Below, in pieces: positions 1 through 64,000 of a stretch of DNA of 64,000 bases. The notes below the pieces were generated by a model. It searched no databases. It was not told the origin of the DNA and saw only the letters and a list, made by a program, of their open reading frames with translations. The stretch is from Gammaproteobacteria bacterium (GTDB taxonomy: Bacteria > Pseudomonadota > Gammaproteobacteria > Pseudomonadales > Azotimanducaceae), in assembly GCA_003247835.1 (NCBI GenBank), contig QJYB01000047.1, positions 1-64,000 on the forward strand, written 5' to 3'. The position numbers and the translations under genes were made by a program. How positions within the stretch are numbered: the first letter of the stretch is position 1; the number at the start of each line of letters is the position of its first letter.

Positions 1-735
1 GAGCGGTTCTGAGTTCGGACCACCCCATACAGACCAGCGCTGGAATCCAGCACGGCGCAAGAGCGTCTGGAATTCGTCGAGCGAAACGGACCGCATCGTC
101 ATAGGGAACTCTTCGGCATCGTTTCCATACTCGATGTAGCAGCGATCGAATGTCAGCTGATTCACCGGATCGAGACCAATCTGGTCGAGCCGCTGCCGGA
201 TAGTCAGACCTGTGTGGGGGTGCTTCCAGATCTTCCAAGTACCCGAAATGATGCTCTCCCGCTGCTCGAACGGTCTGGTGCCCATGAGCCGAAGATCCAG
301 CAGCAGCCGTCCGCCTGGCGCGAGATGCGAATGGATGTTACGCAGGCAGTCGATCTGATCCTGCTGCGTTGTCAGCATCACGAAAGAGTTGGTGGGGATC
401 ATCGCCGCATCGAACCGCGTTGGATATCTGAACGTCTGCAGGTTCTGCTGCGAGATTCGATCGTTGATACCGCTGAATCCGAGCCCCACTGCCTTGCGTC
501 GGAGCATCGCGAGCATCGATTCGGACGCGTCGAAGCCCACGATGTTCAGGCCCTGCTCGAGCAATGGCAACAGGATGAGCCCGGTGCCGCAGGCACACTC
601 GAGCACCGGACCGCTCATGTCGCGCAGATGAGCAGCGTAGTACGCCTGATTGTCCCTGAGCCAGCTGGAGAGATGCTCCTGCATCATCTGATCGTAGATC
701 AGGCCCCAGTACCTGCTTTCGTAGTTCTGAGTCAT
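1..735 (-). CDS. Class I SAM-dependent methyltransferase (partial, C-terminus beyond left edge)
   Basis: Reverse-strand reading from ATG at 735 is open to position 1 (MTQNYESRYWGLIYDQMMQEHLSSWLRDNQAYYAAHLRDMSGPVLECACGTGLILLPLLEQGLNIVGFDAS); VLECACGTG is methyltransferase motif I. Not in the ORF track because it lacks a stop in the window. Confidence 0.85.
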   Translation of the reverse strand, partial: MTQNYESRYWGLIYDQMMQEHLSSWLRDNQAYYAAHLRDMSGPVLECACGTGLILLPLLEQGLNIVGFDASESMLAMLRRKAVGLGFSGINDRISQQNLQTFRYPTRFDAAMIPTNSFVMLTTQQDQIDCLRNIHSHLAPGGRLLLDLRLMGTRPFEQRESIISGTWKIWKHPHTGLTIRQRLDQIGLDPVNQLTFDRCYIEYGNDAEEFPMTMRSVSLDEFQTLLRRAGFQRWSVWGGPNSEPL

Positions 736-780
736 GTGCAGAACGCCGATCGGCCGTGTGCGTCCTGCATTTTACGGCAA

Positions 781-1278
781 CTATGAGAGCGTCGCCCGTC
801 CGCCCTCTCCCTGCAGCCCCCGCGCAATGCACTCCTGCGAGTACCGGTCGAATTCCGGGCTGAACACAGCGCGGTTTCGTTCGTACATTTCGCGCATCGC
901 CCTGTTGCCTTTCAGAATGCCGATCCACGCCTGGTCCCAGGCATGCCACATCTCGTCATCGACGAACCCGCGGCTTCGCTGGTAGTGCGTATTCTGGACG
1001 AGAAAAACCAGCCGATTCATGAGCATCTCCGCCTGAGGCAACTCGGCTTCCGGGATGGCGTCGAACCCCTGGTCGGAGACGCTCCAGATCCGCGCGAGCT
1101 TCGGATCGGTGGAGATGTCCGCCCAGTATCTGTCCTCGGCGTCATGGATGGACTGGTACGTGGTCGCACGCAGGGCTGTCGTGTTCGAGCGCAGCTGCAT
1201 AGCCACGAACAGCAGCGAGGCGACTACGCCAATGGAACCTATGAACTCTCCCAAAGCACCCAGTTCATTGAGCGTCAT
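781..1278 (-). CDS. Hypothetical protein with N-terminal transmembrane segment
   Basis: 165 aa ORF, MTLNELGALGEFIGSIGVVASLLFVAMQLRSNT; hydrophobic N-terminus; co-directional with neighbours. Confidence 0.75.
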   Translation of the reverse strand: MTLNELGALGEFIGSIGVVASLLFVAMQLRSNTTALRATTYQSIHDAEDRYWADISTDPKLARIWSVSDQGFDAIPEAELPQAEMLMNRLVFLVQNTHYQRSRGFVDDEMWHAWDQAWIGILKGNRAMREMYERNRAVFSPEFDRYSQECIARGLQGEGGRATLS

Positions 1279-1288
1279 GTTCTTCTCC

Positions 1289-2719
1289 TCAGGACGCCAG
1301 CACGTTGATGAACTGCCAGGGGTCGGATTCGTCGATCTCCTCGTCGAATTTGCTCCACCGGTTGGCGAGAGGATGCCAGTCCGTGTAATGCCCCTCGACC
1401 GGGCCGAGATAGGGCTTCTGGATGGCGAGACACCGCTCGTGGTCCATCTCCTCCGTCTCGACGATCCCCGCCTGCGGGTTTTCCAGCGCCCAGACCATGC
1501 CCGCGAGGATCGCCGAGGTCACCTGCAACCCCGTGGCATTCTGATACGGTGCGAGCTCACGCGTCTCTGCCATCGACAGACGGGATCCGTACCAGTAGGC
1601 GTTCTTCGCGTGGCCGTAGAGCAGCACCCCCAGCTCGTCGATACCGCCGATCACTTCCGTTTCATCGATGATCCTGTGCGTCGACTGCACCACACCGCTA
1701 CCGAAGGTCTCGTGCAGCGACAGCACCGCATCGTTACAGGGGTGATACGCATAGTGGCAGGTGGGACGGTATTCGGGATCGGCTGGATCGCCGAGCGTGA
1801 AGTAATCGGAAATCGAGATCGCCTCGTTGTGAGTCACCAGAAACCCGTACTGCGCCCCGGGGGTAGGACACCAGCTGTGGACGCGTGTGAGCCCGCCTGG
1901 ACTGTCCAGATAGATCGCCGCCTGGCAGCCGACCTCGTGGCGTCGACCGTTGTCCGGAAACCATTTCTCGTGCGTGCCCCAGCCGAGCTCGGCTGGCTGG
2001 AAGCTCTCGGCCAGGAAACCCTCCACCGACCAGGTGTTCACGAAGGTGCCGATGGGTTTCGGCGTGTGCACGTACTGAGTATCGCGTTCCGCGATGTGCA
2101 CGCCCTTCACGCCGAGATCGTGCATCAGCGTTGCCCAGTCCTCACGACTACGCGGGCTCGCGGCACCGTGTCCAAGGTCACGCGAAAGGTTCTGCAGGGC
2201 TTCCTTCACGAACCAGCTGACCATGCCCGGATTCGCGCCACAGCAGGAAACCGCCGTGCTCCCCCCGGGGTTTGCCGCTTTCTCCGTCCGCACCTTCTCG
2301 CGCAGCGCGTAGTTGGTGCGCGCCGCCAGCGGCTGATCGGAGTTGAAATAGAATCCGGGCCACGGCTCGACGACGGTGTCGATGTAGAGCACTCGGAGCT
2401 CGCGGCAGAGCTTCATCACGTCGAGACTGTCGGTGTCCACCGATACGTTCACCACGAAACCGCGTCCTGCCTCGCCTTCAAACAAACCGCCGAGCAGCGT
2501 GCGGTAGTTGTCGCGCGTGATCGCCTGCTCGATCAGACGGACACCGCGCTGCCTGAGAAAGGTGCGGTGTTCAGCCTCGGGATCGATCACGCACATGCGG
2601 CCGTGGTCGTAGGAGAAGTGGCGTTCGATCAGCGGCAGCATGCCGCGGCCGATGGAACCAAAGCCGATCATGACGATCGGGCCGGCGATGATGCCGTACT
2701 CCGGCCAGTATCTGCTCAA
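1289..2719 (-). CDS. hss: Homospermidine synthase
   Basis: 476 aa; Rossmann MIGFGSIGRGMLPLIERHF and conserved layout of the bacterial homospermidine synthase/saccharopine dehydrogenase-like family. Confidence 0.85.
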   Translation of the reverse strand: MSRYWPEYGIIAGPIVMIGFGSIGRGMLPLIERHFSYDHGRMCVIDPEAEHRTFLRQRGVRLIEQAITRDNYRTLLGGLFEGEAGRGFVVNVSVDTDSLDVMKLCRELRVLYIDTVVEPWPGFYFNSDQPLAARTNYALREKVRTEKAANPGGSTAVSCCGANPGMVSWFVKEALQNLSRDLGHGAASPRSREDWATLMHDLGVKGVHIAERDTQYVHTPKPIGTFVNTWSVEGFLAESFQPAELGWGTHEKWFPDNGRRHEVGCQAAIYLDSPGGLTRVHSWCPTPGAQYGFLVTHNEAISISDYFTLGDPADPEYRPTCHYAYHPCNDAVLSLHETFGSGVVQSTHRIIDETEVIGGIDELGVLLYGHAKNAYWYGSRLSMAETRELAPYQNATGLQVTSAILAGMVWALENPQAGIVETEEMDHERCLAIQKPYLGPVEGHYTDWHPLANRWSKFDEEIDESDPWQFINVLAS

Positions 2720-2834
2720 GAACTCTCCTCCGACTGCCAGCCGCTACGCGTTCTGCGGGAGAGTCTACCCACCAATCACAGACATCTCACACTCGTGAAC
2801 GGATCTGGATTCGGAAGGGGGTCTTCCGAAGAAG

Positions 2835-2866
2835 CCGCTCCAGACCTCGCCATAGGTCTGGAGCGG
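2835..2866 (-). terminator. Strong hairpin downstream of the 2879..3649 gene, candidate terminator
   Basis: Perfect 13-bp inverted repeat CCGCTCCAGACCT/AGGTCTGGAGCGG with 6-nt loop. Confidence 0.6.
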
Positions 2867-2878
2867 TCATTGAGGTGG

Positions 2879-3649
2879 CTACTCGGCGGCGATGACCTGT
2901 TCTGACGCCCACATGTTGGTTGCACAGTTGAGCATCGAGGTGAAGTGTCGGATCAGCATCTGTCCCGACTCCGAGCCCGCCAGCTGCTGCTCGAAGGCCG
3001 CCCAGCCCGAGACGTTTTCGAACAGGTTGAAGTACACCGCATTGGGACCCGTCGGGTCACTGGTGATCGGAGAGACAGCAATCGTCGCCAGCGGCGAAGC
3101 GTCTCCCATGCCACCGAGCACGCCAGCGATATGGCGGTTGAGGTCCGCGAAATCAGTCGGGTTCGGTACGCCCATGGTCCTGCAGGCATAGGACACAATA
3201 AAACGATTCGCGGCAGGGTCCATCTCTCCCCGCCGATGGACCGGCATCACCTCACCCAACAGGGGTGTGCAGTTCACGACGCTTTCGAAGCGTTCGGTTA
3301 CCGCCGTCATCTCTGCCGAGGCTGCTTCCGCATCCAGCTGCGCTCCGAACGCGGCAAGACTCGCGTGAAGACTGTGCCAGATCACCTGGGCGTCCGAGGT
3401 ACCCTTCACCTTGGTCCAGAGATAGGCCTGTGGAGTCTTGACCCCGGCCTTGGCAGCCTGCTTCTTGTAGAAATCGGTGGCTGCATCGAGATCTCCCCGA
3501 TCCTTGCCATCGACGTAGGAGCACAGGAAGGACTCCAGCACCCCCGGAGCAGGTGGCTCCTCGGACTGTGCAAACGCATTGAGCCCGGAAAAGATCAGAA
3601 CGGGTACCAGCACAAATGCCAGTTTTTCAGGACGCATAGTTGCTTTCAT
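2879..3649 (-). CDS. Hypothetical secreted protein
   Basis: Signal peptide MKATMRPEKLAFVLVPVLIFSGLNAFAQSEE; in-frame ATG at 3649 preferred over the longer ORF start at 3739. Confidence 0.7.
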   Translation of the reverse strand: MKATMRPEKLAFVLVPVLIFSGLNAFAQSEEPPAPGVLESFLCSYVDGKDRGDLDAATDFYKKQAAKAGVKTPQAYLWTKVKGTSDAQVIWHSLHASLAAFGAQLDAEAASAEMTAVTERFESVVNCTPLLGEVMPVHRRGEMDPAANRFIVSYACRTMGVPNPTDFADLNRHIAGVLGGMGDASPLATIAVSPITSDPTGPNAVYFNLFENVSGWAAFEQQLAGSESGQMLIRHFTSMLNCATNMWASEQVIAAE

Positions 3650-3970
3650 CGGTTTCCCCAATTTGGTGATTTTCACTACGCAAAGGAACTCGAAAGCAAA
3701 GGAAGAAGCAGCAACTACCCCAGCGGATGTGCATCGCACACCGCAAAACAGACCCGGACTCCCCCTGGACAGTCCTTGTCTTGCGTGTTCTCCCTAACAG
3801 GCTCCCCCACTCGGTTCAGTGTCCTCCATCAGGAATGGAAAAGCCAGCAGCGTTGAGCCAAAGACTCTGCCAGAAAATCCAAAGAAAAGAGCAAGAACAG
3901 AACTTGGAAAAGACCCGAACGAGGAGACCGATAAGTTCACAGCTTGGTTCGCCACCGTTGAGGTACGCTC

Positions 3971-4258
3971 GTGAAATCGATGATCTTTCTGCTCGCTGCC
4001 TGGTCCGGCACAGCCGCCGCAGGTTCGGTGACGACCTACGACTGGGATATCAGCGACTGGGCGTTTGTGAATTTCTGTCACGATGAAGGGGTCCGCCCGT
4101 ACGAAGGTGAAACCATTCGTGCGGTCGTAAAATACGACGCCGATGGATCAATTCATCTCAGGATCGGCCAGGGACGGCCGTCTCTCACGCAGCAGGAACT
4201 CATTTATATGGTGCCAACTCGGTCGACCAGCACAACCCTGGTATGGCACCAGCAGTAA
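3971..4258 (+). CDS. Small putative secreted hypothetical protein
   Basis: 95 aa ORF with short signal-like N-terminus MKSMIFLLAAWSGTAAAG. Confidence 0.45.
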   Translation: MKSMIFLLAAWSGTAAAGSVTTYDWDISDWAFVNFCHDEGVRPYEGETIRAVVKYDADGSIHLRIGQGRPSLTQQELIYMVPTRSTSTTLVWHQQ

Positions 4259-4300
4259 AGCCGTAAGATAGCTCACTCGTCTCAAGAAACGTTCTTCGCC

Positions 4301-4843
4301 ATGCGCTGGACTCCAGCAGGCGGAGCTGCTGAGCTCCGCAGCAACTACCCCGAAGTAGCTCATCTGCTGTGTGAAATCCTCGCAGGCCGGATCTCTTCAC
4401 GCGACCTGGCAACAGATCCCACGATGATTCCGGTTCTGCAGGGCATCGGCGGCAACCACGCGCTGAATCTGCTGAAGGATCCCCGCGGAAAGCGCCTCCG
4501 ATACTGGCCACGCGTCTGGGCGGCCCGGGCTCTCGCTACGATTGGAGATCCGGCCTGCGCGAATTCCCTGGCATGCGGCGCTAGCGATACCGAATGGCGA
4601 GTTCGAATGCAGTCGGTGCGAGCGGCCGGTCTCGTGGCCGATTCATCGACGGTGGAGAAAATCGCCAGCTCGAGGGTATCTGACCCGCATCCGAGAGTCC
4701 GCGCGGCGGTCGCGCTGTCCATCGGCAGGAAGGGCACTGCCCGTTCCACGATATGGCTCCGCGATCTGGCACAGGACCCCGAGCTACTCGTCCGGCGAAC
4801 CGCCGAACGCGCGATCACAACACTGCAGGCCCGACTCCGGTGA
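4301..4843 (+). CDS. HEAT-repeat-like protein
   Basis: 180 aa; repeats such as WAARALATIGDPAC, RMQSVRAAGLV, RVRAAVALSIGRKG. Confidence 0.6.
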   Translation: MRWTPAGGAAELRSNYPEVAHLLCEILAGRISSRDLATDPTMIPVLQGIGGNHALNLLKDPRGKRLRYWPRVWAARALATIGDPACANSLACGASDTEWRVRMQSVRAAGLVADSSTVEKIASSRVSDPHPRVRAAVALSIGRKGTARSTIWLRDLAQDPELLVRRTAERAITTLQARLR

Positions 4844-4854
4844 GGGAGAGCGTC

Positions 4855-5424
4855 ATGGAAGACTGGGACGTGTTCGTCATTGCCGGAGCCTCAGGCGTCG
4901 GAAAGTCTCAGCTGAGCTATCAGCTCGCGCGCCGGTTCGGCGCACCGATCGTCGAGGTGGACGACCTGTTCCGTGCGATCGAATCGGTTACGACGCCGGA
5001 ACAGCATCCCGCGATCCACTACTGGCGAACCCATCCGGAAGCGGCAGAAGCAGGTCCGGAGCGGATTCTCGAGCTGTTACTGGATGTTTCCCGCGCGATG
5101 CGTCCAGCGGTCGCCGCCGTGATCAGAAACCACATCGAGACCCGCATGCCGATCGTTCTCGAAGGAGACTACATCCTTCCGGAGTGCATCGCGGACTTCC
5201 CCGATCGCGTGAAGTCAGTCTTCCTGATCGAAGACGACCCGGATCAGCTGGTCCGCAATCTGCTGGCCCGCGAGCCGGAAGCGGGCGAGCAACGGACCCG
5301 GGCCGACGTCGGCGTGCTGTTCAGCCGCTGGCTGATCGATGAATGCCGTCGCCATGGGACCGTCGTGCTTCCTGTCCGGCCCTGGGATACGCTGGTGGCA
5401 CGGGCCACTTCGGCCGTCCCGTGA
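4855..5424 (+). CDS. P-loop NTPase, 2-phosphoglycerate kinase-like
   Basis: ATG at 4855; Walker A GASGVGKS; in-frame within ORF 4753..5424. Confidence 0.75.
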   Translation: MEDWDVFVIAGASGVGKSQLSYQLARRFGAPIVEVDDLFRAIESVTTPEQHPAIHYWRTHPEAAEAGPERILELLLDVSRAMRPAVAAVIRNHIETRMPIVLEGDYILPECIADFPDRVKSVFLIEDDPDQLVRNLLAREPEAGEQRTRADVGVLFSRWLIDECRRHGTVVLPVRPWDTLVARATSAVP

Positions 5425-5461
5425 AATGGACGACAGTCGAACGCGCCGTTAGCGGCCCGAC

Positions 5462-6244
5462 TCAGAAATGGAAGTTGAAGCCGACCACGGGACCTTTGTA
5501 CTTGTATCTTTCCTCGAGCCCGCTCTGGCGGAACTCGGCGTCCTTGTACCGATACCCGAAGACGATGCCCTGACGGCGTTGCGGCCCGACGGCCCATCGC
5601 ACGGCACCCTGTGCGAGGAAAACGCCTTCGCTGTCGCCGAAGCCGTAGTCCATCCGGATGAACAGATCCAGGTGCTCGACGAGCTTGTAGCGGTCCCGAA
5701 AGCCGATGAGGGCATCGAAGAAGTCGCGGTCGCTGCTGATCTGGCCCAGTCGGACGTCGGGATCGACGAGGTCGACCTGAAAGCGGTCATCGAGCGCCGT
5801 GTAGCGGATCCCTGCGTACATATTGAAACCGCTGACGTCCCGCCACGGCCAGTACGCCACCGCTGCGTCGACGAAGTACTGGTCCGAGTCAGAGGATATC
5901 CGCAGCGATCCGAGACCGGCGATGTCGATCTGCTTTTCGTCCGCTGTGGAGATGTACGTGAAGTCGATGAAACCACTCCAGCGCCCGCCGCCGGTCTCCG
6001 CCATGATCTGAAAGGCCCCGTCGAGCGAATCGGCCAGCTCGCCGAAGTCGACGTCTCCGGCACCGATGTCCCGACCATCCCCTTTCAGACGATAGGACGT
6101 ATCGGCAAACCAGATGTACGGCGTGATCGACCACTGCCACTGATCGACCGTGACGGCCGCGGATTCCGCGCGCGCCGGCGCACCGATCCCGAATGCGGCG
6201 ACGAAGACCAGCGAACCGCTGAGATACCGAACCACCGTTTTCAT
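5462..6244 (-). CDS. Outer membrane beta-barrel-like protein
   Basis: Signal peptide MKTVVRYLSGSLVFVAAFGIGAPARAES, alternating aromatic strands, C-terminal FNFHF. Confidence 0.75.
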   Translation of the reverse strand: MKTVVRYLSGSLVFVAAFGIGAPARAESAAVTVDQWQWSITPYIWFADTSYRLKGDGRDIGAGDVDFGELADSLDGAFQIMAETGGGRWSGFIDFTYISTADEKQIDIAGLGSLRISSDSDQYFVDAAVAYWPWRDVSGFNMYAGIRYTALDDRFQVDLVDPDVRLGQISSDRDFFDALIGFRDRYKLVEHLDLFIRMDYGFGDSEGVFLAQGAVRWAVGPQRRQGIVFGYRYKDAEFRQSGLEERYKYKGPVVGFNFHF

Positions 6245-6245
6245 A

Positions 6246-7613
6246 CTATTTCTCCGTGAGCCTCGCGAGCTTCCGGTACAGGACCCGCTCGCTGATACCG
6301 AGCGCCTCCGCCAGCTGCCTGCGGTCGCCGGGAAAGGTGGCCACCGCCCTCCGCAGATAGTTTTCTTCCACCCGTGACAGCGGAATGAGTCCCGCGCCGG
6401 ACGACGGATCCGATTCCAGCTCGGTGTTCACCTCACCCCCACGCAGCACTTCCGGCAGGTGTTCGGGGCCGATGGTGTGTCCATCCGCGAGCAGCACCGC
6501 ACGTTCCAGCAGATTCCGCAGCTCGCGCACGTTGCCCGGAAACGGGTAGGCCCGCAACAGGTGCATGGCGCCGTCCGAGACGGACATATCCGGACGTCCC
6601 AGCCGATCGAGGATGCTCCTGCTCAATGGTCCCAGGTCGGCCGTACGCTGCCTGAGCGGTGGCAGCACGATCTCGAAGACGTTCAGACGGTAGTAGAGAT
6701 CCTCCCGGAACTCGCCCGCCCGCACGAGTGCTGCCAGATCCTTGTTGGTTGCGCAGATCAGGCGGAAGTCCGTCTGCCGCCATTCGGTGCTGCCCACACG
6801 ACGGAAGCGGTGCGTCTCGAGCAGTCGCAGCAGCTTCACCTGCTCGGACAGTGGCACCTCACCGATCTCGTCGAGAAACAGCGTGCCGCCTGCAGCCGCC
6901 TCCACCAGGCCGGGCTTGTCGGCGTTCGCACCGGTGAACGCGCCCTTCACGTAACCGAAAAGCTCGCTCTCGAACAGCGTATCCGGCAGTCCGGCACACT
7001 CGACGGGCACGAACGGTCCGCCACCACGTGGACTCATCCGGTGGATGGCCTCGGCCATGAGCTCCTTGCCCGTGCCGGATTCGCCGAGCAGCATCACGGT
7101 GGCCTCACTGGTCGCGACCCGCTCCGCCAGACCCAGTGCCTTCTGGAAGGCAGTGGAGCGGCCGACGAGTCCGTGCGGACTGGCCTGGGCACTGGCAACC
7201 CGGGACGGACGCATGATTTCGATGAAGCAGCTGATGGTGCCCGTCGCCGGATCCTTCACCGGCCACATCTCCACGTTCACGTACTCCTCACCACGTGGCG
7301 TGTGGTGCACGTGCAGAACCCGGCTGTTGTCCCGGGTTTCGAGGCTGCGCTTCAGCGGGCAGGATTCACCGGCCTGATCACAGGGCACCTGATAGTGGTG
7401 CGACACCTCGTAGCAGTGGCGCTTTGCCAGCGCGGTTCCATCACCGTAGAGCGCCTGATAGGCGCTGTTCGAGCGCAGGATCCGGTAGTCCCGGCCGAGC
7501 AGTATGGCCGGATCGTCGAGGCACTCGAGAATGGCGTTCACGTCCGGGTTCACCTCGGATTCCGTGGTGATTTCGATGCCCTGTCCGTCTGACGCTGTGG
7601 TGTGGTCGCTCAT
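6246..7613 (-). CDS. fisR: Sigma54-dependent Fis-family regulator, FisR-like sulfane-sulfur sensor
   Basis: PAS-like N-terminus, GESGTGKE Walker A, GAFTGA motif, C-terminal Fis-type HTH; ATG at 7613 has a GGAAAGAG RBS; divergent from persulfide dioxygenase. Confidence 0.8.
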
Positions 7614-7732
7614 CTCTTTCCGCGCTGCTCCCGGCACTGATCCATCAGGCTGCCGATTATGGCAGATATTCACTGCCAGACACTGACATTTCCGGCGCCC
7701 CAGAAGGCGTTGCGCACCTCAGACTTCTTTTA

Positions 7733-7745
7733 ACCCATTGAAATA
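7733..7745 (-). promoter_or_regulatory. IHF-like site
   Basis: Minus strand TTTCAATGGGTTA, one mismatch to WATCAANNNNTTR, just upstream of a sigma54 promoter. Confidence 0.35.
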
Positions 7746-7761
7746 TAACGACTAAACCGGT

Positions 7762-7777
7762 TGGCACGATTCCCGCA
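7762..7777 (+). promoter_or_regulatory. Sigma54 (-24/-12) promoter
   Basis: TGGCACG-ATTC-CCGCA; GG and GC elements exactly 12 nt apart, about 45 nt upstream of the persulfide dioxygenase ATG. Confidence 0.75.
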
Positions 7778-7821
7778 TTACGACTGGCAGTTGTGACAGA
7801 TTTCAAGCTCCGGAGACAGCT

Positions 7822-8727
7822 ATGACCCCAGAGACGGCAGCGTTCTTCGATCCAGCCACCTTTACCTGGAGTTACGTGGTCATGGATCCGGAGTCCAATG
7901 CGGCGGCGATCATCGACTCGGTGCTCGACTACGATCCGGCATCCGGTCGTACCTCCACCGCGTCCGCCGACCGGCTGATCGACTTCGTTCGCCGGCGCGG
8001 GCTCTCAGTCGAGTGGATTCTCGAAACCCACGTGCACGCCGACCATCTTTCCGGAGCGAGCTACCTGAAGGACGCGCTCGGTGCCCAGACCGGCATCGGC
8101 AATCAGGTGGGCGCGGTGCAGAGCGTCTTCGGCGACCTCTTCAACGCCGAAAAGACCTTTCCGCGGGATGGCAGCCAGTTCGACCATCTTTTTGCAGAAG
8201 ACGAAACGCTCACGATCGGCTCTCTCGAGGCGCGGGTATGGCACACCCCCGGCCACACGCCGGCCTGCGTGACCTACGTCTTCGACGGCGCGGCCTTCGT
8301 CGGCGACACCATCTTCATGCCGGACTACGGCACCGCCCGAACCGATTTTCCCGGCGGTGACGCGCGCACCCTTTACCGGTCGATCCGCCGCATCCTGTCG
8401 CTGCCCGGGAGCACGACGCTCTATCTCTGCCACGACTACGAAACGGCAGATCGTTTGGAATTCTGTTCGCAGACGACGGTCGCCATAGAGCGGGCGAAGA
8501 ACATCCACGTCCACGACGGTATCAGCGAAGAAGCCTTCGTCACGTTCCGTGAACAGCGCGATGCAGAGCTCGCCGCACCCCGACTGCTGCTGCCGTCCGT
8601 GCAGTTCAACATGCGCGGTGCATCGCTGCCGCCCGCAGAAGAGAACGGCATGCACTATTTCAAGATTCCCGTGCGCCCGACGGCGCCTGCTGTCGACACA
8701 ACCGGTTCCGCGGACGAGGCGGCGTGA
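7822..8727 (+). CDS. pdo: MBL-fold persulfide dioxygenase (ETHE1/PDO type)
   Basis: 301 aa; metal motif THVHADHLSG, HTPGHTPAC, GDTIF; operon context. Confidence 0.85.
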   Translation: MTPETAAFFDPATFTWSYVVMDPESNAAAIIDSVLDYDPASGRTSTASADRLIDFVRRRGLSVEWILETHVHADHLSGASYLKDALGAQTGIGNQVGAVQSVFGDLFNAEKTFPRDGSQFDHLFAEDETLTIGSLEARVWHTPGHTPACVTYVFDGAAFVGDTIFMPDYGTARTDFPGGDARTLYRSIRRILSLPGSTTLYLCHDYETADRLEFCSQTTVAIERAKNIHVHDGISEEAFVTFREQRDAELAAPRLLLPSVQFNMRGASLPPAEENGMHYFKIPVRPTAPAVDTTGSADEAA

Positions 8728-8776
8728 TGCGTAGACCGGCACGAGCCCGAATACGCCACGGCAGGAGCGCGTCCTG

Positions 8777-9544
8777 ATGGCTGCCATGGTGTTCGCCTGG
8801 CCCGGGGCCATCGCCATCGGTCTGTCCCTCGGAATGCTCGGCTCCGGCGGCTCGATCCTCACGGTGCCGGTGCTCGTCTACCTGCTCGGCCAGCCCGAAA
8901 AGCTCGCCATCGCCAGCTCGCTCGCCATCGTCGGCCTCATAGCCGCCGTCGGCAGCGTGCCTTTCATGCGGGCCGGTCTGGTGAAATGGCGAGCGGTGGT
9001 AATTTTCGGCGCGCCGGGAATGGCTGGTACCTATCTGGGGGCCTGGCTTGCGATGTTCGTCTCCGGCGCGGTGCAGCTCACGCTCTTCGCCGCCGTGATG
9101 CTCGCGGCCTCGGTGCTCATGATCCGACCGCTGCGCTATGACGGGCCGGGCGAACCACGAGCCATGTGGAAAATCACACTGGCCGGTCTTGCCGTAGGCG
9201 TGATCGCCGGCCTGGTCGGCGTGGGCGGTGGATTTCTGGTGGTACCGGCACTGGTGCTCGGCGGTGGTCTGTCCATGCGTCAGGGTGTGGCCACGAGCCT
9301 CGTGATCATCGCGCTGCAGTCGTTCAGTGGCTTCTACAAGTACCTGGACGTGCTTGCTGCTGAGCATATCGAGCTCGACTTCCACATCATCGCGATCGTC
9401 AGCCTGCTCGGCATTGCCGGCACCTTCGCTGGAAATGCGGTTGGCGGCCGGCTCGACCAGCGCAGCCTCAAGAAGACGTTCGGTGCGTTCCTCATCGTCA
9501 TGGGGACTTTCATTCTCATCCGCTCCGTACCGGCGCTTCTGTAA
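8777..9544 (+). CDS. Sulfite exporter TauE/SafE family permease
   Basis: 255 aa polytopic membrane protein, GSGGSILTVPVLVYLLG and GVGGGFLVVPALV repeats. Confidence 0.85.
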   Translation: MAAMVFAWPGAIAIGLSLGMLGSGGSILTVPVLVYLLGQPEKLAIASSLAIVGLIAAVGSVPFMRAGLVKWRAVVIFGAPGMAGTYLGAWLAMFVSGAVQLTLFAAVMLAASVLMIRPLRYDGPGEPRAMWKITLAGLAVGVIAGLVGVGGGFLVVPALVLGGGLSMRQGVATSLVIIALQSFSGFYKYLDVLAAEHIELDFHIIAIVSLLGIAGTFAGNAVGGRLDQRSLKKTFGAFLIVMGTFILIRSVPALL

Positions 9545-9576
9545 GCCGGATGGGCCAAGCAGCAGGAACAGGCAAC

Positions 9577-11274
9577 ATGGACATCAAGCAACTCTCGCCT
9601 TTTCTCTCCGTGTCTCCCCAGATCAGCCCGGCGGACGTCGGCATTCTGGCGAGTCAGGGATACCGGACCATCATCTGCAACCGCCCGGACGGCGAAGCAG
9701 ATGATCAGCCCAGCACCGCGGAGATCGGTGCGGCCGCCGAGCGGCACGGGCTGACCTTCCATGCCCAGCCGGTACGAGCCGGGCAGGTCACGGACGACGA
9801 TGTCGCGCAGTTTGCAGTACTGCTGCGCGATGCAGAGGGACCTGTGCTCGCGTTCTGCCGGACGGGCACCCGATCCATCTCCATGTGGGCGCTGTCCGAG
9901 GCGCACCACCTGTCGACGGACGCCATTCTCACCACCGCAGCAGGCCATGGTTACGATCTCGCCAGTCTGCGGGAACGCCTCGACGGCGCTCACCGGGAAG
10001 TGCCTGAACGCCGTAGCATGCCCGTCCACGATGTCGTCATCGTCGGCGGCGGCGCGGGTGGTCTTGCCACGGCATCCAGTCTGCTCAAGCGCAGACCCGG
10101 GCTCGACATCCTGGTCCTCGAGCCCCGCGACCGGCACTACTACCAGCCAGGCTGGACGCTGGTGGGTGGTGGGGTGTTCGACCGCGGCCTCACTGAACGC
10201 ACCATGGCCAGCGTCATACCCGAAGGCGTGAAGTGGCAGAAGTCCGCCGTGGCCGGCTTCGAGCCGGAGCACAATGCGGTGGTGCTGGAAGACGGCGAAC
10301 GGGTCGGCTACCGGACGCTCGTCGTCGCTCCGGGCATACAGCTCAACTGGCATGCGGTGGAGGGTCTGACGGAAACCCTGGGCCGGAACGGCGTGACTTC
10401 CAACTACAAGTTCGATCTCGCCCCCTACACCTGGGAGCTGGTGCAGAACCTGAAAGGCGGTCGTGCCGTGTTCACCCAGCCGCCCATGCCCATCAAGTGT
10501 GCCGGCGCGCCGCAGAAGGCGATGTATCTTTCCTGCGATTACTGGCAGAAACGGCAACGGCTGGCGGACATCGACGTCAGCTTCTACAACGCCGGCGGGG
10601 TGCTGTTCGGCGTGCCGGAGTACGTGCCGGCGCTGGAAAAGTACGTGTCCGACTACGGCGCACAGATGTACTTCCAGCACAATCTGGTGGCTGTCGACGG
10701 CGACGCCCACAGGGCCTGGTTCCAGTGCGGTGATGATCGTGTGGCGGTGGACTTCGACATGATTCACGTCTGCCCGCCGCAGAGCGCGCCCGACTTCGTC
10801 CGGCACTCGCCCCTCGCCGATACCGCAGGGTGGATCGATGTCTCGCCGGAGACGCTGATGCATCCGAAGTACGGCAACGTCTTCGGCCTGGGAGACGCCT
10901 GCGCGGCACCGAATGCCAAGACCGCCGCTGCAGTGCGCAAGCAGGCGCCGGTGGTGGCCGAGAACGTGCTCGCGGTGCTGGCCGGCAATGACCCCCGAGC
11001 CATCTACGACGGCTACGGCTCCTGCCCGCTCACCGTGGAGCGTGGAAAGATCGTACTGGCGGAGTTCGGCTACGGGGGAAAGCTGCTGCCTTCCCTGCCG
11101 ACGTGGCTTCTCGAAGGCAGGAAACCGACACGGGCAGCCTGGTTCATGAAGGTGAAGCTGCTGCCCTGGATCTACTTCGATCTCATGCTGAAAGGCCGTG
11201 AGTGGCTTGCCGGACCGGAGCTGCTGCCACACGAGCCGACGCCGCACGAGGCGCAACCGGCACAGTCGAGCTGA
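9577..11274 (+). CDS. sqr: DUF442 (CX4R phosphatase/sulfurtransferase-like) - sulfide:quinone oxidoreductase fusion
   Basis: N-terminal DUF442 with CRTGTRS; C-terminal FAD oxidoreductase VIVGGGAGGLATASSLLKRRP with PPMPIKCAGAPQKAMYL typical of SQR; start MDIKQLSPFLSVSP in ORF 9550..11274. Confidence 0.85.
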   Translation: MDIKQLSPFLSVSPQISPADVGILASQGYRTIICNRPDGEADDQPSTAEIGAAAERHGLTFHAQPVRAGQVTDDDVAQFAVLLRDAEGPVLAFCRTGTRSISMWALSEAHHLSTDAILTTAAGHGYDLASLRERLDGAHREVPERRSMPVHDVVIVGGGAGGLATASSLLKRRPGLDILVLEPRDRHYYQPGWTLVGGGVFDRGLTERTMASVIPEGVKWQKSAVAGFEPEHNAVVLEDGERVGYRTLVVAPGIQLNWHAVEGLTETLGRNGVTSNYKFDLAPYTWELVQNLKGGRAVFTQPPMPIKCAGAPQKAMYLSCDYWQKRQRLADIDVSFYNAGGVLFGVPEYVPALEKYVSDYGAQMYFQHNLVAVDGDAHRAWFQCGDDRVAVDFDMIHVCPPQSAPDFVRHSPLADTAGWIDVSPETLMHPKYGNVFGLGDACAAPNAKTAAAVRKQAPVVAENVLAVLAGNDPRAIYDGYGSCPLTVERGKIVLAEFGYGGKLLPSLPTWLLEGRKPTRAAWFMKVKLLPWIYFDLMLKGREWLAGPELLPHEPTPHEAQPAQSS

Positions 11275-11290
11275 GCCGTGAACCGTTCAG

Positions 11291-11340
11291 CCGGGATCCG
11301 CGACCCCCTTCTCCTCCTCTCCCAGGGTCGCGGGTCCCGG
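11291..11340. repeat. 16-bp inverted repeat / long hairpin
   Basis: CCGGGATCCGCGACCC ... GGGTCGCGGGTCCCGG, one G:T mismatch, 18-nt pyrimidine-rich loop. Confidence 0.7.
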
Positions 11341-11393
11341 CGCTTTTCAGGAGTTGTCGGCTTCCCGACGATTCCCAAGCATGCCTCGCCGGA

Positions 11394-11567
11394 AGGCGGT
11401 TCGGCCTGATCGTGCACCACACCGACGGCGACCGGGAGTGGGCGTACGATCGCACCTCGCACGTGGGCAAACTCGACCAGGGGCTCGACGATGCGTCTAC
11501 GTACGGCTGGGTTCTGGTCGACATGAAGAAGGATTGGCGCACAATCTATTCTTCAGGCAGCAGGTAG
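11394..11567 (+). pseudogene. C-terminal remnant of a HAD-family acid phosphatase-like hydrolase
   Basis: RRFGLIVHHTDGDREWAYDRTSHVGKLDQGLDDASTYGWVLVDMKKDWRTIY matches the C-terminal signature of that family; no N-terminal HAD motifs upstream. Confidence 0.6.
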
Positions 11568-11572
11568 CCGAC

Positions 11573-12310
11573 ATGCTGAACGTCATCGAAGGCCTGAGCC
11601 CGGATGTAGCCGCGTTCTCGGCGACCGGTGTCGTCAGCGCGGAAGATTATGCGGCACGTTTCGTCCCCACCGTCGAACGGATCGTCGAAGCAGGCCACAA
11701 ACCACGCGTGCTCTATGTGCTCGGACCGGAACTGGAACGGTTTGAGCTGGGTGCCATGTTCTCTGATGCGAAGCTCGGTTTCAGTCATCTCACCGACTTC
11801 GAGCGGATTGCGGTGGTGACGGATCGTGACTGGATCGAGGATGCCGTCCGTGCCTTCGGCGTTCTGATGCCATGTCCGGTCCGGGTATTCGATTTGAACG
11901 AGCTCGATGAGGCGAAGACCTGGATCGAGGAACGTCAGGTCGACCTCGTGGAGGTGTCCGTCGAGCACAAGGGTGACGTTGCGCACCTGCACGCAAGGCT
12001 CACGGGGACCATCGATCAGGATGCGGAAAAGAGCCTGATCAAGCTCGCCCGGGAAGGCATCGGCGATGCATCGGAGCTCCGCGTACTGATCGAAGCGGAG
12101 GACTTCCATGGCTGGAGCGAGCTGCGAGCACTCTGGCAGCACGTCCGCTTCGTCGCCGGGGAGCGCGCCCGCCTGAAAAAAGTGGCCATCGTCGGCGACG
12201 CCCGCTGGCAGCGCCGGGCGATTGCCTCCGCCCGTCATGTCCTGGGCGTGGACGCCCGGTTCTTCGAACCGGACCAGCTGACCGACGCAGAAACCTGGAT
12301 CGACGCATAG
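11573..12310 (+). CDS. Tandem SpoIIAA/STAS-like protein
   Basis: Two SpoIIAA-like units (VLYVLGPELERFELGAMFSDAKLGFSHLTDFERIAVVTDRDWIEDAVRAFG and RVLIEAEDFHGWSELRALWQHVRF..KKVAIVGDARWQRRAIA). Confidence 0.7.
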   Translation: MLNVIEGLSPDVAAFSATGVVSAEDYAARFVPTVERIVEAGHKPRVLYVLGPELERFELGAMFSDAKLGFSHLTDFERIAVVTDRDWIEDAVRAFGVLMPCPVRVFDLNELDEAKTWIEERQVDLVEVSVEHKGDVAHLHARLTGTIDQDAEKSLIKLAREGIGDASELRVLIEAEDFHGWSELRALWQHVRFVAGERARLKKVAIVGDARWQRRAIASARHVLGVDARFFEPDQLTDAETWIDA

Positions 12311-12328
12311 AGCCAGGAGCGTTTCGCT

Positions 12329-14365
12329 TCAGCCCAGCAGCTGCTCCAACTCGTCCAGCAGCTGCTCCCGGCCCGTCCACTCTCCAGCACGCCCGCTGAA
12401 CGCCTCGGTGACGAAGAACGGCTGGCAGAAGTACCTGAGCAGCCTGGCCGCCCGGGACTGCTGCCCATCAGGCACATCGAGCAGGGAAAACTCCGGATCG
12501 CTTTCCAGGCAGGTGTGCAGCTGCTGACGTGCCGTTCGGGCAAGCTCCGCGTGACGCTCGCCCAGCACACCGTCGCCCAGTGTGCTGAGTGACCGCTCCG
12601 GATCCAGCGCAGGAAAGAGGTATCTCTGCGCGCGCCGGCGATCCAGGTTGATCTGCCCGGTATAGGGTGGACGCAGCTCGGCCCAGATATTGTCCCGCTC
12701 CGGAAATCCCGTGACGACAATAGTGGTGATGGCACCGCGCTCCGAAGGAGCAGCCAGCCGCATCAGGTTCGCCTCCACGTCTGCGTCGAAGCCCTCAGTG
12801 GAGAGCACCACCGCGAGCACGTCGCGTTCGTCATCGCGCAGCGCTTCGGCGAGATCCAGACCTCTGTCGAATGCAGCCCTCCGATCTGCCGCCGTTTCGT
12901 TGAAGCTGGCAAGGCCGCAGCGGACGATGTCGGTGAGACCGAACTCGGCCATCTCGGCCTGCCAGTCGGCGAGGTCGAACGGCGGCTGGGCAAAGCCGGT
13001 CCAGATCGCCTCGCCGCGCGGCGCCGCCGAAAACCGTCTGCACAGCTCGCCGAGCAGCACCACCATGCCGACCCCGGCCTTGAACGGAAACCGGACGATG
13101 CCGCCACGTTTCAGTGGCGCAAAGAGATCGAGCGCTCTGATACCGGAGTGTATGCGGTCGTCCTCCACCTGGACCGCGCCTCGCGAAGCGGGAAACGGGC
13201 GGTCTGCCGTCCCGGATTGCTCGAGCATCGCGACGATCGCCTCGTGACCGTTGGCTCGCGCCCAGTCCGCCGCCGTTCTGCCGCCCTGCGCGGCATCGGT
13301 GAGCGGGGTCAGCGGCTGCACGTAGCGGGCACCTGAATCCCGAAGCGCCGGATCGGCCCCGTGGGCGAGCAGCAGCTGCGCAAGCTGCTCGCGCCCGCGC
13401 ATGGCAGCCAGATGCAGCGGGAAATTTCCCGCCGCCGACGGCCGGTTGGGATCCGCGCCACGCGTAAGCAGGCAGCGGACATGATCCAGGCGGTTGAAGA
13501 GCGTTGCAGCCCAGAGGGGCGACTCCGCCGTTTCGCAACCGCACTGCCCGTTCACGTCGGCCCCGGCGTCGAGCAGCAGCTCGAGCATGGCGAGGTCATC
13601 GAGCTCCACCGCCGTAATCAGCGCGGTGGCCCGATTCGCGAACGGCAGCACCCCTTCGAACACCAGCGCCGGATCCCACTCGGCCCTCGCATCCACCAGG
13701 GCGGGCGTGTCGTCCAGCATGCGCCTTACCGTATCGCGGTCTCCGGCACGCAGCGCAATGAAGAAACTCACCACCCGGTCCAGCGCTCCAGTACGGGAGG
13801 GTCGCAGTCGGTCCATGGTCTCTTTCATCAGTCTGTCTCCATCCGTTCGCAATCGGGCTCTTGCCGAGCGCAGGCGTTTTTTCACCGTGGACAGTGGTAT
13901 CTCCAGGAAGGCCGCCAGCTCTTCCCCGGACGCCTCGGCGAAGTAGTGAAGCGCAACGACCTGCCGCTCCACCGGAGGCAGACCTTCCACCGCGAAGCGA
14001 AGCCGGTCGCCGACGCTGCGCGCCTCCGCGGCCCCGTCCGGTCCCGGATCGTTGGATGCCGGCTCCGGCAGGTCGTGAAGCGGCTCGACTGAAGGCGTCC
14101 TGCGGCGTGTCTGCCGATCGCAATGCTTGACGGCAATCCGTTTCAACCAGGCGCCGAACGCCGCGGGTTCCCTGAGTTGCGCGAGATGCTGATAAGCGTC
14201 GAGAAAGGTCTCCTGGGCGGCGTCCCTGGCTGCTTCCGCGTCACCGAGCCAGCCGTAGGCCGTACCCGCCACCAGATCCTGGTAACGGACGACGAGCTCA
14301 GCGAAGGCGTCGCGATCGCCCTGCTGGGCACGCATCACCACCGTGCGTTCGTCACCGTCCTTCAC
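12329..14365 (-). CDS. ECF-type sigma factor - ankyrin repeats - degenerate F1-ATPase beta-like domain fusion
   Basis: 678 aa single ORF; sigma2 ([41 protein letters not shown]) and sigma4 ([41 protein letters not shown]), ankyrins ([37 protein letters not shown]), then [38 protein letters not shown]. Confidence 0.85.
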   Translation of the reverse strand: [678 protein letters not shown]

Positions 14366-14543
14366 GGCATCTCCTCATGCCTCTCACAACCATTAAAGAC
14401 CCATTCACTGCGGGGTTGGATACCCCGATCCGAAGCTTTTTTCACCCCCCGGTACCGCGGGCACCACCTGATCCGGACCATCGACGCCTGGGGAACACTA
14501 AAAATATGTATAACTGTTTAAATGTTCATACAGTTTCGACTAT

Positions 14544-14558
14544 ACTGCGACTCGCAGT
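14544..14558. promoter_or_regulatory. Palindromic candidate operator/partition site upstream of parA-like gene
   Basis: ACTGCGA-C-TCGCAGT perfect 7-bp arms, overlapping a TATACT -10-like element (14541..14546). Confidence 0.45.
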
Positions 14559-14608
14559 AACCGAACCATCCGTCTTAGGACGGACAAAGAAAACGAACAA
14601 GGAAGAAG

Positions 14609-15262
14609 ATGAGCACAATCACTCTGGCTACCACCAAGGGCGGCGCCGGTAAGACCACCGTCGCGCAGATGATCATCGGCGCGATTCACCAGCGCGGTTA
14701 CACGATCGGTGTGATCGACACGGACGCGAACACCACCCTCTCCCGCTGGCTGACGAAGAGCGCCATGGCAATCGAGTCCAAGGTGGTTCTGGACGAGTCA
14801 CAGGTCGTGGACGAGATCCAGAAATTGGGTCGCAAGTACGACTGCGTCATCGTCGACACCCCTGCCGGCTACTCGCAGTCCACGGTGTTCGCCATGGGCT
14901 CATCCGATCTGGTGCTCATCCCGCTGCAGCTCTCCCACGCGGACGTGGTGGAAGCCGAGAAAACCTATCGCATCGCCCGCAGCACAGGGCAGATGACGGG
15001 GAACAAAATCGACACGCGACTCGTATTCACCAACTACGTCCCCAAGACCAAGATCGCGAAAAAGGTTCGCCGGGCGGTGAGCGATCTCGACCTGCCGGTG
15101 ATGAAAACGCGTCTGCATCATCTGGTGGCCTACAAGGACCTCACCTTCAGCGGCAGGGTTCCGAAGAAAGGCACCGCCGGCGCTCAGGGTCAGCTGCTCG
15201 TCCAGGAGATCTTCGACATGGGCCATCTGCCCTTCATGCAGGAGTACAAGCGCGCTTCATGA
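14609..15262 (+). CDS. ParA-family ATPase
   Basis: Deviant Walker A TTKGGAGKTT, VIDTDANTTLSRW, VIVDTPAGYSQS. Confidence 0.85.
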   Translation: MSTITLATTKGGAGKTTVAQMIIGAIHQRGYTIGVIDTDANTTLSRWLTKSAMAIESKVVLDESQVVDEIQKLGRKYDCVIVDTPAGYSQSTVFAMGSSDLVLIPLQLSHADVVEAEKTYRIARSTGQMTGNKIDTRLVFTNYVPKTKIAKKVRRAVSDLDLPVMKTRLHHLVAYKDLTFSGRVPKKGTAGAQGQLLVQEIFDMGHLPFMQEYKRAS

Positions 15263-15489
15263 GTCGCGCCAGGACCACTGCACGCCCCAAGGCTCCCCGG
15301 AAGTCTGAGGAGCCGCTGTCCCAGGTTACGCTGAAGATGCGCGAGTCGCTGCACCGGGAGCTGACGCGCAAGGCATTCAACTCGGGCATGACGATCCGCG
15401 GCTACATCATGCGCGCCCTGCAGCAGACCGGGCTCGGAGTCACCGAATCGGATCTGGTGGATCGGCGACGGCGTCACAGCCGTCGCTGA
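15259..15489 (+). CDS. Small basic, ribbon-helix-helix-like partner protein
   Basis: 76 aa, overlaps parA by 4 nt (ATGA); SQVTLKMRESLHRELTRKAFNSGMTIRGYIMRAL resembles an RHH fold. Confidence 0.65.
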   Translation: MSRARTTARPKAPRKSEEPLSQVTLKMRESLHRELTRKAFNSGMTIRGYIMRALQQTGLGVTESDLVDRRRRHSRR

Positions 15490-15569
15490 CCTCGCTGCTT
15501 GACACCCCCCGCTCCCCTTCCATTTACTTGCTGAGGCAACTGTTCAGGGGTCTGAAGGGGGATCACATC

Positions 15570-16613
15570 ATGAAAACGGCCATCGCCATCGGTTCCGCGT
15601 ACTCCAGCGGCACCGACTGGGACAATCTGGTGGACTACACCATCGCCGCCGACCGCATGGGCGTGGACCAGGCCTGGTCGGCGGAAGCCTGGGGCATGGA
15701 CGCCATCGTGCCCCTGGCCTACCTGGCCGCGAAGACCGAAAAGATCCAGCTCGGCACCGGGATTCTGCAGATCAGCTCCCGGGTGCCTTCCATGATCGCC
15801 ATGACCGCTCAGAGCATGGACACGGTCTCCAAGGGCCGCTTCATACTCGGCCTCGGCGTCAGCGGTCCACAGGTGGTGGAAGGGTTGCACGGTGCTTCTT
15901 TCGCCAAGCCGCTCGGCCGGCTGAGAGAATGTCTGGAAATCATCAAGCTGGGGCTCGCCGGCGAAAAGCTGCAGTACCAGGGCGAGCACTACGTGCTGCC
16001 GCGTCCAGGCGGTGAAGGCAAACCCATCCGGCTGGCGCAGCCGCCCCGGCCCAACCTGCCCATCTATCTGGCAACCCTGGGACCCAAATCCCTGCAGATG
16101 ACCGGCGAGCTTGCCGACGGCTGGCTCGGCACCTGCTTCCTGCCCGAGCACGCCGACGTGTTCCTCGACGACCTGCGCAAAGGCGCCGAGAAGGCCGGCC
16201 GGAGCCTTTCAGACATCGACATCGAGGCCGGCGGATATTTCGAGGTGAGCGACGACGTGGAGCGGCTCATCGCCCAGCTCAAGCCGGGACTCGCCTTCAC
16301 CCTGGGCGCCATGGGCTCGGCGAAGACCAACTTCTACAACGATGCCTATTGCCGGGCCGGATTCGAGGACGACGCCAAGGCCGTGCAGAGCCTGTGGATC
16401 TCCGGCAAGCGCGACGAGGCCGTGGCCCGGGTCCCGGACGAGCTGGTGCTCATGGCCAACCTGATCGGCACCAAGGACATGGTTCGCGACCGGATCAAGG
16501 CGTTCCGGGACGCCGGCGTGAACACGCTGCGCCTCGGCACCGGCGGGCAGACCTGGCCCGAGCGAACCGCCGCACTGGAAGCGGCCATGGATTTCATCGG
16601 CCAGGCGGCCTGA
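15570..16613 (+). CDS. LLM-class F420-dependent-like oxidoreductase
   Basis: MKTAIAIGSAYSSGTDWDNLVDYTIAADRMGVDQAWSAEAWGMDA; luciferase-like motifs LGTGILQISSRVPSMIAMTA. Confidence 0.8.
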   Translation: MKTAIAIGSAYSSGTDWDNLVDYTIAADRMGVDQAWSAEAWGMDAIVPLAYLAAKTEKIQLGTGILQISSRVPSMIAMTAQSMDTVSKGRFILGLGVSGPQVVEGLHGASFAKPLGRLRECLEIIKLGLAGEKLQYQGEHYVLPRPGGEGKPIRLAQPPRPNLPIYLATLGPKSLQMTGELADGWLGTCFLPEHADVFLDDLRKGAEKAGRSLSDIDIEAGGYFEVSDDVERLIAQLKPGLAFTLGAMGSAKTNFYNDAYCRAGFEDDAKAVQSLWISGKRDEAVARVPDELVLMANLIGTKDMVRDRIKAFRDAGVNTLRLGTGGQTWPERTAALEAAMDFIGQAA

Positions 16614-16716
16614 ACGCCGCTGATACGCTCCATCCAGCGCCGGATTCCGCATGTCACGGGCACTTTTCTGTCCGTTGTGACATATTCCGCTTCAGGGTCT
16701 GTCAGGGGGAACGCAC

Positions 16717-17136
16717 ATGTCCGACAAGCGGCCGGATCCGGGTGAGGCATTCCGGAATCTGATCACCGAATGGGAACGCGGCTTCGATGCCATGGCGAAC
16801 AAGCTCATGGGCACGGAAGAGTTCAGCCGTTCCATGAACCAGCTGCAGGACCTTCAGCTGCGCATGCAGAAGCGGTTCTACGAATCCATGGCCGAGCAGC
16901 TCTCCCACTTCAACCTGCCCAGCCGTGAGGACGTGCTGCGCCTCGGCGAGAGCATCCGGGCGCTGGACAAGCGGCTCGCCAAGATGGAAAAGCAGCTGAA
17001 GAAGGTCTCGAAGAAGAAAAAGAACAAGGACGGTCATTCAGACGGGCCACCGCGGACCAAGCTGCCACCCAGTGCCCGGCAGGCAGCTGCCGGCAAGTCG
17101 GAGTCTTCCGGATCAACGGAGGGCGCGAATGGCTGA
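16717..17136 (+). CDS. Short PhaE-like PHA synthase subunit
   Basis: 139 aa, FNLPSREDVLRLGESIRALDKRLAKMEKQLKK resembles the PhaE C-terminus; directly upstream of phaC. Confidence 0.65.
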   Translation: MSDKRPDPGEAFRNLITEWERGFDAMANKLMGTEEFSRSMNQLQDLQLRMQKRFYESMAEQLSHFNLPSREDVLRLGESIRALDKRLAKMEKQLKKVSKKKKNKDGHSDGPPRTKLPPSARQAAAGKSESSGSTEGANG

Positions 17137-18205
17137 GGAAACCGTCTCTCCGGAAATCGTCGACAGAGCCCGGAAGATGGTGGACCGGGCCATTCAGCGC
17201 AACATCAAGGGCCTCGAATTTCTTGCCGCTCCGCCCATCAAGGTGGGGATGACGCCGAAGGACGTCCTCTACGAGCGTGGCACGCTCCGGCTGTATCACT
17301 ATCACCCGCTCTCGGACGAGGTCTACCGCGTCCCTGTGCTCATGGTGATGGCCACCACCAACAAGGCCTACATCTTCGATCTGGCGCCCGGCCAGAGCAT
17401 GGTGGAGTTCCTGCTGAAGGAAGGTTTCGACGTCTACGTGATCGACTGGGAGCCACCTACTCCCGAAGAGCGGAGCCTGACGCTGGAGGACTACACGCAG
17501 GATTTCCTGCCTTCCTGCGTCGAGGAGGTGCTCGAGGACTCGGGGCAGCCGGACCTGTCCATCGTCGGCTACTGCATGGGTGGGGTGCTGTCGCTCATCT
17601 ATGCGGCCAGCCACACGGATGGACCCCTGAAGAACCTGGCCTGCCTGACCACTCCCGTGGACTGGTCGGAGATGGGGCTGACGAGAATCTGGTCCGACGA
17701 GAAGCATTTCGACGTGGACCGCCTTGTCGATACGCTCGGGATCATCCCGAAAGATTTCATCGCAGCGTCTTTCGAGATGCTTCGTCCCGCCCAGAAGACG
17801 GCAGGTCAGATCCGAGTCTGGGAGCAGATGTGGAACGACGACTTCGTGGCGTCCTACCGCGCCTTCGATCGCTGGGGCAACGAAACCCTGCCGCTCGCCG
17901 GAGAGTATTTCCGGGACACGACGAAGGAGCTGATGTGGGCCAACAAGCTCTATAAAGGCACCCTCAAGATCGGGGGCCGGACGGCCAAGCTCTCCGACAT
18001 CACGGTGCCGCTGTTCACCGCACTGGCGGAGCACGATCACATCGTTTCCTACAAGGCGAGCAAGCCGCTGATGGAGCTGGTGGGCTCGACCGACAAGGAG
18101 GAGGTGATTCTGAAAGGCGGCCACGTCAGCCTCATCGCCGGCCCGAATGCGGCGCGCAGGATGTGGCCGAGGCTCGCCGCATGGCTGGGAGAGCGTTCCG
18201 TATGA
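17129..18205 (+). CDS. phaC: Class III poly(R)-hydroxyalkanoate synthase PhaC
   Basis: MAEETVSPEIVDRARKMVDRAIQR; lipase-like box GYCMGG; DVYVIDWEPP; LAEHDHIVSYKAS. Confidence 0.85.
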   Translation: MAEETVSPEIVDRARKMVDRAIQRNIKGLEFLAAPPIKVGMTPKDVLYERGTLRLYHYHPLSDEVYRVPVLMVMATTNKAYIFDLAPGQSMVEFLLKEGFDVYVIDWEPPTPEERSLTLEDYTQDFLPSCVEEVLEDSGQPDLSIVGYCMGGVLSLIYAASHTDGPLKNLACLTTPVDWSEMGLTRIWSDEKHFDVDRLVDTLGIIPKDFIAASFEMLRPAQKTAGQIRVWEQMWNDDFVASYRAFDRWGNETLPLAGEYFRDTTKELMWANKLYKGTLKIGGRTAKLSDITVPLFTALAEHDHIVSYKASKPLMELVGSTDKEEVILKGGHVSLIAGPNAARRMWPRLAAWLGERSV

Positions 18206-18792
18206 CCGAATCCACGCGATATCCGCGCACCGTCGAGATCAAGGACGGCAACGCGATACTGAACCTGATGACACCGGCCGTGGAGGCGGAAGTGCTCGCG
18301 TTCGCTCAGACACTGCCGCCGCACGATCTGCTCTTTCTGCGTCGCGACATCACCGAACCGAAGGTCATGGCCGCCTGGGCGCGACAGATCGAGAGCGGCG
18401 AGATCACGAGCCTGCTGGCCCGGGACGAAAGCGGCCAGATTCTCGGCTGCACGGCGGTTGTCACCGACGAGCACAGCTGGTCGCCGCATCTCGGTGAGCT
18501 GCGGGTGCTGGTCGCCCCGGCCGGCAAGGACCGGGGACTCGGCCGGCATCTGATTCAGGAGAGCTTTCTCATCGCCCTGGGGCTCGGCCTGGAGAAGCTC
18601 ACGGCTCAGATGACCCCGGACCAGACCGGTGCCATCGCCGTCTTCGAAGAGATGGGCTTCACGGCCGAAGCCCTGTTGAAGGATCACGTCATCGACCAGG
18701 CGGGAGAAAAGCACGACATCGTCATACTGTCTCACGACGTGGCGAGTTTTCAGTCGAAGATGCAGGCCTGGGGGATCACCGACCTTTACTGA
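18202..18792 (+). CDS. GNAT-family N-acetyltransferase
   Basis: ATGA overlap with phaC; ELRVLVAPAGKDRGLGRHLIQESFLIA acetyl-CoA motif. Confidence 0.75.
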   Translation: MTESTRYPRTVEIKDGNAILNLMTPAVEAEVLAFAQTLPPHDLLFLRRDITEPKVMAAWARQIESGEITSLLARDESGQILGCTAVVTDEHSWSPHLGELRVLVAPAGKDRGLGRHLIQESFLIALGLGLEKLTAQMTPDQTGAIAVFEEMGFTAEALLKDHVIDQAGEKHDIVILSHDVASFQSKMQAWGITDLY

Positions 18793-18881
18793 CCACCTGA
18801 CAGCACCGAGGCGCGATCACTCGAACCTGCAATCGCGGGTTTTCTACACTCAACTATCCTTTCGAGAGCCAGGGAGGCCTC

Positions 18882-19451
18882 ATGACATTTCTTCGAGCCT
18901 GTATCGTTTCCGTAGTCGTCGTACTGGCAGGTCATGCCAGTGCCGTGGAGCCGACCGTGAACGACTTTTCGTGCATCCGCGACATGACCCCGGTGCGTGG
19001 CTTTTACGTGGACAACCTCGATGGTGACCTCGCAGCAACGGTGGCCGTCGCCGAAGCCGGTCAGGGTACCTACCCCACCGGCTCCGTGGTTCAGCTCGTG
19101 CCCACGGAAGTCATGGTGAAGCGGGAGGCGGGCTTCAACCCGGCAACGAAAGACTGGGAGTTCATCGAGCTGGACGTCTCCGCGGATGGCACCGCAATCC
19201 GGGCACGGGGCTTCGCCGAGGTGGTGAACCGGTTCGGTGGCAACTGCTTCGCCTGTCATGTCAAAGCCCGTCCGGAGTTCGACATGATCTGTGAGCAGAA
19301 TCACGGCTGCGATCCGATCCCGCTGACCGCGGTAATGGTCAAAGCCATTCAGAAGACGGATCCCCGTTGCGACGCGGTGGCGCTCACGCCGGAAGAGTCG
19401 GCAGCGCTGCAGGCGCTGATGAGCGCGACGGCGACACCGTCCAGCGACTGA
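18882..19451 (+). CDS. Secreted monoheme c-type cytochrome-like protein
   Basis: Signal peptide MTFLRACIVSVVVVLAGHASA; single CFACH (CXXCH) heme motif. Confidence 0.65.
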   Translation: MTFLRACIVSVVVVLAGHASAVEPTVNDFSCIRDMTPVRGFYVDNLDGDLAATVAVAEAGQGTYPTGSVVQLVPTEVMVKREAGFNPATKDWEFIELDVSADGTAIRARGFAEVVNRFGGNCFACHVKARPEFDMICEQNHGCDPIPLTAVMVKAIQKTDPRCDAVALTPEESAALQALMSATATPSSD

Positions 19452-19465
19452 GGGAGGAATAACAG

Positions 19466-20452
19466 ATGAACGACGAGTTGATGCACCCCGTTGGTGATGA
19501 CCCGGCGTGGAGCGAGAGTTACTACTTCAATTTCGTCGATCCGTCCTCGAAGCTCGGCATGTTCACCCGCATGGGCTTCCGTCCGGGCAACGGCTGGGCC
19601 GATGCGCTGCACGTGATCTATCTCGAGGGAAAACGGGTCGCGTTCACCTACGGACGACGGAACATCGAAAAGGACCTGACCCTCTACAACGGCGACCTGA
19701 GCGCCGGTGATCTGACCATTATCTGCGAGAAGCCCCACGAGCTGTGGCGGATCCGATACGACGGTTCTGCCCAGGACATCGCCGATGCCGCCATCCTGCT
19801 GGAACGCAGCAAGTCACGTCCGGCGGGCTGGTTCAAGCCCGCCACACTCGCCATGGACGTGACGTTCGACTGCCTGACGGCGCCCCACTATGCCGCCAGC
19901 GGCGTCCGCGGACACTTCGAACAGAGTGGCCGGGTCAGGGGATCCATCACGCTCGGCGAAGAGCGCTGGACTGTGGACGGCTACGGCGTGCGCGACAAGT
20001 CCTGGGGTCCGCGGGACTGGGGCGCTGGCGATCGGAGCAGCATGCCGAAAAGCAGCGAACGATCCGGACCTGCACCCTTCGTCAACTGGTTCTCAATGAA
20101 CTTCGGCGACTACGCTGCCATGGGTGGCTCCTGCTTCCGCCACGCGGACGGCGTCATCCGCGGCGAAGGCTGGTTGCAGCGGGGAGGTACTTCGGGCGCA
20201 TTGAAGAACGTCGTCATCGAAACGGACTACGAGCCCGACTCGCTCATCCACCGGGCCGTCCGGCTCACCGCAGAAACGGAGGACGGCGAGTCGATCCGGA
20301 TCGACGGTGACGTGCTCAGTGTCTGTCCGACCAAGATTCCCATGCCTGGCGGGGCCACCTTCGTCAACGAGGGGCTCGCCGAATTCCGCTGGGGGGACCG
20401 CACCGGCTATGGCATAGCCGAGCACTGGCACGCCGTCTCACTGGCCGGCTGA
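19466..20452 (+). CDS. Conserved hypothetical protein, possibly CrtC/DUF7064-like
   Basis: 328 aa; GYGVRDKSWGPRDWG pattern seen in hydroxyneurosporene-synthase-like proteins. Confidence 0.55.
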   Translation: MNDELMHPVGDDPAWSESYYFNFVDPSSKLGMFTRMGFRPGNGWADALHVIYLEGKRVAFTYGRRNIEKDLTLYNGDLSAGDLTIICEKPHELWRIRYDGSAQDIADAAILLERSKSRPAGWFKPATLAMDVTFDCLTAPHYAASGVRGHFEQSGRVRGSITLGEERWTVDGYGVRDKSWGPRDWGAGDRSSMPKSSERSGPAPFVNWFSMNFGDYAAMGGSCFRHADGVIRGEGWLQRGGTSGALKNVVIETDYEPDSLIHRAVRLTAETEDGESIRIDGDVLSVCPTKIPMPGGATFVNEGLAEFRWGDRTGYGIAEHWHAVSLAG

Positions 20453-20469
20453 ACACAAGGGAGCAACTC

Positions 20470-21273
20470 ATGATGCTCGTCTACGACCATCCACTCTCCC
20501 CCTACGGCCAGAAGGTGAAGATCGCCCTTGCCGAGAAAGGTGTACCTTTCGAAACCCGGCTTCCCGACGCCATCGGCAGCGGCGCGTCATCGGGGGAGTT
20601 TCAACTGGCGAGCCCGCGCGGCGAGGTACCGGCACTGATTGACGGCGACGCCCACGTCTTCGATTCCACCATCATCCTCGAGTACATCGAGGAGCGCTGG
20701 CCTGAGCCGCCCCTGCTGCCTGCGGCGCCACTGGAACGGGCCCGGGTACGGATGCTCGAGGATGTGATGGATACGCATTTCGAGGCAATCACCTGGGGGC
20801 TGTCCGAGCTCCGGAACTTCGGCCGCGGCGAGGGGCCACTCGCCGAGGGCATGTTCGAACGCGGGCTTTCGCAGCTCGCGCGCTGGTTCGACTGGCTCGC
20901 CGGCGAGCTCGGCAGCCGCACGTGGTTCAATGGCGAGCGGTTCGGCTGGGCCGATCTCTGCGTGGTGCCCTTTGTCAACGGCGCCGTGGGGTTCGGGGCT
21001 GCGCCCACGGGCGCGCTGGCCGGCTGGCTGGACCGGGCAAACGCCCGGCCGAGCGTCATCGCCTGCACCAGGGCCGCTGCCGCGGTGGCGTTCGACAGCG
21101 AAGCCGTCAGTCTCGATGCGGTCCGCAATGCCATGGAACAGGGGCTCTTCAAGCGCGAGTACCGGGACCATCGACTGGAGTGGATGGTGAAGTCCGGCGG
21201 GCTCGAGATCGTTGCCGACGGACTGACGAAATCCAATATCCGCTTCATCGATCCCTTCCCCGTCCAGACATAA
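20470..21273 (+). CDS. Glutathione S-transferase family protein
   Basis: MLVYDHPLSPYGQKVKIALAEKGVPFE thioredoxin-like N-terminus; DSTIILEYIEERWP. Confidence 0.85.
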   Translation: MMLVYDHPLSPYGQKVKIALAEKGVPFETRLPDAIGSGASSGEFQLASPRGEVPALIDGDAHVFDSTIILEYIEERWPEPPLLPAAPLERARVRMLEDVMDTHFEAITWGLSELRNFGRGEGPLAEGMFERGLSQLARWFDWLAGELGSRTWFNGERFGWADLCVVPFVNGAVGFGAAPTGALAGWLDRANARPSVIACTRAAAAVAFDSEAVSLDAVRNAMEQGLFKREYRDHRLEWMVKSGGLEIVADGLTKSNIRFIDPFPVQT

Positions 21274-21313
21274 CATCAGGTTATACATCATGCCGTCATA
21301 GGCATTAGACACT

Positions 21314-23005
21314 ATGTCGGCCTTGCTGCAGGATACCGCTCCTGTCAGCCAACCGGGGGAGCGGACGTTGAACTATGACATCGTGATTCGTGGCGGTACC
21401 GTGGTCGACGGCACCGGGGCAGAGCCGTTCGTCGCCGACGTCGCCATCCGCGACGGATTCATCGCCGCTGTCGGCGAGGTGCCGGAGCGCGGTGCCGAGG
21501 AAATCGACGCCAGCGGGCAGATCGTCAGCCCCGGATTCATCGACATCCATACCCATCTGGACGCTCAGATCGGCTGGGACCCGGACATGACCCCGGTCAG
21601 CTGGCACGGGGTGACAACAGCGCTGATCGGCAACTGCGGCATGACCTTCGCGCCCTGCCGGCCCGCCGATCGGCCGCTCCTCGCCGGCATGATGGAGACA
21701 GTGGAAGACATTCCCAAGGACGCCATCCTCGGCGGTCTGGCCTGGGACTGGGAGCAGTATCCCGAGTATCTGGACTCCATCGAGCGCCTGGGCACGGCGG
21801 TGAACGTGGCGGGTCTGGTTGGCCATGCTGCCGTGCGCTACTACGTCATGGGTGAGCGGTCCTTCGACGACCAGGCCACGCCTGCGGAACTCGAGGAGAT
21901 GACGCGCATCGTCGCGAACGCCGTGGAGAACGGCGCCTGGGGCTTCTCGACCAACCGCTTCGCGCCCCATGTTGCACCGGACGGCCGCTCGATCCCGGGC
22001 ACGTTTGCCGACGTGCGCGAGCTGGAGCGCATTGCCCAGGTCGTCTCACCCCGGGGCGGACTGATGCAGCTCGTCGGCGCCGACTTCGCCTGCCTCGAGG
22101 CCATCGGCGATACGCCAAGCGCACGGGTGCTGTTCAGCTACGGCACCAGCGGCGCCCCTGGTGCCGGCCGCGAAGCCGCCGCACGACTCGATGCCCTCTG
22201 CGAGGGCCGGGACGTCACCGCCATTTCCCACGTCCGCGGCTCGGGTTACATGTTCGGCCTGCAGGCCGGGCTGCCGTTCCGCGGCGATGCCTGGCAGGCG
22301 CTGTACGAGCAGGGCCTGAACGGACGTCTGGCAGCCATCCGCGACGCCGATTTCGCCGCACGACTGGTCGAGGAGGCTCGCGATCCGGGCTGCGCGCGCG
22401 TCCCGGTGAACGAGGTCTACTTCCTGGGCAACGGATCGACACCGGACTATCTCAACACGGTCAGTCTCACCGACGAGGCGGAAGCGGCGGGCGAGCACTG
22501 GGCCGAAACCTTTCTGCGTCTGTCGCGCGACACAGACGGCCGCGGTCTGTTCCTGTACCGCATGTTCTCCAAGGACATCGACGAGCAGGCGGATCTGTTC
22601 AGAAGCGCTCACATCTATCCGGGCCTGGGCGACGCGGGCGCGCACGTGGCCCAGGTGATGGACGCCGGCTGGTCGAGCTTTCTGCTGTCCTACTGGACCC
22701 GGGAACGGGGCGCGTTCAGCCTGCCGGAGGTCATTCAGAAGATGACGTCAGGTCCGGCACGCGTGGTCGGGCTGACGGACCGCGGTACTCTCGCCGTGGG
22801 TCAGCGGGCGGACGTCAACGTCTTCGATCTCGCATCGGTGAGCGAGCGTCAACCGGAGCTGGTGCACGACTTTCCGAACGGCGCACCACGCTACATCCAG
22901 AGGTCCAACGGCTTCAAAGCCACCATCGTCAACGGCGTCGTCAGTCTGCGTGACGGCGAGCTCACGGGTAACCGCGCAGGTCACGTCCTGCGCCACAGCG
23001 CCTGA
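21314..23005 (+). CDS. Amidohydrolase family protein (N-acyl-D-amino-acid deacylase-like)
   Basis: VIRGGTVVDGTGAEPFVADVAI, GFIDIHTHLDAQ; C-terminal GDAGAHV and adenine-deaminase-like tail. Confidence 0.8.
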   Translation: MSALLQDTAPVSQPGERTLNYDIVIRGGTVVDGTGAEPFVADVAIRDGFIAAVGEVPERGAEEIDASGQIVSPGFIDIHTHLDAQIGWDPDMTPVSWHGVTTALIGNCGMTFAPCRPADRPLLAGMMETVEDIPKDAILGGLAWDWEQYPEYLDSIERLGTAVNVAGLVGHAAVRYYVMGERSFDDQATPAELEEMTRIVANAVENGAWGFSTNRFAPHVAPDGRSIPGTFADVRELERIAQVVSPRGGLMQLVGADFACLEAIGDTPSARVLFSYGTSGAPGAGREAAARLDALCEGRDVTAISHVRGSGYMFGLQAGLPFRGDAWQALYEQGLNGRLAAIRDADFAARLVEEARDPGCARVPVNEVYFLGNGSTPDYLNTVSLTDEAEAAGEHWAETFLRLSRDTDGRGLFLYRMFSKDIDEQADLFRSAHIYPGLGDAGAHVAQVMDAGWSSFLLSYWTRERGAFSLPEVIQKMTSGPARVVGLTDRGTLAVGQRADVNVFDLASVSERQPELVHDFPNGAPRYIQRSNGFKATIVNGVVSLRDGELTGNRAGHVLRHSA

Positions 23006-23024
23006 TCTACATCCGGTGCTGCCG

Positions 23025-23053
23025 ACGCCGGCCTCGCGCCGGCGTTTTTTTTT
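23025..23053 (+). terminator. Rho-independent terminator
   Basis: 8-bp stem ACGCCGGC/GCCGGCGT, 5-nt loop, followed by a run of T. Confidence 0.85.
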
Positions 23054-23086
23054 ACGTCCACGAAACGATTCGCAGGCAGACGCGGC

Positions 23087-23269
23087 CTACTCCTCCGCCG
23101 GCGCGTCTTTCTTACTCCCCTTCGCCGGCTTCTCTTCCTCGCTGGAGCCGCTCTGCTTCAGCAGATCGCTCATGGACCGGTTGGCGAAGCCACTCTGGGT
23201 AGTACCCCCGACCCGGGCGGTCGTGCGCCGCTTCTTCAACTTGCGCGGCTTGTCGCCCTGATTGCTCAT
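23087..23269 (-). CDS. Small hypothetical Lys-rich protein
   Basis: 60 aa MSNQGDKPRKLKKRRTTARVGGTTQSGFANRSMSDLLKQSGSSEEEKPAKGSKKDAPAEE; divergent from surE. Confidence 0.5.
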   Translation of the reverse strand: MSNQGDKPRKLKKRRTTARVGGTTQSGFANRSMSDLLKQSGSSEEEKPAKGSKKDAPAEE

Positions 23270-23339
23270 GTCGTCACTTCCTGACTGTGGCCCCCCAAGG
23301 TAATCGGTTACGCTCACCGCTTCCATCTGGGACCCGTCC

Positions 23340-24098
23340 ATGCGCATTCTGCTGACCAACGACGACAGCCACGACTCTCCCCTGTTTCTGCTCGCCATCC
23401 GCATCCTCCAGGCCCACGGCGAGCTCACCGTGGTGGTGCCTGCCCAGGAACAGAGCTGGAAAGGCAAATCCATGACCCGATTCGGCGAGCTCTATGTCGA
23501 CCGCATCGACCTGCACGGTACCGCCGCCTGGAGCGTTTCCGGCACGCCGGCAGACTGCGTCAACCTGGCCATCTACAACCTGATGGACACCCCGCCCGAC
23601 GCGGTCGTTTCCGGCATCAACATCGGCATCAACACCGGTCTCGGGTTCTTCATGGCGTCGGGCACCCTGGGCGCCTGCTTCGAGGCGAACATCGCCCGCA
23701 TTCCCGCCTTCGCCCTCTCCCAGGCGCTCACCGGGGAGGACTTCCGCCGCTGGTACACGGAGCGTGCCTTCAGTCCGTCGACACTCGAGCGCATGTCCGC
23801 GGCGACCGAAAAGCTGCTGCCCAGTATCTGGTCAGAATACGTGGAGACGACGCGCGAGCCGGTCACCTGGAGCTTCAACCTGCCCGATCCCTGCCGGGAC
23901 TTCGACATCATCCGCACCCGGCTCGGCCGAACCTTCTACCGGCAGTGCTTCTCGCGGCGGGGAGATCAGTACTTCCACGATCTGCAACCTTTCGATGTTG
24001 ACAAAGAAACGGACACAGATCAGCAGGTGGTGAGCCGCGGCCGGGTCAGTGCCACACGCATCGACCTGGCCGTGATCGGACAGTCGCTCGGCGACTGA
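23340..24098 (+). CDS. surE: 5'/3'-nucleotidase SurE
   Basis: MRILLTNDDSHDSPL, SVSGTPADCVNLAIYNLM, VVSGINIGINTG. Confidence 0.9.
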   Translation: MRILLTNDDSHDSPLFLLAIRILQAHGELTVVVPAQEQSWKGKSMTRFGELYVDRIDLHGTAAWSVSGTPADCVNLAIYNLMDTPPDAVVSGINIGINTGLGFFMASGTLGACFEANIARIPAFALSQALTGEDFRRWYTERAFSPSTLERMSAATEKLLPSIWSEYVETTREPVTWSFNLPDPCRDFDIIRTRLGRTFYRQCFSRRGDQYFHDLQPFDVDKETDTDQQVVSRGRVSATRIDLAVIGQSLGD

Positions 24099-24106
24099 GC
24101 TCCGGC

Positions 24107-24652
24107 GTGGCGCTGAAACCCACCATCTATAAATTTGCCGTCACCCTGGCCGACATCGATCGCGCCCGCTACGAGGATCTCGCCCTGACGGTGGCACTGC
24201 ATCCTTCCGAGACCCCGGAACGCATGCTGGTACGGGTGCTGGCCCGCTGCCTCGAGGATGAGGAGGATCTGACGTTCACCGGCGGCCTCAGCGAGACAGA
24301 CACGCCGGATCTGTGGCGTCGGCGTCCCGACGGCCGGGTGGCAACCTGGATCGAGGTGGGCGAACCATCGGCAGGCCGGCTGCGCAAGGCGACGCGTCTG
24401 GCGGAGCGGGTGATCGTCTACAGCTTCAACAGCCGTTCCGACGTCTGGTGGCGGGATGTGAGTGCGGATATGGAATCGGGCAAGGCAACCGTCTACCGGC
24501 TGAGCTGGCCGGACGTACGCCTGCTTACGCCCCTCGCCGAACGGACCGCCGCGTTCTCTGTCACGATCGCCCGCCCCACCGTGCTCATTGCCGGCGCACC
24601 GGGCGAGTTCACCCTGCAGATAGAAACGCTGACCGACGTACGCGGCGACTGA
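24107..24652 (+). CDS. yaeQ: YaeQ family protein
   Basis: MALKPTIYKFAVTLADIDRARYEDLALTVALHPSETPERMLVRVLA and C-terminal YSFN..WW. Confidence 0.9.
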   Translation: MALKPTIYKFAVTLADIDRARYEDLALTVALHPSETPERMLVRVLARCLEDEEDLTFTGGLSETDTPDLWRRRPDGRVATWIEVGEPSAGRLRKATRLAERVIVYSFNSRSDVWWRDVSADMESGKATVYRLSWPDVRLLTPLAERTAAFSVTIARPTVLIAGAPGEFTLQIETLTDVRGD

Positions 24653-24661
24653 CGCGCTGCG

Positions 24662-26131
24662 CTAGCGGACGAAGCGGTGGTACTCGATACCGGCGTCCGC
24701 CAGCGGACCGTCACTGCGTTCACCGATGTGGGAGACGACGAACTCGCCGGACCGGCTGCGCTCGATGTCGAGATAACCGCCGGCGTGCAGAATCTCGTAC
24801 TGCTCTCTATCGATGGGCACCACGTCGGCAAGCGACTGCGCCACGCCGATCCGGGATGCCGCCTCCGCCCAACCGGGCACCACGTGCATGGGAATGGCCT
24901 CCGCGGCATCACCACTGCCGTAGCCGATCATCAGCAGCTCCTTACCGGTGAGATCTTCATCCCGGTTGAGCGCATCTTCGAAACCGGCGGCTAGCCACGC
25001 CGGCAGTGAGGCGGTGTAGAGGTTGCCGAGCTCGGATACGGCTTCTGCGCCGAGACGCAGCTTGTGGCCCACCACCGCGCCGAACATCTCCGTGGCGCGG
25101 AAGGAGCGCAGTACGCTCATGGTTTTCGGGAAGGGATCCACGTCCGGCGCCTGAGGGGTCGGTGTCGCCTCGCCGATGGCGGGATGGCTACGCATCTCCT
25201 CACGCACGGCCTCGAGAGACTCACCCGCCAGCTCGCAGTAACGAGCAAGCTCGGCAATATCTTCCGCCGGGCCTTCGCCCAGCGCGAACAGGTAGGCCAG
25301 CGCGAGGCCGGTCTCAGGCATCCGCTGGTAGGGCCGATGCATGAAGATCGCTTCCACATTACGCAGATAGTCGGCGGCGGAGACATCCATTTTCCGGAAC
25401 ATGTCTCTCAGCGCGACCACCGTCGCGTCCAGGTAGCAGGCGGACGAGTATGGCCCGTTGAACAGCGGGAAATCGTTCAGATGGCCGAGATGGCCAGGTG
25501 TGGTTTCGTTGAAACGCAGAAACGGCTTGCGGAAATCGAAGGTCCGGTAATCGGACGACTTGCCGGTGTGCTCGAGCGAGAGGGTCGCCAGGCGCGGATT
25601 TTCCTCGATCAGCATCGCGACCGCCCCCGCACCCTGTGTCTGCTCACCGGTGCTGCCGCGCTCGTACTGGGCCAGATCCGCACTCACCACGATGGCCTGA
25701 TCGCCAGCGCCATCCGTGGCCAGATAACGCAGCGCGCCCTTGATGGCGTAGACCCCGCCAAGACAGGCGTGCTTGAACTCCGGCACCTCACAGGCCCGCG
25801 GCAGCACGGGCAGACCCAGCGTCCGGAGCCCGTCATTGACCATGCCCTTGATGATCACCGCACCCGCGGAGTTGTCGGTGCTCGACTCGGTGCCGAAGCC
25901 GAGATAGGTCACCCGGCCGGGATCGATGTCGTAGTTGCGGATCAGCCGCAGCACTGCGGTGGCGGCCAGGGTATAGACACTCTGCTCGGGTCCCCGCATA
26001 CGGAATCCCCGTCCGACGACGGTGCGTATCTTTTCGGGGTTGTTGCCTGTCCATTCGGACCAGGCATCGAGGCAGACTCGGTAAGGGGGAAAGTAGGCAG
26101 CGAAGCCGCTGACACCAGTGGGCGTGCTCAT
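24662..26131 (-). CDS. Hydroxymethylglutaryl-CoA synthase-like thiolase-fold protein
   Basis: MSTPTGVSGFAAYFPPYRVCLDAWSEWTG; active-site-like FKHACLGGVYAIKGALRY; VTYLGFGTESSTDNS. Confidence 0.75.
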   Translation of the reverse strand: MSTPTGVSGFAAYFPPYRVCLDAWSEWTGNNPEKIRTVVGRGFRMRGPEQSVYTLAATAVLRLIRNYDIDPGRVTYLGFGTESSTDNSAGAVIIKGMVNDGLRTLGLPVLPRACEVPEFKHACLGGVYAIKGALRYLATDGAGDQAIVVSADLAQYERGSTGEQTQGAGAVAMLIEENPRLATLSLEHTGKSSDYRTFDFRKPFLRFNETTPGHLGHLNDFPLFNGPYSSACYLDATVVALRDMFRKMDVSAADYLRNVEAIFMHRPYQRMPETGLALAYLFALGEGPAEDIAELARYCELAGESLEAVREEMRSHPAIGEATPTPQAPDVDPFPKTMSVLRSFRATEMFGAVVGHKLRLGAEAVSELGNLYTASLPAWLAAGFEDALNRDEDLTGKELLMIGYGSGDAAEAIPMHVVPGWAEAASRIGVAQSLADVVPIDREQYEILHAGGYLDIERSRSGEFVVSHIGERSDGPLADAGIEYHRFVR

Positions 26132-26295
26132 CCGTCGATCCGTTTCCTCGGCGGTGCGCAGTCTAACCGCTTCACCCGCAGTGGTGCACCCCGACCGGCC
26201 GATGTCCGATTTGCGGGTACCCGGCAGGCCCTCATGACACCACGTTGTCACCAGACGACGGTTAAGCTGCTTCTCCCACATCACGGAGAGAGCAG

Positions 26296-26673
26296 ATGGG
26301 CGCACTGGAAGTCGGACAGAAAATGGTCGATCTGGTGAATCAGGGACGGGAAGGCGAAGCGGCCTTCGTCCGGGACTACTACGCAGACGACATCGTCTCC
26401 ATCGAGGGTCAGGGTTCGGAGGACATGCCCGCCCGGATCCAGGGCATCGACGCGGTGCATGGCAAGCACGACTGGTGGTATGCGAATCACACGGTGCACG
26501 GCACCAGCGCCGAAGGTCCCTTCATCGGGCATCGAGCCGATCAGTTCGTGGTCCGGTTCACCATGGACCTGACCCCCACAGGTGGCGAGCGCAGCCAGAT
26601 GACCGAAGTAGGCCTCTACACAGTGAAAAACGACAGGATCGTTCAGGAGGAGTATCTCTACCTGATGGGGTGA
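26296..26673 (+). CDS. SnoaL/NTF2-like protein
   Basis: 125 aa, DLVNQGREGEAAFVRDYYADDIVSIEG .. EVGLYTVKNDRIVQEEYLYL. Confidence 0.75.
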   Translation: MGALEVGQKMVDLVNQGREGEAAFVRDYYADDIVSIEGQGSEDMPARIQGIDAVHGKHDWWYANHTVHGTSAEGPFIGHRADQFVVRFTMDLTPTGGERSQMTEVGLYTVKNDRIVQEEYLYLMG

Positions 26674-26774
26674 GACGCTCTGTTTCCTGGGCTGACACCC
26701 CGGATCAGGCGCGAGGTTGCATCCCCCGCGCCACGGGCGCAGGCTGAGCGCTCGATTCTGGAGGAGCGCGAGCC

Positions 26775-27485
26775 ATGAACAAGGTGGAAGGCCTGCACCA
26801 TCTGGCCATCACGACGGCCAACATGAAGGAGCAGATCGAGTTCTTCACGGACAAGCTCGGCATGGAGCTCGTGGCGCTGTACTGGATGCACGGTGTCGAG
26901 AACACCTGGCACGGCTTTCTGCGCCTCAACGACGAAAGCGCTCTCGCCTTCGTCCACAATCCGGACATCGACGAGATTCCGGTCCGCCTCGGCGAAACCC
27001 ACGCGGGGAACCCGGGTGCCAACTGCGCCCGCGGCACCATGCAGCATCTCGCGCTCAGGGTGAAGAACGAGCAGGAGCTCTACGCCATGCGGGACCGGCT
27101 GCGGGCCAAGGGTGTACCGGTGCTCGGCCCCATGGACCACGGCATGTGCCTGTCGATCTACTTCGCCGGACCGGAGAACCTCGCGCTCGAGCTCTCCTGC
27201 TCGGCGGAACCCATCGCCCAGGAAGCATGGATCGATCCGGAGGTCGTGGCCCTGGCAGGAATCAGCGCCGAGGAGCTGGCCCGGTACAAACGGCCGGCGG
27301 CGTACCAGGATCAGGGCGGCAAGGTGCCTCAGCCGGCGCTGACCGGTCCCGGGCCACACATGACCAACTACCCGCCCGGGCGCTACGAAGCCATGATGGG
27401 CCTGGCGGACGAGCAGGTCCTGCACATGGTGACCAACGAGCCGCCGGTGCGATTGACCCCTCCGAAGACCGCGAAAAGTGGCTGA
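26775..27485 (+). CDS. VOC (glyoxalase/dioxygenase superfamily) protein
   Basis: MNKVEGLHHLAITTANMKEQIEFFTDKLGMELVALYWMHG. Confidence 0.85.
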   Translation: MNKVEGLHHLAITTANMKEQIEFFTDKLGMELVALYWMHGVENTWHGFLRLNDESALAFVHNPDIDEIPVRLGETHAGNPGANCARGTMQHLALRVKNEQELYAMRDRLRAKGVPVLGPMDHGMCLSIYFAGPENLALELSCSAEPIAQEAWIDPEVVALAGISAEELARYKRPAAYQDQGGKVPQPALTGPGPHMTNYPPGRYEAMMGLADEQVLHMVTNEPPVRLTPPKTAKSG

Positions 27486-27587
27486 TCGTCAGCGTATAGG
27501 CAGCTAAATTAACTTTAAGACCCGGCTCGATGTGTCGGGATCGGAATTCGTGGTGGGACCAATGCCGCATTCACATCTCTCGCGGCG

Positions 27588-28811
27588 ATGGTAGGATGCG
27601 CCCGAAGCCCCAGAAAGCAGAGAGATCAGCTACCCGTGCCAGACACGCAAACGGACGTTCGCGTCACGCCTCACGCCGAAGCCGGAAAACCCCCGCTGCT
27701 GTGGGTCCAGGCCACGGTCTTCGCCGCAACGTTTCTCGTGGCCGTCATCGGCGTGCCCTGGTATGCGCTGAGCGTGGGTTTCGAATGGTCGGCCATCGTC
27801 GCCTTCGCCGTCTTCTGCATGGTCACGGGCCTGTCGATCACCGCAGGCTACCACCGGCTCTGGGCCCACAACGCCTACAAGGCCCACTGGACGCTGAGAC
27901 TCTTCTTCGCCCTCTTTGGTGCCGCCACGGTGCAGAACAGCATCCTGAGCTGGGTATCCGGGCACCGTCGCCACCACCGTCACGTCGACGACAACGACCT
28001 CGATCCGTACTCGGCGGGCCGGGGACTGTGGTTCTCGCACATGGGCTGGATGCTCAGGCACTGGCCGAGCGGCACGGAAGACCTGTCCAACGTCAAGGAT
28101 CTGATGCGCGATCCCATCGTGGCCTGGCAGGAGAAGCACTATGTGCCCATCACCTGGACCATGAACCTGGCACCGCCGCTGCTGGTGGGACTGATCACCG
28201 GCGACTGGCTGGCCAATCTGCTGCTGATGGGCGTGGCCCGCCTGGTGATCACCCACCACACGACGTTCTTCATCAACTCCCTGGCCCACTTCTGGGGCCG
28301 TCAGCCGTTCACCGACGAGAACTCGGCCCGTGACAACGGCGTGCTGGCGCTGCTCACCTACGGCGAGGGGTATCACAACTTTCACCACCGCTTTCAGACC
28401 GACTACCGCAACGGCATCCGCTGGTTCGACTATGACCCGACCAAGTGGCTGATCCGCATCTCCGCCTGGTTCGGTCTCGCTTCGGATCTGAAAAAAGTGG
28501 ACTCGATCCGGATCCGGGAAGCCCAGGTGGCCATGCAGCTGAAGCGTGCCGAAGCCCAGCTCGAGCGTACGGCCAACGCCGACAAGTGGCGTGCCCTGCT
28601 CGAAGCCGAGGTAGAGCACTTCCGACACTGCCTCGAGCAGTGGAAACATCTCAGACTGGAATCCCTCGACCAGACCAGGGAGCGCCTCGCTGCCACGGGC
28701 CGTGATCTCAGGATCTCGGCCAACGAGCAGCTGAAGAGCCTGGACCGGGCACTGCGTGCCCAGCGCCGGCGCCTGAACTCCCTGCATCTGAAGATGGAAC
28801 TGGCTGGCTGA
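27588..28811 (+). CDS. Acyl-CoA (delta-9) fatty acid desaturase
   Basis: His boxes HRLWAH, HRRHHRH, HNFHH; a GTG at 27636 is an alternative start. Confidence 0.9.
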   Translation: MVGCARSPRKQRDQLPVPDTQTDVRVTPHAEAGKPPLLWVQATVFAATFLVAVIGVPWYALSVGFEWSAIVAFAVFCMVTGLSITAGYHRLWAHNAYKAHWTLRLFFALFGAATVQNSILSWVSGHRRHHRHVDDNDLDPYSAGRGLWFSHMGWMLRHWPSGTEDLSNVKDLMRDPIVAWQEKHYVPITWTMNLAPPLLVGLITGDWLANLLLMGVARLVITHHTTFFINSLAHFWGRQPFTDENSARDNGVLALLTYGEGYHNFHHRFQTDYRNGIRWFDYDPTKWLIRISAWFGLASDLKKVDSIRIREAQVAMQLKRAEAQLERTANADKWRALLEAEVEHFRHCLEQWKHLRLESLDQTRERLAATGRDLRISANEQLKSLDRALRAQRRRLNSLHLKMELAG

Positions 28812-28855
28812 TCGCCCGGCATTCCTTCCGCCCACGATGTGGGAGTAGACAAACT

Positions 28856-28891
28856 TAGAACGCGTTCTATACTTTTTAAAACGCGTTTTAA
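28856..28891. promoter_or_regulatory. Two phased palindromic operators upstream of tetR-family gene
   Basis: TAGAACGCGTTCTA (28856..28869) and TTAAAACGCGTTTTAA (28876..28891), both perfect; centres 21 bp apart. Confidence 0.8.
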
Positions 28892-28903
28892 GGCCGGGGG
28901 AAC

Positions 28904-29695
28904 GTGGCCAGCCGGGAAGAAAACAAGACTCAGCGCAGAAGCGAGATACTCGCCGCTGCCCGGTCGCTCATGCAGGCGCCCGGCAACGCGGCGTTCTCCA
29001 TGCGTGCGCTCGCCGACGAGGCCGGAGTCAGCATCGCCACGCCCTACAACCTGTTCGGTTCCAAGCAGGCGGTTCTGGTGAGCCTGCTCGATGACAACCT
29101 GGCGGATTACCAGAACCGGCTGTCCGAGCTGTCGAGCGTCGGGGTGGACGCGCTGTTCGAGGCCATCGCCCTCATGTGCCGGCTGTTTGCCGCGGAACCG
29201 GACTTCTATCGCAACCTCATCTCCACCGTCGTCACCGAGGGCGGGCCCGAGCTCAAGCTGCTCATCGGCGGTCCGCGCTATGCCCTCTGGAAACAGCTGC
29301 TGCAGAAGGCGACGGAAGCCGGGGACCTGGATGCGGACGCAGACCCGGATGCCTTCGCCGTCACCCTGACCCAGCTGCTGGCCGCGATCGTTCAGGAGTG
29401 GGCACTCGGCTCGCTGCCGCTCAGGGAGATGGACGCGCGCCTGCGCTACGGCCTTGCTCTAACCCTGTCCGCCATCGGCACCGAGCGCAGTGGCCGGCGT
29501 CTCAGAAGCCGCCTGCAGGAAGCCGAAGGTGATCTGCAGACCCTGTGGCGGACGGCGCTGAAGCGGCGGCTGAAGGAAGGACCGCTCGACGAACACACCC
29601 GGACGCTGCTGGCCGACCAGCTGAAGCATCTGGAAGCTGGCGCCGGCAACGCCCGCAGCCCGACCGATCAACGTAAGAGGGAGACCACCGCATGA
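28904..29695 (+). CDS. TetR family transcriptional regulator
   Basis: GTG start; RRSEILAAARSLMQAPGNAAFSMRALADEAGVSIATPYNLFGSKQAVLVSLL. Confidence 0.85.
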   Translation: MASREENKTQRRSEILAAARSLMQAPGNAAFSMRALADEAGVSIATPYNLFGSKQAVLVSLLDDNLADYQNRLSELSSVGVDALFEAIALMCRLFAAEPDFYRNLISTVVTEGGPELKLLIGGPRYALWKQLLQKATEAGDLDADADPDAFAVTLTQLLAAIVQEWALGSLPLREMDARLRYGLALTLSAIGTERSGRRLRSRLQEAEGDLQTLWRTALKRRLKEGPLDEHTRTLLADQLKHLEAGAGNARSPTDQRKRETTA

Positions 29696-29928
29696 CCCAG
29701 GGACTTTCCACCGTCCGCCGCTCGATCTTTCCCCGTGAGGGAGATACCTGGGAGACCATCGCCGCCCGTGAGCTCACGGGTCAGGATACGACCGCCGCGG
29801 TGGGCCAGCTGCAGAGCTGGAACCTGCACGTATTCATGCGTCGCTCACCACCGGAAGGCTCGCCGCGCCACGGCAATCCCATTCTGCCGAGCGACGTGAT
29901 CTTTCTGGAGCCGCCGCAGGCCTCATGA
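29692..29928 (+). CDS. Small LysM/tail-X-like hypothetical protein
   Basis: 78 aa, REGDTWETIAARELTGQD..LQSWNLHVFMR..ILPSDVIFLEPP; ATGA overlaps both sides. Confidence 0.55.
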   Translation: MTQGLSTVRRSIFPREGDTWETIAARELTGQDTTAAVGQLQSWNLHVFMRRSPPEGSPRHGNPILPSDVIFLEPPQAS

Positions 29929-30176
29929 GTGAAGCGGTCATCGAGAGCGCCCGGGTTGCCGCCGCCCACGAGGGCGTGGCGGAGCTGGTCGTGACGCTGG
30001 CACACGCCGGCGGCGGCCGCTCCGAAGTCGCGCTGGACCAGATCGCGACCTCAGCGCTGCTCACGGCCTGTAACGCCACCGGGCCGGAAGAGCTGATCGG
30101 CGCACCCTGGCACAAAGTCCGGGACGCCCTCGGCGTCTCGTGGAACCGATTCAACACCGCACGGCCCCCGCCGTAG
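29925..30176 (+). CDS. Small hypothetical protein
   Basis: 83 aa ORF, 4-nt overlap with the upstream gene. Confidence 0.5.
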   Translation: MSEAVIESARVAAAHEGVAELVVTLAHAGGGRSEVALDQIATSALLTACNATGPEELIGAPWHKVRDALGVSWNRFNTARPPP

Positions 30177-30207
30177 CGTCACCCCATTCGAAGGAGAGGA
30201 ACCTGAC

Positions 30208-31893
30208 ATGTACGATCTCATCATCCGGAACGGCCGCATCGTCGACGGCTCGGGTCTGCCCGCCTACAACGCCGACGTGGCCGTTACCGACGGCCGGATC
30301 GCCCGTATCGGCCGCGTGGAAGGCGAGGCCCGTCGGGTCATCGACGCCGCTGGAAGGGTGGTCACGCCGGGCTTCATCGACCCGCACACCCACTTCGATG
30401 CTCAGCTGCTCTGGGACGGCTACGCCAAACCGGCGCTGTCTCACGGGGTGACCACCATCGTGCCGGGCAACTGCTCCCTGTCGCTGGCACCACTCAAGGC
30501 CAAGCACCGTATGAAGCTCGTCGGCATGTTCAATCAGATCGAGGAGATGCCCTACAAGGCCTTCGAAGACGGCGTCGAGTGGAACTGGGAGACCTTCGAG
30601 GAGTACGTGGCGCGTATCGGCAAGGATCTCGCCATCAATGTGGCGCCGCTTGTTGGGCACAGCCTGCTGCGCCTGTGGGTGATGGAGGAGGCTTCCATGC
30701 AGCGCACGGCGACCGACGAGGAAATCGGCGCCATGCAGGACCTGCTGCGCCGCTGTCTGGACGCCGGCGCCGTTGGACTCTCCACCAGCTTCGTGGACAT
30801 GGACGAAACGCTGCAGCCGGTGCCCAGCCGCTACGCGGACACCCGCGAGCTCGACGCCCTGTCCGCCACCCTGGCCGACTACGGACGCGTGCTGCAGATC
30901 GTGCCCGAGTTCTACGATCCCGACCTGACCATCGCCCGCATCGACCAGCTGGCGGAGCTGTCGCTGAAGCACGGCATTCCCACCACGTTCTCGCCGCTGT
31001 TCGTCAACGGCGACAACGCGGCAGGCGTGGAGCGGGTCATGGCCCGGGTGGACGAGCAGTTCGCCCGCGGCGCGCGCGTCTGGCCCCAGGTGCAGACGCG
31101 GCCCATTGACATCAGCTTCAGCTTCGCGGTGCCAAGCCTGCTCTTCATCCGCTTCCCGAGCTGGTATCGGGTGATGCGCTTCGGCACCCACGACGACATC
31201 GTCGCCGCCTTCCGGGATCCGGAACAACGCAAAGCGCTGGTCGCGGAGGCAGCCTCCCTCTCCCCACTCTGGCCGCGTCTCGTCCTGCGTCAGGTAGGTT
31301 CGGAGGCGAACCAGTCGCTGGTGGGTAAGACGCTGGCCCAGATCGCCGAGCTGCGTCAGACCACGCCCATCGACGCCATGATCGACATTTCTCTGGAAGA
31401 GGATCTGGACGCCCACTTCCTGGCGGCGGACATGGGTCACAACGACGACGCCCGGGTCAGCGCCCTGCTTCGCCACCCGCGGGTGCACATCGGCGCCAGC
31501 GATGGTGGCGCGCACATCCTGTCGTTCTCCACCTACGGCGACACGGGCTTCCTGTTCAGCCACTTCGTGCGCGATCTCGGTGCCATCGGCCTCGAAGCCG
31601 CAGTGAAGAAGATCACCAGCGACACCGCCAGCATCTGGGGCATCCCGGAGCGTGGTCTGCTGCAGAAGGGCTACGTGGCGGACATTGCGATCTTCGATCC
31701 TGAGACCATCGACCGGGGCGCCGAATACTACGTGCAGGACGTGCCCGGGGACGGCAGCCGCTACGTGCGTGATTCCATCGGTGTGGACACGGTCATCGTC
31801 GGCGGTGAGGTGGCCTGGACGGCCGGCGACGGCTACCTGCCGGCCCATCGTGGCGCGATCCTGCCAGGCGCCACCGTCGGGGCGAGTGCGTGA
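30208..31893 (+). CDS. Amidohydrolase family protein (N-acyl-D-amino-acid deacylase-like)
   Basis: LIIRNGRIVDGSGLPAYNADVAV, GFIDPHTHFDAQ; distant paralogue of 21314..23005. Confidence 0.85.
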   Translation: MYDLIIRNGRIVDGSGLPAYNADVAVTDGRIARIGRVEGEARRVIDAAGRVVTPGFIDPHTHFDAQLLWDGYAKPALSHGVTTIVPGNCSLSLAPLKAKHRMKLVGMFNQIEEMPYKAFEDGVEWNWETFEEYVARIGKDLAINVAPLVGHSLLRLWVMEEASMQRTATDEEIGAMQDLLRRCLDAGAVGLSTSFVDMDETLQPVPSRYADTRELDALSATLADYGRVLQIVPEFYDPDLTIARIDQLAELSLKHGIPTTFSPLFVNGDNAAGVERVMARVDEQFARGARVWPQVQTRPIDISFSFAVPSLLFIRFPSWYRVMRFGTHDDIVAAFRDPEQRKALVAEAASLSPLWPRLVLRQVGSEANQSLVGKTLAQIAELRQTTPIDAMIDISLEEDLDAHFLAADMGHNDDARVSALLRHPRVHIGASDGGAHILSFSTYGDTGFLFSHFVRDLGAIGLEAAVKKITSDTASIWGIPERGLLQKGYVADIAIFDPETIDRGAEYYVQDVPGDGSRYVRDSIGVDTVIVGGEVAWTAGDGYLPAHRGAILPGATVGASA

Positions 31894-32849
31894 CGGCCAA
31901 CGGCGTCACCGAGCGCAGAGTCCCAACCAACGGCATCGAACTCAACGTCGCCGAGCAGGGCGAAGGTCCCCTCGTCCTGCTGCTGCACGGCTTTCCCGAG
32001 TCCTGGTATTCCTGGCGCCATCAGTTCGCGCCGCTGGCGGCCGCCGGCTATCACGCGGTGGCACCGGACATGCGCGGCTACGGCAAAAGCGACAGGCCCC
32101 AGGCCATCGACGCCTACAATCAGGTCGAGATAGTCAACGACATCATCGGGCTGATTCCCGCGCTCGGCTACGACACGGCCGTCGTCATCGGTCACGACTG
32201 GGGCGCGCCGACGGCGTGGAGCTCGGCGCTGAACCATCCGGACAGGGTCACCGCTGTCGGCGCCCTGTCCGTGCCGTTCACGCCCCGTTCGCCGGTGCAG
32301 CCCATGCCCGCCATGCGCGAGCTGTTCAAGGGTCAGTTCTTCTACCAGCTCTACTTCCAGGAGCCGGGTGTGGCCGAGGCGGAGTTCGAGCGCGACATCC
32401 GCGCGGCGCTGAAGAAATTCCTGGTCATGGGTGCTGGTGGGACCGATCTCACCGCGTTGCCGGCCCGGGGTCCGGACAGCGATCTGCTCTCCGGTCTGCC
32501 GAACCCGGACACCCTGCCGGCGTGGCTCACGGAAGCGGATCTCGACTTCTACGCCGGCGAGTTCACCCGATCGGGCATGCGCGGACCGCTCAACTACTAC
32601 CGCAACCACGATCTGACCTGGGAGCTGACCGCCGGAGCGCCGACCACCATCGAGCAGCCGGCCATGTTCGTCGCCGGCGAGCGGGACGGGGTGATCATGA
32701 TGGCGGCACCCGCGCTCGAGAACATGCCGAAGTACGTCAAGGATCTGAGAATCAACGAGCTGATTCCCGGCATCGGCCACTGGACGCAGCAGGAAGCCCC
32801 CGAGGCGGTGAACGACGCGATCCTCCGGTTCCTGAAGCAGCTGGGCTGA
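31890..32849 (+). CDS. Alpha/beta hydrolase, epoxide hydrolase-like
   Basis: LLLHGFPESWYSWRHQ, AVVIGHDWGAPTAW, GIGHWTQQEAPEAVN. Confidence 0.85.
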   Translation: MTANGVTERRVPTNGIELNVAEQGEGPLVLLLHGFPESWYSWRHQFAPLAAAGYHAVAPDMRGYGKSDRPQAIDAYNQVEIVNDIIGLIPALGYDTAVVIGHDWGAPTAWSSALNHPDRVTAVGALSVPFTPRSPVQPMPAMRELFKGQFFYQLYFQEPGVAEAEFERDIRAALKKFLVMGAGGTDLTALPARGPDSDLLSGLPNPDTLPAWLTEADLDFYAGEFTRSGMRGPLNYYRNHDLTWELTAGAPTTIEQPAMFVAGERDGVIMMAAPALENMPKYVKDLRINELIPGIGHWTQQEAPEAVNDAILRFLKQLG

Positions 32850-32877
32850 TTCAAGCGAGAAGGAAGTACGACCAGTC

Positions 32878-34365
32878 ATGAGCGAAAACATCGTCATCGT
32901 CGGCAGCGGTATCGCCGGCATGTGCACGGCGCTGGCGCTCGCCAAGCGCGGCCTGAACGTCACCGTGCTGGAGCGGGACACGCCGCCGCCGGAGGGTGAC
33001 GCGGACAAGGCCTTCTTCGACTGGCCGCGGCGCGGTGCCTCACAGTTCCGGCATCCGCATGCTTTCCTCGGGCTGATGTGCAACCTGCTGCAGGACAACT
33101 ACCCCGACCTGCTCGAGGACTTCTACGCGGCCGGCGCCCGCCGGGTCGGCATCCGCGAGATGCTCTCCCCCGAGCTCGAGCAGAAGTACACGCCGGAGCC
33201 CGGTGACGAGAAGCTCTGGGTGCTGATGTGCCGGCGCGCCACCATCGAGACGGTGCTGCGCCGCTACGTCGAGAAGCTGCCCAACATCCGCATCGTCAAC
33301 AATATCCACATCGATGGCGTGGTGACCGAGCAGGACGCTGCTGGCACGCTCAACGTGCGTGGCCTCAAGGTGCGGCGCGACAACGTGGACGAGTTCGGCG
33401 CCGAGATCCCCGCCAACGTCGTGGTGGACGCGAGCGGTCGCACCACGAAGTTCCCACGCTGGTTCGCCGAGCTCGGCATCACCGTGCCGGAGGAGAACGA
33501 CGACGCGGAGATCGTCTACTACACGCGCCACTACAAGCTGAATCCCGGCGTCGAGGAACCGCCCCGCGGCGGTAAGGACCGCGCCGCCGGCGACCTGGGC
33601 TACATCAAGTTCGGCGTCTTTCCCGGCGACGGCGGCAACTTCGCCATCATCGTCTGCCTGCACAACACCGAGACCGAGCTCCGGGAAGCCATCAAAGAGG
33701 GTGAGGTCTTCGATCAGGTGTGCCGCAGCATTCCGGGACTCAAGCCGTGGGTCGCAGAGGGCAAGGCCACCGCCACCACGCACCCCTTCGGCATCGGTGA
33801 CATCCGCGCCGTGTGGCGCCACTACGTGGTGAACGGTAAGCCGCTGGTGAAGAACTTCTTCGCCGTAGGCGATGCCGAGCTCAGAACGAACCCGCTCTAC
33901 GGACGCGGCTGCAGCACCAGCATCCTGCATGCGCACATGCTCGCGGACGTGCTCACCGAGTTATCGGACCCCATCGATCGGGCCATCGCCTTCGACAGAC
34001 GCACGGAAGAGGCGCTCCGACCGATCTTCGACACCAGCCTGGCTGAGGACAGAAACGGCATCCGCCGCTCGCTCGCCAGCCGTGAGGGTCGGCTGCTGGA
34101 GAAGCCCGACAGCTTCAAGAAATGGTTCGCCACGGCGTTCGGCGACGCCATCGCCGCCGCCGGCCGTTACAACCTGCACGTGCTGCGCGGCATGATGCGG
34201 ACCATGAACCTGCTCGAGAAACCGGGCGCGTTTCTCGAGGACCGCAAGACGCGGCTGATCATCTTCCTCTACATGCTGCGCGGGCGGTCGAAGAACGCGT
34301 CCGCCCGGATCGTCCGCGGTCCGAGCCGCGAGGAAATGCTGAACCTGATCCGCGCGAACGAGTAA
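32878..34365 (+). CDS. FAD-dependent oxidoreductase/monooxygenase
   Basis: IVIVGSGIAGMCTALALAKRGLNVTVLER; FFAVGDAELRTNPLYGRGCS. Confidence 0.85.
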   Translation: MSENIVIVGSGIAGMCTALALAKRGLNVTVLERDTPPPEGDADKAFFDWPRRGASQFRHPHAFLGLMCNLLQDNYPDLLEDFYAAGARRVGIREMLSPELEQKYTPEPGDEKLWVLMCRRATIETVLRRYVEKLPNIRIVNNIHIDGVVTEQDAAGTLNVRGLKVRRDNVDEFGAEIPANVVVDASGRTTKFPRWFAELGITVPEENDDAEIVYYTRHYKLNPGVEEPPRGGKDRAAGDLGYIKFGVFPGDGGNFAIIVCLHNTETELREAIKEGEVFDQVCRSIPGLKPWVAEGKATATTHPFGIGDIRAVWRHYVVNGKPLVKNFFAVGDAELRTNPLYGRGCSTSILHAHMLADVLTELSDPIDRAIAFDRRTEEALRPIFDTSLAEDRNGIRRSLASREGRLLEKPDSFKKWFATAFGDAIAAAGRYNLHVLRGMMRTMNLLEKPGAFLEDRKTRLIIFLYMLRGRSKNASARIVRGPSREEMLNLIRANE

Positions 34366-34430
34366 CACATTCGCAGCGGCGGAACGCCTGGGGAGGCACA
34401 CCGCTGCGGGAGAAGAATGGGGGGAGAGAG

Positions 34431-35567
34431 ATGGCTTACGAGATCAAGCGGTTTCCTTTCGACGGCACCGTGGATGCGGACGGACACATTCTGGAGCCTG
34501 CCGATCTCTGGGAAACCTATCTGGAGGAGAAGTACAAACCGCGCGCCTTACGTATCGGCGTGGACGACGAGGGTTACGAGTATCTGGAGATCGACCGGAC
34601 CCCTTCGTTGCGTTCCCGCAAAGGCTCGCTCGGACTGCTGGGCGCCATGGGCGAGAAGGACATGCGCCCGCGTCCGGACCGGCGCTACTCCGACAATATT
34701 CCCTTCGGTGCCGGGGACCCGGGAGAGCGTCTCGAGCTGATGGCGCAGGAAAACCTGGAGCACTGCCTGCTCTACCCCACCATCGGTCTGCTCTGGGAGG
34801 TGGAGATCACCGATCCCGAGCTCTCGCTCGCCTACTGCCGTGCCTACAACCGCTGGATCGCCGACTTCTGCCGCGACAGCGGCGGCAAGCTGATTCCCAT
34901 CGCCCAGCTGACGCTGCTGGATGTGGAAGGCTCGGTTGCGGAGCTCGAGCGGGCCGTGAAGGACGGCTGCAGAGGTGCGTGGGTGAATCCGTTCAACCAC
35001 AACCGGGTGATTCACGGCTCGCCCGTGCACGATCCGCTCTTCGCGAAGTGCGTCGAGCTGGACGTACCGCTCGCCATCCATCCCACGTTCACGCCCCATG
35101 GCGCCGCAGACGGCATCTTCGACTGGCCGCGTGAGGGCCGGGCCTGGGGCGAGGCCATCTGGCTGCGCTCCATCGTCCAGCAGGCGCTGATCTCGTTTTT
35201 TTCGCTAGGCACGCTCGAGCGCTTCCCCGCGCTTCGTCTCGGCGTGCTGGAGGCAGGGTCGGGCTGGATCGGTGCCATGCTCGACCGCATGGACGCCTTC
35301 AGCGAATCGCTGAACATCCAGCGCACACCGGCATCAGAGCTCTTCCGTCGGCAGTGCTTCATCTCCGGCGATCCGGACGAGACCGCGGCACCGCACATCA
35401 TCGACCACGTGGGCGCCGAATGCTTCATGTGGGCATCCGACTACCCGCATCCGGACCATCCGCACACCTGGGTGGACGATCTGACCCGGTACGCCGAGGT
35501 ATTGGCACCGGACACGCGGGCGAAGGTGCTCGGCGGTAACGTGAAGCGGATCTACCGGCTCGGCTGA
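34431..35567 (+). CDS. Amidohydrolase family (ACMSD-like TIM barrel) protein
   Basis: ATG at 34431; TVDADGHILEPADLWETYL; FMWASDYPHPDHPHTW. Confidence 0.85.
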   Translation: MAYEIKRFPFDGTVDADGHILEPADLWETYLEEKYKPRALRIGVDDEGYEYLEIDRTPSLRSRKGSLGLLGAMGEKDMRPRPDRRYSDNIPFGAGDPGERLELMAQENLEHCLLYPTIGLLWEVEITDPELSLAYCRAYNRWIADFCRDSGGKLIPIAQLTLLDVEGSVAELERAVKDGCRGAWVNPFNHNRVIHGSPVHDPLFAKCVELDVPLAIHPTFTPHGAADGIFDWPREGRAWGEAIWLRSIVQQALISFFSLGTLERFPALRLGVLEAGSGWIGAMLDRMDAFSESLNIQRTPASELFRRQCFISGDPDETAAPHIIDHVGAECFMWASDYPHPDHPHTWVDDLTRYAEVLAPDTRAKVLGGNVKRIYRLG

Positions 35568-35568
35568 C

Positions 35569-36048
35569 GTGAGCCTGCAATCCGTCCGCGCCTTTCTGTC
35601 GGCGCACGCCCCCGACCTCAAGATCCTGGAAAAGCCCACCAGCACCGCCACCGTCGCCGAGGCTGCCAGCGCTCATGGCGTCGAGCCGGCGCAGATCGCC
35701 AAGACCCTGTCCCTGCGCCTGAAGAATGAGGTGATCCTGCTGGTCATGGGCGGCGATGCGAAGCTCGACAACCGGAAGTTCAAGGCGACGTTCAACGCCA
35801 AGGCCAGGATGTTGAGTACCGATGAGGTGGTCGAGCTCACCGGCCACCCGGTGGGCGGCGTCTGTCCGTTCGGCCTGCCCGGTCCAATGAAGGTCTTTGC
35901 GGACGAGACGCTCCGGAAGTTCGACGTCGTCATCCCCGCGGCAGGCGCGCCCAATGCTTCGCTGCGCATCGCGCCGGAGCGCATGGTGCAGCTCGCGAAG
36001 GCGGAATGGGTGGATGTTGCTCAGGATCCGGTCCAGACAGGGGTCTGA
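35569..36048 (+). CDS. YbaK/EbsC family aminoacyl-tRNA deacylase-like protein
   Basis: GTG start; VEPAQIAKTLSLRLKNEVILLVMGGDAKLDNRKFK, GGVCPFGLP. Confidence 0.85.
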   Translation: MSLQSVRAFLSAHAPDLKILEKPTSTATVAEAASAHGVEPAQIAKTLSLRLKNEVILLVMGGDAKLDNRKFKATFNAKARMLSTDEVVELTGHPVGGVCPFGLPGPMKVFADETLRKFDVVIPAAGAPNASLRIAPERMVQLAKAEWVDVAQDPVQTGV

Positions 36049-36091
36049 TCTGCTAGGCTGACTGTCGAGCGCAATCGAGAGGGAGAGGGAG

Positions 36092-36565
36092 ATGACCAGT
36101 ACTCACACTGCTCAGTGTCACTGCGGCCAGGTGAAGATCACCTGCACGGGCGAACCGTATCCCGTGTTCATGTGCAACTGCACGTTGTGTCAGCGTCGCA
36201 CCGGATCTCCAGTGCACATCGGCGCCTGGTGGCCGATGGAAGACGTGACGATCGAAGGAAAAACAAAGGCGTTCACACGCACCACCGGCGAGCAGGGCCG
36301 GGAGGTCACCTTCAACTTCTGCCCCGACTGTGGGACGTCCATCTGGTGGGGAGGGCAGACCCAGGGCGATCACCCGCTGGTCGGATATTACGGCATCGCG
36401 GGTGGCTGCTTTGCCGATCCGGAGTTTCCGCCGCCGACACACTCGGTCTATGAACGAACGAAACACCCGTGGATCAGCGCACCGGACGGGATTCCCTGCT
36501 TCTCGAGCACGTTCGACGATCCGTCGGTGATGGCGGAAATCAGAGAGAAAATGCAGAAGCGCTGA
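36092..36565 (+). CDS. GFA family protein
   Basis: QCHCGQVKITCTGEP, CNCTLCQRRTGSPVH, FCPDCGTSIWW Zn-binding pattern. Confidence 0.85.
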   Translation: MTSTHTAQCHCGQVKITCTGEPYPVFMCNCTLCQRRTGSPVHIGAWWPMEDVTIEGKTKAFTRTTGEQGREVTFNFCPDCGTSIWWGGQTQGDHPLVGYYGIAGGCFADPEFPPPTHSVYERTKHPWISAPDGIPCFSSTFDDPSVMAEIREKMQKR

Positions 36566-36581
36566 CCGCTCCGAGCAGCTG

Positions 36582-36965
36582 CTACCTCTGCTGAGCGCCG
36601 AACAGTTTCTCCCCGGACTCGAGCGTCACGGTTTCCACCGCGGCCCGCTTGGAGCCGTCTTTGGCCAGATAGCCGTCTACGTTGACGGGCGTTCCCGGCA
36701 CCAGCATGGAGCTCCGCCATCCCCGTCGAACAAGCGCGTTGGGGCTGCCCATCTCGAACGCCCACTCTTCGACCTCATCCATCTCGCTGCTGACGTGGAC
36801 GTAAAACCAGACATGCGGATTCATCCACTCGACGCGGGCAACGGTCCCGCTCAGCTGAATCGGCGCGTCCCTGTCGAAGACGGCGGCGAACGCGTGATGC
36901 GCCTGGATCGGTGCAACGGAGCAGACTCCGATGAAGAACACGACCGCTGCAAGATACTTATCCAC
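36582..36965 (-). CDS. DUF6152-like secreted protein
   Basis: GTG start at 36965; signal peptide then HHAFAAVFDRDAPIQLSGTVARVEWMNPHVWFYV. Confidence 0.75.
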   Translation of the reverse strand: MDKYLAAVVFFIGVCSVAPIQAHHAFAAVFDRDAPIQLSGTVARVEWMNPHVWFYVHVSSEMDEVEEWAFEMGSPNALVRRGWRSSMLVPGTPVNVDGYLAKDGSKRAAVETVTLESGEKLFGAQQR

Positions 36966-36982
36966 GGCGCACCACGGTCTGT

Positions 36983-38041
36983 TCACTGATGGGCGGTGGA
37001 TTCCTCGGCCCACTTGTTGTTTTCGCATACGTACTCCATCAGTTCTTCCTGTGGCGCAAGGTCCCAGGTCATGTTCTGCACCCACGGTTCGTTGAACACG
37101 CCTGGATCCTCGAACGTCACCTGCAGTCGCAGGTGTCCGAAATCTGGCCGCGAGTAGCGCTCCTCCATGCGAAACTGCTGGGTACGTGGGTAGGCGTCTG
37201 CCGTCCAGCCACGATCGTTGTACCCGGTCGTCTCGATGACCAGCGTGTCGCGTTCCCAGCGACCGATCGAGTAGCCGGTCCACGTCGGTTCCAGATTCTG
37301 CGGAATCTGACGTCCGTCCAGAAACACCTGCCGGAATCCCGGCGGATCTTCCAGCAGGATCACCAGCAGATCCGGCTTGTGAACGAACTTCGTCATGAAG
37401 CTCGAGGCGCCGGGGACCGGTGGCGATCCCGGCAGACAGCGCAGCATCGGATGTCCAACGAACCAGCTTTCGGTTCGCTCGGTGGCCAGCTTTTCCGCCC
37501 ATGGCTTTGCCTTCGGCTTCTCGGGATAGGGATCCTGGCTGACCAGCCAGACGCCCGACAGGTCGGGCCGGCCGCTGCTCAGACGGGGAGTCGGCTGGTC
37601 CGGAACCACCTGCCGGTCGAGAATCTCGGCATTGATGGCCGCCGGATCGTCACCCTCGACGAAGATGTTGCCGGGCGCCATGTGAATGTCGAATTCGCTG
37701 TTGCCAGTCGGGGCCACGCTGACCGGCTCGCTCTCGTAGGGTATGAATTCGCAGCAGGGCATGGTGACCGACAGCACGTAATTCCCGGCCGGCAGATCGG
37801 CAAAGGAGTAACGGCCATCGGCGAGACTGCGCGTGCGGACGTCTGTTCCGGTTGCCGGATCGACGGCTCGAACGGGCGCATCGGCAATGGTCGACCCGTT
37901 GGAGTGGAACACCGTCCCGGATAACGAACCAGCGCCGTACGCATGTGCTGACAGCAGCAACGCCAGGAAAATGGCGAAGCGGTGGATTTCCCCTCTTCCC
38001 ACGGTTCCTCTCCCCGTCTGGAACCAGCAGACAGGATACAC
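36983..38041 (-). CDS. Secreted carboxypeptidase-regulatory-like domain protein
   Basis: SLSGTVFHSNGSTIADAPVRAVDPATG..YSFADLPAGNYVLSV. Confidence 0.75.
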   Translation of the reverse strand: MYPVCWFQTGRGTVGRGEIHRFAIFLALLLSAHAYGAGSLSGTVFHSNGSTIADAPVRAVDPATGTDVRTRSLADGRYSFADLPAGNYVLSVTMPCCEFIPYESEPVSVAPTGNSEFDIHMAPGNIFVEGDDPAAINAEILDRQVVPDQPTPRLSSGRPDLSGVWLVSQDPYPEKPKAKPWAEKLATERTESWFVGHPMLRCLPGSPPVPGASSFMTKFVHKPDLLVILLEDPPGFRQVFLDGRQIPQNLEPTWTGYSIGRWERDTLVIETTGYNDRGWTADAYPRTQQFRMEERYSRPDFGHLRLQVTFEDPGVFNEPWVQNMTWDLAPQEELMEYVCENNKWAEESTAHQ

Positions 38042-38068
38042 AATCTCTCCCTGACATTCGCCCCGACG

Positions 38069-39814
38069 TCACAACCTCGCGTACTGCTTCTCCAGCTCCT
38101 TGAATCCCGGGTTTCGGCTGAGTGATTCCAGCCGTGGATCCTTCCTCAGACCTTCGATGGACCAGTGACCCTCGTGACTCAGGTAGGTGCCGAGCACAGC
38201 CAGCGCTGCCTGGTCGTATCCGGCCGGCGCAAAGACCCTGATGGCGGAGTTGAGCAGTAGAGCCGGGCCCATGAGCGCATCCGAGCCCTCAGGCAGGAGG
38301 GCCGCAGCATGGCGAACCGATTCCATGGCGGCTTCGCGCTCACCGAGTCCCGCCTGCGCTTCGGCCAGCGCGAGATACCGGCTCGCCGCTGTGTGATCGT
38401 CTGCGTCAGCGCTTTCAACCGACAGCTCTTCAAGCAGCCGGACCACCGTGGCGTATTCCTCCCGAGCCTGAGCAGCGTTCCCGGCAAGCGCGTGCGTACG
38501 GGCGTAGAAAAGCACCTTCGGACCGAACGGCGCATTGCGGAAATCACCGTCAAAAATCTGACTGTCGGTGGTGCTGTCGAGAATGCTCAATGCGGTTTCG
38601 TAGTCCCGATCGAACACTGCCGCCAGCCAGCTCGTGTACGTGTAGGCGCTGCCGTCATCGTAGTACTGGCTCGGCGCGGACTGCTGATACGAGTGAAAAG
38701 GCGCAGTATCGCCATCGCGGAGCAGAGCAAGTGCGACCCGATCGACGTAGGCCGTACCGTCATCCGGGTAAACGTCGAGGATGCGATCCAGAAGCTGGTC
38801 GGCATGTTCGTACTCCCGCAGGAACTGATAGTTGATCATCTGCTGTCGGAGATAGGTGATGTTGTCGGGATCCAGTTCGAGCGCCTTATCCAGTTCTTCG
38901 ACGGCGGTCGCCCAGTCTCCGAGCCGTCGGTGCGCCATGGCTCGCAGGAAGAACAGCTCACGCTCCCTGGGGATCGATCTTTCAGCCATGTCGAGCTGCT
39001 CCAGAGCTTCCTGGTACCGGTTGAGACCCTTGAGCAGGTAGTTCGCCTTCGCGAGTTGTGTTTCAGGCGAATCGGCGTCCAGAGCGGCGAGCCGGCGGAT
39101 GGCGTTCTCCGCCTTGTCGAGCCGGACAGGTGTCCGGTCAATGCCGTGCCAGTACATGTCGGTATGGGCTCTGGCAAGACCGGCCCAGGCCGAAACAAAC
39201 CCGGGATCGAGCTCTGTCGCCTGCTCATAGAGCTCCACCGCGTACGGGACGGCCGTGCGATGGTCGGCGCGCGAGAAGTACTCGTTCGCTCTCAAATACG
39301 CATCGAGTGCCCGGCGATCCGTCGTCGCAGGTGTGTCTTCGGCAGGGCGCTCGCCCACCCAGGTCTTCCCGCCAACAACCATCAATATCGCCGCAATCAT
39401 GAGCAGAGCCACTACCCAGGGCGCCGCTCTCGTTGCTTTCGAATAGCGAGCGTTCACGACCGGCTGATCGCCATTCAGCCGATAGCCTCTCTTTGGGAGC
39501 GTCTCGATGAGCGACCGGTAGTTCCTGCTTCCTCCGGCCTGACTCATGTGCCGACGCAGCTGGTAGACGCACCTCGATAACGCGTCGTCACCGACCACTC
39601 GTCCCGGCCAGACCCGCTCGAGCAGGTCCTCACGGGACACGACTTTGCCGGTGCTCTGGCGCAGCAGGACCAGAACCGCCATGACCTGTGGGTCGATCCG
39701 GACCTGACCGGCCGGGCCGGAGATTGTCCCGTCCTCCGGCTGGACGGTGAGCCCACCGATACTGAAGGGACGGATCGATGCCGATTCGCCGCCACGCGCC
39801 TTTAGGTCACTCAC
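38069..39814 (-). CDS. CadC/ToxR-like winged-helix DNA-binding protein with TM segment and TPR repeats
   Basis: GKVVSREDLLERVWPGRVVGDDALSRCVYQLRRHM, TM VVALLMIAAILMVV, TPR array. Confidence 0.85.
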   Translation of the reverse strand: MSDLKARGGESASIRPFSIGGLTVQPEDGTISGPAGQVRIDPQVMAVLVLLRQSTGKVVSREDLLERVWPGRVVGDDALSRCVYQLRRHMSQAGGSRNYRSLIETLPKRGYRLNGDQPVVNARYSKATRAAPWVVALLMIAAILMVVGGKTWVGERPAEDTPATTDRRALDAYLRANEYFSRADHRTAVPYAVELYEQATELDPGFVSAWAGLARAHTDMYWHGIDRTPVRLDKAENAIRRLAALDADSPETQLAKANYLLKGLNRYQEALEQLDMAERSIPRERELFFLRAMAHRRLGDWATAVEELDKALELDPDNITYLRQQMINYQFLREYEHADQLLDRILDVYPDDGTAYVDRVALALLRDGDTAPFHSYQQSAPSQYYDDGSAYTYTSWLAAVFDRDYETALSILDSTTDSQIFDGDFRNAPFGPKVLFYARTHALAGNAAQAREEYATVVRLLEELSVESADADDHTAASRYLALAEAQAGLGEREAAMESVRHAAALLPEGSDALMGPALLLNSAIRVFAPAGYDQAALAVLGTYLSHEGHWSIEGLRKDPRLESLSRNPGFKELEKQYARL

Positions 39815-39936
39815 GTGCCTGACCCGGACGAGATCGATGTCAGGAGAATATCAGGATTCCATCAGGTTTTGTCTCGTGAGCCGGGTGATTCTCAGCGGCG
39901 GAAGTCATGTCCTGTACTCTCCTGGAGGATGCACTC

Positions 39937-40941
39937 ATGGCGCCGATAGCCTCACGCAGTCGCTTCCCCCTTCCTGCGCTGGAAATCGTCGGCCTGACGA
40001 TCTGTCTTGCGGCCTGCAGCGGGGGAAACAGCGAGGGCCAGATCTCCCTGGCAGCTGCGCCTGCCCCATCGGCTTCAGCTGTTCAACCGGTCCCGAAGGA
40101 CTCCTCGGAGTTTGGCCACGGTCACTTCATGGGGGAGATCACCGTCGCCGGTCGGTCGTACGCTTCGGAAGCGTTACTCACGGTGGATGGCGAGGTGAGG
40201 ATCTATGTAGGTGGGGCGGCAGATGCTTGGCTGCGTTCGGGAGCTGGCCCGTCAGAGGAGTGGTTCCATCCGCAGGAATCCGTGCTGTTCGTCGGGACGA
40301 TCGGCAGCGTCGACGGAACTTCAGCATCGGGTATTGGTTCAGTAATTGGACAGATCTGCGATAGCGATTCGGCACGCTTCTGTGACGAACCCGCACCGGC
40401 AGAAGTGTTTTTCGAAGTGTCTTACGGTTTCCAGCGGAAGGACCTCGCTGGCGAGCTGGTGGTGGCGTCCGAAAATGGAGAAGAACGCTGGCCGTTGGAT
40501 CTGAGCAGCCACAGCATCTACTACGCCTCTTCAACAGGTCTTCCCGGCGAGTATCCTGGCGTTTTCGAGGAACGCCTCGCCCCTTTCGCGCAGGCAGAAG
40601 CAATGCCGCTTGAAATCGGGCCAGACGGCCAGCTGAGTTTCACGAGCGAGGTTTCCGGCTGCACCGGGGACGGCATGCTGCTTCCTCATCTCGATGGTCG
40701 ATATGACGTGTACGACGTCCACCTGCGCATCACGGATTGCAACGCGCAGTTCGCCTATCTGGACAGCGAGTTCGATGGCCTGGCAACGGAAACCCAGAGT
40801 GGCATCTGGGATTACGACACATGGCTCGTCCTTTTCCTGTCCGCGCCGGAAGGGCCTCCACCGCGCCCGGCCGTGACCATGCGCGCCTATCTCGTGGATC
40901 CTGCGGACGGCGATCCGGTCTACTGGGGTTGGGATTACTGA
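39937..40941 (+). CDS. Hypothetical lipoprotein
   Basis: Lipobox LAAC in MAPIASRSRFPLPALEIVGLTICLAACSGG. Confidence 0.7.
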   Translation: MAPIASRSRFPLPALEIVGLTICLAACSGGNSEGQISLAAAPAPSASAVQPVPKDSSEFGHGHFMGEITVAGRSYASEALLTVDGEVRIYVGGAADAWLRSGAGPSEEWFHPQESVLFVGTIGSVDGTSASGIGSVIGQICDSDSARFCDEPAPAEVFFEVSYGFQRKDLAGELVVASENGEERWPLDLSSHSIYYASSTGLPGEYPGVFEERLAPFAQAEAMPLEIGPDGQLSFTSEVSGCTGDGMLLPHLDGRYDVYDVHLRITDCNAQFAYLDSEFDGLATETQSGIWDYDTWLVLFLSAPEGPPPRPAVTMRAYLVDPADGDPVYWGWDY

Positions 40942-41049
40942 GCCGAGCGGTCTACCAGAGGTGACGCCTGGCAGTCGTTTCGATCAGCAATCTTCTAGAT
41001 ACCGACAACCCGGAGACTGGGTGTCGTGCAGCAACGCAGCGTACCTGCA

Positions 41050-43011
41050 TTACAGGGCTCGGTCCGCACAGGTGACTCTGAGCCGTTGTTCGAGATCCCG
41101 TATCCGCCCGCACAACTCCCGTTTCCATTCGGGCGTCTGCCCCAGCGCGCTCAGAAAATCCACAACGGCGGGATGATCATGCAGGTCAGTTTCCAGATAG
41201 AGCATCAGGTACGGCAGCCCACGACGATAAAACCGTGACTGTGAGGCCGCCTCTCTGAAGAGCTCGATGGCCGTCTCATCGCCGAGTTCCAGGTACACCG
41301 CCGCAGCGAAGTCCATCGCCCCCATCTGTAGTAGATCGTCTGCAGCTCGCTTTGCTCGGGCGTAATCGTTGGCGATGGTATGTGTTTTCGCCGAGATGAG
41401 ATGCGAGCCGAACCGGGTGAAGTGCTCATAATCTGAGCTGTTGTCTGCGCGACTTGCCGCCTCGTCGAATCGACGAGCAATCTCTTCGGCCTCGCCGATC
41501 CTGCCGAGCTTGGCGGCGATGATCCCCCGGTCGAGATCCGGCACAACGGAATCTTCAGGTACCAGCCTCGCAAACACATTCGCTGTGGCCAAAGCACTCT
41601 GTTCATCACCCATGATTCCTTGCGCGACGCTGAGCCAGTCCCAGGCTGCAGGAAAGAACGGAAGATTGATGTCAGAGCCTCGCTTGAAGAGGACAGCCGC
41701 CTCCTCTGTAAGCCCCGACGCGAGCAAGAGAAGTCCGTAGGAGAAAAACCAACCATTTTCGATCAGGTTTTCGCGAAGGATCCGCTCCGCCTGAGCAAAA
41801 TCCCCGTCAATCCACAGGGCCAGTTCAGCCGACGCCTGATTGCAGAAAGGATCGCCAGAACCGGAAGACCGGCAGGCCATGTCTGCTGCTGCTCTAGCCT
41901 GTTCGATCGAGTTATCGTCCTTCAAAACCCCAGCCCGTCTAATCAGCTGGCTAGTAAGGGCACTCCAGCCAGGGCTCCAATCGGGATCTTCGCGAAGCGT
42001 CTGGTCCAACCAATAGACTTCCTGATCAAACGCGCCACCCCACTGATAGTGCAGATACTTGAGATAGGGACTCCATGCGCCCGGAGCCTGTGGCACGGAC
42101 GTGCTGTCCAGTGTCGTATCGAAGTATCTCGCGACTCTCAGCGCCATGCGTTGCTGTGACTCGAAGAGATCTTCTGAGCCGCTGACAAATTCCTGTATCC
42201 AGATCTGCGCCTTGCTCTTCACATCGGTAAGCTCGACGATCAGGCGGTTTTCGTCGCGCTCCTGTTGCAGCGTACCGGTCAGCAGCAGATCGAGTTCTCC
42301 AATCGATTCCTCGTCGATCATTCGAACCGCGAGTCGGGTTGGAACGAGCCGGTAACCGGTAGAGGACGCGATGATCTGCGTGACTCGTACCTGTATGCCA
42401 TCGGCCAGCCACTGCTGGTCCTGGCCGGGACTCAGGTCCTGAAAGGGGAGAACGGCTATCCGCTTCGGGCGCAAAGCATCCTCAGTCGAGCTTTCTCCGG
42501 TATGACCCCGGAGCAGCCACGCCGCTGAAGTACCGGAAAGGACGATCACCAGCGCGACCAGACCGGCGACTCGTCTCCCGCTCAGGGCAGGTGTTTCACT
42601 TGCGGCTCGCGGTGCTGACCTTGAGGCCGGACCACCAGCCACATGTCTGGCTACGGCATCGAGCACCGGATCGAAGCCGCTCAGATGTTGCGGATCCACG
42701 TCTGCAGTCTGCAGCCGCCTGAATGCCAGCGGTACGCGCACGTCATCTATTCGTACGGGAACCAGAATGCCGCGACCCTGACCCTCCGAGGCTTCATTGA
42801 GCACCCACTCGGATTGAACGGAGGCCTTCGACCAGACGACGAGCACGCAGCTGGCCGCATCGAGTTCGGCCTCGATTGACCTGTCGAAACTCGTCCCGAG
42901 GTCGATTCTCCTGTCCCACCACACGGAATATCCACGTCGCTCCAGCTCGCTGACTATCTGCGCTACGCGATCCCTGTCTTCCGAGGCATAGGAAACAAAG
43001 ACGTCGGCCAC
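41050..43011 (-). CDS. Membrane-anchored TIR domain - FlgO/TolB-like - TPR protein
   Basis: MADVFVSYASEDRDRVAQIVSELERRGYSVWWD..SEWVLNEAS; TM VAGLVALVIVLSGTSAAWLL; KRIAVLPFQDLSPGQDQQWLADGIQ. Confidence 0.85.
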   Translation of the reverse strand: MADVFVSYASEDRDRVAQIVSELERRGYSVWWDRRIDLGTSFDRSIEAELDAASCVLVVWSKASVQSEWVLNEASEGQGRGILVPVRIDDVRVPLAFRRLQTADVDPQHLSGFDPVLDAVARHVAGGPASRSAPRAASETPALSGRRVAGLVALVIVLSGTSAAWLLRGHTGESSTEDALRPKRIAVLPFQDLSPGQDQQWLADGIQVRVTQIIASSTGYRLVPTRLAVRMIDEESIGELDLLLTGTLQQERDENRLIVELTDVKSKAQIWIQEFVSGSEDLFESQQRMALRVARYFDTTLDSTSVPQAPGAWSPYLKYLHYQWGGAFDQEVYWLDQTLREDPDWSPGWSALTSQLIRRAGVLKDDNSIEQARAAADMACRSSGSGDPFCNQASAELALWIDGDFAQAERILRENLIENGWFFSYGLLLLASGLTEEAAVLFKRGSDINLPFFPAAWDWLSVAQGIMGDEQSALATANVFARLVPEDSVVPDLDRGIIAAKLGRIGEAEEIARRFDEAASRADNSSDYEHFTRFGSHLISAKTHTIANDYARAKRAADDLLQMGAMDFAAAVYLELGDETAIELFREAASQSRFYRRGLPYLMLYLETDLHDHPAVVDFLSALGQTPEWKRELCGRIRDLEQRLRVTCADRAL

Positions 43012-43117
43012 GGCGTTCTCCCAACACGCTCCTCGGAGTTTAGGCGTCTGGTTGCAGGGATCGCAAAGAATTCAGGAGCATCGGGTTTGGGAATCGTCCG
43101 CGCCTGGTGCGGAATTT

Positions 43118-44294
43118 TCAGGGACGAAGACTGGTGAGATACGCGTTGAGAAACGTGTCCTTTGGATCCCACGCATCCCGCACTCGCCACCACTCCGCCC
43201 AGCGCGGATGGATGCGCGCGAGCGTCCCGCCGTCGAGGTAATGCACCTTGCCCCAGTGTGGTCGACCGTCGTGGGCGAGGAAGATCTCCTCGCAGGCGCG
43301 GAAGTACGGCTCGTCGTCCTCGTCCATGCCCAGATGCACGGAGATGGTGACCGTGTCCCGTTCGTACGCCGTCGACAGCCAGACATCATCCGCCGCCAGC
43401 GTGCGGTACTCGACGGGCCAGGCGACGTCCGGAAACCTGTTCCTGAGCAGGTCGCGGATTTCGCGCATGCAGGCGATGCCGCGCTCTGCCGGTACGCTGT
43501 ACTCCATCTCCGTGTGCGCTACAGGCCGGTGATTCGGCAGCACCTCGTGGCTCCAGGCGCAGCGTGAGCCTTCCGCTGCGAGCGGATACTCCGCCTCGTC
43601 TTCCGTCTCGTTGATGATCTTAACTACCGCCCGGTCGTCCTGCGGATACCAGAAGAATTCGAAGTGGCGGTTGTCGGGGACGAGTTTGTCGCAATCCGCC
43701 AGCACCTCATCGAGGGTGGAATCCCAGCTCTGCTCGCGGAGCCGGTATCGGGAACGTACGGCGAGCGTCAGCCGCGTGACGATGCCGAACGCACCGAGAT
43801 GCAGCCGCGCCGCCTGCCAGAGCTCGGCGTTCTCTTCCGCGGAGGCATCCACCACGTCGCCGCTGGCGAGCACGAGCCGCAGCCCCAGCACCTGGGCGGA
43901 GAAATTTCTGAGCGTCACCCCGGTGCCGTGGGTTCCGGTGGCAGTCGCGCCGACGATGGCCTGCTGGTCGATGTCACCCTGATTGGCGAAGGCGAGACCA
44001 CGCTGATTGAGTGCGTTGCCCAGGCTGTAGATGCGCGAACCCGCCCAGACGACTGCCCTGCCGAGACCAACGTCCGTTTCGATCACCCCGGAGAGGCCGC
44101 CGATATCGGCGATCACGCCGTCATCGTTGATGACGAGCGGCGCGTGGCTGTGGGTGGCGCCGGCAACCCGGATCCTGCTGCCGGCGGAGGCCGCCGACGC
44201 GGCGAGCGCCGCCGCGTCGGCCTCGCTTCTGAGGAAGTGCAGGCTCGCGGGCCGGCTCGCGAGCTTGCCGGACCAGTTGCGCCACCTGGGCATG
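43118..44294 (-). CDS. FAD-linked oxidase, D-arabinono-1,4-lactone oxidase-like
   Basis: RIRVAGATHSHAPLVINDDGVIADIGGLSGV, GATATGTHGTGV; ATG 44294 preferred. Confidence 0.85.
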
Positions 44295-44504
44295 GATATC
44301 GGCCTCCGTATCCGAACGTCTGAGAGTGATATTCGAGCGCCGGCAGTCGAATGACAACCGTCGACGGCTCCGACAAACGATGACATCCTCTGAGCCCGAT
44401 CGATTCTTCCATGGGGGAGAAGACCGGTGAAAAACCCGCCCCAAAGCATCAGAGGGAAGACGCGGCCCAACCTGTCAGGTGGGGCCGCCGCTACCGCTGC
44501 ACGC

Positions 44505-47102
44505 TCAGGCCTGGACCACGATCTCCTTCGCGATGGAGCGTCCCTGCTCCGCCGCCTGCAGGAACTCCGGCACCTGATCGAAGTTCAGGTAGTTGTAGAT
44601 CTCCGGCGCCATGGAGTCGATCTTGGTGGCGAACTCCAGATACTCCTCCGGGCTCGGCAGCCGGCCGAGGACAGAGGCGACAGCGGCGAGCTCGGCGCTG
44701 GCCAGAAATACGTTCGATCCCTGGCCGAGCCGGTTGGGAAAGTTCCGTGTTGAGGTGGACACACACGTGGACCCCGCCTGGATCCGCGCCTGGTTGCCCA
44801 TGCACAGGCTGCAGCCCGGCATCTCGGTGCGTGCACCCGCTTGTGCGTAGATGTTGTAGTAGCCCTCCTCCATGAGTTGGTGCTCGTCCATCTTCGTCGG
44901 CGGGGCGATCCAGAGCCGGGTCGGAATCGCCGTATCTGCTGCCTGCAGCAGCTTGCCCGCCGCCCGGAAGTGGCCGATGTTGGTCATGCAGGAGCCGATG
45001 AAGACCTCGTCTATCTTCGTGCCGGCCACCTCGGAGAGCGGTTTGACGTCGTCCGGATCGTTCGGACAGGCGAGCAGCGGCTCGGTGATCTGATTCATGT
45101 CGATCTCGATCACTTCCGCGTACTTTGCGTCCTTGTCGGCACGCAGCAGGCTCGGCTTGGCGAGCCACTCCTCCATGGCCTGCGCGCGACGCTCGAGCGT
45201 GCGTACGTCGCCGTAACCGTTGGCGATCATCCAGCGCAGCATCACCACATTGGAGCGCAGGTACTCGGCAACGGAAGCTTCCGAAAGCGCGATGGTGCAG
45301 CCGCCGGCGGAGCGTTCGGCCGAGGCGTCGGACAGCTCGAAGGCCTGCTCCACTGTGAGGTCCGGCAGCCCTTCGATCTCGAGAATACGGCCGTTGTAGA
45401 CGTTCTTCTTACCTTCCTTGGCCACAGTCAGCAGACCGCGCTGGATGGCGGCATACGGAATGGCGTTCACCAGATCGCGCAGCGTGATGCCGGGCTGCAT
45501 CTTGCCGGTGAAGCGCACGAGCACCGACTCGGGCATATCGAGCGGAATCACGCCGAGCGCCGCACCGAAGGCGACGAGACCCGAGCCAGCCGGAAACGAG
45601 ATGCCGAGCGGGAACCGGGTGTGGGAGTCACCGCCGGTGCCCACCTGATCGGGCAGCAGCATGCGGTTCAGCCAGCTGTGGATGATGCCGTCACCCGGAC
45701 GCAGCGACACGCCGCCCCGGTTCTGGATGAAGTCGGGCAGCGTGTGCTGGGTCTCGATGTCCACCGGCTTCGGGTAGGCGGCTGTGTGACAGAAGCTCTG
45801 CATCACCAGATCCGCAGAGAAGCCGAGGCAGGCGAGTTCCTTGAGCTCGTCTCGCGTCATGGGGCCCGTGGTGTCCTGGGATCCGACGGTGCTCATGCGC
45901 GGCTCGCAGTAGGTGCCGGGGCGCACGCCCTGGCCTTCGGTCAACCCGCAGGCACGGCCGACGATCTTCTGCGCGAGCGTGAAGCCCGCCTTGGACTCAC
46001 CCGGATTCTCCGGCCGGCGGAACGCATCCGAGGGACCCAGCTTCAGGACCTCCCGCGCGCGCTCCGTGAGGCTGCGGCCTATGATGAGCGGAATCCGGCC
46101 GCCGGCCTTCACCTCGTCGAGAATGACATCAGTCTTGAGCTCGAACTCCGTCAGGAGCTCGCCTTTTTCATTCTCGATGCGACCCTCATAGGGCTTCAGC
46201 ACGATCACCTCGCCCATCTTGAGCTTGGAAACATCGCACTCCACGGGCAGCGCGCCGGAATCCTCCAGCGTGTTGAAGAAGATCGGCGCGATCTTGCCGC
46301 CGATGACTACGCCCCCCTGGCGCTTGTTGGGCACGAACGGGATGTCGTCGCCCATGGTCCAGAGCACGGAGTTGGTGGCGCTCTTGCGCGACGAGCCGGT
46401 ACCCACCACGTCGCCCACGTAGGCCACGCCATTGCCCTTGTTCTTCAGCGCTTCGATCTGCTCGATGGCGTTGGTGATCCCCGGACGCGGGTTCTTCAGC
46501 ATCGCCAGTGAGTGCAGTGGGATGTCTGGCCGTGACCAGGCATCCTGGGCCGGCGACAGGTCGTCTGTATTGGTCTCACCAGCGACCTGGAAGACGGTCA
46601 GCCTGATGGCGTCCGGCAGATCCTTCTTGTGCTTGAACCATTCCGCATCCGCCCAGGATTCGAGCACTGCCTGCGCGTGCGGATTACCCTTCTGGGCCTT
46701 CTCCGCCACATCGTGGAAGGCGTCGAACATCAGCAGCGTGTGCTTGAGCTCCGCTGCTGCTTTCGCGGCGTACTCCGCATCGTCGAGCAGATCTACCAGC
46801 GGCAGGATGTTGTAGCCGCCAAGCATGGTGCCGAGCAGCTCGATGGCCTTGGCGCGATCCACCAGCGGGCTGGTCGCCTTGCCTTTGGCCACATCCGCCA
46901 GAAACGCCGCCTTCACGTAGGCCGCATCGTCCACACCGGGCGGTACCCGCTCCGTCAGCAGGTTCAGCAGAAACGCCTCCTCACCGGCCGGCGGCGACTT
47001 CAGCAGGTCGATGAGCTGGGTCGTCTGCTCGGCAGTGAGCGGCAGCGGCGGGATGCCCTGGGCGGCCCGTTCAGCGGCGTGTTTACGATAGGCTTCTAGC
47101 AT
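44505..47102 (-). CDS. acnB: Bifunctional aconitate hydratase 2/2-methylisocitrate dehydratase
   Basis: 865 aa; [55 protein letters not shown]. Confidence 0.95.
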
Positions 47103-47179
47103 GGTGGCCTCTCCGTCTGGCGTCCTTCGAGAAGGGACGACAATCTAGCAGAGCCAGATACATGCGTAAAATGGATAGT

Positions 47180-47211
47180 TTGCATAGATAACATCCGATA
47201 TATTTATGCAA
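47180..47211. promoter_or_regulatory. Inverted repeat in the acnB/lysR divergent promoter region
   Basis: TTGCATA-N18-TATGCAA, AT-rich intergenic region. Confidence 0.5.
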
Positions 47212-47233
47212 CTTCCGATACCGGAGCCCATAT

Positions 47234-48145
47234 TTGGATCTCAACCTGCTCCGCTCCCTGGTGGCCGTCGCCGATGCCGGCGCCATCACCGAGGCCGCCG
47301 GCCGCCTCGGCATCAGTCAGCCGGCCCTGACCCGGCGCATTCAGCAGCTCGAAGCCGAGTTCGGCGCCGAGTTCCTGAGCCGCAGCCGGAAAGGCGCCGT
47401 GCTCACCGAGCTCGGTCGCCAGGTGGAGCATGAAGCCCGTCTGCTCATCGACCGCTACGATCGCCTCAAGGCCGAGGTGGCCAGTCAGCGCAACGTGGAA
47501 GGCGGCACCGTGCGCATCGGCGGTGGCGCCACCGCCGTCTCCTTCGTGCTGCCCGATGCCATTGCCCGCTTCCAGCGGGCGTTTCCCCGGGTGCACTTTC
47601 AGGTGAAGGAAGCGAGCAGCAGCGAGATCGCCAGCGACGTGGCCGACGGACGCCTGGAGCTCGGTCTGGTCACCCTGCCGGTCCGAGCAACCGGTCTCGA
47701 GATCGAGCCGCTGGTGGAGGACCGCATCGTGCTGGTGGCCGCCCCGGACAGCCCGCTCGCCAGCGCGCAGCGGGTACCGGTGGCAAGCCTGGACGGTCAG
47801 AACTTCGTCGGCTTCGAAGGTGGCAGTGCCATCCGCCAGATCGTGGACACGAGCCTCAGGGAAGCAGGCATCGAGATCAACGTGGTGATGGAGCTTCGGT
47901 CCATCCCCGCCATCCTGCGCATGGTGACGACCACGGGCAGCCTCGCCTTCGTCTCCCGCCTCGGCCTGCAGGGGCAGGAGCTGGTCCGCGAGGTACCGGT
48001 CACCGGCCTCGACATCACCCGGCGCCTCGGACTCGCCCGTCGCAAGGGCGCGGTGCTGTCACGGGCCGCCAACAGTTTCGCCGAACGTCTGCTGTCTGGC
48101 GCCGATGCGCCCGATGCTTCGTCAGGCGCCTTTCACCCTGCCTGA
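47234..48145 (+). CDS. LysR family transcriptional regulator
   Basis: TTG start; DLNLLRSLVAVADAGAITEAAGRLGISQPALTRRIQQLEAEFG. Confidence 0.9.
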   Translation: MDLNLLRSLVAVADAGAITEAAGRLGISQPALTRRIQQLEAEFGAEFLSRSRKGAVLTELGRQVEHEARLLIDRYDRLKAEVASQRNVEGGTVRIGGGATAVSFVLPDAIARFQRAFPRVHFQVKEASSSEIASDVADGRLELGLVTLPVRATGLEIEPLVEDRIVLVAAPDSPLASAQRVPVASLDGQNFVGFEGGSAIRQIVDTSLREAGIEINVVMELRSIPAILRMVTTTGSLAFVSRLGLQGQELVREVPVTGLDITRRLGLARRKGAVLSRAANSFAERLLSGADAPDASSGAFHPA

Positions 48146-49011
48146 CGGGCCAGCGGAACGACCTGTTCGCCGAACGCTTGCAGGCGGTCCAGCCCCCCCG
48201 GTCCGGCAAAGAAGAACGCCGGCACCATGATCCGATCGACGCCGAGCTCTGCCATCTGCTCCACACCCGCAGCCGGATCCGCGAACTGCGCGCCGAACAT
48301 GGCGTTGATGGCGAGACCGGCCGGATCCCTGCCCGCCTCTTCACAGGCGCGGCGCACCCGCCCGAGCAGGGCACCGAGACGTGCCGCATCGCCCTCTCCC
48401 GGGAAGTAACCATCGGCAATGCTCACCGCGCGGCGGATGGCCGCATCCGTATCACCACCCACCAGGACGGGAATCGTGCCGTTGACCGGTCGCGGGCTGC
48501 AGGTGACCGGTGCGAAGTCGACGAACTCGCCGTGAAACTCGGCGTGCGGCCCGGCCCACAGCGCGCGCATGGCGGCCACGTACTCGTCATTGCGGGCACC
48601 TCGACGTTCCCATGGGACACCAAGCGCATCAAACTCCTCTTTGAGCCAGCCGACGCCAAGGCCAAGCTCAACCCTGCCGCCCGATAGCTGATCGAGCGTC
48701 GCCAGCGCTTTCGCGAGCACCACGGGATTCCGCTGCGGCACGATCAGGATGCAGGTACCGAGTCGGAGCGAAGGTGCGGCGGCAGCAGCAAAGGCGAGCC
48801 AGATCAGCGGATCGGGAATAGGCGTCTCCGGCTCCGCCGGAATCTTCCCGTCAGCGGTGTACGGATACCTCGATTCGATTCGGTCCGGCAGGATGACGTG
48901 CTCACCGCCCCAGACCGATTCGAATCCCGCCGCTTCCGCCCGATGGCAGATCTCGAGCGTACTACCATGGTCCGTCGCGATGCTGCTCGCAAAGGCAAGT
49001 CCGACCTTCAT
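48133..49011 (-). CDS. LLM-class F420-dependent-like oxidoreductase
   Basis: LGTCILIVPQRNPVVLAKALATLDQLSGGRVELGLGVGWLKEEFDALGVPWERRG. Confidence 0.85.
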   Translation of the reverse strand: MKVGLAFASSIATDHGSTLEICHRAEAAGFESVWGGEHVILPDRIESRYPYTADGKIPAEPETPIPDPLIWLAFAAAAAPSLRLGTCILIVPQRNPVVLAKALATLDQLSGGRVELGLGVGWLKEEFDALGVPWERRGARNDEYVAAMRALWAGPHAEFHGEFVDFAPVTCSPRPVNGTIPVLVGGDTDAAIRRAVSIADGYFPGEGDAARLGALLGRVRRACEEAGRDPAGLAINAMFGAQFADPAAGVEQMAELGVDRIMVPAFFFAGPGGLDRLQAFGEQVVPLARQAG

Positions 49012-49097
49012 ATCAGAAACCCCTCTCTTGTGATCAGTCGATCATAGCGGTGATTACGCTTTGAGCGAATTCACAGCCATCCGTCACCGACTTCGGG

Positions 49098-50228
49098 TCA
49101 AGCCGCCAGAAAATCGAGCAGCAGGGCAAGGGTCGCCTCCGGTTGCTCCTGCTGCACCCAATGACCCGCACCCGGCACGAAATGCACGCCGCGAAAGTCC
49201 GCGCAGACACCCGCCGATGCCATTCGATCGAGCGCACCTGGAAGCTGATAAGGACCCCAGTCACGGTCACCCGCGATGAAGATCGTCGGTTGAACGAGGG
49301 TTCTGCCGGAGAAGATTTCCTGCACGGGACTGCGCAGCGCAGCAGCACGATACCAGTTGAGGCCGCCCTGAAAGCCGGTGCGTTCGTATTCCGCCGCATA
49401 GACGGCGAGCACGTCTTCCGGAAGCCAGCGGTTGGCCCTGATGCTGTCCGCCTCCGGCATGTGCTCCGCCACGGTCTCCGCCATACCTCGATTCAGGTGC
49501 ATCACATAGTAGGTCGGCATTTCGGCAAGGTCCTGCGCGCTGAACGCCTTCAGCGGAAAAGGCCGGTTGCCCGGCCAGTCCGCACTCTTGTGATGGTAGT
49601 AGGCGCGCAGGAATGCGTGCACGCCTTGCCGTGCGTGAAGCATGTCCTCGGCCGCAGCCGGTGTGCGGTAGTAGTCCTGATAGTGCTTGCGCGGTTCCGA
49701 GAGACGGGCAAGATCCTCCGTAATCGTCGCCCGACCGGAAGGAGGAGTATCCGCGCCGTCCGGAATGGACGGAGCACCGGCAAATGGCGCGCTCATCAGC
49801 ACTACCCGGGTGAACACATCGGGCCGCAGCAGACCACACCACGCCGCAACGGGAGAACCGAAGTCGTGTCCCACCACGGCAATGGTCCCGAGATGCAGCG
49901 CCTGACGCAGTCCCATTACGTCGCGAACCAGGTGTGGCATGCCGAACGGGGTGATATCGGCTTCGTAGCCTGCGTCCCAACCGGTGGTTCGGCCGTAGCC
50001 CCGCTGGTCGGGCGCAATCACGTGAAATCCCGCATCAGCCAGTCCCGGCATCACGGACCGCCAGCTGTAGGCCAGCTCTGGAAAACCGTGCAGGAGCAGC
50101 ACGGTCAGTCCGTCAGTTCGCGGCGAGCCAGCCTCGAGCACGTGCATACTCAGTCCGTTGACGTTCGTCACCAGCCGCGACCGGATTCCCTTTGGCAGCC
50201 AGCGTGCAGGATAGGGCTGGACGGGCAC
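49098..50228 (-). CDS. Alpha/beta hydrolase, epoxide hydrolase-like
   Basis: LLLHGFPELAYSWRSVMPGLADAGFHVIAPDQRGYGRT; GHDFGSPVAAWC; GAGHWVQQEQPE. Confidence 0.85.
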   Translation of the reverse strand: MPVQPYPARWLPKGIRSRLVTNVNGLSMHVLEAGSPRTDGLTVLLLHGFPELAYSWRSVMPGLADAGFHVIAPDQRGYGRTTGWDAGYEADITPFGMPHLVRDVMGLRQALHLGTIAVVGHDFGSPVAAWCGLLRPDVFTRVVLMSAPFAGAPSIPDGADTPPSGRATITEDLARLSEPRKHYQDYYRTPAAAEDMLHARQGVHAFLRAYYHHKSADWPGNRPFPLKAFSAQDLAEMPTYYVMHLNRGMAETVAEHMPEADSIRANRWLPEDVLAVYAAEYERTGFQGGLNWYRAAALRSPVQEIFSGRTLVQPTIFIAGDRDWGPYQLPGALDRMASAGVCADFRGVHFVPGAGHWVQQEQPEATLALLLDFLAA

Positions 50229-50347
50229 ATCTGCTCCTTGTGACGAACGGACAACCTACCACAGGCGTTCAGGCGCACGAACGATCCGCGGAAGGTCCCG
50301 TGCACTACTGGCGATAGAACGATCAGGGTAAGCTGCGCGCTCGGGAA

Positions 50348-52747
50348 ATGAGGGGAAAACGAGTGACCAAAGCCAAACGCTACCCGCGGCCCAGGGTGCT
50401 CGCCGTCATCGTCGGCCTCATCGGCCTCGTCATGGTCTGGCGGGGTGGCATGCTCGCCAGCCTTGGCGGCACGTACTACTACGTGCTCGGTGGGGTCGTG
50501 CTGCTCGTCTGCGCCTGGGATCTGTTTGCCGGCCGGCCGAGAGCCGCCTGGGTGTTCGTCGGCTTCATGGCATTCAGCCTGCTCTGGGCGCTCTACGAAT
50601 CCGGCACCGACCTCTGGGCGCTGATGCCGCGGCTCTGGATCTTTGGGCTGCTCTCGTTGTGGATGCTGCTGCCACGGGTCCGCCGTGGTCTCTGGCAGAC
50701 ACACCACCCGCCCGCGCTTGCGATGCGCGTGCTCGCCGCACCGCCCGCCGTCATGATCGTGCTGCTGGTGCTGTTCGCCGTGCTCAACGTGAGCTGGCCT
50801 GTCACACCGGCGACAGGGCTCGGCACCGGGGTTTTGCGTAACCCGGCCGACTGGTCGGCCTACGGGGCTGACAATTCCGGCACGCGATTCGCGCCTCACG
50901 ACCAGATCAACGTGGACAACGCAGCGTCACTCGAGCGGGTGTGGACGTTCCGCACCGGCGTGCCCGGCGCCTTCAAGGGCACGCCCATCCAGGTCGATGA
51001 CAACCTCTATCTCTGCACCGGTCAGAACATCATCGTCTCTCTGGACCCGGACACTGGTGCCGAACGCTGGCGGTTCGATCCGAAGATCCAGACACCGCAC
51101 TGGGGATTCTGGGATACCTGCCGGGGAGTGACTCACTACGCGGTGCCTGAGTCGCGCCGCACGGCAAGCTGCCCGAGCCGCGTATTCACTGCCACCACCG
51201 ACGCCCGCCTGCTCGCCGTCGACGGCACAACGGGCGAGCGCTGCGAGGACTTCGGCCAGCACGGCGAGATCTCGCTGCTGCCCGGGATGGGAGAAGTGAT
51301 ACCCGGGTTCTACTTCGTGACCTCACCGCCCACCATCGCCAACGACGTGCTGGTGCTCGGTGGCTGGGTCGTCGACAACCAGCAGACGGAGGAACCTTCC
51401 GGCGTGGTCCGCGGATTCGATCCGATGACGGGAGAACTGCTGTGGGCCTGGGACATGGGTGAGAGCGACCGGAAGGGGTTGCCCCCCGCAGGCGAGTCCT
51501 ACACGCGTGGTACCCCGAACGTCTGGAGCCTGACCAGCGCGGACGAGTCGCTGGGGCTGATTTATCTACCCACGGGCAACGCCACACCGGACTACTTCGG
51601 TGGGCATCGCAGCGACGTCATGGACACCTACTCGAGCTCGGTGGTCGCCCTCGACACGCGCACCGGCGAGCCGCGCTGGCACTTCCAGACCACCCACCAC
51701 GACATCTGGGACTACGACGTGCCCTCCCAGCCGACCCTGGTGGACATTCCATCTCCGGACGGGGCAGTGAAAGCGGTGGTAGTACCGACCAAGCGGGGTG
51801 AGCTCTTTCTGCTGAATCGCGAGACCGGCGAACCGATCGCCGAGGTAACAGAGCGGCCCACACCCCAGACCGACGTACCCGAGGAACGCTCTTCACCGAC
51901 ACAGCCGTTCTCCACGGGCATGCCGTCGTTTTCCCACCCCGACATCACCGAGCACGACATCTGGGGCTTCACCCTGTTCGACCAGATGAGCTGCCGGATC
52001 CGCTTCAAGCGCCTGCGCTGGGACGGGCTCATGACGCCGCCTTCTCTTAACGGCACGCTGCTCTATCCCGGTCCTGCCGGCGGCATGAACTGGGGAAGCG
52101 CCGCGGTGGACGAGAAGAACCAGCTGCTGGTGGTGAACGTGCTGCACATGCCGTTCACCGTGGAGCTCCTGCCACGGGAGGACGAACACGCCCAGGCAGA
52201 GGAGGACGTGGCGACCCAGCAGGCGGGGCTCGGCATCGGCGGTCGGCAGGCCGGCACGCCCTATGCCGCCCGCACCCTGCCGTTTCTGTCGCCCATGATC
52301 GTGCCCTGCCTGCAACCGCCCTTCGGGGAGATGGCGGTGATCGATCTCACGACGCGGAAACTCGTCTGGCGTCGGGCCCTGGGCAACGCACAGCTGCCGC
52401 TGGGTGGTGGTGCGCGTTTCGGGATCCCCGTCCGCCTCGGCTCACCGTATCAGGCAGGTTCGGCGGTCACCGCCGGTGGTCTTGTCTTCATGGGTGGCAC
52501 CATCGACGCCACGCTGCGCGCGGTGGACATCCTCACCGGCGAGGAGGTGTGGACGGACCGGCTGGAGGCGCCTTCGAACGCCACGCCGATGAGCTACGTG
52601 AGCCCGAAGACCGGCAGGCAGTATGTGATCGTCACCGTACCCGGTGAAGGTGGTATGCCCATGCCCGGCGCTCATCAGGGTGGTGCGGCAGAGGAAAGCG
52701 CATCGGAAGGCGGCTACGTGATCGCCTACGGGCTGCGATCGGAGTAG
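50348..52747 (+). CDS. Membrane-bound PQQ-dependent dehydrogenase (glucose/quinate type)
   Basis: N-terminal TM helices; W-motif propeller segments; HHDIWDYDVPSQPTLVDI; NMNWGS-like GGMNWGSAAVD. Confidence 0.9.
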   Translation: MRGKRVTKAKRYPRPRVLAVIVGLIGLVMVWRGGMLASLGGTYYYVLGGVVLLVCAWDLFAGRPRAAWVFVGFMAFSLLWALYESGTDLWALMPRLWIFGLLSLWMLLPRVRRGLWQTHHPPALAMRVLAAPPAVMIVLLVLFAVLNVSWPVTPATGLGTGVLRNPADWSAYGADNSGTRFAPHDQINVDNAASLERVWTFRTGVPGAFKGTPIQVDDNLYLCTGQNIIVSLDPDTGAERWRFDPKIQTPHWGFWDTCRGVTHYAVPESRRTASCPSRVFTATTDARLLAVDGTTGERCEDFGQHGEISLLPGMGEVIPGFYFVTSPPTIANDVLVLGGWVVDNQQTEEPSGVVRGFDPMTGELLWAWDMGESDRKGLPPAGESYTRGTPNVWSLTSADESLGLIYLPTGNATPDYFGGHRSDVMDTYSSSVVALDTRTGEPRWHFQTTHHDIWDYDVPSQPTLVDIPSPDGAVKAVVVPTKRGELFLLNRETGEPIAEVTERPTPQTDVPEERSSPTQPFSTGMPSFSHPDITEHDIWGFTLFDQMSCRIRFKRLRWDGLMTPPSLNGTLLYPGPAGGMNWGSAAVDEKNQLLVVNVLHMPFTVELLPREDEHAQAEEDVATQQAGLGIGGRQAGTPYAARTLPFLSPMIVPCLQPPFGEMAVIDLTTRKLVWRRALGNAQLPLGGGARFGIPVRLGSPYQAGSAVTAGGLVFMGGTIDATLRAVDILTGEEVWTDRLEAPSNATPMSYVSPKTGRQYVIVTVPGEGGMPMPGAHQGGAAEESASEGGYVIAYGLRSE

Positions 52748-52772
52748 GAGTTCCACCAGGTACTCACGGTCC

Positions 52773-53210
52773 CTAGCGCTCGACAGTGCCGCCCGCCGCA
52801 TCGGGCGATCTACTCCTGGAAGAACGGCCACCACTCGCGGATTCCGGTGCCTCGGCGCGGGTGCTGATCGCTCGCCAGCGGTGGTTGCCGTTGAGATCCA
52901 GCGCCACGACCCAGTTACCTGTGTCGAGCTCGTAGGCCCGGAAGCTGTCCACGCAGCTCGTGCCTTCCTCGCCGCGTGTAGTCCTGAACCGGAAACAGGC
53001 GAGCACCTGCCATGCTCCCTCCGCCAATATGAAGTGCCGGCCGATGGTGGCAACCGGCGTAACCTGCGCATACAGGCCTGTGTCCTGCAGCGTTTCCAGC
53101 ATGCCCTGAGCAACCACCGCCTCCGGGGGCTCGGACGGAAACGGCCACTGACAGGCAGACATCAGGACCACGACGGCAGCTGCCATCCCACTTCTCGCAA
53201 AACCCTTCAT
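52773..53210 (-). CDS. Hypothetical lipoprotein
   Basis: MKGFARSGMAAAVVVLMSACQWPFPSEPP lipobox. Confidence 0.65.
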   Translation of the reverse strand: MKGFARSGMAAAVVVLMSACQWPFPSEPPEAVVAQGMLETLQDTGLYAQVTPVATIGRHFILAEGAWQVLACFRFRTTRGEEGTSCVDSFRAYELDTGNWVVALDLNGNHRWRAISTRAEAPESASGGRSSRSRSPDAAGGTVER

Positions 53211-53233
53211 GAGCAACTCCTCTCACCCGTCCA

Positions 53234-56200
53234 CTACTGGATCGGGAACTCCATTTTGAAACGTATCGCATCCACGTCCCGGTGATCTGCCCAGTTACGC
53301 TGGTAGTAGAGCTGAATGATGAGGTCGTTTCGGCTCAGGAAGTCGATGCCGACACTCGCCCCGTACACCGGATCTCCCAGATCGGACTCTAGCTGGAGCG
53401 GTGCCGCACTGGCGGGCGCGCCGGCAAACCGCGCTTCCACCACCGTATCCGTGTTGCCGAGATACTGCTGAACACCGAAGTCCGCATTGAGCCGCAAGCG
53501 GTTCGATCCCAGGTCGAACTCCTTACCGGCTTCCAGCGCCGGGCGGATCCAGCTGTAATCGTCCACGTAGCCTTCGAGCACGAGGTTCGCACCTTCCGCT
53601 CCTCGTTCGTCCGCACCGTCCGCCCAGAGACGGGCGAAGCCTAGATCGAGCTTGGGACGGAGGAACCAGCTCTCGAACTCGAAGTCGTACTGCGCCCGCA
53701 GTACCGCTGAAGCGAGCCGCATGTCGCGCGACAGGTCGGTGGTGAAGCCGTCCCCTGCGGTGAGCAGGCGGGAGGTATCCGAATCACTCCAGCCATAGGT
53801 CGCAGACGCGATGAGCTTGGCCGCGCCGAAGCGGCGCTTGAGAGCGCCACCGACCTGATACGTCAGCGCATCGGACCGCCATGCCCCCCCGAAGCCGTCG
53901 TTCTTGGTGCGGCTGCGGGAGAATCCGAGACCGACCGACCAGTTGTTGTCATACGTCCACTGTCCACCGAAGGCGAGCCGAGTCGTCGATCCATCTATGG
54001 ACTGGTAGCCGTCATGTGCATCCAGCGAGGTTTCCTGATCCTCGAAGTGATACCAGACACAGCTCCCTTCGCGGGTGAAGCGATGCTCGCCGCCAACCTG
54101 CTGGCAGCTCATCAACCGTTGCGCAAACTCCACACCGCTGTCGATGAGCTGCACCTGCTGCTCGCCGTACACCTGAGGCGAGAGCTGCGTGAGCAGGTCC
54201 TCATAGGACTCGAGATCCGCAGCGGTTACGAGATTCGCCACCACGTCGCCGTAGGATCCGCTGCCGCCCCCGGCGAGCTGAATACGGTTGATGTAACCCG
54301 CGATGGTTTCCGGACCCTGACCCATCCCCTCCGGCATGAAGTCGACGTCGTAGTCGAGCCAGAGCGCGTTCGCATCGGTGACCAGTGCATAGCCGATGAC
54401 GAGCGATGAATCCGCAGCCAGCGCCACGCCCTGATCGGTCAGGCCCCCTGCCGCGCTGAACAGTGCCTTGCGGTGGGTTCCGGGTGCCATGGCTTCGACG
54501 TTGTGAAGGGTCAGCGATACCATGCCGTCCACGTCCGCGGTCCCCGTCGCTTCCAACCCATCCAGGGTGTCGGTGCCGAAGTCCAGATCCGCGAGCAGAA
54601 TGGCACCCGCCGACTGCACCAGGTTACCGCTCAGCCGAGAGACGAGCGCGTTGCCATCACCCCCTGGGCTCAGGCTGCCGGCATTCGTGAGCTCGCCCGT
54701 GGCCCCGAGATTGATGCGCTCACCGGAGAGCAGCTGTCCGTCCACGAGATTGTCGAAGCGGTTCGTTCCGCCGCCGAGATCCATCGAGCCGATGAAGACC
54801 CCAGCGTTCTCTATGGTGTCGTTGCCGCTCGAAGCGATCATCGCCGTGCCGCTCGAGCCGGCCAGCGCGCCGATCAGCCCGAGGTTCGTCAGCCGGTTAT
54901 CGAGACCACCGTCGAACACCAGTGCTGCCTCACCTCCGCCGACGATCGCTCCGTCGGCGCCGAGATCCAGCTGGATGTTGCCCGCGCCGAGGCTACCCAC
55001 GCTCTGCAGGTAGACGGCGCTGGCATCGGCAGCGCCTACAGAGCCGTTCAACCGGAAGGTGAGATCACCACCACGGCCCTGGCCGCCCGCGCTCAGGACG
55101 CCGACACCGTCCACGTAGCCGCCGCCACCGCCCACCGACTGGGCGAGGAGCCCGATCGACCCGGCACCGGAGGCGACGATCTCACTGTTCAGATCGAAGC
55201 TGATGTCACCACCATCACCGGCGTTGTCCGACGACAGGGTCACGTCGAAGGTGGTACCGGCTTCGCCGAGCACGAGGCCCCCACCGCCACCGATGCTCTG
55301 CAGGACCACACCATGAGCGCCGACACCAGCAGTCCGCACCTCGCCTTCGAGGCTGAAATCGATGCTGCCGGCACTGCCGTCAGCGCCGCTGCTGCCGCCC
55401 AGCGTGACAACGGCGTGGTCCGTTCCGGTGAGGTAGGTCTCGCCTCCACCTGCGCCGATGCTCTGCGCGAGGAAGCCGACGGCGCTGTTTCCCGTGGTGA
55501 CGATACGACCCGCGTGATCATAGGCGACGTCACCCCCGTCATTGCCGCTGCCACCTTCCGCGCCGATCATCAATGCCACCTCGCCGAGCGTTCCTTCCTG
55601 ACGCTCCAGGGTCAGGAATGCTCGACCACCACCGCCGCCGATGGACTGCAGCGCCGCACCGAGGCTGTGCTCGCCTTCCGTCAGCAGATCGCCCAGGTGC
55701 GCGCTGACGATGGCGTTGCCGTCCGAGTTCTCGCTGTCGCTGCCACCCAGGGTCGCTTCGACACCCAACAGGCCACCATCCTGGGTGTCTGCGAACTCGA
55801 GGTCGAGCTGCATCGTGCCGCCACCGCCACCGATGGACTGAACGCCCAGCGCGGTGCTGTTGCGGCCGATGGCACCGAAGGTACCCGTGTTGTTGATGGT
55901 GACTGCGCCGGCGGTGGTGTTGAGCGCCTGTTCACTGCCGGCTTTCAGCATCAGCAGGGGATCCACGGTGAAGCCCGGATCTTCGTCGCCAGGCACCCCA
56001 GGCAGACCTTCGCCCCCGGGTAGACTCGTGATCCCATTGAAGTCGAGCACCAGGCCGCCACCGCCGCCGTTGATGCTCTCCGCCTTGATGGCCTGGGAGC
56101 CTTCGCCCATGACGGTGATGTCACCGCTGTGATTGACCGTCACGGTGCCACCCGTTCCGCCATCACCACCTGCCAGCTCGGAACCGCCGAGCCGTGAAGA

Positions 56201-59200
56201 CAGCTTGTTGGCGATCTTGGTGACCGCACGGTTGTTGCCGCGGCCATAACCGACGTTCGCGTTGCCGCCACCACCGCCGATGCTCTGGGCCAGGATACCG
56301 TGTGCATTGGCGCCCCGGGTGATGATCTGACCGCTGTTGTTCACAACCACGCTGCCGCCGTCGCCGCCATCGCCGCCGAATCCGCCCACCGCGATGGCGG
56401 CTGATCGGCCCTGCTGGCCATGCTTCTGGATGGCATTCGACGCGAGCACGAGGCCACCGTTGCCACCGCCGCCGCCGATGCTCTGGGCCAGCACGCCGTG
56501 AGCGTAGTCTCCTGCCGTGTCGATGACGCCCGCATTGTTCACAGTGGACGAGCCGCCGACACCGCCCACGCCACCCACACCACCCACGTTGAGGCTGCCG
56601 GAGACCGTCTTCGCGGAACCACCGCTGAAGCTGACGGCAACAATGGAGCCACCGTTGCCGCCACCGCCACCAATACTCTGGGCAAGCACGCCGTAGCCCT
56701 TTTCACCCAGCGTGGTGATGTCCGCACCGTCCACGTTGTCGACAGTGACCGTGCCGCCATCACCGCCGGTGCCACCTTCGCCGCCCACGTTCACACCAAA
56801 CGTACCGGACGACGATTCGGCACCCGGCCGGTTGATGTCCAGCACCGCGATCAGTCCCGCGTTGCCACCACCGCCGCCCAGGCTCTGGGCCTGGATACCG
56901 ATCGCATCGCTGCCGCGGACAATCACCTGGTTCTCGTTGCTGACGGTCACACCTGCACCGTCTCCGCCTGCGCCACCAGCCCCACCGACGTTGATGGCGA
57001 GCTGTGTCTGCCGACCTGCTCCGGACAGCGAGCCGTTGATCACCATACCGCCGTCACCACCACCGCCACCGACGCTCTGGGCATCGATGCCGTTAGCCCG
57101 GCTGCCGGCCGTGTCGATGACACCCCGATTGACGACAGTCACCTCACCGCCGTCGGCGCCACTACCACCGGTGCCGCCGACGGAAACGCCGATACCGTTG
57201 TTACCGGTGGACGCAGCACCGCCAGTCTGCAGGTTGATCAATCCGGCCATGCCACCGGTACCACCGCCGCCGCCGATGCTCTGCGCGTACACCCCCCGTG
57301 CGCCGTCGCCACTCGTGATGAGCGTGCCTTCGGAAACCACATCCACGAGCCCGCCGAGACCACCGGTGCCACCGGCACCGCCCACGCCGACACGAGCCGT
57401 GGTGGTTTCCCGGATGACGAGATTCGTCGCCGCGCCGCCGATACCACCGCCACCGCCGACACTCTGGGCATGAATGGCATGGGCGTCCAGACCGGCCGTG
57501 GTGATGGCGCTGGTGGCATCCACATCGACCATACCCGCGGTGCCGCCGCTGCCTCCTTCCAGGCCGACACTCAATGCGGCGCTGGTCGCGCTCTGGGTGT
57601 TGCCCTCGCCGGACGTGCCCTTGGCGCCGATCATGAATGCACCACTCTTACCACCCCCGTTGCCCACGCTCTGAGCCAGCAGGCCGATGGCGCGGTCGCC
57701 GGAGGTGTTCAGCGATCCGGCAGCACTGACAATCACATCACCGCCGGTACCACCCGTGCCGCCGTAGCGGCCGATACCGATATCCAGCTTGTTGCTGGCG
57801 AGCAGCGCCACGGAGGTGCTCAGCGCCGCGTTGCCGCCGCCACCACCCACGCTCTGCGCGAAGATGGCCATGGAATCGTTGCCCTGGGTGGTGATGGTTC
57901 CGTCGTGCGTGACGTCGACGCGTTCGCCGCTGCCGCCGTCACCCGGTCCACCGCCGACTGCCACGTTGACGCCGGAAGCGTTCTTGTTCAGTCCGAGCGC
58001 CAGATTGATCGCCGCGTTGCCGCCGCCACCGCCCACACTCTGGGCGAGCAGGCCGTTGCTCTGCTCACCGCGGGTGACGATGGTACCCAGGTGATTCACG
58101 GTGACCGTGTCACCGTTACCCGGATCGCCACCGGCGCCGCCGATCGCGATGTTCGATTCGAACGCGGTGCTGTCACCGAAACCGTTGGCAGACACCACGA
58201 AATTCATACCGGCGTCACCACCACCACCGCCAATGCTCTGGACCACGACACCATTGGCCTGCTGCCCGTAGGTATGCAGCTCGGCTGCTTCCACCAGGCC
58301 ACGCTCGAGGGTGACCGCCCCGGCATTGCCACCGCCACCGCCGGTGCCGCCGACCCCCGCGGAGAGCTGGTTACCGACCGGCATGATCACGCCGGAGACG
58401 TTCATGCCGCCGCGGCCACCGCCGCCGCCCACGCTCTGTACCAGGATGCCGTTGGTGCGGGTCGTGAAGTCGATGTCCGCCGGGTCCACCGGATCCGGAA
58501 GCGGCGCGCCGGATGCGTCGTCGCGTCTGCCATCCACGGAGATGAAGCCGTTGCTGACCAGGCTCACCGCCCCCGCATCCGCGCCCGCGCCGCCGCGGCC
58601 ACCGATGCCCACGGCGGCATTGAAGCCTTCACCGGCGGCCAGGCTGCCGGCCACGTTCAGCGCACCAGTGCCGCCACCGCCGCCGACGCTCTGTGCCAGC
58701 ACGCCGATGCTGTCGAGGCCGCGGACGGTGACCGATCCCTGCTGAACCGCGGTGACCGAACCCGCGCTGTTACCGGCACCGCCGGCACCACCCAGACCGA
58801 AGACGAGAGAGGGCGCACCGCTACCGGGCAGCGCATTGACGCCACCGCTGATGTTGATACCGCCGTTACCACCACCACCGCCGATGCTCTGCGCGACCAG
58901 GCCACGGCTGCCCATGCCGGCATTGCTCATGGCACCCGTGACGCTGGCCGTCACATCGCTGCCGGTACCGCCATCACCACCGAAGCCGCCCACGCCGACG
59001 GTGAGCTGACCGTTACCAGTGATGCCACCGGCCACGTTGAGCGCCCCGTTACCACCACCACCGCCGATGCTCTGGGCGGTGATCACCGTACGGCTGTCGC
59101 CTACGGCGGTGAACTGCTCTCCGACTACGGTGAGGTTCACGGTACCAGCGTCGCCGCCGCCACCGCCGAAGCCGCCGACACCCAGATTGATGCCGCCGCT

Positions 59201-62200
59201 CGCCGAACCGCCGGTGATACCGGCTGCCACGTTGAGGCCGCCGTTACCACCGGAGCCGCCGATGCTCTGGGCCATGACGGCGTTCGATCCACCCGCACGC
59301 ACATGCTCGAGAAGGCTGCAGATCAGGCACGATTCCGGCGTGATCCCGAATTCAGGAAGCTCGATGACCTCCTCGCTCAAACCGGTTGCGACTACGTTGC
59401 CGGTGATGGTCGCAGTGACGTTACCGGCGTCACCGCCGTCGCCACCGAACCCACCGAGTCCCAGGGAAGCACCGAAGGCCGTACCGCCCGTGCTCACGCC
59501 CAGGTTTCCGGAGACATTGATTCCGCCTCGTCCGCCACCGCCGCCCACGCTCTGTACCGTGACGGCATCCGTGTCGGCTCCCGTGGTGGCCGTATCGCCC
59601 GTGAGGGTCAGGCTGGCATCCGCACCATTGCCACCGCCACCGCCGAATCCGCCCACGCCAACTGAGATGGGCACTGCAGTCGCCGCGGACAGCGCGACGT
59701 TACCCGATACGTTGAGCGCACCGTTACCGCCGCCCCCGCCCATGCTCTGCACGACCACGGCCTCGGATCGCTCACCAGCCGTGGACACGTCGCCCGTCAG
59801 CGTCATTGATGCCGCTGCCGCGTCACCACCGTCGCCGCCGAATCCGCCGACACCGACGGACACACCGCCGCCAGCACTGGCGATGCTCAAACCGCCGGAA
59901 ACGTTCAGACCGCCATTGCCACCGCCGCCGCCTACACTCTGAGTCAGCACCGCCGTCGCGTCAGACCCAAAGGTTCGCACGTCACCGGTGATGGTGCCGG
60001 TCGCAGTGCCGCCGTCGCCGCCACCACCGCCAGCCCCGCCAACACCCACCGAGAGATTGCCACTGCCGCTGCTGGCTGCTGCGATGCCACCGGAGACATT
60101 CAATCCACCAATACCACCGCCACCACCCAGGCTCTGAGTGATCACCGCCATGGAGTCCTCACCTAGGGTCGTGACGTCACCGGTCACGGTCGCCGTCACG
60201 GCACCCGCGTCGCCACCGTCGCCACCGGAACCCCCGACGCCGACCATGACGGCGGCACTGCCGCCGGCAGAGCCGGCGAGTCCGCCGGAGACGTTCAGGC
60301 CGCCATTGCCACCACCACCACCAACACTCTGCGCGAGCACGGCGTTGGCGAGGGCCCCGCGGGTGGAGACCGAGGCGTCGATAGTGGCATCCACCGTCGC
60401 GCCATCACCACCACCGCCACCGGCGCCGCCAACGCCCACACCAAGCGCGCCACTGCCGGAGCTCGAGATGGCCGCGCCACCTGAGACGTTGAGCCCGCCG
60501 TTACCGCCGCCACCGCCGAGGCTCTGGCTGATCACACCGTCTGAGCCTTCGCCAGTGGTGTCGATGATCCCGGTGACGGTGCTGACGACGACACCGCCAT
60601 CGCCACCATCGCCGCCTGCACCGCCCACACCCACGTTGATCGAGCCGCTGCCACCCGCAGAACCACCAATACCCGCGGAGACATTGAGCGCGCCGTTGCC
60701 ACCACCCCCACCGACGCTCTGCGCGAGCACCGCGTCCGCATCGTCACCCAGAGTCGTCGCGTGCCCCGTGTAAATGAGGGTTGCCGCACCGCCGCTGCCG
60801 CCATCACCACCGGCGCCACCTACCCCCACCGATACACCGACGCCAGCCGCAGGCGCGATGGCAAGGCTACCGGAGACGTTCACCCCACCACTGCCGCCAC
60901 CGCCGCCTACACTCTGCACGATGACCCCGTCGGACAGATTGCCGCCGGTCGTAACGTCACCCGTGAGGTTACCTGTTGCGGAGCCACCGATGCCGCCACC
61001 ACCGCCAGCACCACCGACGCCTACGGCTGCACCGCCGCTGCCGCCGGCCGACCCGGCGATGACACCGGAGACGTTGAAGCCACCCTGGCCGCCACCACCG
61101 CCCACGCTCTGCGCGATCCAGCCATCCGCATTGTCACCCGACGTGGTGACGTTGCCGCGATAGGTGGCATCCACCGTGCCGCCCTGGCCGCCATCGCCGC
61201 CGGTGCCGCCGACCCCGACTCCCACCGCAACACTCAATGCCGCGCTGCCCGCGACCGACGCGTTCACGACCCAGCCGCCTTTGCCGCCGCCGCCGCCCAC
61301 CGACTGGGCGAGAAAACCTTCCGAAAGATCGCCGCTGGTGACGATGTTGCCGCCCGCATCGGTGATGACGGTGCCGCCGACACCTCCATCACCGCCAGAA
61401 CCGCCTACACCGACCGCCACCGAGCCCGCTCCGGGACCACCAGCAACCCCCACCGAAACGGCGCCGCCACCGCTGCCGCCACCACCACCAACGGACTGCA
61501 CCACCACGCCGTCCGCATCCACGCCGCCGGTGATGACCGTTGAATCTCCATTCAACGTCACGGACCCGCCGATCCCACCGCCGCCGCCCGTACCGCCGAC
61601 CGCCACCGACGCGGCACCGAACGCGCCGCCTGTGACCTGGACCGCGAGCCCGCCGTTACCGCCACCGCCTCCGACGGACTGCGCGAAGATGCCGTTGGCC
61701 CGATCGCCTTGAGTGCGGATCAGGGGTGTCACCTCCACGGGCACGCCGTCCACCATACGGGTGTAGTTCGACGAGCCCACCGTAACCGTGCCGCCGTTAC
61801 CTCCGGCCGCCGCGCGTCCGCCGATGGCCACACCAGCGAACGCAGAGCCCGAATAGCTGCCGCCGCCGTTGCCGCCACCGCCGCCCACGGACTGGGCGAA
61901 GATGCCGCGGGCATCATCGCCTACCGTGGAGAGATCGTTGCTGTTTGCAACGGTGGCCGAGCCGCCATTGCCACCACCGGAGCCGCTGCCACCCAGGGTG
62001 AAGAAAACGCCGCCGGAGGTGCCGCCGTCACCACCACCACCACCGATACTCTGCGCCTGAATGGCGTGGGCCCGCTCGCCCTGGGTACCGACCACACCCG
62101 TGTTGGTCAATGTGACGGCGCCGCCGCCGCTCGTGGAGCTGCCGCGGCCGCCGATGGCCACCAGACCACCGCTGTCGCCACCAAAACCGCCACCGCCACC

Positions 62201-64000
62201 CACGCTCTGCGCGAACAGCCCCCGGGAGCGATCGCCCAGGGTTTCCACGCGGGCGTTGTTCGTCAGCAGCACGGTACCGCCCGCGCCGCCGCTGGATCCG
62301 GATCCTCCGAGAGATACCACGCCGCCGCCCGAACCGCCGGCACCACCGCCGCCACCGATGCTCTGTGCGACGACCGCGTCGCTGGCCGTGCCATCGGTCT
62401 GGATGCGCCCATCGTTGACCACGTCCACGGTGCCGCCCGAACCGCCGCTGCCGCCGGCGCCACCGAGCGTCACCGCGCCACCCGAACCACGAGCCGTGCC
62501 GCCGCCGCCCCCTACGCTCTGGGCGAACAGTCCATAGGAGCCATCACCCACCGTGCGCAGCTCGGCTGCGCTGTCCACGTCGACCACACCGCCATTGCCC
62601 GCGGCGCTGCCGTTGCCACCCAGTGCCACCAGCGCGCCGCTGGTGCCACCGTCACCGCCACCGCCGCCCACGCTCTGGGCGAGAATGGCGTAAGAACCGT
62701 CTCCCTCGGTGAGTATCGTGCTGCCCGCAGCGTTCTCCACATCCACGCGACCACCGTTGCCACCGGCGGTACCGGTACCGCCGAACGCCACCACGCCGCC
62801 ACTGGTTCCACCGTTGCCACCGCCACCACCGATGGACTGCACGAACATGCCGTGAGCCGAGTCACCGAGGGTGCGGATGCTGCCGGTTGCGCCCATTCGG
62901 CCATTGGCCGTGCCGCCGCTACCACCCGCGGAACCGCTGCCGCCGAACGCCACCACGCCGCCAGCATCGCCACCGTCGCCCCCGGTACCGCCGACGCTCT
63001 GCGAGACGATGCCGTGCGCCGCGAAACCGCTGGTGATGATGGTGCCGTTGTTGGTGACCGTGACCGTGCCGCCGTTACCGCCGGCCCGGGAGCTGCCCGC
63101 GGAACCGACGAGTCCCCAGCTGTCACCGCCGTTGCCCGCCGCGCCGCCGATGCTGAGACCGTAGACGCCAACCGCGCCGGCACCAAAGGTGGTGATGTCA
63201 CCGTTGTTGGTGATGGTGACCGGGCCGCCGCTCGCGGCACTGCCGCCAGTGCCCCCGCCACCGAAGATGTAGCCGCTGCCGCCGTCGCCGCCATACCCGC
63301 TTCGACTCTGAGCGAAGATCCCGTGCGCCCGGGTCCCCCGCGTGGTGATCGTGGCCGCAGACGTCACGTTGACGGTGCCACCTCTGCCGGCATCACCACC
63401 GGGCAGACCATCAAAGTTGCCGTAGGCATCACCTCCATCACCGCCATCACCACCGATACTGGAGACGGTGATTCCCGGCAGCTCGAAACTCACGGATTCG
63501 ATGGGACCGACGCTCTCGGAATACGTTCGATTCAGGGTGGGTCCCGTACCCCCATCGCCCCCGGCGGTGCCACCGTAACCGATGATCACGCACCCACCGA
63601 AGATGCCGGTGGGATCGCAGATCTGCACACCGTAACCGTTGTTGCCGTCGCTGCCGTTGCTGCCTTTCTGCTTGACCGCAATGACGCCTGAGTTGCCCGT
63701 CGGTATGGGTACGTCGACCGGGCCACCAGGATCACCTGGCGCGCCCTGTGCGTCCGGCGGCACGTCGGTATCCACCGGCCGGGCGACCTGTATGACGTCG
63801 CCGCTGTCCAGCGTGAAGCTCTCGGCCAGGCCCGTGTCCGCATTGGTCACCACGCTGACGATCGTCACCGTGGCCGGCGGTACGTTCGGGTCGTTCGGAT
63901 CCTCGAACATATCTCCGACGGTGTAGTAGAACATTATGACGTCGTCGTTCTCGGTAAGTACCGAGTTGTCCAGCACCGCCACGACAGTGGCGTCCACGCC
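53234..64000 (-). CDS. Giant Gly-rich repetitive autotransporter (partial, N-terminus beyond right edge)
   Basis: 3587+ aa in one frame; dozens of QSVGGGGGxGG repeats; C-terminal beta-barrel ending MEFPIQ. Confidence 0.9.
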   Translation of the reverse strand, partial: GVDATVVAVLDNSVLTENDDVIMFYYTVGDMFEDPNDPNVPPATVTIVSVVTNADTGLAESFTLDSGDVIQVARPVDTDVPPDAQGAPGDPGGPVDVPIPTGNSGVIAVKQKGSNGSDGNNGYGVQICDPTGIFGGCVIIGYGGTAGGDGGTGPTLNRTYSESVGPIESVSFELPGITVSSIGGDGGDGGDAYGNFDGLPGGDAGRGGTVNVTSAATITTRGTRAHGIFAQSRSGYGGDGGSGYIFGGGGTGGSAASGGPVTITNNGDITTFGAGAVGVYGLSIGGAAGNGGDSWGLVGSAGSSRAGGNGGTVTVTNNGTIITSGFAAHGIVSQSVGGTGGDGGDAGGVVAFGGSGSAGGSGGTANGRMGATGSIRTLGDSAHGMFVQSIGGGGGNGGTSGGVVAFGGTGTAGGNGGRVDVENAAGSTILTEGDGSYAILAQSVGGGGGDGGTSGALVALGGNGSAAGNGGVVDVDSAAELRTVGDGSYGLFAQSVGGGGGTARGSGGAVTLGGAGGSGGSGGTVDVVNDGRIQTDGTASDAVVAQSIGGGGGAGGSGGGVVSLGGSGSSGGAGGTVLLTNNARVETLGDRSRGLFAQSVGGGGGFGGDSGGLVAIGGRGSSTSGGGAVTLTNTGVVGTQGERAHAIQAQSIGGGGGDGGTSGGVFFTLGGSGSGGGNGGSATVANSNDLSTVGDDARGIFAQSVGGGGGNGGGSYSGSAFAGVAIGGRAAAGGNGGTVTVGSSNYTRMVDGVPVEVTPLIRTQGDRANGIFAQSVGGGGGNGGLAVQVTGGAFGAASVAVGGTGGGGGIGGSVTLNGDSTVITGGVDADGVVVQSVGGGGGSGGGAVSVGVAGGPGAGSVAVGVGGSGGDGGVGGTVITDAGGNIVTSGDLSEGFLAQSVGGGGGKGGWVVNASVAGSAALSVAVGVGVGGTGGDGGQGGTVDATYRGNVTTSGDNADGWIAQSVGGGGGQGGFNVSGVIAGSAGGSGGAAVGVGGAGGGGGIGGSATGNLTGDVTTGGNLSDGVIVQSVGGGGGSGGVNVSGSLAIAPAAGVGVSVGVGGAGGDGGSGGAATLIYTGHATTLGDDADAVLAQSVGGGGGNGALNVSAGIGGSAGGSGSINVGVGGAGGDGGDGGVVVSTVTGIIDTTGEGSDGVISQSLGGGGGNGGLNVSGGAAISSSGSGALGVGVGGAGGGGGDGATVDATIDASVSTRGALANAVLAQSVGGGGGNGGLNVSGGLAGSAGGSAAVMVGVGGSGGDGGDAGAVTATVTGDVTTLGEDSMAVITQSLGGGGGIGGLNVSGGIAAASSGSGNLSVGVGGAGGGGGDGGTATGTITGDVRTFGSDATAVLTQSVGGGGGNGGLNVSGGLSIASAGGGVSVGVGGFGGDGGDAAAASMTLTGDVSTAGERSEAVVVQSMGGGGGNGALNVSGNVALSAATAVPISVGVGGFGGGGGNGADASLTLTGDTATTGADTDAVTVQSVGGGGGRGGINVSGNLGVSTGGTAFGASLGLGGFGGDGGDAGNVTATITGNVVATGLSEEVIELPEFGITPESCLICSLLEHVRAGGSNAVMAQSIGGSGGNGGLNVAAGITGGSASGGINLGVGGFGGGGGDAGTVNLTVVGEQFTAVGDSRTVITAQSIGGGGGNGALNVAGGITGNGQLTVGVGGFGGDGGTGSDVTASVTGAMSNAGMGSRGLVAQSIGGGGGNGGINISGGVNALPGSGAPSLVFGLGGAGGAGNSAGSVTAVQQGSVTVRGLDSIGVLAQSVGGGGGTGALNVAGSLAAGEGFNAAVGIGGRGGAGADAGAVSLVSNGFISVDGRRDDASGAPLPDPVDPADIDFTTRTNGILVQSVGGGGGRGGMNVSGVIMPVGNQLSAGVGGTGGGGGNAGAVTLERGLVEAAELHTYGQQANGVVVQSIGGGGGDAGMNFVVSANGFGDSTAFESNIAIGGAGGDPGNGDTVTVNHLGTIVTRGEQSNGLLAQSVGGGGGNAAINLALGLNKNASGVNVAVGGGPGDGGSGERVDVTHDGTITTQGNDSMAIFAQSVGGGGGNAALSTSVALLASNKLDIGIGRYGGTGGTGGDVIVSAAGSLNTSGDRAIGLLAQSVGNGGGKSGAFMIGAKGTSGEGNTQSATSAALSVGLEGGSGGTAGMVDVDATSAITTAGLDAHAIHAQSVGGGGGIGGAATNLVIRETTTARVGVGGAGGTGGLGGLVDVVSEGTLITSGDGARGVYAQSIGGGGGTGGMAGLINLQTGGAASTGNNGIGVSVGGTGGSGADGGEVTVVNRGVIDTAGSRANGIDAQSVGGGGGDGGMVINGSLSGAGRQTQLAINVGGAGGAGGDGAGVTVSNENQVIVRGSDAIGIQAQSLGGGGGNAGLIAVLDINRPGAESSSGTFGVNVGGEGGTGGDGGTVTVDNVDGADITTLGEKGYGVLAQSIGGGGGNGGSIVAVSFSGGSAKTVSGSLNVGGVGGVGGVGGSSTVNNAGVIDTAGDYAHGVLAQSIGGGGGNGGLVLASNAIQKHGQQGRSAAIAVGGFGGDGGDGGSVVVNNSGQIITRGANAHGILAQSIGGGGGNANVGYGRGNNRAVTKIANKLSSRLGGSELAGGDGGTGGTVTVNHSGDITVMGEGSQAIKAESINGGGGGLVLDFNGITSLPGGEGLPGVPGDEDPGFTVDPLLMLKAGSEQALNTTAGAVTINNTGTFGAIGRNSTALGVQSIGGGGGTMQLDLEFADTQDGGLLGVEATLGGSDSENSDGNAIVSAHLGDLLTEGEHSLGAALQSIGGGGGRAFLTLERQEGTLGEVALMIGAEGGSGNDGGDVAYDHAGRIVTTGNSAVGFLAQSIGAGGGETYLTGTDHAVVTLGGSSGADGSAGSIDFSLEGEVRTAGVGAHGVVLQSIGGGGGLVLGEAGTTFDVTLSSDNAGDGGDISFDLNSEIVASGAGSIGLLAQSVGGGGGYVDGVGVLSAGGQGRGGDLTFRLNGSVGAADASAVYLQSVGSLGAGNIQLDLGADGAIVGGGEAALVFDGGLDNRLTNLGLIGALAGSSGTAMIASSGNDTIENAGVFIGSMDLGGGTNRFDNLVDGQLLSGERINLGATGELTNAGSLSPGGDGNALVSRLSGNLVQSAGAILLADLDFGTDTLDGLEATGTADVDGMVSLTLHNVEAMAPGTHRKALFSAAGGLTDQGVALAADSSLVIGYALVTDANALWLDYDVDFMPEGMGQGPETIAGYINRIQLAGGGSGSYGDVVANLVTAADLESYEDLLTQLSPQVYGEQQVQLIDSGVEFAQRLMSCQQVGGEHRFTREGSCVWYHFEDQETSLDAHDGYQSIDGSTTRLAFGGQWTYDNNWSVGLGFSRSRTKNDGFGGAWRSDALTYQVGGALKRRFGAAKLIASATYGWSDSDTSRLLTAGDGFTTDLSRDMRLASAVLRAQYDFEFESWFLRPKLDLGFARLWADGADERGAEGANLVLEGYVDDYSWIRPALEAGKEFDLGSNRLRLNADFGVQQYLGNTDTVVEARFAGAPASAAPLQLESDLGDPVYGASVGIDFLSRNDLIIQLYYQRNWADHRDVDAIRFKMEFPIQ
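59380..61123 (-). repeat. Array of nine 64-65-aa (about 195-bp) in-frame repeats in the autotransporter passenger
   Basis: Units of form AVLAQSVGGGGGNGGLNVSGG..VGVGGAGGDGGDGG..TGDVTTLGEDSD. Confidence 0.8.
61900..63010 (-). repeat. Array of about 52-aa (156-bp) in-frame repeats in the autotransporter passenger
   Basis: Units of form SYAILAQSVGGGGGDGGTSGALVALGGNGSAAGNGGVVDVDSAAELRTVGDG. Confidence 0.75.

Follow-up and report, generated by a model that had tools for sequence, protein, structure and literature searches.

An ECF sigma factor fused to ankyrin repeats and a pseudo-F1-beta domain: a putative self-regulating switch

Results

The window, by which we mean the whole stretch of 64,000 nucleotides that was analyzed, carries at 12329-14365 on the minus strand (the strand of all parts of the gene given below) a gene that starts with GTG and encodes a protein of 678 amino acids. 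The preliminary description of this DNA had seen here a single open reading frame joining ECF sigma2/sigma4, ankyrin and F1-beta-like parts, and Pfam confirmed all three. Sigma-70 region 2 occupies residues 24-89 (14099-14296; Sigma70_r2, 5.5e-12) and contains a cysteine, Cys82, that is invariant in the five members of the family described below; region 4 follows at residues 121-172 (13850-14005; Sigma70_r4_2, 2.1e-10). With regions 2 and 4 and neither region 1.1 nor region 3, the protein is an ECF-type sigma-70 factor, and its N-terminus matches the NCBIfam sigma70-ECF model TIGR02937 with 74 bits, against a cut-off of 42.9. Tandem ankyrin repeats come next (residues 201-384, 13214-13765; Ank_2, 1e-29 at residues 249-343) and include a CxC motif, C275-G276-C277 (13535-13543), that is also invariant in 5/5 members. 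The C-terminus is an F1-ATPase-beta-like domain, a predicted pseudo-ATPase (residues 405-678, 12332-13153), recognized by Pfam, profile, tree and Foldseek. The Pfam model ATP-synt_ab matches residues 408-525 (5.7e-12) and a second stretch, the two together scoring above the cut-off, and F1-beta models are among the best NCBIfam matches of the protein, aligned to its C-terminus. Ankyrin and ATP-synt_ab were the only Pfam domains found after region 4, with no SnoaL, TPR or Cys-rich domain among them.

Flanking genes differ at every locus compared, leaving no conserved neighbor. The earlier claim that no separate anti-sigma gene adjoins the sigma gene is thus upheld and, since the copies share no neighbors, nothing else seems to be needed at the locus. 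A conserved extension after region 4 and the lack of a nearby anti-sigma gene are the two marks of C-terminally extended ECF factors, and the protein bears both. Convergent with the sigma gene lies a tandem SpoIIAA-like gene (PF11964; 11354-12310, plus strand), a STAS-like neighbor which we rejected as an anti-sigma partner because of this convergent orientation and its absence beside the other copies. At 6246-11274 a sigma-54-type activator is divergent from genes resembling a persulfide dioxygenase, a TauE-like permease and a DUF442-sulfide:quinone reductase fusion, by eye a sulfide-oxidation cluster. The genome's own AtpA and AtpD are encoded on another contig, and the gene studied here does not belong to the atp operon.

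The recurrence of this architecture, a check proposed in the preliminary description, could be established: the complete protein, with the same domain order, is found in four genomes from at least three genera, including that of the window. The three full-length homologues share 46-58% identity with the window protein and come from two Gammaproteobacteria MAGs (58% for G008, L002/L036, contig JAPULC010000106.1; 56% for G001, L003/L037, contig QIDL01000195.1) and from a Pseudomonadales MAG (46% for G493, L021/L038, on the 4.65-Mb contig WLWP01000001.1 and close to its end); the G records were matched to L036-L038 as the same genes by their identical proteins. This recurrence excludes an assembly artefact. 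A fifth copy (G444, L022; 52% identity) is truncated after the ankyrin part by the end of its contig. The gene is rare, with 5/207 genomes of the host's bacterial family carrying it, and the architecture was not found elsewhere in our samples of the order (392 genomes), class (369) and phylum (399). Two short peptide patterns, which distant forms would escape, were also run against 85,462 species genomes and returned the same three relatives only. The gene was also absent from viral contigs and plasmids, and we rejected a mobile or viral origin on these grounds. In another relative (G439) all that is left is a decayed F1-beta-like remnant (L035, 1495-2121, minus strand), with in-frame stops and its sigma part gone, that adjoins an unrelated methyltransferase-like gene; the system is thus dispensable in that relative. 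Between L036 and L037, dN/dS is 0.11 for the sigma domain, 0.07 for the ankyrin region and 0.14 for the F1-like domain, as compared to 1.03 for the short linker that precedes the latter (all values being approximate, as dS exceeds 1). By this measure, purifying selection acts on the F1-beta-like domain as it does on the sigma domain.

Profile scores and phylogeny both trace the C-terminal domain to F1 beta. Scored against a profile of the four complete members, AtpD reached 121-133 bits (E of about 1e-35 to 1e-39), as compared to 24 bits for Rho and 9 for AtpA. A maximum-likelihood tree places the four members in a single clade (support 100), next to AtpD and N-ATPase beta and away from AtpA and Rho, and an origin from either of the latter was rejected on both counts. 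Identity of the domain is 26-34% to F1 betas and 19-21% to AtpA. What it retains is homologous to the RecA-type nucleotide-binding domain of F1 beta. The likeness to AtpD had been described as extending over most of the domain's length; it lies far beyond chance by profile, but it is not complete, as the domain has no counterpart of the N-terminal beta-barrel of AtpD (about 126 aa), of about 20 residues past Walker B, of DELSEED or of the C-terminal tail. The structure comparison with F1 beta that had been suggested for this region gave a concordant result at low-to-middling model confidence. The AlphaFold model of the F1-like domain reached a pLDDT of 76-90 over much of the core (mean 61), and its best PDB matches in Foldseek, with an E of 1e-10 and a TM to the query of about 0.65, were F1 beta chains; the match is not fully independent because one of the five rows of the alignment behind the model was a true AtpD. 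A full-length model made without the AtpD row, of low confidence (mean pLDDT 51), matched F1 beta, ECF sigma factors and ankyrins.

Residue by residue, this domain is a pseudo-ATPase, predicted to be catalytically dead. In 4/4 complete members other residues stand in place of the Walker A Lys and Thr, of the catalytic Glu and of the Walker B Asp. In the window protein the former P-loop (residues 427-435, 13061-13087) reads PFKAGVGMV in place of GGAGVGKTV, losing both Walker A residues; residues 455-465 (12971-13003) stand where the catalytic-Glu loop FAGVGERTREG was; and the former Walker B strand (residues 515-523, 12797-12823) reads DVLAVVLST in place of DVLFFVDNI, without its Asp. Across these members xxAGVGM[VLM] takes the place of GGAGVGKT, [AT]Q[PR] that of GER, and Leu or Gln that of the Walker B Asp. 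In bovine F1, the adenine pocket is lined by Phe418, Phe424 and Tyr345, and what we take to be their counterparts are kept: Phe650 and Phe656 are invariant, within the segment QPFFVTEAF (residues 648-656, 12398-12424), and residue 584 is Phe or Tyr among complete members. The blocks of the former active site have 36 of 55 columns invariant, as compared to 99 of 271 overall (p about 1e-6); on this count, the rewritten active site is the best-conserved part of the F1-like domain.

Upstream of the four complete genes, the sole evident common element is GGTATCC-N15-GGGTCT, a predicted ECF-type promoter that in the window lies at 14397-14424 (minus strand), with a -35-like GGTATCC at 14418-14424, a 15-bp spacer and a -10-like GGGTCT at 14397-14402. 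Many ECF factors, though not all, have such a promoter in front of their gene. It is exact in 5/5 copies, the one at L022 being an independent test as it is not among the four genes that defined the element, and in all five it ends about 26-32 bp upstream of the start codon. No further exact sites occur in the five genomes. Sites with one mismatch or matching a shortened pattern are few, nearly all coding, and close in number to those of a reversed-pattern control. A wider regulon was rejected, given that exact and relaxed patterns led in these five genomes to the gene's own promoter, to sites in long open frames and to sites near control level. L127, an intergenic candidate from the window's genome, does not rise above chance. 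We set aside the hits L086, L087, L098 and L099, which fall within long open frames. The own promoter being the only convincing site genome-wide, autoregulation is indicated: the promoter is probably switched on by the sigma factor of the very gene that it precedes, an assignment made from its conservation and position.

Outside the family proper, the sigma domains nearest to those described here (158-183 bits) belong to a set of sister proteins from the same bacterial family (L004, L023-L031, L033 and L034), in which a large ECF sigma factor is fused to an Eis-like acetyltransferase region. Their C-terminus is GNAT-like, by a weak Pfam match, and has neither ankyrin repeats nor an F1 fold, and the same type of promoter, GTATCY-N15-GGGTCTY, stands at the same place upstream of their own start. 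This points to a promoter specificity common to the sigma core of both types. In 27 genomes we found 27 exact matches to this pattern, against five for its reversed control; 17 of them precede the sigma gene, three precede a DUF5916 gene in genus g39, and the others are apparently coding. In these three g39 genomes (L096, L101 and L102, position about 1501) the site is a second conserved copy and lies 21-45 bp before the DUF5916 gene, which likely belongs to the regulon of the sigma-acetyltransferase protein. The sister set looks like another undescribed type of one-protein ECF system. Another protein of 555 aa (L005, 769-2436, minus strand) has sigma2-sigma4 followed by ankyrin repeats, like the window protein, but ends in the ankyrin part, without the CxC and without an F1-beta part; a weak promoter match (two mismatches) lies shortly upstream of its gene. 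In a tree of sigma domains deep branches are weakly supported, and midpoint rooting does not group the F1-beta type as one clade.

Discussion

Comparison of sequences gives us the architecture and its recurrence, the F1-beta ancestry, the loss of catalytic residues, selection on the F1-like domain, the conservation of the promoter and the lack of a conserved neighbor. The reading that we favor, and hold to be reasonably probable, is that of a stand-alone, self-regulating ECF factor whose ankyrin/pseudo-F1-beta extension acts as sensor or regulator and replaces a separate anti-sigma factor. The sigma domain would bind RNA polymerase and recognize GGTATCC-N15-GGGTCT and, as this promoter precedes its own gene, activation would feed back positively on its own synthesis. 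The ankyrin repeats and the catalytically dead F1-beta domain would form a regulatory extension, and a ligand or partner at or near the rewritten former ATP site would shift it on the sigma domain, setting its activity. We infer that the sigma domain reads the promoter and that the extension controls the sigma domain, as well as the direction and nature of the signal. The preliminary description had given the F1-beta module the part of a sensor by which sigma activity would be controlled, and we too take this to be its most likely role. What we counted against a self-regulating switch is that the five genomes offer no strong second promoter target, that the promoter is assigned to this sigma factor by conservation and position, that confidence in the structure models is low to middling, and that one relative keeps no more than the decayed remnant L035. 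The lack of a second target is also what speaks for a different scheme, in which the sigma domain mainly controls its own synthesis and the ankyrin/pseudo-F1-beta part is an effector acting on another protein, the own promoter being the only convincing target in these genomes. Still, pattern scans would miss weaker promoters, and the sister ECFs of genus g39 do have a second conserved site, before the DUF5916 gene, so that we judge such an effector quite unlikely. That the gene is a chance fusion or an artefact of assembly, or is decaying and has no function, could be argued from its rarity (5/207 family genomes, and none further in the order, class and phylum samples), but four genomes carry the same architecture at 46-58% identity, dN/dS is 0.07-0.14 in all three modules and the promoter is conserved, which makes this extremely improbable.

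As to what is sensed, a tentative proposal, and a rather doubtful one, is that the dead F1-beta was recruited as a ligand-sensing part, keeping the adenine pocket while losing phosphate binding and hydrolysis, and that it would couple an adenine-type metabolite or the status of F1 to transcription. A specific form of the self-regulating reading is sensing of energy or assembly status by mimicry: by binding an adenine nucleotide or a true F1 partner (alpha, gamma or an assembly factor), the pseudo-beta would inform the sigma domain of the status of the ATP synthase or of energy. The clear F1-beta ancestry agrees with this, as does the retention of the adenine-pocket aromatics (Phe650 and Phe656 invariant, Phe/Tyr584) with the phosphate and catalytic residues gone. 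Yet the domain has neither the barrel, which builds the F1 ring, nor DELSEED, which contacts gamma, and with the P-loop Lys gone tight ATP binding is unlikely; we regard mimicry as unlikely too. Alternatively, the signal could be a metal or a redox change, sensed by the CxC and Cys82 as in CorE-type ECFs, with the F1-beta fold serving as a scaffold or dimerization unit. The CxC and the region-2 cysteine are invariant in 5/5 members, and in CorE-like ECFs both a CxC and a Cys-rich C-terminus are required (PMC8999054). However, the protein has just two closely spaced cysteines plus one, and no Cys-rich domain, and its former ATP site is conserved beyond the obvious needs of a scaffold, for which reasons a metal or redox sensor is improbable in our estimate.

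F1 beta ranks with the most conserved enzymes known. If our reading is true, a dead copy of it regulates the sigma factor to which it is fused, which would put the fold to a new use and give ECF factors a new kind of built-in sensor; the fold of an energy enzyme seems to have come to serve a transcription factor as its internal control. In the sister proteins a related sigma core bears other C-termini, which suggests modular swapping of sensors on one sigma factor. Because the promoter is conserved, the switch is directly testable with a reporter.

ECF factors with a fused regulatory extension are known as a class. In ECF41, ECF42 and ECF238, fused C-terminal domains control the sigma factor without an anti-sigma factor (PMC8999054); the SnoaL extension of ECF41 is inhibitory, the TPR extension of ECF42 essential, and the Cys-rich extension of CorE metal-responsive (PMC8999054, PMC8103513). 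Ankyrin extensions of ECF factors are not mentioned in these two reviews, and the earlier statement that no described sigma-ANK-F1beta architecture was known to its author holds in the literature searched, a scope outside which lie the main ECF reclassification and supplements. As far as the searched papers show, the ankyrin/pseudo-F1-beta extension is thus undescribed. Like ECF41, ECF42 and CorE, the window protein has a sigma2-sigma4 core followed by a fused extension, with no anti-sigma gene. Its ankyrin repeats and the TPR of ECF42 are both repeat domains used for protein interaction, and its CxC recalls CorE. At about 500 residues, the extension is far longer than those of the SnoaL and TPR types, of about 120-200 residues. 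It is homologous to F1 beta (AtpD; N-ATPase beta) along the nucleotide-binding and C-terminal parts but, unlike F1 beta, it has lost the barrel, the Walker A Lys/Thr, the catalytic Glu, the Walker B Asp and the DELSEED motif, and it is fused to a sigma factor.
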